Below, in pieces: positions 1 through 64,000 of a DNA stretch of 64,000 nucleotides. The translations under genes and the position numbers were made by a program. The notes beneath the pieces were generated by a model. The model saw nothing but the letters and a program-made list of their open reading frames with translations. It did no database searches and was not told where the DNA came from. Source of the DNA: Nesterenkonia pannonica (GTDB taxonomy: Bacteria > Actinomycetota > Actinomycetes > Actinomycetales > Micrococcaceae); assembly GCF_019575955.1 (NCBI RefSeq), contig NZ_CP080575.1, positions 1,364,001-1,428,000 on the forward strand, written 5' to 3'. Positions within the stretch are counted from its first letter, which is position 1; the number at the start of each line of letters is the position of its first letter.

Positions 1-204
1 CCACCCACGCCAAGGAAGTCATTCAGCGCATCGTCGAAGCCTTCGGCGACCGGGTCTTCGAGACCGTCATCAAACGATCCGTGAAGTTCCCAGATGCCAC
101 GGTGGCGGCAGAGCCGATCACCTCCTACGCCCAGAAGCACGACGGAGCCAAGGCATACCGTCAGCTGGCGCGCGAGCTCATCGGCCGCGGCGCAGCCCGT
201 GATC
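1..204 (+). CDS. parA: ParA-family chromosome partitioning ATPase, C-terminal end
   Basis: The first ~67 codons read as the C-terminus of a ParA/Soj ATPase (EVIQRIVEAFGD, RSVKFPDATVAAEPITSY, ending YRQLARELIGRG). The start lies outside the window. The family segregates chromosome origins by ATP-dependent DNA binding with ParB. The frame runs without a stop straight into scpA (ATG at 210). A one-base shift would create a TGA at 200-202, so I infer a lost base rather than a true ParA-ScpA fusion. The exact end is therefore approximate. The neighbour order parA-scpA-scpB is common in actinobacteria and supports the call. Confidence 0.75.
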
Positions 205-209
205 CTCGC

Positions 210-1009
210 ATGAGCTCGGAGCTGCTGGACGCTGAGACGGAGGCACCAGGCTTCCGGCTCAGCCTGGAGAACTTCGACGGCCCCTTCGACCTGCTGCTGG
301 GCCTGATCGCCAAGCGCAGGATGGATGTCACCGCTGTCGCCCTGGGAGAGGTCACCGACGAATTCCTCTCCTACGTGCGGACGCTGGATGCCCGCCGTGC
401 ACTCGACGAGTCGTCCAACTTCGTCTTCGTCGCCGCGACGCTGCTGGATCTGAAGATCGTTCAGCTCCTCCCGGATCCGAGCCCGATTCGGAGGAGGACC
501 TCGCCGCCCTCGAGGCTCGAGACCTGCTGTTCGCCCGCCTGCTGCAGTACCGGGCCTTCAAGGAGATAGCACGCCATCTCGGGGATGCCGTGGGCGCCAA
601 CGAGCGACGCGTCGCCCGCCAGCCGGGCACCGACCCCGCGCTCGCCGGGGTGCTGCCCGAGCTGATATTCAACGCAACCCCTGAGGACCTGCGTGCGCTG
701 GCGGAGAAGGCCTTCGGGCGACGCGCGGCCGAGCCCGACGAGGTTCGCCTCGAGCACCTCCACACATCAGTCGACTCCGCGGCGGAGAGGCAGCAGGTGC
801 TGCGGATGCTGCGCGAGGCGGGACGGGTCACCTTCCAGCAGCTCGTGGCCGACGCCGATGCGCAGGCTGTGGTGGTAGTGCGCTTCATGGTGCTGCTGGA
901 GCTCTTCCGCGACCGCGTCGTCTCACTCGATCAGCCGGTTCCATTGGGCGAGCTGACGGTGACCTGGGCTGACGGCGAATCGCAGGCGGAGGAGATCGAG
1001 GACCGATGA
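210..1009 (+). CDS. scpA: Segregation and condensation protein A (kleisin)
   Basis: ScpA is the kleisin of the SMC-ScpAB condensin that compacts and separates daughter chromosomes. The N-terminal kleisin signature is clear (LENFDGPFDLLLGLI, residues ~19-33), followed by LLDLK and, after a frame change near 478 (GGAG read as GAG), ARDLLFARLLQYRAFKEIA. The winged-helix C-terminus ends ...EEIEDR. Total length ~265 aa is normal for the family. ATG at 210 follows the ParA frame directly. The stop overlaps the scpB start (ATGA at 1006-1009), indicating translational coupling. The single frameshift looks like a homopolymer loss, not gene death. Confidence 0.9.
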
Positions 1010-1624
1010 CGCAGCGTCCGGAGCCCGAGTCGGACCAGGGGCAGCCTCTGACCTCGCACGAGGATCGGCTGGGTGCGCTCGAGGCAGTGCTGATGGTCGC
1101 CGAGCAGCCCGTGCCCGCAGCGGATCTGGCGGCCGCTGTGGGACTGCCCTCCACCACGTTCAGCCCCTGCTCGACGAGCTCAGGGCCGAAGCTGACGGCA
1201 GCTCCGGGCGGCAGAGAGGCTTCGAGCTGCGTGAGGTGGCCGGGGGCTGGCGCTACTACTCGCGGGAGCGCTTCTCCGAACCGGTCTCTGCCTTCATGCT
1301 CGGCGGTCAGACGGCGAAGCTGTCCCAGGCTGCGCTGGAGACCCTCGCCGTGATCGCGTACCGGCAGCCGGTCTCACGCTCAGCGGTGGCTGCGATTCGC
1401 GGTGTGAGCGTCGACGGGGTGGTGCGCACACTGGTCACTCGAGGCCTGCTGGACATCGCGGGCACTGACCCGGCCACAGGGGCCACGCTCTACATGACGA
1501 CCACCGAATTCCTCGAACGTCTGGGGCTCGACTCACTGGATGATCTTCCGCAGCTCAGCCCGCACCTGCCGGGCGTGGGGACCTCGTCGAAGCAGACTTC
1601 AGCGAGCAGGAGCCGGGCCTCTGA
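1006..1624 (+). CDS. scpB: Segregation and condensation protein B
   Basis: ScpB is the dimeric winged-helix partner of ScpA in the SMC condensin complex. Recognisable segments are LEAVLMVAEQPV near the N-terminus, GGWRYYSRERF and the central LETLAVIAYRQPVSRS (the ScpB signature), then GLLDIAG and TTEFLERLGLDSLDDLP. Two one-base losses are inferred: near 1159 (ACGGTT read as ACGTT) and near 1577 (a five-G run read as four). With the second corrected the protein ends at TGA 1622-1624; uncorrected it would run to 1628. It overlaps scpA by 4 bases and is followed after 44 bases by rluB. Confidence 0.88.
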
Positions 1625-1668
1625 GTAAGCGCACTGCGGTGCGCCCTGTGGCCGGTAGACTGGCGGCC

Positions 1669-2611
1669 ATGTCTTCGAGGGGTCCGGGCGGCCGTGCGCC
1701 CAGAGCGTCCCGTGCCGCACGCACCCCAAGCCGGGCACATCCGGAGGTCCCTTCGCGAATCAGGCGAAGCACCGTCTGATCTCCTCCGAGCCCAAGCGTG
1801 TGAAGCTGCGCGCCGATGAGGCCGAGGAGAACTTCCGGGCCGTGCATGACCCGGAGGGCACCCGCCTGCAGAAGGTTCTGGCCTCCGCCGGTGTGGCTTC
1901 CCGCCGGGTCAGCGAGAATCTCATTGCGGAGGGGCGCGTCATGATCGACGGCCGCACCGTGATCGAGCCCGGAGTTCGGGTGGTCCCTGAGCAGGTCACG
2001 ATCCATGTGGACGGCATTCGGCTGAACCTCGACGTGGAGCACCAGTACGCCGTGCTGAACAAGTTTAAGCAGGGGTGATGACCACCATGTCCGATCCGGA
2101 GGGGCGGCGGTGCGTCGGAGACTTCCTGACCCCGGAGCAGCAGAAGCTGCGGCTGTTCCATGTCGGCCGTCTGGACTTCGAGACAGAAGGTCTGCTGCTG
2201 CTGACCAATGACGGGGATCTGGCCCACCAGCTCACCCATCCGTCCTACGAGGTTCCCAAGACCTACCTCGCCGAGCTGCGCGGCAATCTGCCCAGGAAGG
2301 CGGAGGCCCAGCTGCGGGTAGGCATCGAGCTGGAGGACGGCCCCATCGTGGTGGACGACTTCCACCATATGGGCTCGAACGGCGGACGAACGCTGGTCCA
2401 GCTCACTCTTCACTCCGGCCGCAACCGCATTGTCCGGAGGATCTTCGAGCACTTCGGAGCTCCGGTGGCGCGGCTGGTGCGCACCGCCGTCGGTGGGATC
2501 GCCATCGGCGACCAGGCGCAGGGCACGGTGCGGGAGCTGACCTCGCGGGAGGTGGGGCACCTGCGCGACCTCGTCAGCGACCAGCCGAACGAACAGGGTG
2601 GGACGCGGTGA
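1669..2611 (+). CDS. rluB: 23S rRNA pseudouridine synthase, RluB/RsuA family
   Basis: An S4 RNA-binding domain (LQKVLASAGVASRRVSENLI) precedes the catalytic domain with the RsuA-family GRLDFETEGLLLLTNDGDLA motif containing the catalytic Asp, then HSGRNRIVRRIFEHFG. The enzyme isomerises uridine in 23S rRNA. The N-terminal ~25 residues are basic and low-complexity, usual in actinobacterial RluB. Frames change near 1740 and at 2062-2074. At the second site the expected NKPAGVMTT appears as NKFKQG followed by a stop, which fits GCCGGCAGGG being recorded as GTTTAAGCAGGG. The TGA overlaps the tyrA GTG by 4 bases. Confidence 0.88.
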
Positions 2612-3689
2612 GCTTTCAGACAGTCCTCGTACGAGGCACCGGCCTTCTGGGGACCAGCATCGGCTTGGGCCTGCGCGCATCGGGAAAAGAAGTATGGCTC
2701 TCGGACCCTTCTCAGGTGGCGGTGAGCATCGCTGCCGACATCGGCGCCAAGCAGGGTGTGGAATGACGAAAGGCACCCTGACCTGGTCGTGGTCGCGGCT
2801 CCGCCGGAGGCCACCGCAGAGGAGGTGCATCGGGCGCTGGTGCGTCACCCTGAGGCGATCGTGGTGGACATCGCTTCGGTGAAGGGTTCGGTGCTGGACG
2901 AGCTCCGCCAGTTTCCCGGCGAGTTCGACCTCTCTCGCTATGTGGGGACTCACCCGATGGCTGGTCGTGAGCGCTCTGGTCCCGTGGCCGCCCGTGGCGC
3001 TCTCTTTACGTCGATGCCGTGGGTGATCTGCCCCCACGAGGACGTCCCGGAGGAGACCGTCGCAGCTGCAGAGGAGCTGGCCCGCCTGCTCGGAGCGAGT
3101 CTGCACAGGATGACTCCGGCTCAGCATGATGGGTCGGTGGCGCTGATCAGCCACCTGCCGCAGGTGGCGGCCTCTCTGGTGGCCTCACGGCTTCAGAACG
3201 CCCCCAGCAGGCGCTGGGCCTCTCCGGCAATGGGCTGCGGGACGTCACCCGAATCGCCGCCTCCGACCCGAACCTGTGGGTCCAGATCCTCACCTACAAC
3301 GCGCCTACCGTTTTGGAGATCCTCTATGGCCTGCGCGAGGACGTGAACCAGCTCATCGGGACCTTGGAGGCTCCGCGGGCTCCCGGAGGTCAGGCCGACA
3401 TCGCTCAGCTGATCGCTGAGGGCAACGCGGGGTGGCGCGGATTCCCGGAAAGCACGGCTCTCCGCCGCAGTCATTCACCGTGGTCACCGTCATCGTCGAC
3501 GACCGTCCCGGACAGATCGCCGCCCTGCTCAATGACGTCGCAGAGATCGGGACCAACGTCGAAGACATGCGCATGGACCACTCCGCAGGCCATGAGGTGG
3601 GTATGGTGGAGCTTTCAGTTCTGCCTGGCCGGGCCGAGGAGCTGGCTCAAGCGCTCACGCACATAGGATGGAAGGTAGTGCTGACTTAG
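2608..3689 (+). CDS. tyrA: Prephenate dehydrogenase with C-terminal ACT domain
   Basis: The product oxidatively decarboxylates prephenate to 4-hydroxyphenylpyruvate for tyrosine synthesis. The NAD-binding glycine motif (GTGLLGTSIGLGLR) is at residues ~10-24; THPMAGRERSG is the family active-site histidine region; an ACT regulatory domain (FTVVTVIVDDRPGQIAALL) lies near the C-terminus and suggests feedback control by tyrosine. GTG start chosen for the 4-base overlap with rluB. Three one-base losses near 2757, 3205 (C run) and 3440 split the frame. Corrected length ~361 aa is typical of the ACT-containing actinobacterial form. Confidence 0.85.
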
Positions 3690-3691
3690 TT

Positions 3692-4387
3692 ATGGCTGAA
3701 CCACATTCCCGGATGATCATTGCCGTCGACGGCCCCTCAGGCAGCGGAAAGTCCAGCGTGTGCCGGGCGGCTGCGACCCAGCTGGGCGCTGACTATCTCG
3801 ACACCGGGGCGATGTACCGGGCGGCGACCTGGTACTGCTTGGACCAGCAGCTGGATCTGGACGACGAGGCCGCAGTGGCGGTGGCGGTAGAGGAGATGCC
3901 GCTGCACCTGTCCACTGATCCGCAGCATCAGAGCGTCACGGTGGGCGAGACCGACGTGTCCGTCGCGATCCGTGAGCCGCGGATCTCCGAGGCGGTCTCT
4001 CAGGTGGCGACGAACCGTCGCGCTCGGTCTGTGCTGATCGACGCGCAGCGCCGCATCATCGACGAGTCCGGATTCATCGTGGCCGAAGGCCGCGACATCA
4101 CCACAGTGGTCGCTCCCGACGCCCAGGTGAGAGTGCTGCTGACGGCATCGGCGGAGGCGCGGCTGCGTCGCCGCGGGCTGCAGCTCACTGCCGAGTCCGG
4201 CGCCGAGCAGGACGAGGCAGCCCTGAGACGCCAGGTGCTCGAGCGGGACCGCAGGGACTCAGCCGCGTCCAACTTCACCGAGGCCGCCGATGGGGTGGCC
4301 GTGCTTGACAGCTCAGACCTGACTTTTGAGGAGACCGTGGATTCATTGATCGGCCGTGTGGAGACCCTGCAGGATGCTTCGCGATGA
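3692..4387 (+). CDS. cmk: Cytidylate kinase
   Basis: Phosphorylates CMP and dCMP. The P-loop GPSGSGKSS sits at residues ~14-22, followed by LGADYLDTGAMYRA, a hallmark of bacterial CMP kinases, and VAEGRDITTVV. At 231 aa with the ATG at 3692 it matches the family; an upstream in-frame ATG at 3668 lies inside tyrA and would add a non-homologous leader, so I prefer 3692. This is one of the few core genes here with no visible frame break. The stop overlaps the der start (ATGA, 4384-4387). cmk-der is a standard actinobacterial pair. Confidence 0.92.
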   Translation: MAEPHSRMIIAVDGPSGSGKSSVCRAAATQLGADYLDTGAMYRAATWYCLDQQLDLDDEAAVAVAVEEMPLHLSTDPQHQSVTVGETDVSVAIREPRISEAVSQVATNRRARSVLIDAQRRIIDESGFIVAEGRDITTVVAPDAQVRVLLTASAEARLRRRGLQLTAESGAEQDEAALRRQVLERDRRDSAASNFTEAADGVAVLDSSDLTFEETVDSLIGRVETLQDASR

Positions 4388-5918
4388 GTGACCGCACAGA
4401 GGGCGAGTACGTGCCCGAGGGTGAGGACCGCATCGAGGAGCGGCTGGCGAGCCTCAGCGAGGAGGAGGCCCAGGCGCGCGCCGCAGCGCTGCGGGCCTAC
4501 TTTGAGGCGTATGAGCTCGAGGAGGACGATGCTGACCTTCTTGAGGACTTCGTCGAGAGCGAGGCCGAGGAGCTCTACCTTCCCGCGCCGCCGGTGCTGG
4601 CAGTGGTGGGCCTACCAATGTGGGCAAGTCGACGATGGTCAACCGCATCATTCGTGCGCGGGAGGCCGTGGTCGAGGATGTCCCCGGCGTCACTCGGGAC
4701 CGAGTTTCCTACGAGGCGGAATGGAACGGCACAGATTTCACGCTCTTGGACACCGGCGGCTGGGAGGCCGACGCGAAAGGCATGGCCAAGCAGGTCGCTG
4801 ACCAAGCTGAGATGGCGGTAGACGAGGCGGATGCCGTGGTGTTCGTCGTCGACGGTCTGGTGGGTGCGACGGCGGTCGACGAAGCCGTTGTCCAGATGCT
4901 GCGCCGCAAGCGCAAGCCGGTGATTCTGGCCGCGAACAAGATCGACAACACCTATGAGGGCTCGTCGCAGATGGCCGAGGTCTACGCCCTGTGGAACTTG
5001 GGGCTCGGGAGCCGTTCCCGATTTCGGCGCTGCACGGCACCGGCACCGGCGACATGCTGGACGCAGCCTTGAGAGTCCTCCCGGAGACGGCGCAGCACCG
5101 GGGTGTGATCCCGCAGGGCGGGCCTCGGCGTGTGGCGCTGGTCGGGCGTCCCAATGTGGGCAAGTCCTCGCTGCTGAACAAGCTGGCTTAGGCTCTGACC
5201 GAGTGGTGGTCGATGACGTGGCTGGCACCACCCGCGATCCGGTCGACGAGTTCATCGAGCTCGGCGGGCAGCAGTGGCGTTTCGTGGACACCGCGGGGAT
5301 CAGACGTCGTCAGCACATGGCGGCGGGCTCTGAGTACTATGCGATGCTCAGGACTCAGCGCGCCCTGGACAAGGCAGAGGTCGCCGTGGTGCTGGTCTCG
5401 GTGGAGGAGCCGGTCAGCGAGCAGGACGTGCGGATCATCCAGATGGTGCTCGATTCCGGCCGTGCCGTGGTGCTGGCCTACAACAAGTGGGACCTCATGG
5501 ACGAGGAGCGTCGCTACTACCTGGAGCGCGAGATCCAGCGCGATCTTGCGCATGTGGCCTGGGCGCCCTGAGTCAACGTATCGGCCCTTACGGGATGGCA
5601 CAGGGACAGGCTCGCGCTTACTCTGAACACGTCCTCACCAACTGGGAGCAGCGGATCTCCACGGGGCGGCTCAATGCGTTCCTCGGCGAGTTGGTGGCGG
5701 CGCATCCGCACCCGGTGCGCGGCGGCAAGCAGCCGAGGATCCTCTTCGGCACGCAGCCGAGCACCCGGCCTCCGAAGTTCGTGCTCTTCACCACGGGCTT
5801 CCTGGATCCCGGGTATAGGCGATTCATCATTCGGCGGCTGCGTGAGACGTTCGATTTCACCGGCACTCCGATCGAAGTGCAGATGCGTGTGCGTGAGAAG
5901 CGCAAGCGTCGCAAATGA
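4384..5918 (+). CDS. der: Ribosome-associated GTPase Der (EngA)
   Basis: Der has two tandem Era-like GTPase domains plus a KH-like C-terminal domain and acts in 50S assembly. Both P-loops are visible (second: [15 protein letters not shown]), with DVPGVTRDR and DVAGTTRDP switch I motifs, DTGGW and DTAGI Walker B motifs, NKID and NKWD, and C-terminal KFVLFTTGF and RKRRK. An acidic N-terminal extension (~60 aa) is usual in actinobacteria. Frames break near 4611 (first P-loop, GCCGGC-type change), 5010, 5188 (GCT-TA-GGC), 5569 (TGA where Arg is expected) and 5616 (GCTTAC). I read these as sequence errors in an essential gene. Confidence 0.88.
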
Positions 5919-5930
5919 GTCTCATTAAAA

Positions 5931-5959
5931 TTAGATTTACTGTCTTTTTGTAATTCTAA
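5931..5959. repeat. AT-rich inverted repeat between der and fdhA
   Basis: Arms TTAGATTTAC (5931-5940) and GTAATTCTAA (5950-5959) match at 9 of 10 positions with a 9-base spacer containing TTTTT. It stands out because the surrounding genome is GC-rich. It may be a regulator operator upstream of fdhA or a weak der terminator; the sequence alone does not decide. Confidence 0.45.
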
Positions 5960-6001
5960 AAAGTGCTTCACCTTCGGGTTTATTCGGGCTACCGTGGTTC
6001 T

Positions 6002-6029
6002 TGCATGCCGTGATGTTCGTCACGGTGCA
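6002..6029. promoter_or_regulatory. Inverted repeat in the fdhA leader, possible operator
   Basis: CCGTGA (6008-6013) and TCACGG (6020-6025) are perfect arms around TGTTCG, flanked by outer TGCA tetramers at 6002-6005 and 6026-6029. It lies about 22-50 bases upstream of the fdhA start. Such dyads are typical repressor sites; alternatively the leader RNA forms a hairpin. No adjacent regulator gene is evident. Confidence 0.4.
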
Positions 6030-6050
6030 GTCGACTGGCAGGAGTCCGTC

Positions 6051-7265
6051 ATGAGCTCGAATCGTGTTGTCGTCTACAAGGGCCCGGGTGAGGTCGCCAT
6101 TGAGTCCGTGGACTACCCGAAGCTGGAGATTCCCAAGGAGGTCGCGGACCATTTCGGCATCTCGCAGAAGGCTCCGCATGCTGCGATCCTCAAGGTGGTC
6201 ACCACAAACATCTGCGGCTCCGACCAGCACATGGTCCGAGGGCGGACAACGGCTCCTGTGGGTCAGACTCTGGGCCATGAGATCACCGGTGAGGTGGTGG
6301 AGGTCGGCGAGGACGTCCTGTTCACCAAGCAGGGGGACATCTGCTCCGTGCCGTTCAACATCGCTTGCGGGCGGTGTCAGACGTGCAATGACGGAAAGAC
6401 CGGCATCTGCCTGAACGTGAATCCCGCCCGGGCTGGGGCCGCATACGGCTACGTCGATATGGGCGGCTGGATCGGCGGTCAGGCCGAGTACGTCATGGTT
6501 CCCTACGCCGACTTCAACCTGCTGAGGTTCCCGGACCGCGATCAGGCGCTGGAGAAGATCCTGGACCTGACGATGCTGTCGGACATCTTCCCCACCGGCT
6601 ATCACGGCGTATACACCGCGGGCGTGACGACGGGCTCGACGGTGTACATTGCTGGCGCAGGGCCTGTGGGGCTTGCGGCCGCGCACTCTGCTCAGCTGCT
6701 GGGTGCAGGTGCGGTGCTGGTGGGCGACATGAACAAGGAGCGCCTGGCCAAGGCGGAGAGCTTCGGGTGCGTGGGCATTGACCTGACCCGGGACGGAAGC
6801 CTGCCGGACATGATTGCTGAGGTGCTTGGTGAGCCGGAGGTCGACGCTGCCGTGGATGCGGTCGGCTTCGAGGCGCGCGGTCATGGTGAAGGCGCTGCAG
6901 AGGCTCCCGCGACGGTGCTCAACGACTGTATGGAGGTCGCTCGCGCTGGTGCCGGAATCGGCATCCCCGGGCTGTATGTCACCGGGGACCCCGGCGCTGC
7001 GGATGACAACGCCAAGGAGGGCACACTGGGTGTCCGCTTGGGGCTCGGGTGGGCGAAGTCGCACACGTTCGCCACTGGTCAGTGCCCTGTGAAGCAGTAC
7101 AACCGGCAGCTGATGAAGGCGATCATCCATGACAAGGCGAGGATCGCGGACGTCGTCAGCGCCACCCCAGTGTCACTGGACGATGCGCCGGATGCGTACC
7201 AGCAGTTCGACTCCGGGGTTGCCCGGAAGTTTGTCATTGACCCGCATGGGATGGTGTCCTCCTAA
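6051..7265 (+). CDS. fdhA: Glutathione-independent formaldehyde dehydrogenase
   Basis: A 404-aa zinc-dependent medium-chain dehydrogenase closest in motif content to Pseudomonas putida FdhA, which oxidises formaldehyde to formate with tightly bound NAD. Visible: TNICGSDQHMVRGRTTA with the catalytic-zinc Cys, LGHEITGEVVEVG, the structural zinc cysteines in CGRCQTCNDGKTGIC, and the cofactor loop AGAGPVGLAAA. ATG at 6051 is preceded by CAGGAG. The gene has no frameshift, and its GCTGGC at 6651 is intact, unlike many neighbours. It sits alone between two dyads and a terminator, so it is probably monocistronic; role is formaldehyde detoxification or C1 metabolism. Confidence 0.9.
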   Translation: MSSNRVVVYKGPGEVAIESVDYPKLEIPKEVADHFGISQKAPHAAILKVVTTNICGSDQHMVRGRTTAPVGQTLGHEITGEVVEVGEDVLFTKQGDICSVPFNIACGRCQTCNDGKTGICLNVNPARAGAAYGYVDMGGWIGGQAEYVMVPYADFNLLRFPDRDQALEKILDLTMLSDIFPTGYHGVYTAGVTTGSTVYIAGAGPVGLAAAHSAQLLGAGAVLVGDMNKERLAKAESFGCVGIDLTRDGSLPDMIAEVLGEPEVDAAVDAVGFEARGHGEGAAEAPATVLNDCMEVARAGAGIGIPGLYVTGDPGAADDNAKEGTLGVRLGLGWAKSHTFATGQCPVKQYNRQLMKAIIHDKARIADVVSATPVSLDDAPDAYQQFDSGVARKFVIDPHGMVSS

Positions 7266-7289
7266 GCTCAGGAGCGCGGGATGCGAAGA

Positions 7290-7332
7290 GGCTCCCTGCG
7301 ACCCTTCATCACGGGTCGCAGGAGCCTTTCGC
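7290..7332 (+). terminator. Rho-independent terminator after fdhA
   Basis: Near-perfect stem: GGCTCCCTGCGACCC (7290-7304) pairs with GGGTCGCAGGAGCC (7313-7326), followed by TTTCG. It lies between fdhA and a convergent small ORF and could serve both strands. Confidence 0.8.
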
Positions 7333-7350
7333 GTGTTGAGGGCGTGAACG

Positions 7351-7488
7351 TCATTTGCTGACGTACACCCGTGAACGTTCCCGGAATACGTGCACTCCGG
7401 AGAGCGCGAAAGCAATCATTACAAACACCGGACCGGCGATGAGCGACCAGCGGAGCGTGACATCCCAAGCCGTCAAGAGAGTATCCAT
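7351..7488 (-). CDS. Putative 45-aa single-pass membrane protein
   Basis: The minus strand holds a short ORF with ATG at 7486-7488 and TGA at 7351-7353. It encodes a short N-terminus (MDTLLTAWDVTLRW), one hydrophobic helix (LIAGPVFVMIAFALSGVHVF) and a basic C-terminal tail (RERSRVYVSK). The positive-inside pattern fits a single-pass protein with the C-terminus in the cytoplasm. It converges on fdhA across a shared terminator. No convincing Shine-Dalgarno is visible. I do not recognise the family; it could be a chance ORF, but the helix and charged tail make a small membrane protein plausible. Confidence 0.4.
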   Translation of the reverse strand: MDTLLTAWDVTLRWSLIAGPVFVMIAFALSGVHVFRERSRVYVSK

Positions 7489-7742
7489 GACCTGACAGTA
7501 CGCTCATCGCGAACGAGTAGGTGCTCGACGTGCCGGTTATGCGCAGGGCGCATTTGCGTGCGCCTCAGGCGCTGCATGCGAGCTATCTGTGAGCGGATGC
7601 CTGCCCGCCTTGACCACGGCCTTGCCAGCGTCGAAAAAGCTTTCGTCCTACCCACAGCAGAATCGTCCTGATGATCATGATCCGACCGTAGCCAGCGAAC
7701 CCGTGCGTCCCCTTGGCGGTCGCAGGACGCTGAGAGGGAGCC

Positions 7743-8135
7743 ATGGGGCCGCGTCGGTTGCTCCGGACGATGGATATCGTGACATCCCTGAGTGATCACT
7801 CCAGCGACCTGACTCTGCGCATCGGCCACGAAGAACTGATCATCCGTGGCCGCTACGAGACGCTGAGCATCATCAACGACATCCTCATTGCGCTGTGGTT
7901 CATCATCGGCAGCGTCCTGTTCTTGAGTGAATCCACGACGACTATTGGAACGTGGCTGTTTCTGATCGGCAATATGCAGCTGCCCATCCGCCCAGTCATC
8001 CGGCTCGCCCGCCGGATGCACATCACGCGCATCGGGGAGGGCAGGCGCAGCCTCGCAGGACTTCTGAGCCTATTCAGCAACACGAAGCCGAATGAGACAG
8101 GCCTCGTGGATAGGAGAATTCTGGTGAGCATATAG
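7743..8135 (+). CDS. YrhK-like domain membrane protein
   Basis: The central region (IRGRYETLSIINDILIALWFIIG, ... GTWLFLIGNMQLPIRPVIRLARRMHITR) matches the YrhK-like family: two predicted membrane helices linked by SESTTTIGT and ended by a basic segment. Function of the family is unknown. ATG at 7743 follows GAGAGGGAG closely; ATG at 7770 is an alternative that would begin MDIVTSLSDHSS. The C-terminal ~35 residues (GEGRRSLAGLLSLFSNTKPNE) are variable. About 250 bases between the small minus-strand ORF and this gene hold nothing I can assign. It belongs to the lower-GC islet between fdhA and tRNA-Pro. Confidence 0.7.
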   Translation: MGPRRLLRTMDIVTSLSDHSSDLTLRIGHEELIIRGRYETLSIINDILIALWFIIGSVLFLSESTTTIGTWLFLIGNMQLPIRPVIRLARRMHITRIGEGRRSLAGLLSLFSNTKPNETGLVDRRILVSI

Positions 8136-8170
8136 TTAGGATGTAAGCCCAGGTATCAAAAGGAGCTCTC

Positions 8171-8868
8171 GTGGACAATGCATCCCAGTTTCCGTCCGTG
8201 TCAGAAAATGTTGTCGATCATGCACGAGAGCAGGCGTTTATCGCGTTGCGTGACGCTAAGACTCCCCGGCTTTTACGCGAATTTTATGATCCGGAGACTA
8301 ATTACGCTGGAGCGACGTTCACGCAGCTGGGACCAGTGGACCACGGTGCAGTGACGGCGGTCGACCTCGTAGCTACCGCAACACTATCCGTGACAATCCC
8401 TCCCCGGGCAGTGCGCCGGTTTCTTGGGGAGGAGGGCACAGCTCAAGAACTATCGCGCCTCCTGCATGCGTTGCCGGATGTCACCCTGGAGAACACTACC
8501 CTGCGGACTTCGCTCCTATGAGCGAGTTTTACGATTTCATCAAAACTTCGTTAGCTCGCGCAGGTACGGCGTCGTCTAATGCGTGGGTAACGGCCAGCAA
8601 AATCACCGCACGAAAACGTCCCGGCCTGTTTCCTGTCCGCGATAGCGTCGTATGTACATATCTGGGTATCCATAACCTGCGAGATCGTGCGAAGGATTGG
8701 GTGGTTTTTCGCGAGCTCATGCGAGACCCCGAGATTTTAGAACGTCTGGAAGTGCTTGCTTCATCTACTAAAGAACCTTCGATGGAGAACCGGCCAGTTG
8801 TTGAGCCAGAGCCCTTGAGGCTGCTCGATGCCGTGCTCTGGAGGTTTGCGGGTAATTCCGGCCACTAG
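8171..8868 (+). CDS. DUF6308-like protein, recorded as two overlapping ORFs
   Basis: GTG at 8171 follows a strong AAAGGAG. The first ORF (to 8521) contains REFYDPETNYAGATFTQLGPVD and VDLVATATLSVTIPP. The second (ATG 8518-8868) contains NAWVTASKITARKRPGLFPVRDSVV, WVVFRELMRD and RLLDAVLWRFA. Together they give the full-length architecture I associate with DUF6308 proteins of actinobacteria, of unknown function. The ORFs overlap by ATGA. Either a one-base error split one gene, or the two halves are genuinely separate and coupled. Downstream at 9506 is a second, decayed copy with the same motif order. No catalytic motif is obvious. Confidence 0.65.
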
Positions 8869-8963
8869 CCGTCAGGAGCGGGTTCGTCGGCGGGTGGTAA
8901 TCGGCCGCCTCTAGATGGTCATCCCCTCGAGGGCTCCGAGGTTCGAACCCAACTTTTCCTGCC

Positions 8964-9226
8964 TCAATTAGCACCATCGTTGAGGGCGGTCAGCAGTTCG
9001 CCGACCCGATGGTGGCGCTCCAGGGGTGCCGCAGGGGCAGCTCCGGGTGCACACGACAGCGATTCCGGTGTCCGACACGCTCTCGGTCCAAGTACCCCTC
9101 GTTGAGGAGTTCGGCCCGGATGCGCTGTGCCGCACGTTCAATGATTCCCACCTTCTCCGCTATCTCACGGACGAGCAGCCCGTGATCCCAGGCCACGCAG
9201 ATCCGTACGTGTGCATGATCGTTCAG
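8964..9226 (-). CDS. Winged-helix DNA-binding protein
   Basis: Minus-strand coding with LLVREIAEKVGIIERAAQRIRAELLNEGYLDRERVGHRNRCRVHPELPLRHP, the pattern of a small winged-helix regulator family common in actinobacteria (recognition helix around ERAAQRI). The frame upstream reads LNDHAHVRICVAWDH, the usual first helix. The native end is probably ...LERHHRVGELLTALNDGAN with TGA at 8964-8966; a lost C in CCCC near 9017 shifts the recorded frame. The true start is unclear and may lie a little upstream. It could regulate the flanking DUF6308-like genes. Confidence 0.6.
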
Positions 9227-9505
9227 GTGAGCTGCCCTGGGGTTGATGGAGGCTCCGGCTACATCCTCGACCGTCTTCCATGGACCGCGCTGGGCGCGTC
9301 GATACCGGGCTGGCGGCCCTCGTGGGGCGGGATGCTGTGCTCCCCATGGATGAGCATGAGGGGGACGGCCGAAGAGCCCTCATGAGGTTACGGTGTCGCG
9401 TGGCTGTGACACGGCCCAGGGCTGGGAAGTGTGAGCGGCTGAGGTCGACGAATTGAGCAGAGTTCGCGGGAGATGCATAACCCGCGATTCGAGGAGACGG
9501 GCCCT
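9227..9505. other. Spacer without an assignable gene
   Basis: No family-like coding signal is seen on either strand in these ~280 bases. The first part may hold the N-terminal remnant of the minus-strand winged-helix gene. GAGGAGACGG at 9491-9500 is the probable ribosome-binding site of the decayed DUF6308-like copy that starts at 9506. Confidence 0.4.
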
Positions 9506-10054
9506 GTGACAGTTCAAATTCTTCCCGCGGTCAAGCAAGACACTATCGATCTCGCTCGCAATCGGGCGCTTACGGCTCTTCTCGACGCTGGCACGCCTCA
9601 GCGTCTGGCGGATTTCTTACAACCCTGAAGGCAACTACGCAGGAGACTGCAGCCCAGGACTCCGGGGCGAGGTGCGAGTTCTACGACCTGGTCAAGGATT
9701 CGCTAGCCAAGGCGGGGACAAAGGCGTCCAGCACCTGGGTCACAGCTAGCAAGGTCACCGCACGGAAACGACCTGAGCTCTTCCCTGTCCGAGACAGTGA
9801 GGTGTGCAAACTCCTTGGGATGCAGGACCTAGGAGACCGAGAGAATGACTGGTGCGTCTTCCGTGAACTGATGCTCGACTCCGAGATTCAAGGATTGCTG
9901 AGTGGTCTACCAGCTCAGGTCCGGACAGCTGCTGGGGAGACTCCATTGCGTCTGGAGCCCGCACCCGTGAGGCGTCTTTGACGCAGTGCTTTGGAGGTTC
10001 GCTTGGGCCGGTCAGGGGAGCGGTGAGACTGGCCACCAGGACGGTCTCGATTGA
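9506..10054 (+). pseudogene. Decayed second copy of the DUF6308-like gene
   Basis: GTG at 9506 opens VTVQILPAVKQDTIDLARNRALTALLDAGTPQRLADF, matching the start of the 8171 gene, then reads YNPEGNYAGD in another frame. About 60 residues of the middle domain are missing; coding resumes with EFYDLVKDSLAKAGTKASSTWVTASK, ARKRPELFPVRDSEVC and WCVFRELMLDSEI. A further shift before DAVLWRFA breaks the end. The large internal deletion cannot be a homopolymer error, so I call this a true pseudogene from tandem duplication followed by decay. Confidence 0.7.
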
Positions 10055-10159
10055 CGCCATGCGTGGCCATAAACGACCACTGGCAGTGTGCGCAGAAGTC
10101 TACTTGTCACGTCACTAGTGACCTTCGAAACGGCGTCTCCGGGACCATTCCGGGTCAGC

Positions 10160-10200
10160 AAAAAGCCTCCGCTTCCCTTGTTCTACAAGGAAGCAGAGGC
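10160..10200 (-). terminator. Rho-independent terminator of tRNA-Pro
   Basis: On the minus strand GCCTCTGCTTCCTTG (10200-10186) pairs with CAAGGGAAGCGGAGGC (10180-10165) and is followed by TTTTT (10164-10160). It lies just downstream of the tRNA 3' end. Confidence 0.85.
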
Positions 10201-10209
10201 TCTGCATGT

Positions 10210-10285
10210 TGGTCGGGCTAGCGGGATTTGAACCCACGACCTTCCGTCCCCAGACGGACGCGCTACCAAGCTGCGCTATAGCCCG
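10210..10285 (-). tRNA. tRNA-Pro (anticodon GGG)
   Basis: Read on the minus strand the gene starts CGGGCTATAGCGCAG and folds into a cloverleaf with a 7-bp acceptor stem (CGGGCTA/TAGCCCG), a D arm GCGCAGCTTGGTAGCGC, anticodon loop CTGGGGA with anticodon GGG, and T arm GTGGGTTCAAATCCCGC. The CCA tail is encoded (10212-10210). A terminator follows immediately. It borders the islet starting at fdhA; no attachment-site duplication was seen. Confidence 0.95.
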
Positions 10286-10334
10286 TAGACGTGCTCTGCG
10301 CCGAAGCGAACCCCGGCGGAAGCACCCCGAAAGT

Positions 10335-11708
10335 CTACATGAGGTTTGACGGCTCAGCGACTCGGCCCGAGAGCTCCTGCGCCATGGCTGCCTGCGCGGC
10401 CAGCTGCCCGGAGACGACGGCCCCTTCCATGGTGCCCAGGTACTTCTGCGCTGTGTAGTCGCCTGCGAGCACCAGGCCGTTGATGGAGGTGCGCTGCTTC
10501 GGGCGCTTGGCGTCATTGCCGGGCTTGGGCGGGTAGAAGTCCTCAGGCATGACGATCTTGCGGAAGTCCAGCATCTTGTGCCGCAGGTCCAGTCCCAGCC
10601 GGTCGGCCTCCTCGAAGGCCTGCTTCGCCAGCTCCCATGAGTCGGTTCCGCGGTGTGCCTCCGGCTCGGTGCACACAATGCTCACCCGGCCCCTGGAGTC
10701 GGCAAACGTGGTGCGCGACTGTTCGGCGAACCACCCGAGCATGGTGCCGGGTCCGAATGTGGAGCGGTCCTGCGGCAGGAGCGGCTCCGCGAGCTCGAAC
10801 TGCAGGCTCACGATGGGGAGTGCTCCATGCTCAGGAACGCGTCGAAGGACGGCTCGCCGGACAGCTGCTGACGCACCAGCTCCTGAGCTGGGCCGATGGA
10901 TGAGGCCAGCACCACTACATCTGCCACCAGCGTCTCGTCGTCAGTCCGCACCCCGGTGACCTCACCGGCGTCAGTGACCAGCTGCTCGACTGCGCAGGAG
11001 GTCCGGACTGTCGCTCCTGGTGCGCAGATATTCGGCGATGGGCTCCGCGAGGACCTCCGTCATGGGACCTGCGAAGGCTCCCACGCGCGATGATGGGCTG
11101 GTGTCCCAGTACGAGGAAGTGAGGTTCATGAACGTCGCCATCGAGAACTGATCCGCCGGAACGCTGAAGAGCCCGTCGGTCAGCGGCGCCAGGATGCGGT
11201 CGATGGTCGCCTCTGCCAGGCCGTGCTTCAGCGCGAACTCCTGGACGCTGAGGCCGTCGAGGGACTCGTCCTCCCTGCTGTGCTGCTTCGCCGCGGCGGC
11301 GAGCATCTTGCCGAGCTTCGCCTTCTCCGTCATGGGCAGGAAGTCATTGTTGCCCAGCGCCTCGCCGACGGACTTGATCGGCCGATGCACCACCGACGCG
11401 CCGAACTCGGCCTTGGGCCCGCCATCGGGGGTGATGATCTCGACCTCATCCTCCCAGACCACGATGTCTTCGAGATCCGTGCCGGTGCGTCGGATGAGGT
11501 CTGTCGTTGCGGTGAATGAGCTCATGAAGCGGTGGAGTCCGGATTCCACGGTCATGCCGTCGGCTTTCCAGCTCGAGGTCCGGCCCCCAACCTGCTCGGC
11601 TCGTTCAAGCACCGTGACCCGGTGGCCGGCGTCGACAAGATCCACGGCGGCCGCCAGTCCGGCCAGGCCCGCCCCAACGACAATGGCGTGCTTCGCATTA
11701 TCAGGCAT
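10335..11708 (-). CDS. FAD-dependent desaturase/amine-oxidase family, plant-type phytoene-desaturase-like
   Basis: The N-terminus carries the dinucleotide-binding motif VVGAGLAGLAAAVDLVDAG followed by VLERAEQVGGRTSSW. The C-terminus has GLVLAGDYTAQKYLGTMEGAVVSGQLAAQ, strikingly like plant and cyanobacterial phytoene and zeta-carotene desaturases; hydroxysqualene dehydroxylases share this fold. The likely substrate is a polyprenyl chain, but no other carotenoid or hopanoid gene is nearby. ATG at 11708 is near TTAATT and may be leaderless. Two frame changes (near 11010 and 10815) split the gene into three reading frames; corrected length ~457 aa is normal. It is divergent from the rhodanese gene. 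Confidence 0.75.
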
Positions 11709-11835
11709 AGACGGAAATTAATGGGCGAATCTACAGGGAAACTCCAGGAACCCTGGACTCGAGCGTAACGAGCGACCTGATCACTCTGTGCGCACACCGC
11801 ATCACCTGGTGCTCTTTATGTTCAAAATATTCGCA

Positions 11836-11850
11836 TACAATATGCCGCTA
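11836..11850 (+). promoter_or_regulatory. -10 box of a probably leaderless sulfurtransferase mRNA
   Basis: TACAAT (11836-11841) in an AT-rich stretch lies 8 bases before the ATG at 11850, and no Shine-Dalgarno is present. A start site ~7 bases after the -10 would coincide with the ATG, implying a leaderless mRNA, which is common in actinobacteria. Confidence 0.5.
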
Positions 11851-12707
11851 TGGCCTACCGCGAGACACTGCCTCACCTGATGTCCGCCGCTGAGCTGCAC
11901 GCTCGAATCGATGACCCACAGGTGAAGATCCTCGACGTCCGGTGGCGGCAGGATCGCCCCGAGGGCCTGCCCGAATACCTGCAGGGACACATCCCCGGCG
12001 CTGTGTTCGTCGACCTCGACTACGAGCTCGCCGATCCCATGTCAGCCAACAACGGGCAGGGCCGCCACCCGCCGCCGGCACCGTCGGACTTCCAGGAGAC
12101 GGTGCAGCGCTGGGGCCCAGCGGCAGCGAGACAGTGGTGGTCTACGACGATCTGAAGAACCTGTCCTCGGCCCGAGCCTGGTGGCTGCTGAAGTGGGCAG
12201 GCTTCCCGGACGTCCGCGTCCTCGACGGCTCTCTGCGGGCGTGGACCGCCGCCGAGTACCCGCTCGCGGACGCCCTGCACCTGCCTGAGACGGGCAGTGC
12301 TCTGGTCCGGCCCGGGCAGCTGCCGCTGCTGGAGGCCGACGAAGCGGCAGCGTTCGCGCACGAGGCCACCCTGCTGGATGCTCGCCCCACGGACCGCTAC
12401 ACCGGCGACCATGACCCGCTGAGCGTTCGGCCGGGCCACATTCCCGGGGCCATCAGCGCCCCGGCGACCGGAAGCGTGGACGCTCAGGGACGCTTTCTGC
12501 CTACCGAGCACCTGCGCTTACGATACCTGAGCCTCGGTGTCGACCCGGAGCGTCCGGTCGCCGTCTACTGCACCTCAGGCCTGCATTCGGCCCACTCGGT
12601 CATCGCCTTGGAGCTGGCCGGATTCGACGCCGTCCTCTACTCGGCTTAGCTACAGCCAGTGGACCCGCGATGAGCAGCGATCGGTCATGGTGGGCCTGCG
12701 CCCCTGA
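11850..12707 (+). CDS. Thiosulfate/3-mercaptopyruvate sulfurtransferase (two rhodanese domains)
   Basis: Two rhodanese domains: the first has ILDVRWRQD, EYLQGHIPGAVFVDLD and a lid; the second has TLLDARPTDRYTG, RPGHIPGAIS and the active-site loop CTSGLHSAHSV with the persulfide-forming Cys. Transfers sulfane sulfur to cyanide or thiol acceptors. Frames change near 12117 and at 12644, where LYSAGSYSQW is recorded with GCTTAGC and a premature TAG (12648-12650); corrected, the protein ends at TGA 12705-12707 (~286 aa). It directly precedes the sulfate-assimilation genes, so a role in sulfur handling is likely, but it is not obviously co-transcribed. Confidence 0.82.
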
Positions 12708-12780
12708 GCGCTGAACGCGAATGTGAACAAAACTTACGCGCAGCTATTTTCTGAGCCGCGGAGAGGCGTACCGTTTCAAT

Positions 12781-14511
12781 ATGTCCACTGAGACCAGTTC
12801 TCGTCCCGCGCGGCCGCCGCGGCAGAAGAAGCCCAACGGCCAATGGAAGGTCGACGGCCAGGAGCCCTCAACCACAACGAAGAGTTCAAGCAGGAGGACG
12901 ACGGGCTCAACGTTCGTCAGCGAATCGAGGAGATCTACTCCAAGCAGGGCTTCGCCTCCATCGATCCTGACGACCTGCGCGGCCGCTTTCGGTGGTGGGG
13001 TCTCTACACCCAGCGCCGCCCCGGCGTACCCCCAGGTGCCCACAACTCTCTTCCCCGAAGAGGTCGACGACGAGTACTTCATGCTCCGCATCCGCCTCGA
13101 CGGCGGCGCCCTGACGACAGATCAGCTCAGACTCATCGGGGAGCTCTCCAGAGACTTCGGGCGCAGCACCGCCGACATCACCGACAGGCAGAACGTTCAG
13201 CTGCACTGGGTGCGGGTGGAGGACATGCCGGAGATCTGGCGGCGCTTGGAATCGGTCGGACTGGGCACCACCGAGGCCTGCGGCGACACGCCGCGCGTGA
13301 TCCTCGGCTCGCCCGTCGCCGGCATCGCCGCCGACGAGATCATCGACCCCACCGCCGTCATACAGGAGATCTCTCGGCGCTACATCGGCGACCCTGAGCT
13401 CTCCAACCTGCCGCGCAAGTACAAGTCAGCCATCACCGGCCATCCGAGCCAAGACGTCGTCCACGAGATCAACGACTTCTCGCTGGTCGGTGTGGTCCAC
13501 CCCGAACTGGGGCCGGGATTCGACCTCTGGGTCGGGGAGGGCTCTCCACGAACCCCCGCCTGGCCGAGCGCCTCGGGGTCTTCCTCACTGAGGATGAGGC
13601 CCCTGATGTGTGGCACGCAGTCACCCAGTGCTTCCGGGACTACGGCTACCGGCGCCTTCGCGCCAAAGCCCGGCTGAAGTTCCTGCTCGCAGACTGGGGC
13701 CCGGAGAAGTTCCGCCAGGTGATCGAGGACGAATACCTCGGGCGGTCCCTCACCGACGGCCCCGAGCCGCTTACGCCGACCAGCCCCGGGGACCATATCG
13801 GCGTCCACGCCCAGAAGGACGGAAGGTTCTACATAGGAGCCGCCCCTGCCGTCGGACGCGTCAACGGAGAGCTTCTTCTGGAGCTGGCCGATCTCATCGA
13901 AGCTCACGGCTCGCAGCGGCTGCGCACCACTCCCCACCAGAAGATCGTGGTGCTCGACGTGGCCGCGGAGAAGGTCGAATCCCTCAAGCGACGGCCTCTC
14001 CGCGCTCGGCCTGACCCCAGCCCAAGCGTCTTCCGACGGTCCACCATGGCATGCACCGGCATCGAGTTCTGCAAACTCTCCTTCGTTGAGACCAAATCCA
14101 CGGGCATCACCGTGATCGGCCAGCTGGAAGAGGCCTTGGCCGATGTCGCCGACCAGCTGCCGGAGCGCCTCACGCTGAACATCAACGGATGCCCCAACTC
14201 CTGCGCCCGCATCCAGGTCGCAGACATCGGGCTCAAAGGCCAGCTGATGGCCGGTGACGACGGAGAGCAGACCCCGGCTACCAAGTGCACCTCGGAGGCG
14301 GGCTCACGTCCTCCGACCGCGACGAGGAAGCGGGCCTCGGCCGCACCGTCCGCGGGCTGAAGGTCTCCCGCGAGGGGTGGCCGCCTACGTCGAGAAGCTC
14401 ATCCGCCGCTACCTGAGCACCCGAGAGTCCGCGTCCGAGACGTTCGCGGTCTGGGCGCACCGGGTCGACGACGACGTCCTCCAGCACCAGTGGGAAGGAC
14501 GTTCCGCATGA
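12781..14511 (+). CDS. sir: Ferredoxin-dependent sulfite reductase (NirA/SirA type)
   Basis: Six-electron reduction of sulfite to sulfide. The siroheme/4Fe-4S ligand motifs are complete: ACTGIEFCKLSF...ET and NINGCPNSCARIQVADIG in the C-terminal half. N-terminal FRWWGLYTQRRPG carries the Tyr that forms the Cys-Tyr cofactor in mycobacterial sulfite reductase NirA, which points to sulfite over nitrite. ATG at 12781 is preceded by GGAGAGG. Frames change near 12868, 13020, 13545, 14000, 14277 and 14375, the last a G-run loss before VAAYVEKLIRRYL. Corrected length ~577 aa. First gene of sir-cysH-cysD-cysN; the stop overlaps the cysH ATG. Confidence 0.9.
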
Positions 14512-15235
14512 GCACCGCCGCCGCCCTGAACCCCGACCAGCTCAGAGCGCTCGCCGAATCCGGTGCCGAGGAACTGGCCTGGGACGCCCCGCAGAAGAGG
14601 TCGTCGCCTGGGTGGCCGCACATTTCGACACTCCGGACGTGGCCGTCGCCTGCTCCATGCAGGACGCGGTGCTGCCCGCACTGGTCGCCGACCAGGTTCC
14701 AGGGGTGGACGTGCTCTTCCTCGAGACCGGCTACCACTTCGCCGAGACCATCGCTGCGCGCAACGACGTCGAGCACCGCCTGAACGTCAGAATCGTCGAC
14801 GTGCAGCCCAAGCTCACCGTGGAGGAGCAGGACGAGCAGTACGGCAAGGACCTCTTCGCCCGCGACCCGGCCGCCTGCTGCCGCATGCGAAAGATGGAGC
14901 CGCTGGGACAGACACTGTCCGGGTACAGGGTCTGGTTCACCGGAGTCCGCCGGGACGAGGCCCCGACCCGCAGCGGCACACCCCTGATCACCTGGGACGA
15001 GATGCACGGGCTGGTGAAGGTGAACCCGCTGGCCACCTGGAGCTTCGACGATCTCGTCGGCTACGCCGCGGACCACGACGTCCCCGTGAACATGCTGCTG
15101 CAGCACGGCTACCCGTCCATCGGATGCAGACCGTGCACCCGCCCCGTGGCACCAGGCGAAGATCCCCGCTCAGGACGCTGGGCCGGCACCGGAAAGGTCG
15201 AATGCGGCATCCACACCACCGACTCCACCTCCTGA
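14508..15235 (+). CDS. cysH: Adenylyl-sulfate (APS) reductase, assimilatory
   Basis: Reduces APS to sulfite using thioredoxin. ACSMQDAVLPALV forms the phosphosulfate-binding region; CCRMRKMEPL and the C-terminal GCRPCTRPVAPGEDPRSGRW...ECGIH provide the paired cysteines that bind the 4Fe-4S cluster of APS-type reductases and the catalytic Cys. That cluster motif, together with the absence of cysC here, favours APS rather than PAPS as substrate. One frame change near 14595. ATG overlaps the sir stop. Length ~242 aa is normal. Confidence 0.9.
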
Positions 15236-15272
15236 CCAGCACCGCACCCCGACCAGCACCCTCGAGGAACCC

Positions 15273-16234
15273 ATGACCACCACCGCACCCGAAGCCCAGC
15301 GCACCGCACAGCAGCTGGCGCAGGACGGCGTCCTCTCGGCCGTTTACACCACGGCGCTGGCACGCCTGGAGGCTGAAGCCATCCACATCATCCGCGAGGT
15401 CGTCGCAGAGTTCGACCGACCAGCGATGCTCTTCTCCGGCGGCAAAGATTCCGTGGTGATGCTTCACCTCGCATCCAAAGCCTTCTGGCCCGGCCGGGTC
15501 CCATTCCCTGTGGTCCACATCGACACCGGCCACAACTTCCCCGAGGTCATCGACTTCCGCGACCGGACCGTCGAACAGATGGGCCTGCGCCTGGTGGTCG
15601 GCTCGGTCCAGGACCTCATCGACACCGGCGAGCTCCAGGAGCGCGCTGACGGCACACGGAACCCCCTGCAGACCGTGCCCCTGCTGCGAACCATCGCGGA
15701 GAACCGGTTCGACGCCGTCTTCGGAGGCGCTCGCCGGGACGAGGACCGTGCCCGGGCGAAGGAGCGGATCATCTCGCTGCGCGATGAGTTCGGGCAGTGG
15801 GACCCGCGCTCGCAGCGGCCTGAGCTCTGGAACCTGTACAACGGGCGGCACAAGCCGGGCCAGCACGTGCGCGCCTTTCCCATCAGCAACTGGACTGAGC
15901 TGGATGTGTGGCGCTACATCGCCTACGAGAGCATCGAGCTGCCGCCTCTGTACTACGCCCACGAGCGTGAGGTCTTCCACCGCGACGGGATGATCCGGGC
16001 GGTCGGCCTGTTCAGCCACCCCGCCCCGGGGAGTCGACGCAGACCCGGCTGGTGAGGTACCGCACGGTCGGGGATATGTCCTGCACCGGGGCAGTGGACT
16101 CGGCCGCCGTGAACAATGAGCTGGTTCTGCAGGAGGTTGCCGAGGCCACGGTCACTGAGCGCGGAGCAACCTGCGCCGATGACCGCCTCTCCGAAGCGGC
16201 CATGGAGGACAGGAAGAAGGACGGGTATTTCTGA
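15273..16234 (+). CDS. cysD: Sulfate adenylyltransferase small subunit
   Basis: CysD makes APS from sulfate and ATP together with the GTPase CysN. The PP-loop [17 protein letters not shown] (residues ~51-67) and [16 protein letters not shown] identify the family, with [15 protein letters not shown] and [15 protein letters not shown] further on. ATG at 15273 follows GAGGAACC. A lost G near 16027 (GGGGG in PGEST) puts the last ~65 residues, ending [10 protein letters not shown], in another frame. It is followed by cysN after one base. Confidence 0.92.
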
Positions 16235-16235
16235 T

Positions 16236-17670
16236 ATGACTGTGAGCGCTGAATCTCCGCGGACGGCGACGCCGTCGGGCACCCTTTTCCGTCTCGCCAC
16301 TGCCGGAAGCGTCGACGACGGCAAGTCCACCCTGGTGGGCTTATTGCTCCACGATGCGCAGGCCATCCTCAGCGACCAGCTCGCAGCGGTCGCCCGCACC
16401 TCTGCCGAGCGCGGCTTCGGAGAGGCCTTCGATGAGTCTGGCCAGCCCCTGGATCTGGCGCTGCTGACGGACGGGCTGCGCTCTGAGCGTGAGCAGGGCA
16501 TCACCATCGACGTCGCGTACCGCTACTTTGCGACCGATCAGCGCAGCTTCGTGCTCGCCGACTGCCCCGGGCATGTCCAATACACGCGGAATACGGTCAC
16601 CGGCGCTCCACTGCGGACGCGGTGGTCCTTCTGGTCGACGTGCGCAACGGCGTCGTCGAGCAGACTCGCCGGCACTTGGCAGTGGCCGCTCTGCTTCGGG
16701 TCGAGCACATCATCATCGCCGTGAACAAGATCGACGCCCTCGACTACAGCGAGGAGGCGTTCCGCACGGTGGAGGCAGAGATCCTGCGTGTGGCACGAGA
16801 GCTTCGCGGCCACAGCGACGCGCTCCGCCCCGATGCGGCGGACCCGATCGTGGTGCCCGTCTCCGCTCTGCGCGGCGACAACGTAGTCACCGTCTCGCAG
16901 AGGACGCCCTGGTACGCCGGGCAGGCTCTGCTGCCGATCCTCGAGCACCTCCCTGATGCTGATGCCCAGCACCGCCTCGAGGAGCCGATGAGGCTTCCGG
17001 TCCAGACAGTCATCAGGCCCCAGGGCGGCCTGGCACCGGGCGTGCCCGGCGATGAGTTCGCAGATTTTCGCGGGTACGCTTACCAGCTCGCGGCCGGGCG
17101 GCTCAGCCCAGGAGACAGGGTGAGGATTCAGCCGGGCGCGCACGTCACCGAGGTGACGGCAGTGCGACGCACCGGGCTGCAGGCAGACCTCGCTGAAGGT
17201 GAGGCAGCGGCCGCAGGCGAATCGGTGGTGGTGGAGCTGGCCGGGCAGTACGACGTCTCCCGCGGCGCTGTGCTCACTGCTGAGGCAGAGCTAAGCGCAG
17301 GAGCTCGACGAGGTGCGGGTCCGTCTGGCGTGGCTGCACGAGAAGCCTAAGCATCGGTGGGGACCCGCGTGCTCTTCAAGCACGGGACAACGACCGTCAA
17401 GGCGCTGATCAGCGAAATCCGTACCCGACTGGACCTGAGCACCTTAAACGCGGACAATTCTGATCAGTTGGAGCTCAACGACATAGGAACCGCCACGATC
17501 AAGCTCGCCGCGGCGCTGCCCGTGGACGACTACACCGCATCCAAGCGCACCGGAGCCTCGCTGCTGATCGATCCAGCGGACGGCAATACACTGGCCGCCG
17601 GACTGATCATCCTGCCCGAGGCCCCGAAGAGCAGGGTGCTGACTCTGCGGAGGACTGGCTGTCCTCCTAG
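16236..17670 (+). CDS. cysN: Sulfate adenylyltransferase large subunit (GTPase)
   Basis: An EF-Tu-like GTPase that drives APS synthesis. Visible: [15 protein letters not shown]-loop, [29 protein letters not shown], and beta-barrel domains with [11 protein letters not shown] and GDRVRIQPG. No CysC kinase domain is fused. At 17078 conserved RGYAGQL reads RGYAYQL (GCTTAC). Frames change near 16610, 17300, 17345 (GCCTAAGC) and 17620. The end is inferred: one frame finishes [11 protein letters not shown] at TAG 17668-17670; the uncorrected frame runs on to 17746 with non-homologous sequence. Confidence 0.86.
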
Positions 17671-17714
17671 CCAGCATCCCGCACACCACGTAAGGACAAA
17701 GGACCGAATACCAG

Positions 17715-19120
17715 ATGACCGAGACCACCTCCGCCCTCCCGCGTAGGCGCGTCGCCGTCGTAGGCGCCGGTCCCGCCGGCGTGTATGCATCAGACATCCT
17801 GCAGCGCTCTGATCACCTGTTCGACCGCTACCCGGCGCCCTTCGGGCTCATCCGCTACGGCGTGGCGCCGGACCACCCGCGGATCAAGGGCATCATCAAG
17901 GCGCTCCACAAGGTGATGGAGCGCGGAGGCATCCGGTTCATCGGCAACGTCGACTACGGCCGCGACATCACCCTCGAGGAGCTGAGGAAGCACTACGACG
18001 CCGTGATCTTCGCCACCGGCGCCATCGACGACGCTGCCCTGAACATCCCCGGCATCGACCTCGAAGGCTCCTACGGCGCCGCAGACTTCGTCTCCTGGTA
18101 CGACGGCCACCCCGACTACCCGCGCGAGTGGCCGCTGAACGCTGAGCAGGTGGCGGTGCTCGGCAACGGCAACGTCGCGCTCGATGTGGCTCGTGTGCTG
18201 TCGAAGCACGCTGAAGACCTTCTGGAGACCGAGATCCCGGACAACGTCTATGAGGGGCTGCAGACCTCCCCGGTCCAGGACGTGCACGTCTTCGGCCGCC
18301 GCGGCCCGGCCCAGGTGAAGTTCACTCCCTTGGAGCTGCGGGAGCTCTCCCACACCCGCGACGTCGACATCGTCCTCTATGAGGAGGACTTTGAGTTCGA
18401 CGAGGCGTCGGACGAGTCCATCAAGACCAACAACCAGGTGAAGACGATGGTCAACACTCTGGCGAACTGGCTGGTCGAGCAGGAGGAGCGAAGCGAGGAG
18501 GCTTCGCGGAAGCTTCACCTGCACTTCCTGCACCAGCCGGTCGAGATCGTCGAAGGCAGGAACGAGGACGGCTCGGGCACCGGCAAGGTGGCGGGCATCA
18601 AGTTCGAGCGCATGGAGCTGGACGGCACCGCGCGAGCTCAGGGCACCGGCGAGTTCGTGGAGTATCCCGTGCAGGCTGTCTACCGTGCGGTCGGCTACTT
18701 CGGATCGCCGCTGGCAGACATCCCGTTCGACTCCGAGCGGGGCATCATCCCCAACGACGGGGGCGGGTGCTCGATGAGACCGGTTCCCCGGTGGAGGGCA
18801 TCTATGCCACCGGTTGGATCAAGCGGGGACCGGTCGGCCTGATCGGCCACACCAAGGGCGACGCCTTGGAGACGATCAACCACCTGCTGGAGGACTTCCC
18901 GAACCTGCCCAGCGCAGAGCAGCGCGATTCGGATGTGCTGGACCTTCTGGAGTCCCGCGGTGTGCAGACCACTTCCTGGGAGGGGTGGCTGTCGCTGGAC
19001 GAGCACGAGCGTCAGCTCGGCGAGTCCTACAGCCTGCCCTCGGGGGAGGCCCGTGAGCGGATCAAGGTGGTGGCTCGTGAGGAGATGGTCAGCGTCTCCC
19101 GCGGGGTGACGACCGCCTGA
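17715..19120 (+). CDS. fprA: Ferredoxin/adrenodoxin-type NADP+ reductase (FprA family)
   Basis: A two-domain FAD/NADP enzyme of the adrenodoxin-reductase family: VAVVGAGPAGVYASDIL, RYPAPFGLIRYGVAPDHPRIK, VAVLGNGNVALDVARVL (NADP site), FGRRGPAQVKFT, and YATGWIKRGPVGLIGHTKGDA near the C-terminus. It transfers electrons between NADPH and ferredoxin. A few codons appear lost after DILQRS (near 17805), and one base is lost near 18768. Its location right after the sulfate genes suggests it supplies reduced ferredoxin to the sulfite reductase, an arrangement known in actinobacteria; this coupling is inference. Confidence 0.88.
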
Positions 19121-19145
19121 CAGCGCTCGAACGTTTCACGACCTG

Positions 19146-19175
19146 GTGCCCGGGCCTCCTGCGAGGTCCGGGCAC
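19146..19175. terminator. Hairpin between convergent fprA and the voltage-sensor gene
   Basis: GTGCCCGGGCCTC (19146-19158) pairs with GAGGTCCGGGCAC (19163-19175) with one G-T pair and a CTGC loop. There is no T run, so termination efficiency is uncertain, but the position between convergent genes fits a bidirectional terminator. Confidence 0.5.
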
Positions 19176-19833
19176 TACTCGTTCTGGCTGCTCTTGTCGG
19201 GACGCACCAGCAGGAACATCAGTCCCATAATGACCACACCCGCGCCGATGGACGCTGCGATCGCGCCCTCTTCGCCGAAGAGGCCCTCCAGGAAATCCCG
19301 GGCAGGAGATTCCGGATCGGCGAGTGCTGCGATGACGAAGGCGCCGACGACGATGATTGCCAGCGCTGAGCCGAGGTAGCGCTTCCAGGCGGAGCCGCCG
19401 CTCTTCTGCAGGGATTCGCTTACCTTAGCGACCTGTTTGGCGCGGAGCACTCTGAGTGCGCCGACGCTGCGGAGCATGCGAAGGATCTGCATGGGCCCGA
19501 TGCTGAAGATGGTGGCGATGATGGTCAGCGCGGTGAGCAGGATGAGCCACCAGTTGCGCCGGACCCAGTCGACTTTTTGGGGGAGACGAGGAAGAGGACG
19601 ACTGTTTCGACGACCAGGACGACGCTGGCGCCCCACAGCCCGACGTGGCCGATCATTTCGAAGGGCTCATCGAACAGGGTCAGGAACACTGACGGCACCG
19701 AGACGATCGCGGCGATGAGCACCGGCCAGGCCAGGCGGGTCTCCCACTGCTCCCCGATCTCTTCGGTGCGCTCCTCGGAGAGTCGGCCGAGGGCTGCGGC
19801 GTAGAGGTCCTGCGCTTCGGACTTCAGGTGCAT
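19175..19833 (-). CDS. Voltage-sensor-like membrane protein, no recognisable pore filter
   Basis: Six hydrophobic segments are visible. S1-S2 are WPVLIAAIVSVPSVFLTL and ASVVLVVETVVLFLV; S3 is WWLILLTALTIIATIF; S4 has regularly spaced arginines (MQILRMLRSVGALRVLRAK), the voltage-sensor pattern. Two more helices follow (LAIIVVGAFVIAALA and IAASIGAGVVIMGLMFLLV). The loop between them lacks the potassium filter TVGYG. It resembles actinobacterial ion-channel-like proteins but conduction is unproven. One frame change near 19578. GTAAGC-type sequence at 19418-19423 (KVSES) may hide an Ala. It faces fprA and lies next to citM. Confidence 0.65.
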
Positions 19834-19918
19834 GCGCCTCAGACACCCGCCTCGTGGGAGGTGCGTGCGTTCTGGGGTGCCGGGCGTGTCACCCCGTCAG
19901 CGTACCTAACGCCGCCGC

Positions 19919-21289
19919 TTACCAGCTCCAGGGGATCGCGCCCACGCCGAGCGAGACGGCCAGGACCACGACGCTGAAGATCCACATGGGGAAGAAGGAG
20001 TACTTGATGTGCTTGCCGATGTCCGCGCCTACCAGCCCGAGGCCCAGCCAGAGGGATGCGTTGAAGGGGCTGATGTAGGTGCCGATGACGTTGCCCACGA
20101 TGACCGTGTAGGTCACAGCGAGGGTGTCCACGCCGACCTGTGATGCGATGCCTTCGACCAGGGGCAGCAGGGCGAAGTAGTGGGCGTCGGTGCTCAGGAG
20201 CAGCTCCAGTGGGAGTCCGAGGACGCCCACGATGAGGTGGAGGTAGGGGATGGAGGATTCGGGCAGGAGGCCGACTGCGTCTGAGGCGAGCGACTCCAGC
20301 ATGCCGGACTCCTGCAGGATGCCGAGGAAGCATGCGGCGGCGAAGATGATCGCCCCGGTGCCCAGGGCGGCTCCGCCGTGTGCGCGGATGCGCTCCATCT
20401 GGTCGGAGACTTTGGGGTAGTTGATGATGAGCGCCGCACACAGGGCGATGAGGAAGCAGAGTGCCGGGGGACGATTTCGGTGACGAGGAGAGTCATGGCG
20501 GTGAGGACCAGGACGGCGTTGAGCCACATCTTCGTCCGGGTGGCGTCGGCGGGCTGCTCGGACCCGGCCGCCCAGTCTGTGCTGGCTGCGGTGTCCGGCT
20601 CTGCGGTGCCGATGCCGGTGTCGCTCGCGTCGCTGCCGGATCCGCCGCCGGCGTAGGCGAGGACCTTCTGGTGAGCAGCGATGCGGGCCTCTCGCGGTAC
20701 CCCAGGATGACGGCCATGCCGACCAGCAGCACCAGGCTGATGATCTGCACGGGGATGAGGTCGCGCCAGATGGTGACGGGGTCCAGGTCCAGTGCTGCCG
20801 CGGATCGGCCCACGGGACCGCCCCAGGGGAGCATGTTCAGGATGCCCATGCTGGTGCCCACGAGCAGCAGCAGCAGGTATCGGCTCATCCCGAGCCGCTG
20901 GTACAGCGGCAGCAGCGCGGGGATGGTGATGAGGAAGGTCGAGGCGCCGGCGCCGTCCAGGTGGCACACGGCGGCCAGCAGCACGGTGCCCACCGAGACG
21001 GCCACGACGTTTCCTCGCGTGAGCTTCACCGTAAGGCTGATGAGGGGTTGAACAGGCCCGCATCATTCATGATCCCGAAGAAGATGATGGCGAAGATCAG
21101 CATCACCGCAACGTCCATGACCGAGCCGAGGCCGGTCTCGAAGAAGTCGCTGATCTCGCCGGGCGTGAAGCCTGCGATGAGGGCGCCCACGATGGGGATC
21201 ACCGTGAGACCCACCACTGGGGATATGCGTCCCAGGATCAGCAATGTCGTCATAGTCCCGATGACCGCCAGGCCGACTAGGCTGAGCAT
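19919..21289 (-). CDS. citM: CitMHS-family citrate/divalent-cation:proton symporter
   Basis: A ~450-aa transporter with ~11-12 hydrophobic segments. Family features include VVGLTVIPIVGALIAGF, FAIIFFGIMNDAGLF, HLDGAGASTFLITIPALLPLY, LGILQESGMLESLA and VGNVIGTYISPFNASLWLGLGL. These transporters import metal-citrate complexes. ATG at 21289 is chosen because GGAGG lies 5 bases upstream; an in-frame upstream ATG at 21337 has none. Frames change near 21040, 20685 and 20469. The recorded TAA falls inside GCTTAC (19917-19922); if that is corrupted GCTGGC the protein extends ~8 residues. Divergent from its probable regulators citA/citB. Confidence 0.85.
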
Positions 21290-21428
21290 GTGTCCTCCGT
21301 GTAGGTATGTGCCGCCCGTGACCCGGGCCACACTCACTCTCCGACATAAGTGGCGCAGGTCACGCGCTTAATCGCAATAGGGTGATATTGGTCATATTGG
21401 TCGCAGCTCCCTGGGGCAGAATGGTCTG

Positions 21429-23067
21429 GTGCGACTTTCGCTGACGACCTACCTCTTCCTGCTCAACACGGTTCTCCTCGCGGCCGCCGTGGCTGCAGTG
21501 GGAGCGCTCTGGTTCGCCCATCACCACCGTGTGGTTCAGGCTGAGGGGGAGGAACGAGCCATGGTGATGGCCCAGTCCGTCGCCGCCATGCCGGCCGTTC
21601 GGGACGGCCTGGCGTCCGAGGACCCTCCCAGGAGCTCGGCCCGATGGCCGAAAGGCTCCGCGAGGCCTCCGGGTTCGAGTACATCGTGGTCGCTGACGAG
21701 GACGGCATCCGGCATTCCCACCCTGTTGAGGACGCGATCGGCCAGCCCTCGAGCATCGACGCCTCCTCCGTGCTGGCTTACAGCGAATGGACAGGCGTCG
21801 AGCGGGGCCTGCCGGACTCACACTCAGGGCGCGGACACCCATATGGGGCGAGGACGGCGAGGTGATCGGGTACGTCTCGGTGGGAATCCTCACCTCCGAC
21901 ATCGACGGAGCCATCTCAGAGGCGCTGCCCGTCATTGCCGGGACCCTTATGACCGCCCTGCTTCTCGGCGGGGCGGGTGCCTACGTGATCTCCCGGCGCA
22001 TCCGCGCGCGCACCCACGGGCTGGAGCCCCATCAGATCACCGAGCTGCTCGACAGCCGCGAAGCCCTCCTCTACGCCATCAGCGAGGGAGTGATCGCAGT
22101 CGATCACGACGGCCGAATCGTCCTGGCCAACGATGCGGCACGCAGTCTGCTGGGCCTGAGCGCCGAGGACATAGGTCAGCTGCCGGAACAGGCGAGCCTT
22201 CCCCAGAGGCTGACCAGCTGCTCAGCGGCGATGGCCCCTCCAGCGATGAGCTCCTGAGCATCGGAGACAGGATCGTCGTCTGCAGCCGACGCCCGGTGCG
22301 CGTCGGCGAGGTCGACGGAGGTGCCGTCATCACCCTGCGCGACCAGACTGAGCTGACCCAGCTCACCGGCGAGCTCGACGGCGCACGCACCGTCACTAGG
22401 GGCCTCCGCGCCCAGCGGCACGAGTTCGCCAATCGGATCCACACGGTCGCAGGCATGCTGGAGCTGGGAGCCGTCGAGCGCGCCAAGGACTACCTCACCG
22501 AGCTCTCCGCAGCGACGATCAGAGCCAACGCGCAGGTGACCGAACGCATCGGCGACCTCACTCTGAGCGCCCTCATCCTGGCCAAATCCGTCCAAGCCTC
22601 CGAACAGGAACGGCGCTCGACGTATCACCACTGAGCTGGCTGGGAGGTGAGTTCGAGGGACGCCTGCGCGACGACCTCCTGCTCATCGTCGGCAATCTCG
22701 TCGACAACGCGCTCGAAGCGACAGGCGACGGGGAATGGGTGGAGCTTCTCGTGCGGCAGCACGCCGTTGCCGGGGACGCTCACGATCACCCGAGCCCCTC
22801 CCGAGGTCTCGTCGAGATCCGTGTCACCGACTCCGGCCCCGGCGTGAGCCCCGAGACTGCGCAGCAGATATTCGCGGCAGGATTCAGCACCAAACAGACC
22901 CAAGGAAGCGACCGCAGGGGCCTCGGGCTCGCCCTGGTGCGCCAGGCATGCCGCCGATGGGGAGGAAACGTCGAAGTGGACACTGCCGAACGCACTGTCT
23001 TCACCGCCTACATCCCCGCACCAGCCCCGGCCGAAGCCGCAGCCGCCCCGCGGAGGCCTCACTGTGA
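21429..23067 (+). CDS. citA: CitA/DcuS-type sensor histidine kinase
   Basis: Two membrane helices (TYLFLLNTVLLAAAVAAVGAL and VIAGTLMTALLLGGAGAYVI) enclose an extracytoplasmic PAS-like citrate sensor; a cytoplasmic PAS follows (SREALLYAISEGVIAVDHDGRI), then the short phospho-acceptor region RAQRHEFANRIHTVAGMLEL with the His, the N box NLVDNALEAT, and DSGPGVSP and RGLGLALVRQACRRWGG ATP lid motifs. Frames change near 21630, 21815, 22195, 22612 and 23045. The corrected stop overlaps the citB GTG (GTGA, 23064-23067). Divergent from citM, so it probably senses citrate and controls that transporter. Confidence 0.85.
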
Positions 23068-23766
23068 GCCGCAGAGGCACCATCAGTGTCCTCGTCGTCG
23101 ACGATGACGTGCGCGTGGCTCAGAACCACCTCGAGCTCGTGGACTCGATGAGCGGCTTCTCCGTCGTCGCCGCCGCCCACACCGCCGCATGAGGCGCTCG
23201 CCGCAGTGAGGAAGCACGAGCCAGACCTGGTGCTCCTGGACCTGTTCCTGCCCGATGCCTCGGGCCTGGACGTGCTCAACGAACTGCGCGGGCCGCAGGC
23301 GGAGGCTCAGGGGGCTCGTGGATGTCCTGGTCATCACGGCGCTGCGCAACGTGGAGCACGTGCGCACGGCACTGCACAGCGGCGCGGTGTACTACCTTCT
23401 GAAGCCCTTTCCGCTGTCTGTGCTCAGGGAGCAGCTGGAGCGCTACGCGGCGGCTCAGCGCAAGATGACTCAGATGGGTACGGCCACCCAGGACGATGTG
23501 GACGGTCTGCTGGGTCTGCTGCGCCCGCGGGGAGGAGCCAGCCCCTGCCCAAGGGGCTGACGTCAGCAACGGCCGACCTGGTCGCGGAGACTCTTCGCGA
23601 AGCTGGTACGGATCTCTCCGCTGCCGAGGTGTCTGCCCGCACCGGCGTCGCCCGTGTGACGGCCCGACGCTATCTGGAGCACCACTGCGCCGAGGGCAGA
23701 GCTCAGCTGCAGATGAGGTACGGGTCGGCTTACCGCCCGGAGCACCGCTACCGGTGGGCCGCATAG
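23064..23766 (+). CDS. citB: CitB/DctR-type response regulator
   Basis: Receiver domain: VLVVDDDVRVAQNH acidic pocket, LVLLDLFLPDASGLDVL with the phospho-acceptor Asp, VITALRN and YLLKPF with the conserved Lys. The output domain is a CitB-type helix-turn-helix (AAEVSARTGVARVTARRYLEHH). Frames change at 23184 (TAGEAL recorded with GCCGCATG), 23305 and 23530. At 23728 the expected GRPEHRYRW is recorded as YRPEHRYRW (GCTTAC). Cognate regulator of the overlapping kinase; probable target is the divergent citM. Confidence 0.86.
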
Positions 23767-23865
23767 GCTCTGAGCCATGAGTGCCCCCTACGCCGGGACA
23801 TTGCGCAGTACACTGTGGCCCATGACATGCACCGTCCTGCGGTGATCTGACGGAGAGGCGGACAC

Positions 23866-24959
23866 GTGGCCACGATGGCGTTCAGTCACCAGACGCTCGG
23901 TCAGCGAGTGAGCTTCGGAGTGGGCAATACGGCGTCTGATCTCGCGGGGAGGTCGAACGGTTCGCCGAATCGACGGGCGCTCCCCGACGGGTCATGCTCA
24001 TCGCTGCAGAGAGCGCCGGGGATACGGCCGCTGAGGCTGCCAGCGGCCTGCCGGTGGTCCACTCCCATCGTGGTGCTGCCCGTCATGTGCCCCTGGAGGA
24101 TGCCCAAGCCGCCCGCGTCGAGGCGCAGCGCTCAGAGGCCGACCTTCTGGTGGCGATCGGAGGAGGCTCTGCCGTCGGACTGGCGAAGGCTGTCGCACTG
24201 ACCCACCGGCTGCCGATCATCGCAGTGCCCACGACCTACTCCGGCTCCGAGGGCACCAACATCTGGGGTATGACTGAAGCCTAAGCACAAAGACCACGGG
24301 GACGGATGATTTCGTGCTTCCGGCCGCTGTCGTCTACGACGCTGAGCTCGTTCGCGACCTGTTTACAGATCTCACGGTCGCCTCGGGCCTCAATGCTCTG
24401 GCCCACTCCATCGACGGTCTCTGGGCCCCGGGGCCAACCTGATCAACACCGCCTGGGCGGCGAGGCGATGCGCGCCCTGTCTGAGGGACTTCCGAAGGTG
24501 GCGAGCGATCCGCGTGCCAGCGAGCCTGGCCGCCAGCAGATGCAGTACGGCGCATACCTCTCTGCGGTGGCCTTCGCCTCCACCGGGTCAGCCCTGCATC
24601 ATAAGATCTGCCACGCTCTGGGCGGCGGGTTCGACCTCCCGCACGCTGAGACGCACGCTGTGATGCTGCCCTATGTGCTTGCCTTCAACGCGCCGGAGGC
24701 CCGATCTGCGGCGGAGCGCATTGCCGAGGCCTTCGGCGCTGAAGATCCGGTGGAGGGTCTGATGGCGCTGCGGGCAGCCATCGGCGCGCCCGGGGCCCTT
24801 CGCGACCATGGCCTCGAGGAGGCCGATCTTGACCGTGCTGCGGAGCTGGTGCTGGCCGCTGCCCCTTCCAGCAACCCGCGTCCTGTCTCTGCCTCCGATG
24901 CGCGGCGCATCGTGCGTGCTGCCTGGGCGGGAGAGGATCCGGCGGCGCTGAGCCGCTGA
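23866..24959 (+). CDS. Maleylacetate reductase (iron-containing alcohol dehydrogenase family)
   Basis: Reduces maleylacetate to 3-oxoadipate at the end of hydroquinone and chlorocatechol pathways. Motifs: VAIGGGSAVGLAKAVAL (NAD loop), AVPTTYSGSEGTNIWG, ASGLNALAHSIDGLW, and metal-ligand histidines in HHKICHALGGGFDLPHAETHAVMLPYVLAFN. GTG at 23866 is preceded by GGAGAGG at good spacing; ATG at 23875 is an alternative. At 24279 MTEAGSTK is recorded with GCCTAAGC and a premature TAA; other breaks are near 23955 and 24435. It is upstream of the dioxygenase gene but separated by a promoter, so it may be a separate transcript of the same pathway. Confidence 0.85.
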
Positions 24960-25024
24960 TCGGGCTGCGGCAGCGTCCCGCTTGTGCGTCGCGGCATTCC
25001 TCGTCCGAGGGCGCCGAATCATGC

Positions 25025-25081
25025 TTGACGTGGTCGGACGCTTGCGTAAAATGAGCCTTGCGGTGTGAGGTAAATCACACC
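25025..25081 (+). promoter_or_regulatory. Sigma-70 promoter with perfect operator palindrome upstream of the dioxygenase operon
   Basis: TTGACG (25025-25030), 16-base spacer, TAAAAT (25047-25052). Directly after the predicted start site lies GGTGTGA-GGTAAA-TCACACC (25062-25068, 25075-25081), a perfect 7-bp inverted repeat, placed to block the polymerase. The ribosome-binding site GAAGAGAGG follows before the ATG at 25100. This is a textbook repressor arrangement; the repressor is not identified in this window. Confidence 0.8.
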
Positions 25082-25099
25082 CTTGAAGAGAGGCTCACC

Positions 25100-26057
25100 A
25101 TGACGTACCTGCTCGGCTCTCACCACGTCACGCTTTCTGTTGCGGGCGCACAGGAGGACGTGGACTTCCACACGAAGGTCCTTGGTCTGAGGTTCATCAA
25201 GAAGACCGTCCTCTATGACGGTTCGATCCCCGTCTACCACCTCTACTACAGCAATGCGAACGGCGATCCCTCGTCGGTGGTCACCACGTTCCCTGGGGGC
25301 ATCAGGGAGTCTTCGGAAAGCGCGGAACTAACCAAGCTCGCGAGGTGATGCTCTCCGTTCCGGCGGCCTCCATGGATTTCTGGGCCGAGCGGCTGAAGAG
25401 CTTCGCCATCGACTTTGCGCAGGAGGAGCTCTTCAACGAGCGTCGAATCCTGCTCAACCACCCGAGCGGCCTGGAGTACGTGCTGGTGGGCGCCGAGGGT
25501 GATCCGCGCGTCGGTCACCCGGGCCACGGTGTTCCGCCGGAGCATGCGGTGCACGGCATCTACGGTATGGGCATTCACGCCTACGACATGGACCGGATGG
25601 TCGAGTTCGTCGATGATGTCTTCTTCAAGGCGGGGAGATCAGCGAGACCGGGGACGTGGCGCGCTTCCGTCTCGGCTCGGATGCGCACGGCAACTGGGTG
25701 GAGCTGCGCGGGAATCGCACTGATGAGCAGGGCACGTGGCGCTTCGCGGTTTACACCTACCACCACTTCGCCTGGAACCTGGACACTTTGGACAACCAGG
25801 AGGCGGTGAAGTTCGACATTGAGGGTGCTGGCTACACCGACGTCTCAGAGCTGAAGGATCGCACTTACTTCAAGTCGCACTATGTGCGGACCCCAGGAGG
25901 AGCTCTGTTCGAGCTGGCGGTCACTCATGAGGACGGCGGATGGGACTGCGACGAGTCTCCGGAGGAGCTGGGGAAGCAGTTCATGATCCCGCCGCACTTC
26001 GAGCAGGATCGCGAGAAGATCATGGCCCAGCTGGAGCCGATCACCGTGGAGGACTGA
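25100..26057 (+). CDS. Ring-cleaving dioxygenase of the vicinal-oxygen-chelate superfamily (LinE/PcpA/MhqO-like)
   Basis: Begins LLGSHHVTLSVAGAQEDVDFHTKVLGLRFIKKTVLYDG...YHLYYSN, the glyoxalase-fold module found in hydroquinone 1,2-dioxygenases LinE and PcpA and in Bacillus MhqO. A second module starts VHGIYGMGIHAYD and contains FAVYTYHHFAWNLDTL; the C-terminal TPGGALFELAVTHEDGG supplies the glutamate of the Fe(II) triad, with histidines from the module starts. Frames change near 25310 and 25640. With the neighbouring maleylacetate reductase, hydroquinone cleavage is the most likely reaction, though quinone-stress detoxification (MhqO-like) is the alternative. Confidence 0.82.
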
Positions 26058-26065
26058 TCCCTCGG

Positions 26066-26734
26066 ATGCGCTCCCACTCCGAGATCGCCCCCATCACGCA
26101 TGGTGAGCGCGCGGACGATGCTGGCGCGGTCGTCTACGGAGTTCACGGCCGCACCCAGAGCCCCGAGTTCATCCGGGAGCTGGCGGATCGCGTGGACCTG
26201 CCCGGGCTGCACTGGGTGATGCCGTCTGCCGCGGATCATTCCTGGTACCCGGGCGGGTTCATGGCCGATCAGGAGGAGAACCAGCCGCAGCTGGGGAGGC
26301 GCTGGCTGTCGTGGATGCCCAACTGGGGCGGCTGCTCGACGAGCGCGACGCCGCATGGGCCGCCCGTGGTGGTGCTCGGCTTCTCCCAGGGGGCGTGTCT
26401 GCTGGCCGAGTACCTGCTGACGCGACAGCCGCCGGTGGATGGTGCGGTCCTGCATACCGGCGGGTACATGGGGCCCGATGTGCGCAGCTTTGCGCCGGCT
26501 GTCGGGGCACCCCTCAGAACGGTGTCGGTCGAGCTGTTCTGCGCAGATGAGGACCCCTGGGTGCCGCTGCACCGGGCCAAGGAGACGGCGTCAGCGTTCG
26601 AGGCACTCGCTGAGGCGACGACGCTGACCGTCTACCGCGATAGTGAGCACCACATCACCGACCATGCCGTGTCGCGGATCCGCGCGCTCCTGGGAGAAAG
26701 CGCAGGTGCGCAGCGTGAGGAGCCCTTTGCGTAG
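26066..26734 (+). CDS. Alpha/beta hydrolase, phospholipase/carboxylesterase family (MhqD-like)
   Basis: The nucleophile elbow is LGFSQGACLLAEYLL (GFSQG), the acid ADEDPWVP and the histidine SEHHITDHAV, completing a Ser-Asp-His triad in a ~220-aa protein. Preceding features are VVYGVHGRTQSPEF and MPSAADHSWYPGGFM. Frames change near 26300 and at 26350, where AGGPPVVVLGFS is recorded with GCCGCATGGG. It starts 8 bases after the dioxygenase stop, so the two are one transcript. The same pairing (dioxygenase MhqO with hydrolase MhqD) is known from the Bacillus quinone response. Confidence 0.82.
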   Translation: MRSHSEIAPITHGERADDAGAVVYGVHGRTQSPEFIRELADRVDLPGLHWVMPSAADHSWYPGGFMADQEENQPQLGRRWLSWMPNWGGCSTSATPHGPPVVVLGFSQGACLLAEYLLTRQPPVDGAVLHTGGYMGPDVRSFAPAVGAPLRTVSVELFCADEDPWVPLHRAKETASAFEALAEATTLTVYRDSEHHITDHAVSRIRALLGESAGAQREEPFA

Positions 26735-26738
26735 GCAT

Positions 26739-28054
26739 TCATCGGCTCAGCTGCTCCTCCCTGAAGCCTTTCGAGTCCGACGAGCGCGCTGATGAGGAAC
26801 TCACTCTCTGCCTCGTTGCCAGGCAGCTGTAAGGCCCGGCGGTAGGCCTCCATAGCGGCCTCGGCGTCGCCTATGTCTTCAAGCGTCAGTGCTCGGGCGA
26901 TGTGGAAAGGGCGGAATCTCTCCAGCGCAGGCTCACCTGACAGCGCATCGAGCTGAGCCAATCCTTCGTGCATGCCATGTGCCCGGCCCCAGGCCACTGC
27001 CCGCCCCAGGCGGACCACAGGACTGGGCTCATAGCTCTCCAGCATGCGGTAGAGCACCGCTATCTGCGGCCAGTCAGTGGCGTCGAAATCCACGGCCTCC
27101 GCGTGAACCGCAGCAATCGCTGCCTGAATCGCGTACGGTCCCGCACCGGGCGCAGAGGCAGCCCACTCGGCCAGCCTCAGACCTTCATGAATAAGCGACG
27201 CATCCCAGCGGCTGCGATCCTGCTCCGCCAGGGGAACAGGTCTGCCGCCCTCATCAGTCCTGGCAGGCCTGCGCGCCTGGGTCAGCAGCAGCAGACCAAG
27301 CATGCTTACCGTCTCCGCTGAGCCAGGCATAAGCTGGCGCAGCATCCGTGTGAGGCGAATGGCCTCCTCCGTGAGGTCATCACGCACGTGAGCAGCACCT
27401 GCCGACCGCGCAAAGCCCTCAGCAAAGAGCAGATACACCACACGCTGCACCGCCGCCAGCCGCTCCGGGAGCAGCTCACGAGGCGGCACGCTGAACGAGA
27501 TTCCCATAGTCCTGATCCGTCGCTTAGCGCGGACGAGGCGCTGCTGCATCGTCGTCACCGGCACCATCAGGCCGTGTGCCACCTCCACTGTGCTCAGGCT
27601 TACCAGAAAGCGCAGGGTCAGGGCGATCCGCTCCTCGTGCTTCAGCACCGGATGCGCGCAGGCGAAGAACAGTCCAAGCCGCTCATCAGCGACCGGGCTC
27701 TCGTCTAAGAAGCTATCCGCGGAATGATCGCCGTTCCCCAGGCGAGATCGCGCTCATTGAGGGCCCCCAACCGCGGGATCAGCCGTGCCTGCGCCTGCTC
27801 GCGGCGCAATGCGTCGATTCCTCGTCGCTTGGCCGCCGTGATGAGCCACGCCTCAGGCACTTCGGGCACCCCATCGCGCCCCAGGTGCGCAGCGCCTGGA
27901 CCATCGCCTCCTGGACCAGCTCCTCAGCCAGGTCAAGGTCGGAGAACCGCCGGGCGACCGCGGCAAGCACTTGGGCTCGACCGTCGGGACCCAGCGATTC
28001 CAGGGCGCTGCGCACCGCCGCACCAGCTTCATCGTCGGACAGTGCGGGGATCAC
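26739..28054 (-). CDS. ECF42-type RNA polymerase sigma factor with C-terminal TPR-like domain
   Basis: N-terminal sigma region 2 (LDLAEELVQEAMVQALRTWG) and region 4 (LTLRFLVSLSTVEVAHGLMVPVTTMQQRLVRAK) are followed by the ~200-aa C-terminal extension (LPERLAAVQRVVYLLFAEGF, ... AIQAAIAAVHAEA, ... AYRRALQLPGNEAE) characteristic of ECF42 factors. These lack a classical anti-sigma factor and co-occur with DGPF/YCII proteins, exactly as here. GTG at 28054. Several breaks occur between 27700 and 27890 and one near 26775; corrected stop TGA 26741-26739. At 27598 an Ala codon is recorded within GCTTAC. Overlapping-operon arrangement with the next gene. Confidence 0.85.
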
Positions 28055-28064
28055 GACTCAGTCC

Positions 28065-28412
28065 CTAGTAAGGCGCCACGGGACGAATCTCCACATGCCC
28101 GCCCGGTTTTGAGCCCGGGCTCCTCTTGGCCCACGAGATCGCCTCATCCACGTCAGCGACCTCAATGATGTAGGTGCCGCCTACGAACTCCTGCACTTCG
28201 GCGAAGGGTCCGCTTGAAACCACACGGTCTCCGTCGGCACCAGTCTCCACCTTCACTGCGTGCTCCGGGTCCTCCAGTGCGAAAGACGAAACCACCACCC
28301 CAGCGTCGGTGATCTCCTGGTCGAAGGCGAAGAATTCTTCAGGGTTCGGTCCGCCGTCGGCACCGCAGTTCGGATCATCAATGCGGCCCATCAGCAGCAA
28401 TGCGTATTTCAT
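28065..28412 (-). CDS. DGPF/YCII-related domain protein, partner of the ECF42 sigma factor
   Basis: A ~115-aa protein beginning MKYALLLMGRID and containing VVSSGPFAEVQEFVGGTYIIEVADVDEAISWAKRSPG, the DGPF signature of the YCII-related fold. ATG at 28412 is preceded by GAGGAGAG; an in-frame ATG at 28439 is less well placed. It lies 10 bases upstream of the ECF42 start. In Streptomyces the DGPF proteins are encoded with ECF42 and are its regulated or accessory partners; the biochemical role is unresolved. Confidence 0.85.
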   Translation of the reverse strand: MKYALLLMGRIDDPNCGADGGPNPEEFFAFDQEITDAGVVVSSFALEDPEHAVKVETGADGDRVVSSGPFAEVQEFVGGTYIIEVADVDEAISWAKRSPGSKPGGHVEIRPVAPY

Positions 28413-28584
28413 GAGTCTCTCCTCAGCTGTCTCCGGCACCTGGGCCAGGGGTGGGTGTACGCCGAACTGGATCGCCCGACACCATCATGACGTACGGCGA
28501 TCGGCTATATCGACAGCCGAAGCCTTCGAGTTTTTGGGTGAGAGGGAGCGGGTGGGCCTGCAGCGTGCCGCTGCGCCGCGAGGT

Positions 28585-29116
28585 TCAGCCCAGTCGGTTC
28601 GCGAACGGGCGCTTGCTGTGTTCCGCCGTTCGGCGAAGTCCGTGATGAGCCGTCGTTCTAGGGCGCTGACGAACACGTCAGAGGGTCGTGCGCAGTCCGC
28701 CAGCACAGAAGCAGGGACGCGGCATCATTGAGTTGGAAGACCCATACACCTCCGCTGTGATGATCGGCAGTCCCAGCGCCGGTCCGTCGATACTGCTGCA
28801 GCCGCCGGTGGAGACCGTTGCGTCGCTTGCCGCTCGTCGCTCTGCCGATGTACAAGACCTGAGCGCCGGGGACCCATTCCTGGTGAAGGGTCTCGGGCGG
28901 AGCGGTGACGTCGCGTGTCTTGCCAGCCGCACTCAGTTCGAGGAACTGAGGCGGTTCGGTGGACTCGCGCAGGACAGCGTAGACGCCTGCACAGGTCGGG
29001 GGAGGGTCGTCACGGAGTCTCTCGAATGGGACGAAGCCGGTGTACCCGGCGGACTCCAGGCCGACGCGTGTCCAAGTGTCCGGGACGTACCTCGTGAAAT
29101 CCGTCTCTGCGTGCAT
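28585..29116 (-). CDS. GIY-YIG-like nuclease-fold protein
   Basis: Minus-strand coding with GVYAVLRES (first GIY-like strand), QVLYIGRAT (YIG-like strand), GLHRRLQQYRR and VWVFQLNDAASLLLCWR, the core order of a small GIY-YIG family common in actinobacteria. After frame changes near 28690 and 28625 it continues ERRLITDF and ends RPFANRLG with TGA 28587-28585. ATG at 29116. Function unknown: possibly DNA repair or a restriction-like enzyme. It shows no association with a methyltransferase here. Between this gene and the DGPF gene (~170 bases) nothing else is seen. Confidence 0.6.
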
Positions 29117-29269
29117 GCGTTACACCCCCGTGTTGCTTCGGGCAAGAGCCCACAAGATGGCTCACGTTGCCTATAAACAGCTCGAGCTCCGAACCAAGTG
29201 CGGTTCGGAGCTCTGTATCTTCCGCAACGTGGCTGATCAAGCCTCGCTTGCTGAAGATGTGCGGCGCGA

Positions 29270-29344
29270 TGGTGCCCCAGGAGGATTCGAACCTCCGACC
29301 TTCGGTACCGGAAACCGACGCTCTATCCCCTGAGCTATGGAGGC
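29270..29344 (-). tRNA. tRNA-Arg (anticodon CCG)
   Basis: On the minus strand: acceptor GCCTCCA, D arm GCTCAGGGGATAGAGC, anticodon arm TCGGT-TTCCGGT-ACCGA with anticodon CCG, T arm GGAGGTTCGAATCCTCC, encoded CCA (29272-29270). The 3' acceptor strand reads TGGGGC where seven bases (TGGGGGC) are needed to pair with GCCTCCA; one G is missing. This looks like the same homopolymer loss seen in the protein genes. Confidence 0.9.
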
Positions 29345-29381
29345 GGGGATCGCTTTCAGCGACCGACACAGATTACCAGAG

Positions 29382-29710
29382 TCAGGCGCTCACTGAGACT
29401 TCGTAGCTCCACAGTTCGGCGGACATGCCCACCGGCTTCTGCTTGGGCGCCTCATCCTGGTCCTTCTCACCGTGGGAGGCGCCGAACCGTTCTGAGCTGC
29501 GCCAGTTCTCGTAGTCCTGCTCCGAGTCCCAGCGCGTGACCACCAGCCACGTCGTGCGCTCGTCGGTGGGCTTCAGCAGCTCGAAGCCCTGGAACCCAGG
29601 TGTGCCCTTCATGGAGTCCTGGCGCGCGGCGAAGCGCTCTACCAGCTCGTCGCCTGAGCTTAAGCGGCCACCGTGATGGCGTTGATCTTAATGACAGGAG
29701 AGTCAGCCAT
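29382..29710 (-). CDS. Antibiotic-biosynthesis-monooxygenase-domain (heme-degrading-like) protein
   Basis: A ~108-aa ferredoxin-like ABM protein: VIKINAITV, ...MKGTPGFQGFELLKPTDERTTWLVVTRWDSEQDYENWRSSERFG and ending LWSYEVSVSA. The NAI, W and AHG-type spacing resembles actinobacterial heme-degrading monooxygenases (MhuD/IsdG class), but the heme ligand cannot be fixed by eye. At 29658 the expected VAAGSGDEL is recorded with GCTTAAGC, giving a false TAA and a +2 shift. ATG at 29710. It lies 14 bases from the end of the radical SAM gene and close to tRNA-Arg. Confidence 0.7.
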
Positions 29711-29758
29711 GCCGAGAGTCTATCGGGCGTGGCGCCCGAGTGCGGACCCCAGGCGGAA

Positions 29759-30843
29759 TCAGAACAGTGCGTTCTGGCTGGTCCCGGTGAGCTCCAGACC
29801 TGGGATCTCCACCTGGGCGCCGGAGGGGCTGAGGCCCTGGTCGGCTCGTCCGGGGACATGCGCGCCCGCCAGCGCAGGTCACCGTCCCGAACGAACCCAT
29901 GGCGCCGCCGCGCCTCGGCTGCGCGGGCGCTGAGCCACTGCTTGTACTCCTTCGACGCGTAGGTGCCGAAACCCTCTTGCCGCTGTACAGGTGGCGGTAC
30001 TTCGTAACGAGCGCAGGATGCTCCTGCTGCAGCCACTGCATAAACCACTCGCGCGCACCGGGCCGCAGGTGCAGGGCACCGGTGCTGACCCAATTCGCGC
30101 CTACCGCGAAGCGCCCCATGCAGCCAGTCCAGGTGGTGCTCCGAATCGGTCAGCCACGGGAGGATGGGCATCGCCAGGACGTTGACGTCCAGGCCAGCGT
30201 CGGCCACTGCCTTCACCAGGTTCAGTCGAGCAGTGGGGTTCGGTGTGCCCGGCTCCACGGCCTGCTGGAGGTCAGGATCCATGATGGCTAGGAGACGGCC
30301 ACAGAGACGTCGACCTGCGCGGATGCTTCCACGAGCAGAGGCAGATCTCGCTTCAGCAGCGGCCCCTTGGTCAAGACGGAGAAAGGTGTCCCAGAATCAG
30401 CGAGGGCCCGGATGATGCCCGGCATCAGCTGATATCGCCCCTCCACGCGCTGATAGGGGTCGGTATTGGTGCCCAGAGCCACATGCTCGCGCTTCCAGGA
30501 GGGCTTCGACAACTCCGCGCGCAGCACCTCTGCCACGTTCGTCTTGACGACGATCTGTGTGTCAAAATCTTCGCCCGTTCCCATATCCAAGTAGCTGTGC
30601 GTCTTTCTGGCGAAGCAGTATTTGCAGGAGTGGGTGCAGCCACGTGTGGGATTAACGGTCCAGCTGAAAGGCATATTCGACTGGCCAGGAACCTTGTTCA
30701 GTGCTGTTTTTGCTGCCACTTCGTGGAAGGTGATGCCCTCGAACTCAGGAGTGCGGACACTTCGAACGAGACCCTGCAGGGGATGAGGGTGCCGCGGCTG
30801 CTGTGCCTGCGTCCTCGTGAATCTTCTGGTTCTCCCACCGCAT
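29759..30843 (-). CDS. Radical SAM protein of the Rv2578c family
   Basis: The radical SAM cysteines are in NPTRGCTHSCKYCFAR (CxxxCxxC), followed by EDFDTQIVVKTNVAEVL, ALGTNTDPYQRVEGRYQLMPGI and SVLTKGPLLKRDLPLL, an order typical of the Rv2578c-like family. The corrected start is MRWENQKIHED at 30843, with SVRTPEFEGITFHEV in a shifted frame near 30780. Other breaks are near 30280, 30080 and 29860. It ends ELTGTSQNALF. The reaction is unknown; the SPL-like cluster motif implies SAM cleavage on a large substrate. Confidence 0.78.
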
Positions 30844-30901
30844 GCGACCTATTCGAACACAGATTCGAATCCAGGTCCATGGAGCCGACCGGGGCAGAAG
30901 G

Positions 30902-31545
30902 TCAGTACGCCACGGCGAAGCGCGTGCGGTGGTGCCTTGGGGCCTCGACCTCATCCACCAGAGCGATGGCCAGGTCGGCCGCAGACAGGTCGGACCGGCC
31001 CTCATCATCTGTGAGCAGCACACCGGAATCATCCGTCCGGTAGGTGCCGCGGCGCTCGCCAGGGTTGAACGCGCCGAAGCCCGCGGCAGGGGAGACGAAG
31101 AACCAGTCCAGCGCTTCGTCGCTGCGCTGAAGGTCCCCCATACCTCCGTCATCTCGAAAGCCTCCGGTTTGGCCTGTTCCGGGAACTTCGACGTCTCAAT
31201 CAGACGGGGCCCATCGGGCGAGACCCGCAGAGAGCCTACCCACCGATCACGCCCAGCCGCACGCCGTGCTTCTCCACCATGGGGATCAGCCTCTCGGCCG
31301 CCTGTTTCACCTGCCCCAGCATGTCCTCACGCGGGGCAATCGCCACCAGAATCACCTCCGCGCCATCCATGAGGCCCGCAAGGAATCCTCGTCCTTCACA
31401 TCCCCGCTCACATAGTTCACACCCTCAGTCGGAGACTCAGGGGCTCGCCGTGAGACGGCAGTGACCTCGTGGCCGCGGGACGCAGCTTCGCTCGCGATGT
31501 GGGAGCGCTGTAGCCGGTGCCGCCGAGAACAGTGATTCGAGCCAT
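30902..31545 (-). CDS. NAD(P)-binding oxidoreductase, NmrA/YwnB-like
   Basis: Starts MARITVLGGTGYSGSHIASEAASRGHEVTAVSRR once a frame change near 31500 is allowed: the GGTGxxG dinucleotide motif of atypical short-chain dehydrogenases. Later parts are EVILVAIAPREDML, LDWFFVSPAAGFGAFNPGERRGTYRT and SDLSAADLAIALVDEVE, as in small flavin-reductase-like NAD(P)H-binding proteins. Further breaks near 31380, 31240 and 31170. ATG at 31545 is preceded by GGAGGG. Substrate unknown. Transcribed with the radical SAM gene on the minus strand. Confidence 0.72.
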
Positions 31546-31616
31546 GGTGCCCTCCTGGGAGTCGATGTGGTGCTGACGCCCCTGACAACGCCCGGAAGCG
31601 CCGAACCCTTCCGGGC

Positions 31617-32877
31617 CTACTGCTCGACGGTGTCGTCGAAGATCATCAGCGCCCCGCCGTCGTGATAGTTCGACACCCATACGGTCCCCGACAGTTCGTC
31701 GTAGGTGACCCCGATGGGGAACTCGCCCGCGGGAAGCGTCTCGATCTCATCCAGGGTCTCCGCATCGAACTTCGAGATCGTGTTGTCGTAATAGTTCGCT
31801 GCGAACAGAGCCGTGCCGTCGGCTGAGATGTCCATGGTGCGGGGCTCGCGGCCCGTAGGCGTCGAATCGATGACGTCGTTGGTGTCGGTGTCGAACGCGA
31901 CGATCTGATCTGAGCCCGAGAAGGTCGCATACAGCACACCGCCCTCCGGCGAGAGCACCAAGTGCCGGGGCCGCTCGCCCTGGTTGTAGAACATCTCGGC
32001 CTCGCCGGTCTCCAGGTCCACTTCGTAGATCTCGTTCGCGTACATGGCCGTCACATACACCGTTCGGTTGTCCGGCATGGGAGCGATGCCCCGGGGTTGC
32101 GAGTTCAGGCGGATGCGTTGGGTGGTCTCACCGGACTCGGCATCCACTACCGACAGGTCGTGATCGCACCAGTTCGACACCAGCAGCGTCGAGGCATCCG
32201 GCGTCACAGACAGGTATTTGGGCACGCGTCCCACCTCGATGAAGTCATCCCAGGTGCCCTCTTCGACGCTGTAGCGGAACAGTGCAGTCGGCTCCACCGC
32301 GTCACCGTTGCGGCAGTCGTCATAGGCGTCCGCGCCGTAGTCGCGGAAGCGGTACTGAGAGACGTATGCGTACTCGCCGTCCACGGTCCACACCGCCTCC
32401 ACCGGGGCTCCGGTGACCTCGTCCGGGTAGCCCTCGACGCCGAAATCAGCAGGGTTCAGCGTCGCATCGAGCTCCTGGACCAGCTCCCGCTCCTGGGTGT
32501 CATACAGGGTGGAGTTGTTCCTGTAGATCATGTTGTTCGCGATGGCGAGGCCGCGACCGTTGGACACCACCGACTTGGGAAAGATCGAAGGCTCCGTGAT
32601 CGACTCGGCGAAGGCGAAGCCTGTGGTGTTCGATGGGGACGATCAGGGATCTCCTCGTCGCCGGGCACAGCATCGTCCTCGTCCGCAGGGTCAGCGTCGT
32701 CCCCGCCGTCCTGCTCATCCCTCTCGCTGGTGTCGCCTTCAAGGGTGGGGCTGGGGATGCTCTCCTGCTCGGTCTCTGCTGACTGCTCCTCGTCGTCACC
32801 GCCGCATGCGGAGAGCATCACGGACAATCCGGCGCCGAGCATGAGCAGGCGCAGGGGAGCGGGCGGGATTCAGTCAT
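31617..32877 (-). CDS. Lipoprotein with seven-bladed beta-propeller (YncE/YVTN-like)
   Basis: Signal with lipobox: LMLGAGLSVMLSACGG, then an Asp/Glu-rich linker (~50 residues) and a beta-propeller built of repeats such as VPKYLSVTPDASTLLVSNW, PRGIAPMPDNRTVYVTAMYANEIYEVD, PRHLVLSPEGGVLYATFSGSDQIVAFD and PRTMDISADGTALFAANYYDNTISKFD. These extracytoplasmic propellers often bind or scaffold other proteins; no enzymatic residues are seen. Breaks near 32860 (after MTESRP) and 32645. It ends 7 bases after the RDD gene in transcription order and may form one unit with it. Confidence 0.75.
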
Positions 32878-32883
32878 GATGCC

Positions 32884-33296
32884 TCACATCTGGACCTGGA
32901 CAGTTCCCGCGATTCTGTCATGGGCGCCCCTGCCATCCGGGGATATCAGCAGCACGGGAAGGACCAGCAGCAGCATGGCGGTGCGGAGGCTGGACCATGC
33001 GAGCCCCGGCAGGGCTGGGCCGGACCCGGATCCCAGTCGCACCACCTGCGTCCGGACGAGTCGCTTGCCGATCGTCACACCGAGCAGGCCCACCAGCACC
33101 ACATGCGTCAGCACGAAGATGCCCAGCGTTGCGAGCTCATTGAAGCTGAAGAAGGTGAGCGAGATCAGGGAGGCGATTCCCAATCGATGAACAGGGCCAG
33201 CACCCTCCGCCCGAAAGGCGCCATCGCGCCCGGACCATCAGCTGGCAGCCCCAAAACGTCGCCGGGGTATCCGTCGTCATCTCGATCTGGACTCAC
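32884..33296 (-). CDS. RDD-family membrane protein
   Basis: GTG at 33296 opens an N-terminal cytoplasmic stretch, then FGRRVLALFIDWGIASLISLTFF (the RDD-type Arg-Asp helix 1), VLTHVVLVGLLGVTIGKRLVRTQVV (helix 2 with the GKR motif) and LRTAMLLLVLPVLLISPDGRGAHDRIAGTVQV, ending with the second conserved Asp-Arg. One base is lost near 33180 (WGIA read as WESP). About 137 aa. Family function is uncertain, with some members implicated in ion exchange. Divergent from glnA. Confidence 0.8.
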
Positions 33297-33326
33297 AGGC
33301 GACAAGTGTACGTCTGAGAGCCTCCG

Positions 33327-33364
33327 TTAACATGCCGGAAACATTTGCGTGACCAGCGGGAAAC
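33327..33364. promoter_or_regulatory. GlnR-binding box upstream of glnA
   Basis: TTAAC (33327-33331) N6 GAAAC (33338-33342) N6 GTGAC (33349-33353) N6 GAAAC (33360-33364). Spacing matches the actinobacterial GlnR consensus gTnAC-n6-GaAAC-n6-GTnAC-n6-GaAAC at 19 of 20 defined-site bases except one G to T. It lies ~97 bases before the glnA ATG, where GlnR is known to control nitrogen genes. Confidence 0.85.
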
Positions 33365-33460
33365 CGGAGAGTCGGTAGTGTGTCACGTGTCTGCCTGAGT
33401 CAGCTTCTGCTGCCGCTCAGGAGTCCGATGACCGACTCACACGATGAGGAGCAGTACCGC

Positions 33461-34884
33461 ATGTTCTCCAGCCCCAGGAAGTTCTCGACTACATCAAGAA
33501 CGAGGACGTGAAGTTCGTCGACGTCCGCTTCACGGATCTGCCAGGCCTTCAGCACCACTTCAACGTCCCCGCGCACACCGTGGACATGGACTTCTTCGAA
33601 GACGGACAGCTCTTCGACGGATCCTCCATTCGCGGATTCCAGGGCATCCAGGAGTCGGACATGCAGCTGATTCCGGACCCCACCACGGCCTTCCTCGACG
33701 AGTACCGCGTGGCGAAGACCCTGGTGATGACCTTCTCCATCATCAACCCCGCACCGGCGAGCCGTACGCCCGTGACCCCCGCGGAGTCGCCAAGAAGGCC
33801 GAGGAGTACCTCGCATCCTCCGGCATCGCAGACACCGCCTTCTTCGGCCCCGAGGCAGAGTTCTTCCTCTTCGACGAGGTCTCCTACAGCAATGCGCCGA
33901 ACGAGTCCTTCTTCAAGCTCGGCGCACGCGAAGCTTACTGGGGCTCAGGCAACAGCGGCGAGTACGGCGTCCCGGACGCCCACAAGCTCGCCACCAAGGG
34001 CGGCTACTACCCCGTGACCCCGCAGGACAAGACGGCTGAGGTCCGCGACGAGATCGTCCTGGCCCTTGAGCGCGCTTACCTGTCCGTCGAGCGCTCGCAC
34101 CACGAGGTGGCAGCGCCCGGCCAGCAGGAGATCAACTACAAGTTCAACACTCTGACGCTCGCCGCAGACGACGTCCAGAAGTTCAAGTACGTCGTGAAGA
34201 ACACCGCTGCCAACTACGGCTACGCAGCGACCTTCATGCCCAAGCCAGTCTTCGAGGAGAACGGCTCCGGCATGCACTGCCACCAGTCGCTGTGGAGCGG
34301 CGGAGAGCCGCTGTTCTACGACGAGGCCGGCTTACGCGAACCTCTCCGACACCGCTCGTTGGTACATCGGCGGCCTGCTGAAGCACGCCGATGCGGTGCT
34401 GGCCTTTGCCAACCCGACCGTCAACTCGTACAAGCGTCTCGTGAAGGGCTACGAGGCCCCGGTCTCTGGTGTACTCCCAGGGCAACCGCTCCGCGGCCAT
34501 CCGTATCCCCATCACCGGCTCCAACCCCAAGGCCAAGCGCATCGAATTCCGTGCGCCCGACGCCTCGGGCAACCCGTACCTGGCTTTCGCCGCCATGATG
34601 ATGGCAGGCCTGGACGGCATCAAGAACCGCATCGAGCCCCACGAGCCTGTCGACAAGGACCTCTACGAGCTCCCAGCCGACGAACTCAAGGACATCCCCA
34701 GGCGCCGGGCAGCCTCGAAGAGGCCCTGGCCGCGCTCGAGGCCGACCACGACTTCCTCCTCGAAGGCGGCGTGTTCACCGAAGAGCCTCGTTCAGGCATG
34801 GATCGAGTACAAGCACGAAGAAGAGATCGACCTGATCCGCATGCGGACCACCCCGCAGAGTTCGACCTGTACTTCAGCGTCTGA
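33461..34884 (+). CDS. glnA: Glutamine synthetase type I
   Basis: Condenses glutamate and ammonia with ATP. Landmarks: [43 protein letters not shown] metal ligands, [27 protein letters not shown], and KDLYELP near residue ~400 containing the Tyr adenylylated by GlnE. Preceded by a GlnR box. Breaks occur near 33475, 33755, 34330 (GGCTTAC for GGCTAC in EAGYANLSD), 34460, 34705, 34790 and 34850. ERAYLSVE at 34074 (GCTTAC) probably should read ERAGLSVE. Corrected length ~475 aa. ATG at 33461; terminator follows. Confidence 0.9.
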
Positions 34885-34907
34885 TTCTCGGCTGAGCCGA
34901 ACAGCAG

Positions 34908-34940
34908 CAAGGGCCCCGTCGTTGAGGCGGGGCCCTTGCG
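34908..34940. terminator. Bidirectional terminator between glnA and lysR
   Basis: GCAAGGGCCCC (34908-34918) pairs with GGGGCCCTTGC (34930-34940) around GTCGTTGAGGC. It separates the convergent ends of glnA and the LysR gene. Confidence 0.75.
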
Positions 34941-34954
34941 CGTCTGCAGTCCGT

Positions 34955-35873
34955 TCAGGGCTCCTCACTGCGCAGGCCAGCGTCTGCGGCGAGCCTATGA
35001 AGCGTCTTCAGTGCCGTGCTGACCGATCGAGTGCTTCCGCGCTCCTGCCGGACGTGAGCCACTACCCTGCGCTGGACCGCCGGACGATGCAGCGAGCGGA
35101 TGCTCACCCGTGGGGCCGCGTCCTGGAGAGCCAGACGAGTCAGCACCGTGATGCCAACTCCAGCCTCCACGAGGCTCAGGGCGGCGTAGTGATCATCGAG
35201 CCGGGCCACCACATTCGGTGTGAAGCCTACCGCTCTGCACGCGGACCGGATGATCCTGCTGGCCGGGGTCTCGAAGATGTCGTGGTCGACCCACAGCTCC
35301 TCCGCCAGCTCGTGCACGGCAACGACGTCCCGACTCTCGAGGTGATGACCAGTAAGCAGGGCCACATCGAACTCCTCGATGCCCAAGGGGCGTCGGAGAT
35401 ATCCGGGAGGTGCTCGGAAGGGGCTTCGAGGCTCTCCTGGCGCACGTCGATGTCCGGCGGATGGAACGGGCTGCTACTTACGGCTGCCTCGTTGAGACTG
35501 ATCTCCACCACGATGCCCGGGGAGATCTGCCGCACGGCCGCCACCACATGCGGGAGCCATTCCTTCGCGGCCGAGGAGAACGACGACAGCGTGAGCTGAT
35601 TGCCCTGACCGCGGCGCATGTCCTCGGCGGTGCGCTCCACGCGCTGCAGCGCCGCCAGAGCATCCCCTGCCTGCTCTGAGAGCTGCAGCGCAGCGGCGGT
35701 GGCCTGAAGGCCCCGGCCCCGTCGCGTAAAGAGCTCAAGCCCCGTCTCATGGGCCAGCTCCGCCATGTGCTGACTGACTGTCGCGGGGAGTAGTGGAGAC
35801 TGCGCGCTGCAGCTTGGAATGACCCCGCAGCGACGACGGCCTGCAGGACACGGAGGCGCTGTGGGTTCATCAT
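34955..35873 (-). CDS. LysR-family transcriptional regulator (ArgP/LysG-like context)
   Basis: N-terminal winged helix: [55 protein letters not shown], followed by a substrate-binding domain ([34 protein letters not shown]). Breaks near 35790 and 35385 split the frame. GTAAGC at 35352 (VALLTGHH on the minus strand) may be a corrupted Ala codon. Divergently transcribed from a LysE exporter, as in the LysG/LysE pair of corynebacteria, so it probably activates export of an amino acid such as lysine or arginine; the ligand is inferred. Confidence 0.82.
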
Positions 35874-35946
35874 CCATCTATTATTAGTCACTGCCGATCA
35901 ATACTTCGAAAAAGATTGCTTGTCACGATGTATCTCTGCCGCGAGG

Positions 35947-36652
35947 ATGAACGACGTGAATCTTGCCAGCTATGCGGGCCTCCTTGCCGCGGCCTTCGTC
36001 GTTGCCGTCACCCCAGGTCCCGACACGATGCTCTCCCTGCGCTGCGCGCTGTCCTCGCGCAGGGCCGGGGTCGGCGCAGCGACAGGGTCGTGCACGGCGA
36101 TCTTCCTGTGGGCGGCACTGACAGCCTCCGGCCTCGCTGCGGTCTTTCAGGCGTCGCCCGTCGCCTACGACATACTGCGCACGGTGGGAGGGAGCTACCT
36201 CCTGTTTCTGGCGACACGGACGATCATCACGGCGCGCCGCCGCATGAATGCGCCGCTTCTGCAGGCCGTCGGAGCTGGCGGGCCGGGCCTCAGCCCCGAC
36301 GCTGCACGGGTCGTTGAAGAAGGCGCCCAGAAGCCTCCCACCCTGCGTTCGGGCTTCTTCGCGGGGCTTGCCACCTGCATGACCAACCCCAAGGTCGCCC
36401 TCTTCTTCCTGGCGCTGTTTCCCAGTTCATGCCCGAGGACGGCACGCTGCTCTTCGCCGTCGTCGTCATGGGCGGCACCGTCGCCTGCACCATGTACGCC
36501 TATCTCATCGGAGTGGTCCTTCTCGTCGACGCGGCCAATCGCTGGCTCTCCAACCCCGCGTGACCGGTTGGATCGAGATGGTCAGTGGGCTGATCCTGCT
36601 GGCGCTGGGCGCGTACATGGCCGTGTCCGGGACTCTGGCTCTGCTTCTCTGA
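35947..36652 (+). CDS. LysE/RhtB-family amino-acid exporter
   Basis: Six-helix exporter with the family start (YAGLLAAAFVVAVTPGPDTMLSLRCALSSRRAG) including the TPGPD motif, FLWAALTASGLAAVF, GGSYLLFLATRTII, SGFFAGLATCMTNPKVALFFLALFPQF and a final helix LILLALGAYMAVSGTLALL. Breaks near 36425 and 36560. ATG at 35947 follows GCGAGG. Divergent from a LysR regulator. The region between (35874-35946) is AT-rich for this genome and should hold both promoters. Confidence 0.82.
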
Positions 36653-36686
36653 CTCCGCGCGCCTGCACAGCATTTAGGATGTTCTG

Positions 36687-38339
36687 GTGACTCCCGAAGA
36701 ACTCTCCTCCGCCGTGAAGACCGTGCTCCACCAGGCCGTCGAGGCCGCATGAGCTGAACCTCACCGTCCCGGACGAGATCCGAGTGGAGCGGCCCAAGAG
36801 CCGCGAGCACGGAGACTGGGCCACCAATATTGCGCTGCAGGTGGCCAAGCAGGCCTACATGCCCCCAGGCAGCTTGCTGAGACCCTCGCTGCCAGGCTCC
36901 GCGAGCATGAAGGGATCTCCGCGGTCGAGATTGCCTACCCGGCTTCATCAACATCACCGTAGACGCCGCCGCCGCTTACCAGCTCGCGCGGACCATCGTA
37001 GAGTCGGGCGCGACCTTCGGCCACAACGAGGTCCTGAGCGGGCACACCGTGAACCTCGAGTTCGTCTCGGCCAACCCCACTGGGCCCCTCCACATCGGGC
37101 ACACGCGGTGGGCCGCTCTGGGCGACGCCGTGGGACGGCTCCTGCGAGCTTCAGGGGCGAACGTGACCACGGAGTACTACATCAACGACGCCGGCAACCA
37201 GATGAACGTCTTCGCCGCAAGCGTCCTGGCACGCCTCCGCGGGGAGAGCGTCCCGGAGGGGGCTACCCGGGCGAGTACGTGGTCGAGCTTGCCGACAGCG
37301 CCGCAGCCAAGCGCCCAGAGCTGCGGGACATGCCCGATGCCGAGGCGCTGCCCCTGGTGCGAGAGCTGGCATACCAGGAGCAGCTCTCGCTCATCCGCAG
37401 CACGCTCAATGCCTTCGGCGTGCACTTCGACGAATGGTTCTCCGAGAGCACCCTCCATTCCGGCGGGCACATCAGTGACGCCATCGCCACGCTGCGCGAG
37501 CAGGGGCACGTCGAGGACCGCGACGGGGCCATCTGGCTGCGGACCACCGACTTCGGAGACGACAAGGACCGCGTTCTCATCAAGGCGGACGGGGAGCCGA
37601 CGTACTTCGCCGCAGACGCCGCCTACTACCTGTCCAAGCGCAGCCGCGGCTTTGAGGAGAAGATCTATCTCCTGGGCGCAGACCACCACGGCTACGTGGG
37701 ACGGCTCAAGGCCATAGCAGCCTGTGCGGGCGATGACCCCAAGAAGAACATTGAGATCCTCATCGGTCAGCTCATGAGCGTCAAGGGCGCCAAACTCTCG
37801 AAGCGCGCTAAGAACATCATCGCGCTCGACGACCTCATTCAGTGGCTCGGAACCGACGCCCTGCGCTACACCTTGGCGCGCTACCCCGCGGACTCACCGA
37901 TCGATGTCGACCCCGACCTGCTGCAGTCCCGCACCAACGACAACCCCGTGTTCTACGTCCAGTACGCACACGCCCGGGCATGCAACGCGGCTCGCAACGC
38001 CGAGGCGCACGGCGTGGACCGGCAGACGTTCGACGCCGCGCTCCTCACGCACCAGACGGAGGAGGAGCTGCTGGCCCACCTGGGGCAGTTCCCTCAGTGG
38101 TCGCCTCAGCCGCCGAGCTGCGGGAGCCCCACCGCGTCGCGCGATACCTCGAAGGGCTCGCTGCGGCCTACCACGGCTGGTACGCCGCATGCCGCATGGC
38201 CCCGTCCACCCACCAGGACGGAACGACCGATCCCGTCAGCGACCTCAACCGCAGCTTACTCTGGCTCAACGATGCCGCCGTGCAGGTGCTCCACAATGGG
38301 CTGAGCCTCCTCGGCGTCAGCGCACCAGAGAAGATGTGA
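36687..38339 (+). CDS. argS: Arginyl-tRNA synthetase
   Basis: Class I synthetase: HIGH-like [33 protein letters not shown], the KMSKS-equivalent [14 protein letters not shown], and C-terminal anticodon domain ending [19 protein letters not shown] at 36687. At 36744 AAGELNLTV is recorded with GCCGCATG; at 36974 the expected DAAAAGQLAR reads [10 protein letters not shown] (GCTTAC). Other losses near 36870, 36940, 37262 and 38095. Followed after 8 bases by lysA; argS-lysA-hom-thrC-thrB is a standard actinobacterial run. Confidence 0.92.
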
Positions 38340-38347
38340 GACCGACC

Positions 38348-39830
38348 ATGACTGTTCAGCCCCACCCCTCGCCCCCTCGTGGCTGTCCCCTCGCAGCTCA
38401 TCTGAGGATCTCGAGCAGAAGCTCCTTCCCTTGGATGCAGGCCGCTCCGAGCAGGAGAGCTGACTTTCGGCGGGATACCTGCCTCCGAGCTCGCCGCGAC
38501 CTACGGCACTCCGCTCTACGTGGTCTCCGAGACCGACTTTCGCGCCCGTGCCCGTGCCTTCCGCGAAGCGTTCTCGGAGGCATTTGCGCCCGAGGCTGAG
38601 GTCGACGTGTTCTACGCCGGCAAGGCTTTCCTGACGACCCACGCAGCACGATGGGCCGCAGAGGAGGGTCTGAACATCGACACCGCCAGCGGGGCGAGCT
38701 GGCGCTGGCCCTCGCTGCAGGCGTCGATCCGGCTCGGATCGGACTGCACGGGAACAACAAGTCCGACGCCGAGATCGAACACGCCCTGCAGGTCGGCGTC
38801 GGAAGAATCATTGCCGATTCGCTCGACGAGCTCTCCCGCATCTCCGAGCTCGCCGTCCGGCTCGGGGTGACGGCGCCCGTCATGCTGCGGCTGACTCCAG
38901 GAGTGCACGCATCGACCCACGAGCACATCGCCACCGCACACGAGGACCAGAAATTCGGGCTCTCGCTCACTCCGGTGGGCCCTGAGGCGTCTGCCCTCAC
39001 CGCGGGAGGCGCTGCCGATCAGTCAGTGCAGAACAGCGGCCAGCACCGAGGCTCACCCGCCTGGGCGGCGGCAGAGGCTGCGCTGAACCTTGCGGGCGTG
39101 GAGCTGGTCGGCGTGCACTGCCACATCGGCTCGCAGATCTTCGAGCCGGACGGCTTCGAGCTCGCGGCCCAAAGGCTCATCCAGTTCCTCGCGGCCGTGC
39201 GGGACGCTCACGGAGTCGAGCTCGCCGAACTCGACCTCGGCGGCGGCCACGGCATCGCCTACACCGAGGCGGACACCCCGGCATCCGCAGGAGATCGCAG
39301 CCGCACTGGCCAGCACGGTCAAGGAGGCGTGCCTCGAGTGCGCGGTGGATGTTCCGCGCATCAGCATTGAGCCCGGCCGCGCGATCGCCACCTGCCGGCG
39401 TCACGCTGTACACGGCTGGGGTGACCAAAGACGTTGTCGTCGAAGCAGGGGTGACACGTCGATACATCGCCGTCGACGGAGGAATGGGCGACAACGCTCG
39501 CCCAGTTCTGTACGACGCGGACTATTCAGCGCCTCGCGTCTCGGCCCCAGGAGGGAGAGCACAGCCTGTCTCGCATCGTGGGCAAACACTGTGAGTCCGG
39601 CGACATCGTGGTGCGAAACGTATACTTGCCGACGGCTGTGAGCAGGGGAGACCTTCTCGCTGTGCTTTACCACGGGAGCGTACTGCCATTCGCTGTCGAG
39701 CAACTACAACTACCTCACACGTCCGGCCGTCGTCAGTGTCGCGGGAGGTCGCTCTGAGGTGCTCATCCGCCGCGAGACAGTCGACATGATGCTCTCCCGG
39801 GACACCGGCTACGCAGCTGAAGCGCGATGA
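38348..39830 (+). CDS. lysA: Diaminopimelate decarboxylase
   Basis: PLP enzyme of the final lysine step. [10 protein letters not shown] contains the Schiff-base Lys; [27 protein letters not shown] and [10 protein letters not shown] are cofactor motifs; ESGDIVV and [20 protein letters not shown] are near the C-terminus. The first ~45 residues are spread over several frames. Additional breaks occur near 38690, 39285, 39385, 39535 and 39690. Total ~490 aa. Precedes hom, consistent with the shared aspartate pathway. Confidence 0.88.
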
Positions 39831-39864
39831 AGACATACACACCGCAACGGATGAAGGGGTGAAC

Positions 39865-41180
39865 GTGGCTGAGCCCATCACTATCGGACTGCTCGGAGTA
39901 AGCAGCGTCGGAGCGCAGGTGGCACGCACGCTGGTGGAGGAGAGGGAGCTCATCTCCGCCAGGGTCGGAACCCCGGTCCGACTGGCGGCTGTGGCCGTGC
40001 GCGACGTGGAGAATCCCCGCGACTGGCGCATTCCCGAGAGCTTCTGACCACTGACGCCGAGCGTCTGGTCGACGAGGTCGACTTGGTCATCGAGCTCATC
40101 GGCGGCTTCGATCCGGCCGCAGGACTCATCGAGCGGGCGCTGCGTCAGGGAACCGCTGTGGTGACTGGAAACAAGGCCCTCCTGGCGGACCGAGGCGCTC
40201 AGCTCCACGCGCTGGCCGACGAGGCGGGCGCGCTGCTTCGCTATGAAGCCTCCGTCGGCGGTGCCATCCCCATCCTTCGTCCTATCGAGGACTCGCTCGG
40301 GCGACCGCATCACCAAGGTGATGGGCATCGTCAACGGCACCACCAACTACGTGCTGGATCAGATGGACACCACCGGAGCTGCCTTCGGCGACGCCCTGGC
40401 CGAAGCGCAGAAGCTGGGCTACGCCGAGGCGGACCCCACCGCAGACGTAGAGGGTCACGATGCCGCTGCCAAGGCCGCGATCCTCGCCACTCTCGCCTTC
40501 CACGCCCCTTCACCATCGACGACGTCTACTGCCAGGGCATCAGCGATGTCACGCCCGATGACATCGAAGCGGCGGCGCTGTCCGGCTACGTGATCAAGCT
40601 CCTTGCGATTGTGGAGCGGCGAAGCTCTGGTGCAGTGCTCCGGGTGCACCCACGCTGCTGCCTCGCACCCACCCCTTGCGACTGTGCGCGGCGCCTTCAA
40701 CGCCGTATTCGTGGTGGCTGAGAACGCCGGAGAGCTGATGTTCTACGGCCAGGGGGCCGGTGGGGTTCCCACCTCGAGCGCCATCATGGGCGATGTCGTC
40801 GCGGTGGCCCGGCGCCTGCGCTCCGCAGTGCCGGAGACGCCGCTGCTCTCCGACGCCGAAGACCTGGAGCCGCTGAGCATCGAGGCCGCAGAGACTCAGT
40901 ACTACATCGATATGCAGGTGGCAGACCAGGAGGGTGTGATCGCAGAGATCGCCCGCGTCCTCGCCGACCACCGCGTCTCCATCGAATCGATGCGGCAGCC
41001 TGGCTCAGTCAGCCCCGAGGGGAGGTCGAGGACTCGGCTTAGCAGCGACGCAGGCGCGCAGGTCCAGATCGTCACGCACAAGGCCCAGGAGCGGCACCTC
41101 CGCGCGACCGTGGAGACGCTGGAGTCCTCGACGTGGTGCAGTCCATCAGCTCCGTGCTTCGGGTCGAAGTCGAGCAGTAG
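39865..41180 (+). CDS. hom: Homoserine dehydrogenase with ACT domain
   Basis: NAD-binding start ITIGLLGVSSVGAQVARTL (the family norm is LLGCGxVG; GTAAGC at 39898 may hide GCCAGC), VIELIGG, TGNKALLADRG, IVNGTTNYVLDQM, GYAEADPTADVEGHDAAAKAAILA with the substrate-binding acidic residues, and a C-terminal ACT domain (YYIDMQVADQEGVIAEIARVLADHRVSIESM) for threonine feedback. GTG at 39865 has AAGGGG 5 bases upstream; GTG at 39859 is possible. Breaks near 40048, 40300, 40505, 40625, 41020 and 41135. Corrected end is VLRVEVEQ at TAG 41178-41180. Confidence 0.88.
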
Positions 41181-41210
41181 TCCGCAGCGTCGGAGAATAA
41201 GGAGACCCCT

Positions 41211-42292
41211 ATGGCGCACTTGTGGCGCGGAGTCATCAACGAATACGCCGACCGGCTCCCGGTGACGGAGGACACCAGGGTCATCACCCTGGGCGAAGGC
41301 GGGACCCTGCTGGTCCGTGCGCCGCACCTGTCTGAACTGGTCCAGGGCGACGTCCGCCTCAAGGTCGAGGGCATGAACCCGACGGGCTCCTTCAAGGACC
41401 GCGGAATGACGATGGCCATCACCGCGGCGGTGGCCGACGGCGCGAAGGCGGTCGTCTGCGCATCGACGGGCAACACCTCCGCCTCGGCAGCCGCCTACGC
41501 CACCCAGGTTAGCCTCACCTGCGCCGTCCTTGTGCTTATGGGAAACATTGCGGTGGGCAAACTCTCCCAGGCTGTGGCCCACGGCGCGGAGATCATCCAG
41601 ATCGACGGCAACTTCGACGATGGTTTGGAGATCGCTCGCAAGCTCTCGGAGTCCTACCCCGTCTTCCTGGTCAACTCTGTGAATCCGAGCCGCATCGAGG
41701 GTCAGAAGACCGCAGCGTTCGAAGTGGTGGACGTCTTGGGCGATGCGCCCGACTTCCACCTCCTCCCCGTGGGCAACGCCAACAACATCACGGCGTACTG
41801 GAAGGGATACCGCGAGTACTGCGAAGACGGGCCCGCGACCCGTACGCCGATCATGTGGGGCTTCCAGGCGGTTAGCGCGGCCCCCATCGTCGCCGGGCAC
41901 CCCATCACGGAGCCGGATACGGTGGCGACCGCGATCCGCATCGGCAAGCCCGCCTCATGGGACGCCGCCGAGGCCGCACGCGATGAGTCAGCTTACTCAT
42001 CGAGGCTGTCACCGACGAGCAGATCCTCCATGCCCACCGGTGGCTCTCAGCCAAGGAGGGAGTATTCGTCGAACCTGCCTCCGCGTCCGGCGTGGCCGGG
42101 CTGCTGGCGAAGCACGAGGCCGGGCAGGTTCCCGCTGGCAAGACCTGGGTCATCACGGTGACGGGCCACGGGCTCAAGGACCCCGAGTGGGCAGTCAACA
42201 ACCCTGAGGTCGTGGGCGCGGACGGTGCGCGCGACTTCACGACGCAGGTGCTTACCGACGTCGAGACCATCGCCCGAACCTTGGGCCTCTGA
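41211..42292 (+). CDS. thrC: Threonine synthase
   Basis: PLP-dependent conversion of O-phosphohomoserine to threonine. [21 protein letters not shown] holds the PLP lysine; [15 protein letters not shown] and [19 protein letters not shown] bind phosphate and cofactor. ATG at 41211. At 41991 the expected DESAGLIEAV is recorded as GCTTACTC (one base short), shifting the frame; a further GCTTAC at 42246 gives VLTDV in place of a likely VLADV. Around 41530 one or two residues before [15 protein letters not shown] appear lost. Followed after 9 bases by thrB. Confidence 0.9.
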
Positions 42293-42301
42293 TCGTCAGT
42301 G

Positions 42302-43293
42302 ATGCCTGAGGAACTCCCGAACCGCTGATCGGAGCGCGCCGATTCACTCTGACGGTGCCTGCGACCAGCGCGAACCTAGGTCCCGGCTACGACAGCATGG
42401 GCATTGCTCTGGACCTTCGCGACACGGTCGAAGTGTTCGCCGAGCCGCGTCGGGTGCACGATGCCGCTCAGGTGCGCGTGACGGTCACCGGCGAGGGGGC
42501 CGCTGATCTCCCGCAGGACGGATCGCACCTGGTGGTCTCTGTGGCAGAGCGAATTCTGGCCGAGCGCGGCTACCGGCTGCCGGACCTTGTAGTCACCGCT
42601 CATAACGTCATCCCCATTCACGGGGTCTGGGCTCGTCCGCGGCGGCCATCGCGACGGCTGTCGAGCTTGCCTCCCAGCTCCTTGCAGAGACCGTGCGCGG
42701 CGAGCTCAGCGCCGACGAGCAGCTTCAGATCGGATCGCGCCTCGAGGGTCACCCTGACAACTACGTGCCGGCTGGCTTCGCGGCGGCGCGGCCGTATCCT
42801 GGGAACGTCAAGCGGACCCCAACGGCGCCCGGCTCTTCGCCACAGCTCGCCTTCCTCTGCACAGCTCACTCACGTGCGTGGCCGCTGTGCCCAACTCTGC
42901 CCAGTCGACCAAGGAAGCCAGGCAGCTTCTTCCCGAGCTTGTGCCGCATCGCCAGGCGGCCCGCAACTCGTCTCGATCTGCTCTTCTCGTCCACGCGCTC
43001 ACTGCAGATCCGACCCTGCTGCTCGAGGCCACAGAGGACTCCCTGCATCAGGAGTATCGCCGCTCGGCCTTCCCCACCTCTATGAGCCTGGTCGACGCTC
43101 TCCGAGGGGAGGGATGGGCTGCGGTCGTTTCCGGCGCTGGGCCGACGGTCCTGGTGATCACCACCGAGAGCGCCGCGCCCGACGCAGCGGCACGGATTCG
43201 AACGTGGACGAGTCGCAGGTTACGCCGTTCGCTTCACCCCAGATCCTGCCGATCACGGATGCAGGTGTTACAGTGGAGTCAACCCCGCAGTGA
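42302..43293 (+). CDS. thrB: Homoserine kinase
   Basis: GHMP kinase: [22 protein letters not shown] at the N-terminus, the ATP loop [19 protein letters not shown] (recorded frameshifted near 42628), [13 protein letters not shown], and the C-terminal [14 protein letters not shown] at 42302 reads [17 protein letters not shown] after restoring a C near 42325. Breaks near 42790 and 43195; corrected end [12 protein letters not shown]...STPQ at TGA 43291-43293. Last gene of the threonine run; rho follows after a 200-base leader. Confidence 0.86.
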
Positions 43294-43493
43294 TGTGACC
43301 GGACCATAGAATATGTGCTGGCAGCACTGCACCAGGGGATCATCGCGGCTCTCCCATGCAGCGTGCATCAATTTTTGGGAGAGCTGATCTTGCAATTCCT
43401 ACGGCGCCTTCTGACGCGCCGTTGATGAGACCGCAGGCCAATATATGCCACGACGCTCATTGAGCCTGCCCGACGAGGGAGAAGGAAACCTTC
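43294..43493 (+). promoter_or_regulatory. rho leader with GC hairpin
   Basis: Non-coding stretch before rho. CGGCGC (43402-43407) pairs with GCGCCG (43416-43421) around CTTCTGAC; CATGCAGCGTGCATC at ~43359 is a smaller dyad followed by AATTTTTGGG. Rho is commonly autoregulated through its leader, so this is a candidate attenuation region. GAAGGAAACC precedes the GTG. Confidence 0.4.
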
Positions 43494-45418
43494 GTGACAG
43501 AAACCACCACTGCGACCCCAGAGGTCGACAACGCTGAGCAGAACGACAGCAGCTCGGCAGCCGCATGGGGACTCGCCGGACTCAAGCTTCCTCAGCTGAA
43601 GACTCTGGCCTCCCAGCTCGGCATCCCCGGCGCTTCCAGAATGCGCAAGTCCGACCTGGTTCAGGCCATCTCCGCCCACCAGCGGGGCGGCAGCTTCGCT
43701 GAGAAGAAGACTGAGGGCGAGAAGCCCGCCGCAGAGCCGCAGGCGTCGGAGTCCGCACCGGCAGCCGATCACGGCGCCGCCGAGCAGAACGGCTCCGAGA
43801 AGAATGGCCGCAACGGTCACGCGCAGCAGGGCGACGAGTCCTCCTCGGAGAGCCAGTCCGGCGGCGAGAAGGAAGAGGGCGGCCGCAGTCGCAGCCGCAA
43901 TCGCCGCAACCGCGGACGCGGCGGCTCCGACGGGCAGAACGACTCCCAAGGCGGCAGCGACCAGTCTCCCAAGGGCGAGCAGGCGCCCAAGAGCGCCGAA
44001 GGTCGGGACGGCTCAGAGCGCGATGCATCCGGAGAGCAGGACGGCGACCAGTCGAACGGCCGCCCACAGGGTGACCGCCGCGGCGGGGACCAGGACGCGC
44101 GCGGCGACGGCGACAGCGACGGCGAGGGCGGCGGACGCAATCGAAACCGCCGCAACCGCAACCGCAAGGACCGCAACAAGCGTGGCCGCGGACCCGAGCA
44201 GGACGGCGAGGAGCAGGTCAGCGAAAACGACCAGCTGATCCCCATCGCCGGCATCATCGATGTCCTCGACAACTACGCATTCGTTCGACCTCGGGGTACC
44301 TGCCCGGGCAGAACGACGTGTACGTGTCCATGCAGCAGGTGAAGAAGAACGGCCTCCGCAAGGGCGACGTCGTCACCGGCTTCATCAAGGCACCAGGCGA
44401 AGGCGGCCTGACTGAACAGCCGCAGGGCGGCGGAGGCAGGAACCAGAAGGGCGGCAAGAACCGCGCGAAGTTCAATGCCCTCGTCAAGGTCGAAAAGGTC
44501 AACGGCCGTCCGGTCGAGTCCAACGACGACCGGGTCGACTTCAACAAGCTGACTCCGCTCTACCCGCAGGAGCGCCTGCGCTTGGAGTCCAACGACCCCA
44601 AGGCCGTCGGTCCACGAGTCATTGACCTGATCTCACCGATCGGCAAGGGCCAGCGCGGTCTCATCGTTTCGCCTCCCAAGGCCGGAAAGACGATGATCCT
44701 GCAGGCGGTGGCGAACGCGGTCAAGCAGAACAACCCCGAGGTCCACCTCATGATGGTGCTCGTGGATGAGCGACCGGAAGAGGTCACCGACATGCAGCGA
44801 ACCGTCGACGGTGAGGTCATTGCCTCCACCTTCGACCGTCCTGCCGATGACCACACCACGGTGGCCGAGCTCGCCATCGAGCGCGCCAAGCGTCTCGTAG
44901 AGCTCGGAAAGGACGTCGTCGTCCTTCTTGACTCCATGACTCGTCTGGGACGCGCCTACAACCAGGCCGCACCGGCTTCCGGCCGCATCCTCTCCGGCGG
45001 TGTGGACGCTTCGGCTCTGTACCCGCCCAAGCGCTTCTTCGGCGCCGCACGCAACATTGAGAACGGCGGATCGCTGACCATCCTGGCTACTGCCCTGGTG
45101 GAGACCGGCTCCAAGATGGACGAAGTCATCTTCGAGGAGTTCAAGGGCACCGGCAACATGGAGCTGCGGCTCTCGCGCCAGCTGGCTGACAAGCGCATCT
45201 TCCCCGCAGTGGATGTCACCGCATCCTCGACGCGGCGCGAGGAGGCCCTGCTCAGCCCTGATGAGGTCAAGATCATGTGGAAGCTCCGCAGGGTGCTCTC
45301 CGGCCTGGACCAGCAGCAGGGACTCGAGCTGCTGATGTCCAAGCTCAAGGAGACGCAGTCGAACGCAGAGTTCCTTATGCTGACCCAGAAGACCACACTG
45401 GGCGACAACGGCAAATAG
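43494..45418 (+). CDS. rho: Transcription termination factor Rho
   Basis: Hexameric RNA-dependent ATPase. N-terminal [33 protein letters not shown], then a ~170-residue insertion rich in Arg, Asp, Gly, Gln and Asn (residues ~70-240) typical of actinobacterial Rho, the cold-shock RNA-binding fold ([12 protein letters not shown]...GYLPG) and the ATPase core with P-loop [27 protein letters not shown] and GTGNMEL. GTG at 43494 is well placed after GAAGGAAACC. A single base is lost near 44293 (FVRTSGYLPG). About 641 aa. Confidence 0.93.
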
Positions 45419-45422
45419 CGTT

Positions 45423-45469
45423 CCGAAAGAGACCCCGTCGGCCTTCATGCGCCGCATGGGGTCTTTCGG
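45423..45469 (+). terminator. Intrinsic-type hairpin after rho, apparently damaged
   Basis: CCGAAAGAGACCCC (45423-45436) pairs with GGGGTCTTTCGG (45458-45469). The inner part reads CGTCGGCC...GCCGCATGGGG; substituting GCCGGCGGGG for GCCGCATGGGG (45451-45461) would extend the stem with CGTCGGC/GCCGGCG pairs. See the GCYGGC finding. Confidence 0.7.
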
Positions 45470-45507
45470 ATCTGCCCGCCTTCGCCGAACCAGCCAGAAA
45501 GTCACTG

Positions 45508-46614
45508 ATGAGCACAGAGAACAACCCGCGGATGTTCGACTCCGTCGAGGCGCTGCTTCAGGAGCACGCCGAGATCCAGGAGCAGATGGCCGACCCGGAG
45601 ACGCACAACGATCAGGCGCTTGCGCGTCGCCTGGGACGTCGATACGCCCAGCTGAACGGAGTGGTGGAGGCTCATAAGCGGTGGAAGAGGCTTCAGGGCG
45701 ACTTGGCCGCCGCATCGGAGATGGCGGAGGAGGACGCGGACTTTGCCGCGGAGGTGCCTGAGCTGCAGACCGCCATGGAGGAGGCCTCCGAACGCCTGCT
45801 TCGCATGCTCATCCCACGTGACGAGAACGACGCCCGCGATGCCATCGTCGAGATCAAAGGCGGAGCCGGAGGGGATGAGGCAGCAATCTTCGCTTACGAC
45901 CTGCTGCGCATGTATTCCCGCTACGCGGATGCCAAAGGCTGGAAGACGGAGCTTCTCGCGGCCACGCCGTCTGAGGCCGCATGGGTACAAGGACGTTCAG
46001 ATTGCGGTCAAGGGGCGCTCGAACGATCCGGCTGAGGGCGTCTATGCGCACCTGAAGTTCGAAGGCGGAGTGCACCGTGTCCAGCGGGTGCCCGAAACGG
46101 AGTCCCAGGGCCGCATTCACACCTCCGCTGCCGGAGTGCTCGTTATGCCCGAGGTCGAGGAGCCGGAGGAGGTGGAGATCAGCCAGAACGATCTGCGCAT
46201 CGATTATTTCCGATCCTCCGGACCAGGAGGACAGAGTGTCAACACGACTGACTCTGCAGTGCGCATCACCCATGAGCCGACAGGCATTGTCGTGTCCATG
46301 CAGAACGAGAAGTCGCAGCTGCAGAATCGTGAAGCTGCGATGCGCGTCCTGCGATCCCGGCTCCTGGCGCATCAGCAGGAGCAGATTGACGCGGAGAACG
46401 CCCAGGCCCGAAAGTCGCAGGTCCGCACCATGGACAGGTCCGAGCGCATTCGCACCTACAACTTTCCGGAGAACCGGATTGCTGACCACCGGACCGGTTA
46501 CAAGGCGTACAACCTCGACTCTGTCATCAACGGAGATCTCGAAGCCGTGGTTCAGTCCTGCATCCAGCTGGATGAGGCTGAGCGTTTGGCCTCCTGGCGC
46601 ACCATGAGGACTGA
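45508..46614 (+). CDS. prfA: Peptide chain release factor 1
   Basis: Recognises [73 protein letters not shown] (GGQ motif) and [14 protein letters not shown] are all present. At 45892 the invariant AGD of the family reads AYD (GCTTAC); at 45976 EAGGYKDVQ is recorded with GCCGCATG, causing a +1 shift. The recorded frame runs into prmC; restoring a C near 46593 gives an end ...SLAHHED at TGA 46612-46614, overlapping prmC. ATG at 45508. Confidence 0.92.
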
Positions 46615-47528
46615 GCTGGAGCAACGGCTCAAGAACGCTGCCGCCGAACTCGCCGAAGCGGGTGTGCCGACGCCCCGGGTGGACGCTGAGCTCCTGGCCT
46701 CGCACGTACTGAATCTCAGCAGGGAGAGGTGCAGGTCAAAGCGATGGTGGGCCTGGAGCTGGACCACGGCTCGGTTGGCGAATTTCAGCGTCTGATCGAA
46801 GAGCGAGCGCGACGAGTGCCGTTGCAGCACCTGACCGGATCGGCACCATTCCGCACACTCGAGCTCCGTGTCGGGCCGGGAGTGTTCGTGCCTCGCCCCG
46901 AGACAGAGGCTGTCGTGGACGTAGCGCTCGCGGAGATCGATCGGCTGCTCGGCCTGGGGGTCGCGGTGCCTCGCATCGTAGACCTGGGGACCGGAGCGGG
47001 CACCATCGCGGCATCCATCGCCGCGGAGCGGCCGCAGTGCGACGTGCATGCAATAGAGGTCTCGGAGGCGGCGGCAGCGTGGGCTGCGCTCAACTTCTCG
47101 CGGCTGCCCCAGCACGCTGCCCAAGTGCGACTCCACGTTCAGGACCTTCGTGATTTTGAGCAGGACGGCTTTGATGTGGTCGTTTCGAACCCGCCCTATA
47201 TTCCGCCGTCCATGGTGCCCACCGAACCCGAGGTGCACGAGCATGACCCCAGAACGGCCCTCTACGGCGGGGAGAGGACGGCCTCGAGATGCCCCGCGAG
47301 GTGATCGCCGCGGCCCAGCGAGTCCTGACGCGCGACGGCTGGTTCATCCTGGAGCATGCAGAAGTGCAGGCGGAGGCCCTTTTGGACATCTGCGCGGCTG
47401 AGCCTGATCTCGGTGACGTTCGTACGCACCATGACCTCACGGGCAGGCCGCGGGCCACGTCTGCGCGCCGCAGGTCGGAGCGTGCTCACAGCGGGAAGCC
47501 TGAAGGCGTGGAAGAATACCGCGCGTGA
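46604..47528 (+). CDS. prmC: Release factor glutamine methyltransferase
   Basis: Methylates the GGQ glutamine of RF1/RF2. The SAM motif [19 protein letters not shown] and catalytic VVSNPPYIP (NPPY) are clear; [13 protein letters not shown] and VFVPRPETE precede them. ATG at 46604 lies inside the prfA end. Breaks near 46722 ([11 protein letters not shown]) and 47272 (GGGEDGLEM). Ends EGVEEYRA with TGA 47526-47528. Its methylation target is encoded immediately upstream. Confidence 0.9.
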
Positions 47529-48191
47529 GTGAGACCTTCGACGCGTCCGACCCCAGGCCCGCACAGCGGGGATAGCTGCCGTCAAAGAGGCGGCTCAGCG
47601 CGGCCAAGCAGTCGTCGTGCCGACCGACACCGTCTACGGGATCGGTGTGGACGCCTTTCGCCGCAGGCTGTCGCAGTCCTCCTCGCCGCCAAAGGGCGGG
47701 GCTGCTCCATGCCGCCGCCGGTGCTCGTCGCCAGGCCCGAAGTGATGGAGGCCTTAGCCGCTGAGATTCCCGACGCGGCGCGCAGTCTCACCGAGGCGTT
47801 CTGGCCCGGTGGGCTGACAGTCATCCTGCAGGCTCAAGGATCGCTCGCATGGGACCTCGGGGACACACGCGGCACCGTTGCGCTCCGGATGCCCGCCGAC
47901 GAGCTTGCCCTTGAGGTGCTGGGAGCCGTAGGGCCCATGGCCGTCTCCTCCGCCAACCGAACGGGCATGCCGGCGGCGACCACGGCAGCGGCTGCTGAGT
48001 CCATGCTCGCCGAATCGGTCGCCGTCTACCTCGACGACGGAGAGCGAGTCAGCATCCCGCCGTCGACCATTGTGGACTGTACGGGCGAACACCCTCAGGT
48101 GGTCCGAGACGGGACCATCTCCTTGGCGGAGCTCAGGGCCGTCGTCCCCGAGGTGCGCGAGCTGGACGAGGGGCCTGCTTCGGCTTCATGA
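47525..48191 (+). CDS. tsaC: L-threonylcarbamoyladenylate synthase (Sua5/YrdC/YciO)
   Basis: Supplies threonylcarbamoyl-AMP for tRNA t6A. VVPTDTVYGIGVDAFSPQAV, LLAAKGRGRSMPPPVLVA (KxR-type loop), WPGGLTVILQA and AVSSANRTGMPAA match the YrdC fold. GTG at 47525 overlaps the prmC stop. Losses near 47555 and 47665. The C-terminus (STIVDCTG, VVRDGTISLAEL) is normal. Short YrdC form without the Sua5 extension. Stop overlaps the next ATG. Confidence 0.9.
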
Positions 48192-49294
48192 TCTACTTCC
48201 TCATCGTCCTGGCGATCTCGGCAGTCGTCACCTTCGTCCTGACGCCGCCGGTGCGCTTACCGGTATGCACCTGGGAATCTACACCTCCATCCGCGCCCGG
48301 GACATCCACACCCAGGTGAAGCCTCGATGGGGCGGGCTCGCCATGTACGGCGGAATGGTGGTGGCCCTCGGGGCCGCCTCGCTGATCCCCTACCTCTCCG
48401 GCCTCTTCGAGGAACCCGCTCGCATAGCGGGGATCGTCGGCGCCATGACGCTGATCCTGCTGACGGGATTGGCCGATGATGCGTGGGACATTCACTGGGT
48501 CACAAAGCTCGCCGCTCAGGTCGGTGCGGCCATCATTCTCGTCCTGTCTGAACTCGGCTCGAAGTGGCCCCAATGGGCCGCTTCGAACTGGACGACGGGC
48601 TGCTGCAGGCTGTCCTGACGGTATTCGTCGTCGTTGCAACCATCAACGCGTTCAACTTCATCGACGGTCTGGACGGCCTGGCCGCGGGGTGGCCGCCATT
48701 GGCGGGGCAGCGTTCTTTCTCTACAGCTACATGCTGACCCTGCAGCTCCACGAGTTCACCGTCTCCAACCTGACCACGCTGCTGATGGCGGTGCTGGTAG
48801 GCGCCTGCCTCGGGTTCCTGCCGCACAACTTCCATCCGTCGTCGGTGATCATGGGAGATACGGGGGCGATGCTGCTGGGCACGGTCATGGCAGCCGGAGC
48901 CTTGGTGGTGACGTCCTCTCTCGAGCTCTATGAGGAGAGCTTCCGCTTTATGAACGTGCTTACCTATATGCCCGTGCTGCTGCCGCTGGCCGTCATGGTC
49001 CTTCCGATGCTTGACCTCGTCATGGCCGTAGCCCGCCGAACCGCCCGGGGCATCGCCCTTCTCCCCAGATCGGGGCCACCTCCATCACAAGCTTCTGGAC
49101 GCTGGGTACTCGCATCCCCAAGCAGTGCTGCTCCTGTATATGTGGGCGGCGATCGTGGCCTTCGGGGAGTCTCCTTCAACTTCATTCCCTGGCAGTGGGT
49201 CGTCCTCAGCGCCGGAGGCGGCCTCACCGCAGCTGCGGTGCTCACATTCACCCCGCGATTCCGCCGTCTCATTCGACGAAAAGGTGCCCCGTGA
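48188..49294 (+). CDS. wecA: Undecaprenyl-phosphate GlcNAc-1-phosphate transferase (WecA/MraY superfamily)
   Basis: Multi-pass polyprenyl-phosphate sugar-phosphotransferase starting cell-wall linkage or glycan synthesis. Motifs: KPRWGGLAMYGG, LTGLADDAWDIHWVTKLAAQV (DD), NAFNFIDGLDGLAAGVA, PSSVIMGDTGAMLLG and LPMLDLVMAVARR, followed by GHLHHKLLDAG (HxHH). About 11 helices. Some sequence after TPPVR (48250) appears lost; further breaks near 48575, 48690 (G run), 49070 and 49170. ATG overlaps tsaC. Placement upstream of the atp operon is typical for Micrococcales. Confidence 0.87.
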
Positions 49295-49680
49295 GGAACA
49301 GCTGGACAAGCATTGTGATCAGGACGACGGGCTCCGCCGCGCTGGCCTTGGGGCTCATGGTCGCACTCGCCGCCCTTCTCGGAGGAGGCGCCGGAGCGGC
49401 CTCATCAGCGATGGTGGGCAGTGCAGTGGTGCTGATGTTCCTGATGTCTCTCGTGCTCTTCGCCCTGGCTCAGCACTACCGGCCGGAGTGGGGTCCGATG
49501 GTCCTGCTCGCCGCATTTATTGCGAAGGTGGCGCTGATCGGCGGCACGCTGCTCCTCGCGCCTATACCTCACTGGCTCGACACCGTATGGACGGCCGTCA
49601 CAGTGGTTGTGCTCCTCTTCGTATGGCAGGCCATGCTGGTGCTGGGCGTGTGGAAGATGCGCGCCACCGTGGAGCAGTGA
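49291..49680 (+). CDS. AtpI-like small membrane protein upstream of ATP synthase
   Basis: A ~129-aa protein with four hydrophobic segments (ALALGLMVALAALLGGGAGA, AVVLMFLMSLVLFALA, MVLLAAFIAKVALIGGTLLLA, VTVVVLLFVWQAMLVLGVW). Position directly before atpB and this topology fit the AtpI/UncI-type proteins that aid c-ring assembly or Mg2+ uptake, though sequence similarity is weak by eye. GTG at 49291 overlaps the wecA stop. No frameshift seen. Confidence 0.6.
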   Translation: MRNSWTSIVIRTTGSAALALGLMVALAALLGGGAGAASSAMVGSAVVLMFLMSLVLFALAQHYRPEWGPMVLLAAFIAKVALIGGTLLLAPIPHWLDTVWTAVTVVVLLFVWQAMLVLGVWKMRATVEQ

Positions 49681-49881
49681 CGGGCCCTGCCGAGCCGCGG
49701 TGCCGTTTTTCTACATCCTGTAGTAGTGTTTGTGGGAGCGCCTGGGCGTGCTCTGGACCACTAAGTCTTTGATAGGCTCAGCGGTAGTCCGGGAAGTGCT
49801 TATGGCCTCGACTTTCCTCGCATCATTCAAATGGGTCTGAATCTGCTCAGGCTCATCGACGACCACCGAGAGGACCAGCGT

Positions 49882-50684
49882 TTGTCATCGCTAGCCCTGA
49901 GAGCCGCCGATGAGGGTGGGTTCCAGCCGCCTACGATCAACGACACTCACCTGCCGGATATCATTCCGTGGGGAGCCGAATGGGAACCTTCTTCGGGAAG
50001 GCGATGCTCGTCCTCATCCTTTCGGTCATCTTCATCGTGTGGTTCTTCAACACGGCCATCCGCAGGAAGTCGCTCGTTCCTACGCGAACTCAGTTCATTG
50101 CGGAGTCGATCTACGGATTCGTCCGTCACACGATCAGTCGCGACGTGCTGGGCGAAAAGCACTTCAAGCCGTGGATTCCGTTCCTATTCGCGGTCTTCGT
50201 CTTCGTGCTGGTGAACAACCTGACCGGCGCTATTCCGCTGATCCAGATGCCCACCTTCTCGCACGCCGGAGTGGCGTATGCCATGGCGGCGATCATGTAC
50301 GTGACCTGGATCGGCGTGGGACTGCAGAAGCACGGCCCGAAGTTCTTCTGGCTGTCAGTGGCCCCATCGGGCGTGCCTAAGCCGATTCTTCTGCTTCTGG
50401 TCCCGCTGGAGATCATCTCCAACTACATCGTGCGGCCCCTCACACACTCGCTTCGTATCATGGCGGTCATGCTCGCCTACCACATGATCATGCTGGTTGC
50501 CGCTGTAGGAGCGGAGTACATGATCAGTCAGGGTGGCTTGCTGACCATCGGCGGCGTCGCCGCGATCGTCGGCGCGATTCCCATGTACTTCATCGAAATC
50601 CTTCTGATGGTCATCCAGGCGCTGGTCTTCACGCTGCTCACTGCGGTGTACATCCAGCAGGCCATCGAAGTCGACGCTCACTGA
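49882..50684 (+). CDS. atpB: ATP synthase Fo subunit a
   Basis: Stator/proton-channel subunit. Includes FVLVNNLTGAIPLIQMPTFSHAG, PSGVPKPILLLLVPLEIISNYIVRPLTHSLRIMAVML with the essential Arg, and a final helix ALVFTLLTAVYIQQAIE. The invariant MLAGH appears as MLAYH (GCCTAC at 50475-50480), a GCCGGC-type change. One frame break near 49978. I choose TTG 49882, with GAGAGGA upstream, giving LSSLALRAADEGGFQPP; ATG 49831 would add an unusual leader. The 200 bases before it (49681-49881) hold the atp operon leader and probable promoter. Confidence 0.87.
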
Positions 50685-50778
50685 CGCGTTCGCACCACAT
50701 CCAAACTTCTAACTGAATAGCAAGCAGTACAAGTGTCCCCGCCATGGAAAAGTCGGCTATCTCACAGAAAGAGAGAAC

Positions 50779-50982
50779 ATGGAAGGCTCACTCAACCTGA
50801 TCGGGTACGGCATCGCGGCCCTTGGCTCCGGCGTCGGCGTGGCTCTGATCTTCTTCGCTTACTTCCAGGCAGTCGCTCGTCAGCCCGAGGTGTCGCGCAT
50901 CCTGCAGCCCCTGCTCTTCGTGGGCTTCGCTGCCGTCGAGGCGCTGGCCATTCTCGGATTCGTTCTGGTTCTGGTCGTCTAG
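50779..50982 (+). CDS. atpE: ATP synthase Fo subunit c
   Basis: Forms the proton-driven c-ring. 67 aa, two helices joined by the polar loop ARQPE; the proton-binding Glu is in GFAAVEALAILGF. No Na+-type Ser follows the Glu, so proton coupling is expected. ATG at 50779 after AAAGAGAG. TTCGCTTACTTCC at 50856 contains GCTTAC encoding Tyr, but Tyr is plausible here in related c subunits, so I do not count it as an error. Confidence 0.93.
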   Translation: MEGSLNLIGYGIAALGSGVGVALIFFAYFQAVARQPEVSRILQPLLFVGFAAVEALAILGFVLVLVV

Positions 50983-51076
50983 CAGTTCGTCCGGCTCGCT
51001 TTGAGGTGCTCGGCTCGCTGGAGCCCCGCACCGCAATCAGTCCCAGACGAAACCCTTGAGAGAAACAGGTGTAGAC

Positions 51077-51632
51077 ATGATCAGCGCAGACGTGATCCGC
51101 GCAGCCGATGACTACGGCGGAAACCCACTGGTCCCCAACTGGTGGGAGGCTTAAGCACTGCGGCTGTCTCCTTCTTGGTGCTGCTCTTCATCATCATGAA
51201 GTACGTCGCGCCCAAGTTCGAGGAGACCTACCAAGCGCGTGTGGCTGCCATCGAAGGCGGCATAAGCGAAGCCGAAGAGGCCAAGGCCGAGGCCGAAGCA
51301 CTGAAGGCCGAATACGAGAAGAACCTCGCTGAATCAGCGCCGCGGCGTCGCAGATCAGAGAAGAGGCTCGTGCCGAGGGGGCCCAGATCGTGGCTGAAGC
51401 CCAAGAAAAGGCTGCGGCTGAGTCAGGCCGCATCCGCGAGCAGGCTCAGGCGCAGATCGAAGCGGAGCGGGCTGCAGCTGCAGCCTCTCTCAAGGCTGAC
51501 GTCGGTGCGCTTGCCTCGGAGCTGGCGGGCAAGATCGTCGGCGAGGCTCTTGAGGACGACGCTCGCTCGCAGCGCGTGGTCGACCGGTTCCTGGCTGATC
51601 TTGACGCTGAGCAGGCAGGAGCCTCCAAGTAA
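51077..51632 (+). CDS. atpF: ATP synthase Fo subunit b
   Basis: Peripheral stalk: short N-terminus (NPLVPNWWEAG), one membrane helix (AAVSFLVLLFIIMKYVAP) and a long Ala/Glu-rich coiled coil (EEAKAEAEALKAEYEKNLAE...IREEARAEGAQIVAEAQEKAAAE). The GAGGCTTAAGCACTG at 51147-51161 puts a TAA after WWEA; reading GCTGGC for GCTTAAGC restores EAGTAAVSF. A second break near 51340 (AESRAAASQ). ATG at 51077. Overlaps atpH by one base. Confidence 0.88.
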
Positions 51633-52439
51633 TGGCAACGGTGACCACGGAATCCCTCGCGAGCCTGCAGTCAGACCTCGCAGAGACCCTTCGTGCTGCC
51701 GATCTGAAGGTCGCCGACGAGCTGTTCGCGGCCGTGGACGTCATGGACACATCCGCGTCGCTTCGCCGTTCGCTGACGGACCTTCGAGGGAGCCCGCAGA
51801 GCGTGCCGGCTGTCGTCCGACGACTGTTCGGCGACAAAGCGGCGAGCACCACGGTGGCGGTCCTGGAGGCTGTCGCGTCTCGGCGTTGGAGCAGGGCGAG
51901 AGATCTCTCTGACGCGGTGGAGACGCTCGCCGTCACCACCGTTGCGGCTGTTGCCGAGCGCGGAGGCCTTCACGGCCTTGAAGAGCTTGAGGCTCAGCTG
52001 CTCGGCTTCCGCCGGACCGTCTCCGAGTCCCATGAGCTGCAGCGCGCATTGGCTGACGGACAGGCGCCTGACGAGGCCAAGCAGAAGCTGGCCGCACGGC
52101 TCAGTCCTCAGGCCTCGTCCGAAGCTCGCCTTCTGATCGATCGAACGGTCACGGCCCCCGTGGTCTGCGCCCGGCAGCGCTGCTGGCACGCTTCGCGGAG
52201 CAGGTGGCTGCGCGGCAGCATCGTTGGATTGCCCAGGTCACCGTGGCGAAGAGCCTCGACGGCTCCAACCTCGAGAAGCTTTCGACAGGTCTGAACCGCT
52301 ACTTCGGACGAGAGCTGCGCTTAGACGTCGCCGTCGACCCCGAGTGGTGGGCGGCATCCGAGTCCAGGTCGGCGATGAAGTGGTCGACTCGACCATGGCT
52401 GGCCGACTGAACAGCCTCACCCGAAACATCACCAGCTGA
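51632..52439 (+). CDS. atpH: ATP synthase F1 subunit delta
   Basis: Connects F1 to the b stalk. SASLRRSLTDLRGSPQSVPAVVRRLFGDKAASTTVAVLEAVASRRWS is the actinobacterial delta N-terminal domain; the C-terminal RWIAQVTVAKSLDGSNLEKLSTGLNRYFGRELRLDVAVDPE then VVGGIRVQVGDEVVDSTMAGRLNSL is highly typical. Breaks near 52163 and 52347. Total ~269 aa, the long actinobacterial form. Ends 90 bases before atpA. Confidence 0.9.
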
Positions 52440-52529
52440 CCGGGCTTAGCCTGGTAGGCAACAGAAGTTTTTACAGACCCCTCAGGGCCTGACCCCAGGC
52501 CTGATGACCAAGGAGAGCAGGAGACGCCG

Positions 52530-54154
52530 ATGGCCGACTTGACCATCAACGCCGATGACGTCCGCAATGCACTGAATGAGTTTGCCGCGTCCTACGACCC
52601 GGGCAGCGCCGAGAAGACCGAAGTTGGTCGCGTGATCTCGGCGGCAGACGGCATCGCACGTGTCGAGGGCCTTCCTCGGCCATGTCGAACGAGCTGCTGC
52701 GCTTCGAGGACGGCACGCTTGGCCTTGCCCAGAACCTTGACACCCGTGAGATCGGCGTCGTCGTGCTCGGCGAGTTCTCCGGCATCGAGGAGGGGCAGGA
52801 AGTGACGCGCACGGGCGAGGTGCTGTCAGTGCCCGTGGGCGACAAGTTCCTCGGCCGTGTCGTGGACCCCTGGGCAACCCCATCGACGATCTCGGCGACA
52901 TCGAAGCAGAGGGCCGACGAGCGCTCGAGCTGCAGGCGCCGGGAGTGACCCAGCGCCAGTCCGTCGGCGAGCCCCTGCAGACCGGAATCAAGGCCATCGA
53001 CGCCATGATCCCGATCGGTCGTGGCCAGCGCCAGCTCATCATCGGTGACAGGCAGACCGGAAAGACTGCCATCGGCATCGACGCGATTCTCAACCAGAAG
53101 GAGAACTGGGAGTCGGGCGACGTCAGCAAGCAGGTCCGCTGCATCTACGTGGCTGTCGGGCAGAAGGCGTCGACCATTGCTGGTGTGCGTCAGACTCTGG
53201 CAGACAACGGTGCACTTGATTACACCACTATCGTGGCGGCCCCTGCGTCAGACCCTTCCGGATTCAAGTACCTGGCGCCTTTGCTTACTCTGCTATCGGG
53301 CAGCACTGGATGTACGGCGGGAAGCACGTGCTGATCATCTTTGATGACCTGTCGAAGCAGGCGGAAGCGTACCGTGCGATTTCGCTTCTGCTGCGCCGTC
53401 CGCCCGGACGTGAAGCCTTCCCTGGCGACGTGTTCTACCTCCACTCACGCTTGCTGGAGCGTTGCGCAAAGCTCTCTGACGAGCTCGGTGCGGGATCGAT
53501 GACGGGCCTGCCGATCATCGAAACTAAGGCCAACGATGTGGGTGCGTTCATCCCCACGAACGTCATCTCCATCACCGACGGCCAGATCTTCCTCCAATCA
53601 GACCTCTTCAACGCGAACCAGCGCCCAGCCGTTGACGTGGGCATCTCGGTGTCGCGAGTTGGCGGTGCCGCTCAGGTCAAGGCGATGAAGAAGGTCGCTT
53701 GGCGACGTTGAAGCTCGACCTGGCTCAGTATCGAGACATGCAGTCGTTCGCGATGTTCGCATCGGACCTGGACGCAGCCACGCGAAAGCAGCTCACCCGT
53801 GGTGAGCGGCAGACTGAGCTCCTCAAGCAGCCGCAGTACACCCCATACCGTGTCGAGGACCAGGTGGCCTCCATCTGGGCTTACGCCCAGGGCCACCTTG
53901 ACGACATTGAGACGGCGGACGTCAACCGCTTCGAGACCGAGTGGATCGATTACCTGAAGCGCAAGACCTCCGTGCTGACCAACATCGCTGCGACGGGGAA
54001 GCTGGAGGACGACACCGTCGCTGCCCTGAAGAGCGGCATGGAGGAGTTCAAGCGTCAGTTCCAGGCTGAAGGCAAAGATTCCCTCGTTGGCAACGAAGAG
54101 ACGGAAGCCCTCAGCGACCAGGACATCGATCAGGAAGAGATCAAGACTTCCTGA
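52530..54154 (+). CDS. atpA: ATP synthase F1 subunit alpha
   Basis: Non-catalytic nucleotide-binding subunit. P-loop [48 protein letters not shown] and [19 protein letters not shown] are diagnostic. Breaks near 52675 and 52870. At 53283 the conserved PFAGSAIGQHW is recorded with GCTTAC plus a lost C; at 53697 VAGTLKLDL contains GCTTGGCG; at 53879 the conserved WAG reads WAY (GCTTAC). The acidic tail ([13 protein letters not shown]) is ordinary. ATG at 52530 after GGAGACG. Confidence 0.95.
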
Positions 54155-54194
54155 GCCGGGAGTCGTGCCCTCCTCCGACTGAGAAAGGACTTAC

Positions 54195-55081
54195 ATGGGA
54201 GCCCAGATCCGGGTCTATCGCCAGAAGATCAAGTCGACATCGTCGATGAAGAAGATCTTCAAGGCGATGGAGCTGATCGCGACGTCCCGCGTGCTTAAGG
54301 CACGCGACCGCGCCCAAGCCTCCACGCCCTACGCAGAGGCCATCACCCGAGCAGTTGCGGCTGTTGCCGGTCAGGGAGAGATTGAGCATGTCCTGACCCA
54401 GAAGGCGGAGAGCCCACGGCGGGCCGCAGTGCTCATCATGAGCTCAGACCGCGGTCTCGCCGGGGCCTACTCCACCAATGTGATCAAGCGCTCCGAGCAG
54501 CTCTTGGCGCGTCTGAAGGAAGATGGAATCGAAGCTCGTCCGTATTTGTATGGGCGCAAGGTTCAGCAGTTCTACGACTTCCGCGACCGTGAGTATGACG
54601 GGGTGTGGTCCGGCAGCACGGACAAGCCCGAGGTGGCCCGGTCCCAGGAGATTGGTCGCACCCTCGTGAATCGCTTCACGCAGGAGACGGATCAGGACGG
54701 CGTTGATGAGATCTATCTCGTCTACACGCAGTTCGAATCCATGGTGAGCCAGGATCCTGTGGTGCGACGACTCCTCCCTCTGAGCGTTGCGAAGGAGACC
54801 GACGAGGCCGGGGATACGTACCCCAATATGACTTCGAGCCGAATCCTGCCGACGTTCTCGACGAGCTGCTGCCTCGCTACATCGAGTCGCGCATCTTCTC
54901 GGCAATGCTCGAGGCGTCTGCGTCTGAGCTCGCAGCACGCCAGAGGGCGATGAAGTCCGCTTACGACAACGCCAGCGAGCTCATCGAGAAGTACACCCGT
55001 CTGCGCAACAACGCGCGCCAGGCCGAGATCACGCAGGAGCTGTCCGAGCTTATTGCCGGCGCAGATGCGCTGGCCTCCTGA
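54195..55081 (+). CDS. atpG: ATP synthase F1 subunit gamma
   Basis: Central rotor. [36 protein letters not shown] at the N-terminus and the C-terminal helix [44 protein letters not shown] are unmistakable. One break near 54828 ([17 protein letters not shown]). At 54959 GCTTAC gives SAYDNA where a small residue is usual. GCCGGC at 55056 (IAGADAL) is intact, showing the corruption is incomplete. ATG at 54195 after AGAAAGGA. Confidence 0.94.
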
Positions 55082-55126
55082 TCAGCACACAAGACATCAA
55101 GCACAATCGAGTGAAGTGAGAAAGTG

Positions 55127-56584
<1,458 letters not shown>

Positions 56585-56590
56585 TCGGCC

Positions 56591-56860
56591 ATGGCTGAGC
56601 TGGATGTCCAGATCGTTGCCAGTGACCATGCCGTATGGCATGGGAAAGCCACCGAGATCAGCGCTCGCACCGTTGAAGGCTCCATTGGCATACTGCCCGG
56701 CCACACGCCCGTCCTGGCGATCCTCGGCGAAGGCGAAGTTGTGATTCGGTCCATCGACCACGGCACGGTGAAGGCGCATGCCAGCGGAGGATTCTTCTCC
56801 GTCGACGATGACAGGATCACGATCGTCGCAGACGACGCCAGTCTCACCACCGAGGGCTGA
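56591..56860 (+). CDS. atpC: ATP synthase F1 subunit epsilon
   Basis: 89 aa: the beta-sandwich domain ([47 protein letters not shown]...[18 protein letters not shown]). The usual C-terminal helical hairpin is absent, as in many actinobacteria, where the short form ends after the sandwich. No frame break. Ends the operon; terminator 28 bases on. Confidence 0.93.
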
Positions 56861-56887
56861 GCAGGCCCAGCCCCATTCACTCGAAAG

Positions 56888-56919
56888 AAATCCCCGGCGC
56901 CCTGAGCTGCCGGGGATTT
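56888..56919 (+). terminator. Terminator of the atp operon
   Basis: AAATCCCCGG (56888-56897) pairs perfectly with CCGGGGATTT (56910-56919), loop CGCCCTGAGCTG, followed by CGTCTC. Confidence 0.85.
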
Positions 56920-56944
56920 CGTCTCTGCGATAGGATCTTCGACC

Positions 56945-57636
56945 GTGCGCCTCGTCATCGCCACCTGTTCCGTCACCTATACCGGACGTCTCAACGCCCA
57001 CCTCCCACTGGCCTGCTTACCATCATGATCAAGTCCGACGGTGCTGTGCTCGTCCACTCTGATGGAGGGTCCTACAAGCCGCTCAACTGGATGTCCCCAC
57101 CAGCCTCGCTGCGTCGTACCGAGCCCACCGGCGAAGAAGCCGCGGCCGGGATCACAGACGTGTGGACCGTCAGCGCTGAGAAAAGCGACGATACCCTGAG
57201 CATTCTGATCGAAGAGATCCACCACGACTCCGCCCACGACCTCGGCGCCGACCCTGGTCTGGTGAAGGACGGAGTGGAGGCTGATCTCCAACGGCTGCTC
57301 GCAGACCAGATGACCAGGCTGGGAGATGGCTACCGCCTGATACGACGCGAACATTCGACGCCCATAGGCCCTGTCGACATCCTGGCCAAAGGGCCCGACG
57401 GAACCGTAGCGGTCGAGCTGAAGCGTCGCGGCGACATCGACGGCGTGGAGCAGCTGACCCGCTATCTCGACCTTCTCAATCGCGACCCGATGCTCGCACC
57501 GGTCAGCGGCGTGTTCGCCGCGCAGCAGATCAAGCCGCAGGCGCGTACCCTGGCAGAGGACCGCGGTATCCGGTGCGTCCTCTTGGATTACGCGGATATG
57601 AAGGGCGAAGAATCAGGAGAGCCGCGGCTGTTCTGA
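56945..57636 (+). CDS. nucS: Mismatch-specific endonuclease NucS (EndoMS)
   Basis: NucS replaces MutSL repair in actinobacteria. N-terminal DNA-binding domain ([23 protein letters not shown]..., [15 protein letters not shown]) and nuclease domain with [38 protein letters not shown] (Asp, Glu, Lys catalytic set). The C-terminal EPRLF resembles the known beta-clamp-binding tail. GTG at 56945. Bases are missing near 57010, where ATRLLIMIKSDG is expected and GCTTACC appears. Location just after atpC is conserved in Micrococcales. Confidence 0.92.
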
Positions 57637-57663
57637 GACCCCCAGGCTGCAGAGAATAGAAGC

Positions 57664-57956
57664 ATGGCACACCGGAAGAGGAACAAGTGGCAGCGAGAGG
57701 CGCGGCCGCTCGCACTCATTTCCTCGCGTCCGACCGGCACACCTCCAGCACGGTCAGACGCCGGGACGGCGAGTACCACGTCCGGCACATTCCAGGCACA
57801 GCTGCGTCTAAGTCATATACCTGCCCTGGCTGCAGGCTGAGCATCGCCCCCGGTACGGCCCACATCGTGGCGTGGCGCGCAGACTTCGTCCTGGGGGACC
57901 GGTATGCCGCCGAGCAGCGAAGACACTGGCACCTCAACTGCTGGCGGATCTCCTGA
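57664..57956 (+). CDS. Small zinc-ribbon-like protein (often labelled ATP/GTP-binding)
   Basis: Corrected start MAHRKRNKWQREARPLALISS at 57664; after a shift between 57715 and 57750 it continues RRRDGEYHVRHIPG and YTCPGCRLSIAPGTAHIVAW...RRHWHLNCW. The CPGC plus H..C pattern is a probable zinc site. Homologues beside nucS are frequently annotated only as ATP/GTP-binding protein without evidence. Role unknown; conserved position suggests a nucleic-acid link. About 97 aa. Confidence 0.65.
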
Positions 57957-57970
57957 CTGCAGACCTCGAA

Positions 57971-58000
57971 TTGTAACCATTTCGTTATATTCGGTATGAT
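57971..58000 (+). promoter_or_regulatory. Sigma-70 promoter for the acidic-tailed membrane protein
   Basis: TTGTAA (57971-57976), 18-base spacer, TATGAT (57995-58000), in an AT-rich segment 39 bases before the GTG at 58039; AAGGA lies between. Confidence 0.65.
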
Positions 58001-58038
58001 ATGCCGCTGGACATTCCTCCCATCCCAAGGAACCCCAC

Positions 58039-59985
58039 GTGCGTTTTCTTTCTGCTGTCGCAGCCTTCATCGCTTACCTCGTGCTGCTGGCGCTGGGCGT
58101 CAATGAGCTCACCGGCTTCACCGCCGAAGAGTCCCACACCGTCTATCCCGAAGGCGTCGAAGAAGCTCCCTTCACCGTTGTCACGGAGGACCTCATCGAC
58201 GAGCAGGAGGGCCGCGAGGAGTTCACCATCGAGGCGGAGGGTGAATACACCCTGGCACTGGGACGCACGTACGATATCGACGCCTGGCTGGAGGGCGTGA
58301 CGCACAACCGCCTCCTCGGCGTCGCTGAGTCGGACGATCCAGACGTCGACTCCTACGTCGAGGCCGAGCACATCGAAGGCGAGGAGGCGATCGAGAACCC
58401 CGCCGATTCGGACCTCTGGGTGGCCGTCCAGGAGGAGGAGGGGGAGATCCTCTACAGGTGGAGCACACCTGATGAGTCCGGTGACTGGGCCCTTCTGATC
58501 TTCCGTGACGGCGAAGAGGCCGCACCTGCAACGATCACAACGACCGAGACGGAGCTCTTCTCCCGTGACCAGGCCATCTGGCTCACTGTCGGCGGCGGGC
58601 TTCTGCTCCTGGTATCCGTCGGCCTGTTCTACTGGGCTATGGCAGCTCGCCGCCGCGGAAAGGACGAGGACGACATGGACACCACAGACGCATCGCCTGA
58701 AGGCACGGAGGCGACCGCTGAGAGCGCCGATGAGAGCCGCGCCTCGGGCCGGGGCGGAGCAGCGACCACGCTTGCAGCGGTCGCCGCTCTGAGCCTGGGA
58801 CTGACTGCACTGCCCGGACCGCAGTCAGCCTCTGCGGCAGAGCCGGAGGATGAGGATGCGGACACCGAAGTAGACGGCGATATGCCCTCAGAGGGCTACT
58901 CCGTGCTGCTGCAGTCACAGCTCGACCGAATTCTGGAGGATGTCGCTTACTCGGTCGAGGAGGCCGATGAGGCCCAGGACGCAGACCTGATGGAGCCGAG
59001 AGTCGCGGAGCAGGCGCTCGAAACCCGCGAGCTGGAGTATCGCAATCACGAGATCGCCGACAGTGATCTGCCCCTGCCCATCGGCACGGAGATTGTCTCT
59101 GCCGCAGTGACCAGCGATCAGACGTTCCCTCGTCAGGCTGTCGTTATGACCGAGCATCCGGATCAGGAGGTTCCTCAGATCCTGGTCCTGGAGCAGGAGG
59201 ACGTGCACGAGAACTACCGCCTGATTCATCTGACGACCATGGCGCCGGGCACTGAGTTCTCGGCCATCTCCCCGAAGAGGGCGGGATCAGCTCCGTCTCG
59301 CTCCAGGGCGAAGGATTTCTCACGGGTCTCGCCGAGTACTTCTCGGACGCGGAGCACGAATACGGCGAGAACGTTGAAGAGAGCATCTACATCGACGACG
59401 TCCACGCCTATTACGAGGAGATCGACGAAGGCGCGGAAGCCGTGGACATCGACTTCTCGCTCGACGAAGTCTCCGAGGAGATGACAGGCCTCGAGCTGCC
59501 TGACGGATCCCAGCTGCTGGTAAGCAACTTCTCCCGCACCATGGAGTTCACCCCAGGAGTCCGGTGACACCATCTACCTGGACAACGACCTGATCGAAGC
59601 ATTCGTCGGCACGGACTGGACTACGTGGACCACCCGTATGACAACAGTTCACTCGGTGCTTCTGCACGTGCCTGCCGGGTTCGACCCCGAGGAAGGCGCC
59701 GACGACGAGGGAATCACCCTCCTGGGAGTCCACGAGGTGGACGAGTCTGCCTACATCGACGTTCCCGACTGGGCGGACGAGTATGACGCAGCCCTGCCGC
59801 CGGAGGACCAGGCTGAGGACGTCGACGACGAGGAAGCCGCCGAGGAGGAGGACGAGCAGCAGGACGAAGAGGCCTCCGACGAGGACGAGTCTGAGGACGA
59901 GGACTCCGAAGACGACGAGGATGCCTCCGAGGACGAAGACGACGATAATGGTGACGACGACGCTGACGCCGACGAAGAGGACTGA
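58039..59985 (+). CDS. Unrecognised multi-segment membrane protein with extreme acidic tail
   Basis: I do not recognise this family. GTG at 58039 starts an N-terminal helix ([19 protein letters not shown]), an acidic extracytoplasmic region (to residue ~170), a second helix ([21 protein letters not shown]) followed by RRRGKDEDD, an Asp/Glu/Ser linker, a third segment resembling a signal peptide ([20 protein letters not shown] then SASAAEPE), and a second large domain ([49 protein letters not shown]). The last ~55 residues are almost all Asp/Glu/Ser/Ala. Breaks near 59270 and 59560. About 648 aa, behind its own promoter. Confidence 0.6.
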
Positions 59986-59989
59986 TCGA

Positions 59990-60929
59990 ATGACGGAGCA
60001 GCACACCGGCGGTGCCGGGTCCAGCGTGAACACCAGGGGGCGGTGGACCTCTCTGCCCTTTCGGGAGCCTCACCATCAGGACAGCAGCAGCCGTCCTCTG
60101 CCCCGGGCAGCAACGACTCCTGGGTGATAGAGGCCGAGCCGCAGCGCCTGCAGGAGGTCGTCCAGCTCTCCTCGCGGGTGCCCCTGCTGGTGCTGATCCA
60201 CTCTGACGACCCGACGTCTCAGAAGTTCCGAGACACGCTCTCCCAAGCGGTGGATGCTAAGGGCGGTCGTGCCGTCCTGGCGACGATCGACGCGGCTGCG
60301 AACCCGCAGCTCGCTCAGCAGGCGGGCCAGCTCCCGTGGTGACCGCCTTCATCTCGGGGCAGCCCGTGGGGAGTTCGACTCGAGCGCACCCGTCGAACAG
60401 CTGCCCCAGGTGGTGGACCAGATCCTGCAGATGGCCACCCAGAACGGGGTGAGCGGCACCGTGCTTAAGCTCAGTCTCGCCGCGGTGGGGACCAGCAGGG
60501 CGAGGAGGAGGCACCGCTTCCACCCCTGCACCAGAAGGCGGTCGATGCGCTCGAGGGAGGTGACCTCGACGGTGCTGTCGCTGCGTATGAGCAGGCGCTG
60601 AAGGAGAACCCGGCCGATGAGGATGCCAAGCTCGGCGCGGCGCAGGCAAAGCTCATGCAGCGCACGCAGAGCGCGGACCTCAGCGAGGTGCGGCAGCGCG
60701 CTGCCGATGAGCCTGACAGTGTGGAGGCTCAGACAGCCGCCGCGGATGTGGACGTCCTGGGCGGCCACGTCGAAGATGCCTTCGCCAGGCTCGTCCGCTT
60801 CATCCAGGCTCATCCTGGTGAGGAGCGTGAGGCCGCGCGCAAGCACCTCGTCGAGCTCTACAGCATCGTGGGGACAGCGACCCTCGGGTGGCGACTTCGC
60901 GCCGCAGCCTCGCACGGGCGCTGTTCTAA
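59990..60929 (+). CDS. Co-chaperone YbbN-like thioredoxin-fold/TPR protein
   Basis: After a low-complexity N-terminus the thioredoxin-like domain reads VVQLSSRVPLLVLIHSDDPTSQKFRDTLSQAV...VLATIDAAANPQLAQQAGQLPVVTAFISGQPVGEFDSS, without a CxxC, then TPR-like helices (LDGAVAAYEQALKENPADEDAKLGAAQAKLMQRT, GGHVEDAFARLVRFIQAHPGEEREAARKHLVELYSIV). This is the actinobacterial YbbN/CnoX-like organisation. Breaks near 60035, 60340, 60490 and 60873; corrected end RSLARALF at TAA 60927-60929. ATG at 59990 is 5 bases from the previous stop. Confidence 0.78.
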
Positions 60930-60935
60930 GCCGCT

Positions 60936-61947
60936 GTGGCTGTGCGCAGCGCCGGGAGAGCCGGTGGACCGAAGGGCGGGGCGGTCAGCTTCCGCACCGC
61001 CGAGCCCGCCCCCGTTGTTCTTCTGCGCGGCGCCGAAGACTACCTCGCCTCGCGTGCTCTCGATCGCATCAAGGCCGCGCTGCGTGAAAAGCACTCCGAG
61101 CTCGAGTACGCGCGCATGGACGTGTCGGAGGCGGTCGTCGGCGAGCTGTCCACCCTCGCATCTCCGTCTCTGTTCGGGAGCCCCGGCTGATCCTCGCCGA
61201 AGACGTCGCGAAGACGAGCGATGCGTTCCTGTCGGATGCCCTCACATTCCTCGAACAGCCAGTCGATGAGGACGTCACGCTCGTGCTTCGCCATACCGGC
61301 GGAAATCGTGGCAAGAAGCTCCTCGATGCACTCAGCAGGAGAGCGGTCGTCGTCGACTGCGCCGCCGTGAAGTCAGACACCGACAAGCTCGAGTTTCTCC
61401 GCCAGGAGTTCAAAGGGGCGGGGCGCACCATCCATCCCGACGCCGCCCGGGCCCTCGTCGCGGCCGCCGGAGGAACCTTGTCGGACCTCGGCGCCGCCGC
61501 GCAGCAGCTGATGCGCGATGTGCCCGGGGATGTGACCGCGGAGCATGTGGACAAATACTTCGGCGGTCGCGTCGAAGCCAGCGCATTCAAAGTGGCTGAC
61601 GCGGCGTTCGAAGGGCGCGGTGAGGCCGCCATGCGGCTGTACCGGCACGCTCTTGCCACGGGAGTGGCGCCCGTGGCGGTGACCGCTGCACTTGCCCGCA
61701 AGGGGCGCCAAGTGGCGGCCCTCGTCGACCATCGCGGACGCCCGGACCAGCTCGCATCCGCCCTGGGAGCTGCGCCGTGGCAGCTGCAGCAGAGTGCCGA
61801 GACCGCACGCCGATGGACGCCCCGCGCGGCGGCCCGTGCAGTTGAGGCCATTGCCCGTGCCGACGCCGAGGCGAAGGGCGCCGCGCGCACCCCGAGTACT
61901 CGGTGGAGCGGGCCCTTGCCGCGATCGCAGCCGACGCTGGGCGCTGA
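60936..61947 (+). CDS. holA: DNA polymerase III subunit delta
   Basis: Clamp-loader subunit. VVLLRGAEDYLASRALDRIKAAL (degenerate P-loop region), LILAEDVAKTSDAFLSDAL, DVTLVLRHTGGNRGKKLLDAL, and the C-terminal domain ASAFKVADAAFEGRGEAAMRLYRHALATGVAPVAVTAALARKGRQV are typical. GTG at 60936. Breaks near 61180 and 61895; corrected end ALAAIAADAGR at TGA 61945-61947. holA-rpsT-lepA order is conserved in actinobacteria. The 238 bases to rpsT hold a leader with no recognised element. Confidence 0.88.
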
Positions 61948-62185
61948 CGATGCGCGCTCGCGAAAATGGCTCTCCTCTCTGATAAAGTAGAAAATTAGTG
62001 TCTTGAGGTCTGTAGAAGGATCTCAGCGCGCCCGACGACGGCATCAGCGCCTGCGGCTCAGGGCCCTCTACCCGACGGGCCGCAGGTCTTATCGCCATGG
62101 TGCCCCACACCACTGAAGTCTTCAGCCGTCATGGATCGGGAACGCGCAGCCCGTCAACGACGCACACAGAACAGGAATAACCGCG

Positions 62186-62446
62186 ATGGCAAACATCAAG
62201 TCTCAGAAGAAGCGCATCCTCACCAACGAGAAGGCCCGGCAGCGCAACCAGGGCGTCAAGTCCGAGCTGAAGACAGCTGTGAAGAAGGTTCGCAACGCTG
62301 TTGCCTCCGGTGACAAGGACGCGGCCGTCGCAGCTCACCGCTACGCGGCCATGAAGCTGGACAAGGCCGCCTCCAAAGGTGTGATCCACAAGAACCAGGC
62401 GGCGAACCGCAAGTCTGGTCTGGCAGCCAAGGTGAACGCTCTCTGA
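62186..62446 (+). CDS. rpsT: 30S ribosomal protein S20
   Basis: 86 aa, basic helical protein that binds 16S r[36 protein letters not shown], ending [21 protein letters not shown]. No frame break. Followed by a terminator. Confidence 0.97.
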
Positions 62447-62463
62447 TCACCCGCTCTGCCGTT

Positions 62464-62500
62464 CGAAGGCTCCGCTCCTCACTGGGGCGGAGCCTTCGGC
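62464..62500 (+). terminator. Terminator after rpsT
   Basis: CGAAGGCTCCGC (62464-62475) pairs with GGCGGAGCCTTCG (62488-62500) around TCCTCACTGG; GCGTATT follows. Confidence 0.85.
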
Positions 62501-62540
62501 GTATTATGGAGCACTGATTCTCCCCGCCGCCGAGCAAAGG

Positions 62541-64000
62541 ATGTCCCACCTCGTGTCACCCAAGGCCAGCTCCCCACTGGTGCCTGCCAGGACGGACCCT
62601 GCGTCGATTCGCAACTTCTGCATCATTGCCCACATCGACCACGGCAAGTCCACCCTGGCAGACCGGATGCTTCAGCTGACCGGAGTGGTCGAGCCTCGCG
62701 ACATGAAGGCCCAGTACCTGGACCGGATGGACATCGAGCGAGACCGCGGCATCACCATCAAATCCCAGGCTGTCCGCATGCCCTGGGGTTACAACGACGG
62801 CACGTACGCGTTCCATATGATCGACACCCCCGGCCACGTCGACTTCTCATACGAGGTGTCGAGATCACTCGCCGCCTGCGAAGGCGCGGTTCTGCTGGTC
62901 GACGCCGCACAGGGCATCGAGGCGCAGACCCTCGCCAACCTGTACCTGGCTATGGAGCATGAGCTGGCCATCATTCCGGTCCTCAACAAGATCGACCTCC
63001 CCGCAGCCCAGCCCGACAAGTACGCAGCGGAGATCGCAGGGCTTATCGGCTGCGAGCCCGAAGATGTGCTCCGCGTCTCGGGGAAGACCGGCGAAGGCGT
63101 CGAAGACCTGCTGGACAAGATCGTCGAGGAGGTTCCTGCTCCGGTGGGGACGAGGATGCTCCGGCCCGAGCGATGATCTTCGACTCTGTCTATGACACGT
63201 ATCGGGGCGTCGTGACGTTCGTGCGCGTGGTGGACGGCTCTCTGGGCCACCGGGAGAAGATCCAGATGATGTCCACCGGGGTGACGCACGAGCTCTTGAG
63301 ATCGGCGTCTCCTCGCCCGAGCCGGAGCCCACCAAGGGTCTCGGAGTCGGTGAGGTCGGATACCTGATCACAGGTGTGAAGGATGTGCGCCAGTCCAAAG
63401 TCGGTGACACTGTGACGGCTGCCAACAAGTTTGCGGGGAGCATCATCGGCGGCTACCAGGAGCCCCGTCCGATGGTCTTCTCCGGGCTGTTCCCCATCGA
63501 CGGCTCAGACTTCCCGTACTGCGTGAGGCCCTGGAGAAGCTGCAGCTGAACGACGCTGCGCTGAACTTCGAGCCCGAGACCTCCACCGCCCTCGGATTCG
63601 GCTTCCGTGTGGGATTCCTCGGCCTTCTCCACCTGGAGATCACCCGGGAGCGGCTCGAGCAGGAGTACGGCCTGGACCTGATCTCCACCGCGCCGAACGT
63701 GATCTACCAAGTGACCGCGGAGGATGGGGAGCACCACCAGGTGACCAACCCATCAGAGTTCCCCGAAGGAAAGATCTCGGAGATTCGCGAGCCGATCGTT
63801 GACGCCACCGTCATCGTCCCGGCCGAGTTCATCGGCCCGGTGATGGAGCTGTGCCAGTCCCGCCGCGGCCAAATGAAGGGCATGGACTACCTCTCCGAAG
63901 AGCGGGTGGAGATCCGCTACGTCATGCCGCTGGCCGAGATCGTCTTCGACTTCTTCGACCAGCTCAAATCGCGCACCAAGGGGTACGCGTCCTTGAACTG
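62541..64000 (+). CDS. lepA: Elongation factor 4 (LepA), truncated by the window edge
   Basis: Back-translocating ribosomal GTPase. [20 protein letters not shown] (P-loop), [47 protein letters not shown], later [38 protein letters not shown] and [11 protein letters not shown], all LepA-specific. ATG at 62541 after AAAGG. Breaks near 63155, 63297 and 63515. The last ~130 residues lie beyond base 64000. Confidence 0.95.

Follow-up and report, generated by a model that had tools for sequence, protein, structure and literature searches.

A CRP/GlxR-type palindrome at a predicted internal promoter is the probable operator of a putative hydroquinone-catabolic gene pair in Nesterenkonia pannonica

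The binding sites described for CRP and for its relative GlxR are closely similar. The GlxR consensus is given as TGTGANNTANNTCACA (PMC4254451, in the part of the text available), TGTGA-N6-TCACA is described as a GlxR-type site in the available part of PMC7999487, and the E. coli CRP site is given as AAATGTGAN6TCACATTT, with GlxR listed as using a similar one (PMC5449483, available in part). The sign of the CRP effect depends on the position of the site according to the abstract of PMC5449483, and GlxR is portrayed as mostly activating in what is available of PMC4254451 and as an activator at ldhA in the corresponding part of PMC7999487. The operator of MhqR, as printed in the available part of PMC6798810, is a 9-9 bp inverted repeat, TATCTCGAA-aTCGAaATA, which in Staphylococcus aureus spans -6 to +12.

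In a 64-kb stretch of the N. pannonica genome (here called the window, whose coordinates are used throughout) a 140-nt spacer (24960–25099, + strand) between a reductase gene and a dioxygenase gene carries both a promoter and an operator-like repeat. The sigma-70-type promoter TTGACG-16-TAAAAT (25025–25052, + strand), found by sequence reading, script location and a promoter scan, has its -35 element at 25025–25030, a 16-nt spacer at 25031–25046 and its -10 element TAAAAT at 25047–25052. With 10/12 matches it is the sole sigma-70-like site that the scan returns on either strand of 23600–27000, and shuffles of this region give a mean of 0.4 such sites. It is followed by the palindrome GGTGTGA-GGTAAA-TCACACC (25062–25081, assigned to neither strand), which consists of GGTGTGA (25062–25068), GGTAAA (25069–25074) and TCACACC (25075–25081) and contains a perfect CRP/GlxR-type core, the inner 16 bases TGTGAGGTAAATCACA (25064–25079). 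The RBS-like GAGAGG of the dioxygenase gene (25088–25093, + strand, sequence reading) and its ATG start codon at 25100 (+ strand) come next, the core lying 20 nt from the ATG. The promoter, the perfect operator-like palindrome at the start site and the following RBS had all been described in an earlier sequence-only reading of this DNA; direct reading and a script confirm the letters and positions of the promoter, the palindrome agrees letter for letter, and GAGAGG is read ahead of the ATG as described. From the end of the -10 element at 25052, transcription is predicted to start at about 25059, which would put the centre of the site near +12; this centre (25071.5) is 28 nt from the ATG.

Being a palindrome does not in itself set the site apart: the 64-kb window has seven perfect inverted repeats of 7 bp with arms 6 nt apart, and what counts is the particular sequence of this one. 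The repeat could in principle act as an RNA hairpin of the leader, in stability or attenuation, and not as a protein site, and the fold predicted for the leader is indeed a stem of 7 bp closed by a loop of 6 nt. This fold hardly surpasses those of shuffled sequences, however (z -0.67; 53/200 shuffles are equally good), and the letters of the repeat match a CRP consensus that a hairpin would not need, so that we find this explanation scarcely credible.

The core TGTGAGGTAAATCACA agrees with the GlxR consensus at all fixed bases, the central TA included (PMC4254451, as far as available), and it equals the TGTGA-N6-TCACA of the accessible part of PMC7999487. Compared by eye, the 25062–25081 palindrome does not follow the MhqR operator pattern given in the available text of PMC6798810, and the two have solely an inverted repeat at the start site in common. 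The earlier reading took the palindrome as a lead to an unknown repressor that, like MhqR, senses quinones; with a core that is exactly of the CRP/GlxR type and unlike the MhqR operator, as the latter appears in that text, this assignment is not upheld, and we reassign the regulator from an unknown quinone sensor to CRP/GlxR. To judge by its appearance, the palindrome is a textbook CRP/GlxR site, in a position from which the gene would be switched off, rather than one for an undiscovered quinone sensor. A dedicated quinone-sensing repressor of the MarR/MhqR, TetR or GntR type, released by hydroquinone or quinone, would agree with the placement over the start, which resembles that of the S. aureus MhqR operator (-6 to +12), and with the relatedness of the dioxygenase to MhqO, but the letters are unlike the MhqR operator (both comparisons with the available part of PMC6798810) and identical to the CRP consensus.

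We consider it highly probable that the palindrome is the operator of a single GlxR-type CRP, and that bound CRP would block the promoter and so place the dioxygenase and hydrolase genes under carbon/cAMP control. CRP, with cAMP as in its relatives, would bind the palindrome centred at about +12 of the TTGACG/TAAAAT promoter and, sitting on the initially transcribed DNA, would block initiation or early elongation; the blocked promoter would keep the dioxygenase–hydrolase pair low, expression would rise as CRP leaves the palindrome, and hydroquinone ring cleavage would thereby come under global carbon/cAMP control. We infer the binding of CRP, cAMP as its ligand, the start near 25059 and the repressive effect from the sequence. 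Repression is the likely mode because a site centred near +12 is too far downstream for activating the dioxygenase gene; with the core so close to the ATG, this gene could be activated in the class I or class II manner only if transcription began within its coding sequence. CRP might nonetheless bind here and activate, say by way of a start located inside the dioxygenase gene or by influencing a different transcript, as would suit a regulator that activates in most cases (GlxR in the available part of PMC4254451) and does so at ldhA (PMC7999487, likewise in part). Against this, the class II start would fall at about 25113, inside the gene, and a near-consensus promoter lies directly upstream of the site, and we give activation little chance.

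In this genome the HTH_Crp_2 profile has a single strong match, at 64.3 bits. Five others are weak, although one of them exceeds the family cut-off with 30.9 bits; judged by eye from their translations, these five resemble SorC, ROK, DeoR and RpiR types. The strong HTH_Crp_2 domain is preceded by a cNMP-binding domain, with the two halves in different frames. The best matches of its DNA-binding region are solved CRP/FNR chains (3.5e-37 to 8.9e-37), namely 3d0s, 3h3u and 3i54, which we take to be M. tuberculosis CRP, and 4byy, 4cyd and 3r6s, presumably C. glutamicum GlxR. Of the 30 genus genomes 29, N. pannonica among them, carry this region at an identity of 94% or more, and the thirtieth (G006, 79% complete) has just a 29% match; the intact CRP of G002 is identical to that of N. 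pannonica in its DNA-binding part. These searches point to a single GlxR-type CRP encoded in the genome, with a DNA-binding domain that matches the type of site. Members of the cyclase family PF00211, which would produce the cAMP, are found by profile in 29 of the 30 genus genomes, N. pannonica being the miss; its own copy, found with a congener protein, is spread over three frames, one piece having a stop.

Split frames are seen in the reductase, dioxygenase, crp and cyclase genes, and perhaps in the hydrolase gene (window 23872–26734; L014; L170–L172). Since the breaks extend to the conserved crp and cyclase genes they suggest assembly indel errors, and such indels account most simply for the broken reductase, dioxygenase and perhaps hydrolase frames; real decay of the genes is an alternative that we keep in view. 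The split conserved genes and a completeness of 62% in a single contig (2.70 Mb) suggest an unpolished long-read assembly.

The dioxygenase gene (25100–26057, + strand; frame broken at about 25290–25330 and 25617–25660) is of the ring-cleaving PcpA/MhqO type, and is followed as the next gene by an alpha/beta hydrolase (Abhydrolase_2; 26066–26734, + strand) and preceded by a maleylacetate-reductase-type iron alcohol dehydrogenase (23872–24959, + strand, frames broken). For the dioxygenase, an intact orthologue from a congener matches PcpA (4huz) at 7.9e-65 over residues 4–311, against 3.2e-47 for MhqO (3oaj), and a congener orthologue of the reductase matches 3iv7 (deposited as alcohol dehydrogenase IV) at 5.1e-113 and the maleylacetate reductase 3hl0 at 1.5e-61. 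The sole solved relative listed for the hydrolase is the phospholipase/carboxylesterase 4h0c; part of the middle of the hydrolase fails to align to the protein of the congener, for which two compensating indels may be responsible. The ring-cleaving dioxygenase of the earlier reading is thus borne out, with kinship to both PcpA and MhqO, and its MhqD-like hydrolase proves to be an alpha/beta hydrolase of the carboxylesterase family, but the MhqD-like label was matched by no search. Dioxygenase and maleylacetate-reductase-type gene together read as a hydroquinone-catabolic set, and it is reasonable that a global carbon regulator should govern such a set.

In four listed Nesterenkonia loci a transporter gene, of the sugar-porter family by its L033 copy, precedes the reductase gene; no copy of this sugar-porter-type transporter is found in the window by tblastn at 1e-5. 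Ahead of the reductase gene, at 21429–23780, lie fragments of a histidine kinase and a response regulator, by eye possibly a citrate/dicarboxylate two-component system; a transporter-like gene runs on the opposite strand there. The flanking genes that could be recognised are the two-component pair and two more identified by eye, one for an ECF-type sigma factor and one of the YCII type; as far as the scanned ORFs show, this set argues against a dedicated quinone-sensing repressor. No MhqR-like gene was recognised among the ORFs overlapping 20000–31000, which were mostly judged by eye alone, in a stretch with broken frames.

Genome-wide, the exact core TGTGA-N6-TCACA occurs 13 times and the reversed pattern not at all, and the chance expectations are 0.9 from base composition and 1.9 from dinucleotide content, both taken from the window. 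The earlier reading had called for a search of the genome for further copies of the palindrome: there is no second copy of the exact 20-mer, as GGTGTGA-N6-TCACACC with zero mismatches has its sole match, in the window and in the whole genome, before the dioxygenase gene, but the search of the core is productive, with 12 more sites. Tolerating mismatches in the 20-mer gives no enrichment, either in the window (4 matches with up to three mismatches against a shuffle mean of 3.6) or in the genome (8 with up to two mismatches against 8 for the reversed control), and core sites with up to two mismatches number 10 in the window, fewer than the shuffle mean of 20.7. The lack of enrichment of the mismatch-tolerant 20-mer indicates that the signal sits in the exact CRP-type core, and the equal genome-wide counts that the outer GG/CC are not part of the shared signal. 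Summed over 30 Nesterenkonia genomes there are 146 exact core sites against 14 of the reversed pattern; because the dinucleotide content of the window predicts the forward pattern to be about twice as frequent as the reversed control, the excess in the genus amounts to about fivefold.

Pfam profiles run on the fragments adjoining these sites (20 neighbour and CRP fragments in all) reveal a varied set of neighbours: SBP_bac_3 and PaaX (L001), DUF4212 and an SSF symporter (L002), a PLD-like gene only, with a right-hand ORF of no family (L003), DAO and a xylose-isomerase-like TIM barrel (L004), NMT1 and IclR (L005), IclR and MTHFR (L006), a short ORF of no family (L008), Aldedh (L009), SBP_bac_5 and Amidohydro_2 (L010), ABC_tran and ROK (L011), ADH_N (L012) and a TPP enzyme (L013). 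Uptake or catabolic genes adjoin 10 of the 13 sites, the dioxygenase counted, with L003, L006 and L008 as the exceptions. The remaining 12 sites mostly have catabolic or transport genes of various kinds as neighbours, which again speaks against an operator dedicated to quinone sensing. Regulator genes next to such sites, which the earlier reading had proposed as candidates, do occur, and are of the IclR and PaaX types; the IclR-type gene has a weaker secondary match to MarR_2, but the 20 scanned fragments, from neighbours and CRP, yield no TetR, GntR or better MarR match. An IclR-type regulator gene is enclosed by the CRP-type sites L005 and L006 (G000 C1 1239800 and 1240686), which are separated by 886 bp; it lies next to genes for a binding protein of the NMT1 type and for a one-carbon enzyme (MTHFR).

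Some sites recur at orthologous genes, as seen for the DUF4212-symporter site (L002, L150 and L155, in N. pannonica, G002 and G010) and the SBP_bac_5 site (L010 and L152, in N. pannonica and G010), the congener contexts being 20 regions chosen out of the genus sites. The identical site TGTGAGTTAGCTCACA of L009 and L151 was set aside as not orthologous as far as seen, with no mutual protein match at 1e-12. Three congeners (G010, G004 and G016; L161, L167 and L169) have a divergent CoA-transferase-like/amidohydrolase-like pair, the gene kinds judged by eye, with a CRP-type site between, and such a site within this pair is also seen at L036 and L037, some 3.8 kb beyond the start of the dioxygenase gene.

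Seven of the 13 N. pannonica sites (L001, L005, L007, L008, L009, L012 and L013) lie 14–28 nt before a start codon that is preceded by an RBS, a count made without a random control, and L003 and L006 are ambiguous in this respect. Activation of the gene that follows from the usual upstream positions is unlikely for sites so placed. In the 20 chosen congener regions closeness to a start codon is clear in three (L156, L160 and L169) and doubtful in one (L157); we claim placement just before the RBS for N. pannonica and not as an established habit of the genus.

The dioxygenase gene is present in 9 of 29 congeners and, leaving out G007 (two partial matches near contig ends), eight upstream regions are complete. 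None of these eight orthologues has the site upstream; the reductase and dioxygenase genes overlap in one of them and are 12–41 nt apart in the other seven. The site is also absent in G036 and G059, of the same family, and the spacer DNA (24960–25099) has no similar DNA in the other 29 genus genomes. We also inspected 78 upstream regions, the best 80 of 129 loci minus L049 and L095, where the match begins near a contig end; five of the 78 are from the same genomes as congeners in the set of eight. An exact TGTGA-N6-TCACA site is found in 0/78 of these regions (best of 129 loci), and one-mismatch sites are found in three of them (L039 twice, L065 and L111). With up to two mismatches there are 17 sites in the 78 (best of 129 loci) against 3 of the reversed pattern, but by shuffling there is no clear enrichment (13 of these 78 loci have such sites, where shuffles average 8 and reach at most 15). 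Degenerate CRP-like sites in five Arthrobacter loci (e.g. AGTGATGTGAATCACC) were rejected, as the 78-locus set has no excess over shuffles. The Arthrobacter loci L069, L073, L075, L077 and L078 have in common an AGTGA-N5-ATCAy-like element about 75 nt before the dioxygenase ATG.

Absence of the site from relatives had been named beforehand as evidence against the proposed operator, and this is partly what we find, as there is no exact site in the eight congeners or the 78 regions. Since neither site nor spacer was found in relatives, promoter and operator appear peculiar to the N. pannonica lineage among the genomes examined. This distribution agrees with recruitment by a global regulator and argues against an operator specific to the pathway, which would be expected to move together with its operon. 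The absence of the site from the eight congeners and, as an exact site, from all 78 regions adds to the case against a dedicated quinone-sensing repressor, which we regard as quite improbable. For a CRP site conservation is not required, and its lack limits the age of the CRP–dioxygenase link.

The restricted distribution also leaves room for chance, which we rate low. That the site is a chance match or a decayed relic without function in this strain would agree with its not being found in congeners, with the broken reading frames, and with the 0.9–1.9 chance sites expected genome-wide; however, a perfect site stands exactly between the -10 element and the RBS, the genome has 13 sites where one or two are expected, and the frame breaks are found in the conserved crp and cyclase genes as well, suggesting assembly errors, so that this explanation has only a slim probability. 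Most likely the palindrome is an ordinary operator of the CRP/GlxR kind, belonging to an internal promoter that is specific to this lineage. A more specific scenario, which we offer tentatively and at somewhat less than even odds, is that a segment of about 100 nt with a strong promoter and a perfect operator arose between the reductase and dioxygenase genes in one lineage, uncoupling the two, with CRP as a direct roadblock repressor of hydroquinone ring cleavage and placement just before the RBS perhaps used by CRP at several other catabolic genes of this genome.

With CRP as the probable regulator, the search for a quinone-sensing repressor gives way to a direct test of a known global one, aromatic ring cleavage joins the likely CRP/GlxR targets of a Nesterenkonia, and the 13 TGTGA-N6-TCACA sites form a short list of candidates in this genome. 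We found no literature on CRP control in Nesterenkonia among titles and the beginnings of abstracts on this genus with CRP and cAMP.

Among known systems, likeness to M. tuberculosis CRP (Rv3676) lies in the DNA-binding region, which matches the chains we take to be that protein at 3.5e-37 to 5.1e-37. PcpA-type hydroquinone ring cleavage is a parallel on account of the dioxygenase, of which 4huz is the best solved relative, and of the maleylacetate-reductase-type neighbour, but here the next gene is an Abhydrolase_2 hydrolase and hydroquinone is a putative substrate. The MhqR regulon of Bacillus and Staphylococcus (mhqRED, mhqNOP, azoR2) is comparable in the MhqO-related dioxygenase downstream and in the operator at the start, the latter as presented in the available part of PMC6798810, although the operator letters differ here, no mhqR-like gene was recognised nearby by eye, and a set that includes a maleylacetate reductase suggests catabolism. 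The C. glutamicum GlxR regulon (CRP/FNR) has the same site consensus (PMC4254451, as far as available) and a regulator with a related DNA-binding domain, and a cyclase-family gene is present in N. pannonica; its global metabolic role, with the glyoxylate bypass named in the accessible text of PMC5449483, is a further likeness. It differs in that GlxR is mostly an activator in the available text of PMC4254451, whereas the target here would be a PcpA-type dioxygenase gene, and the site, downstream of the predicted promoter, suggests repression.
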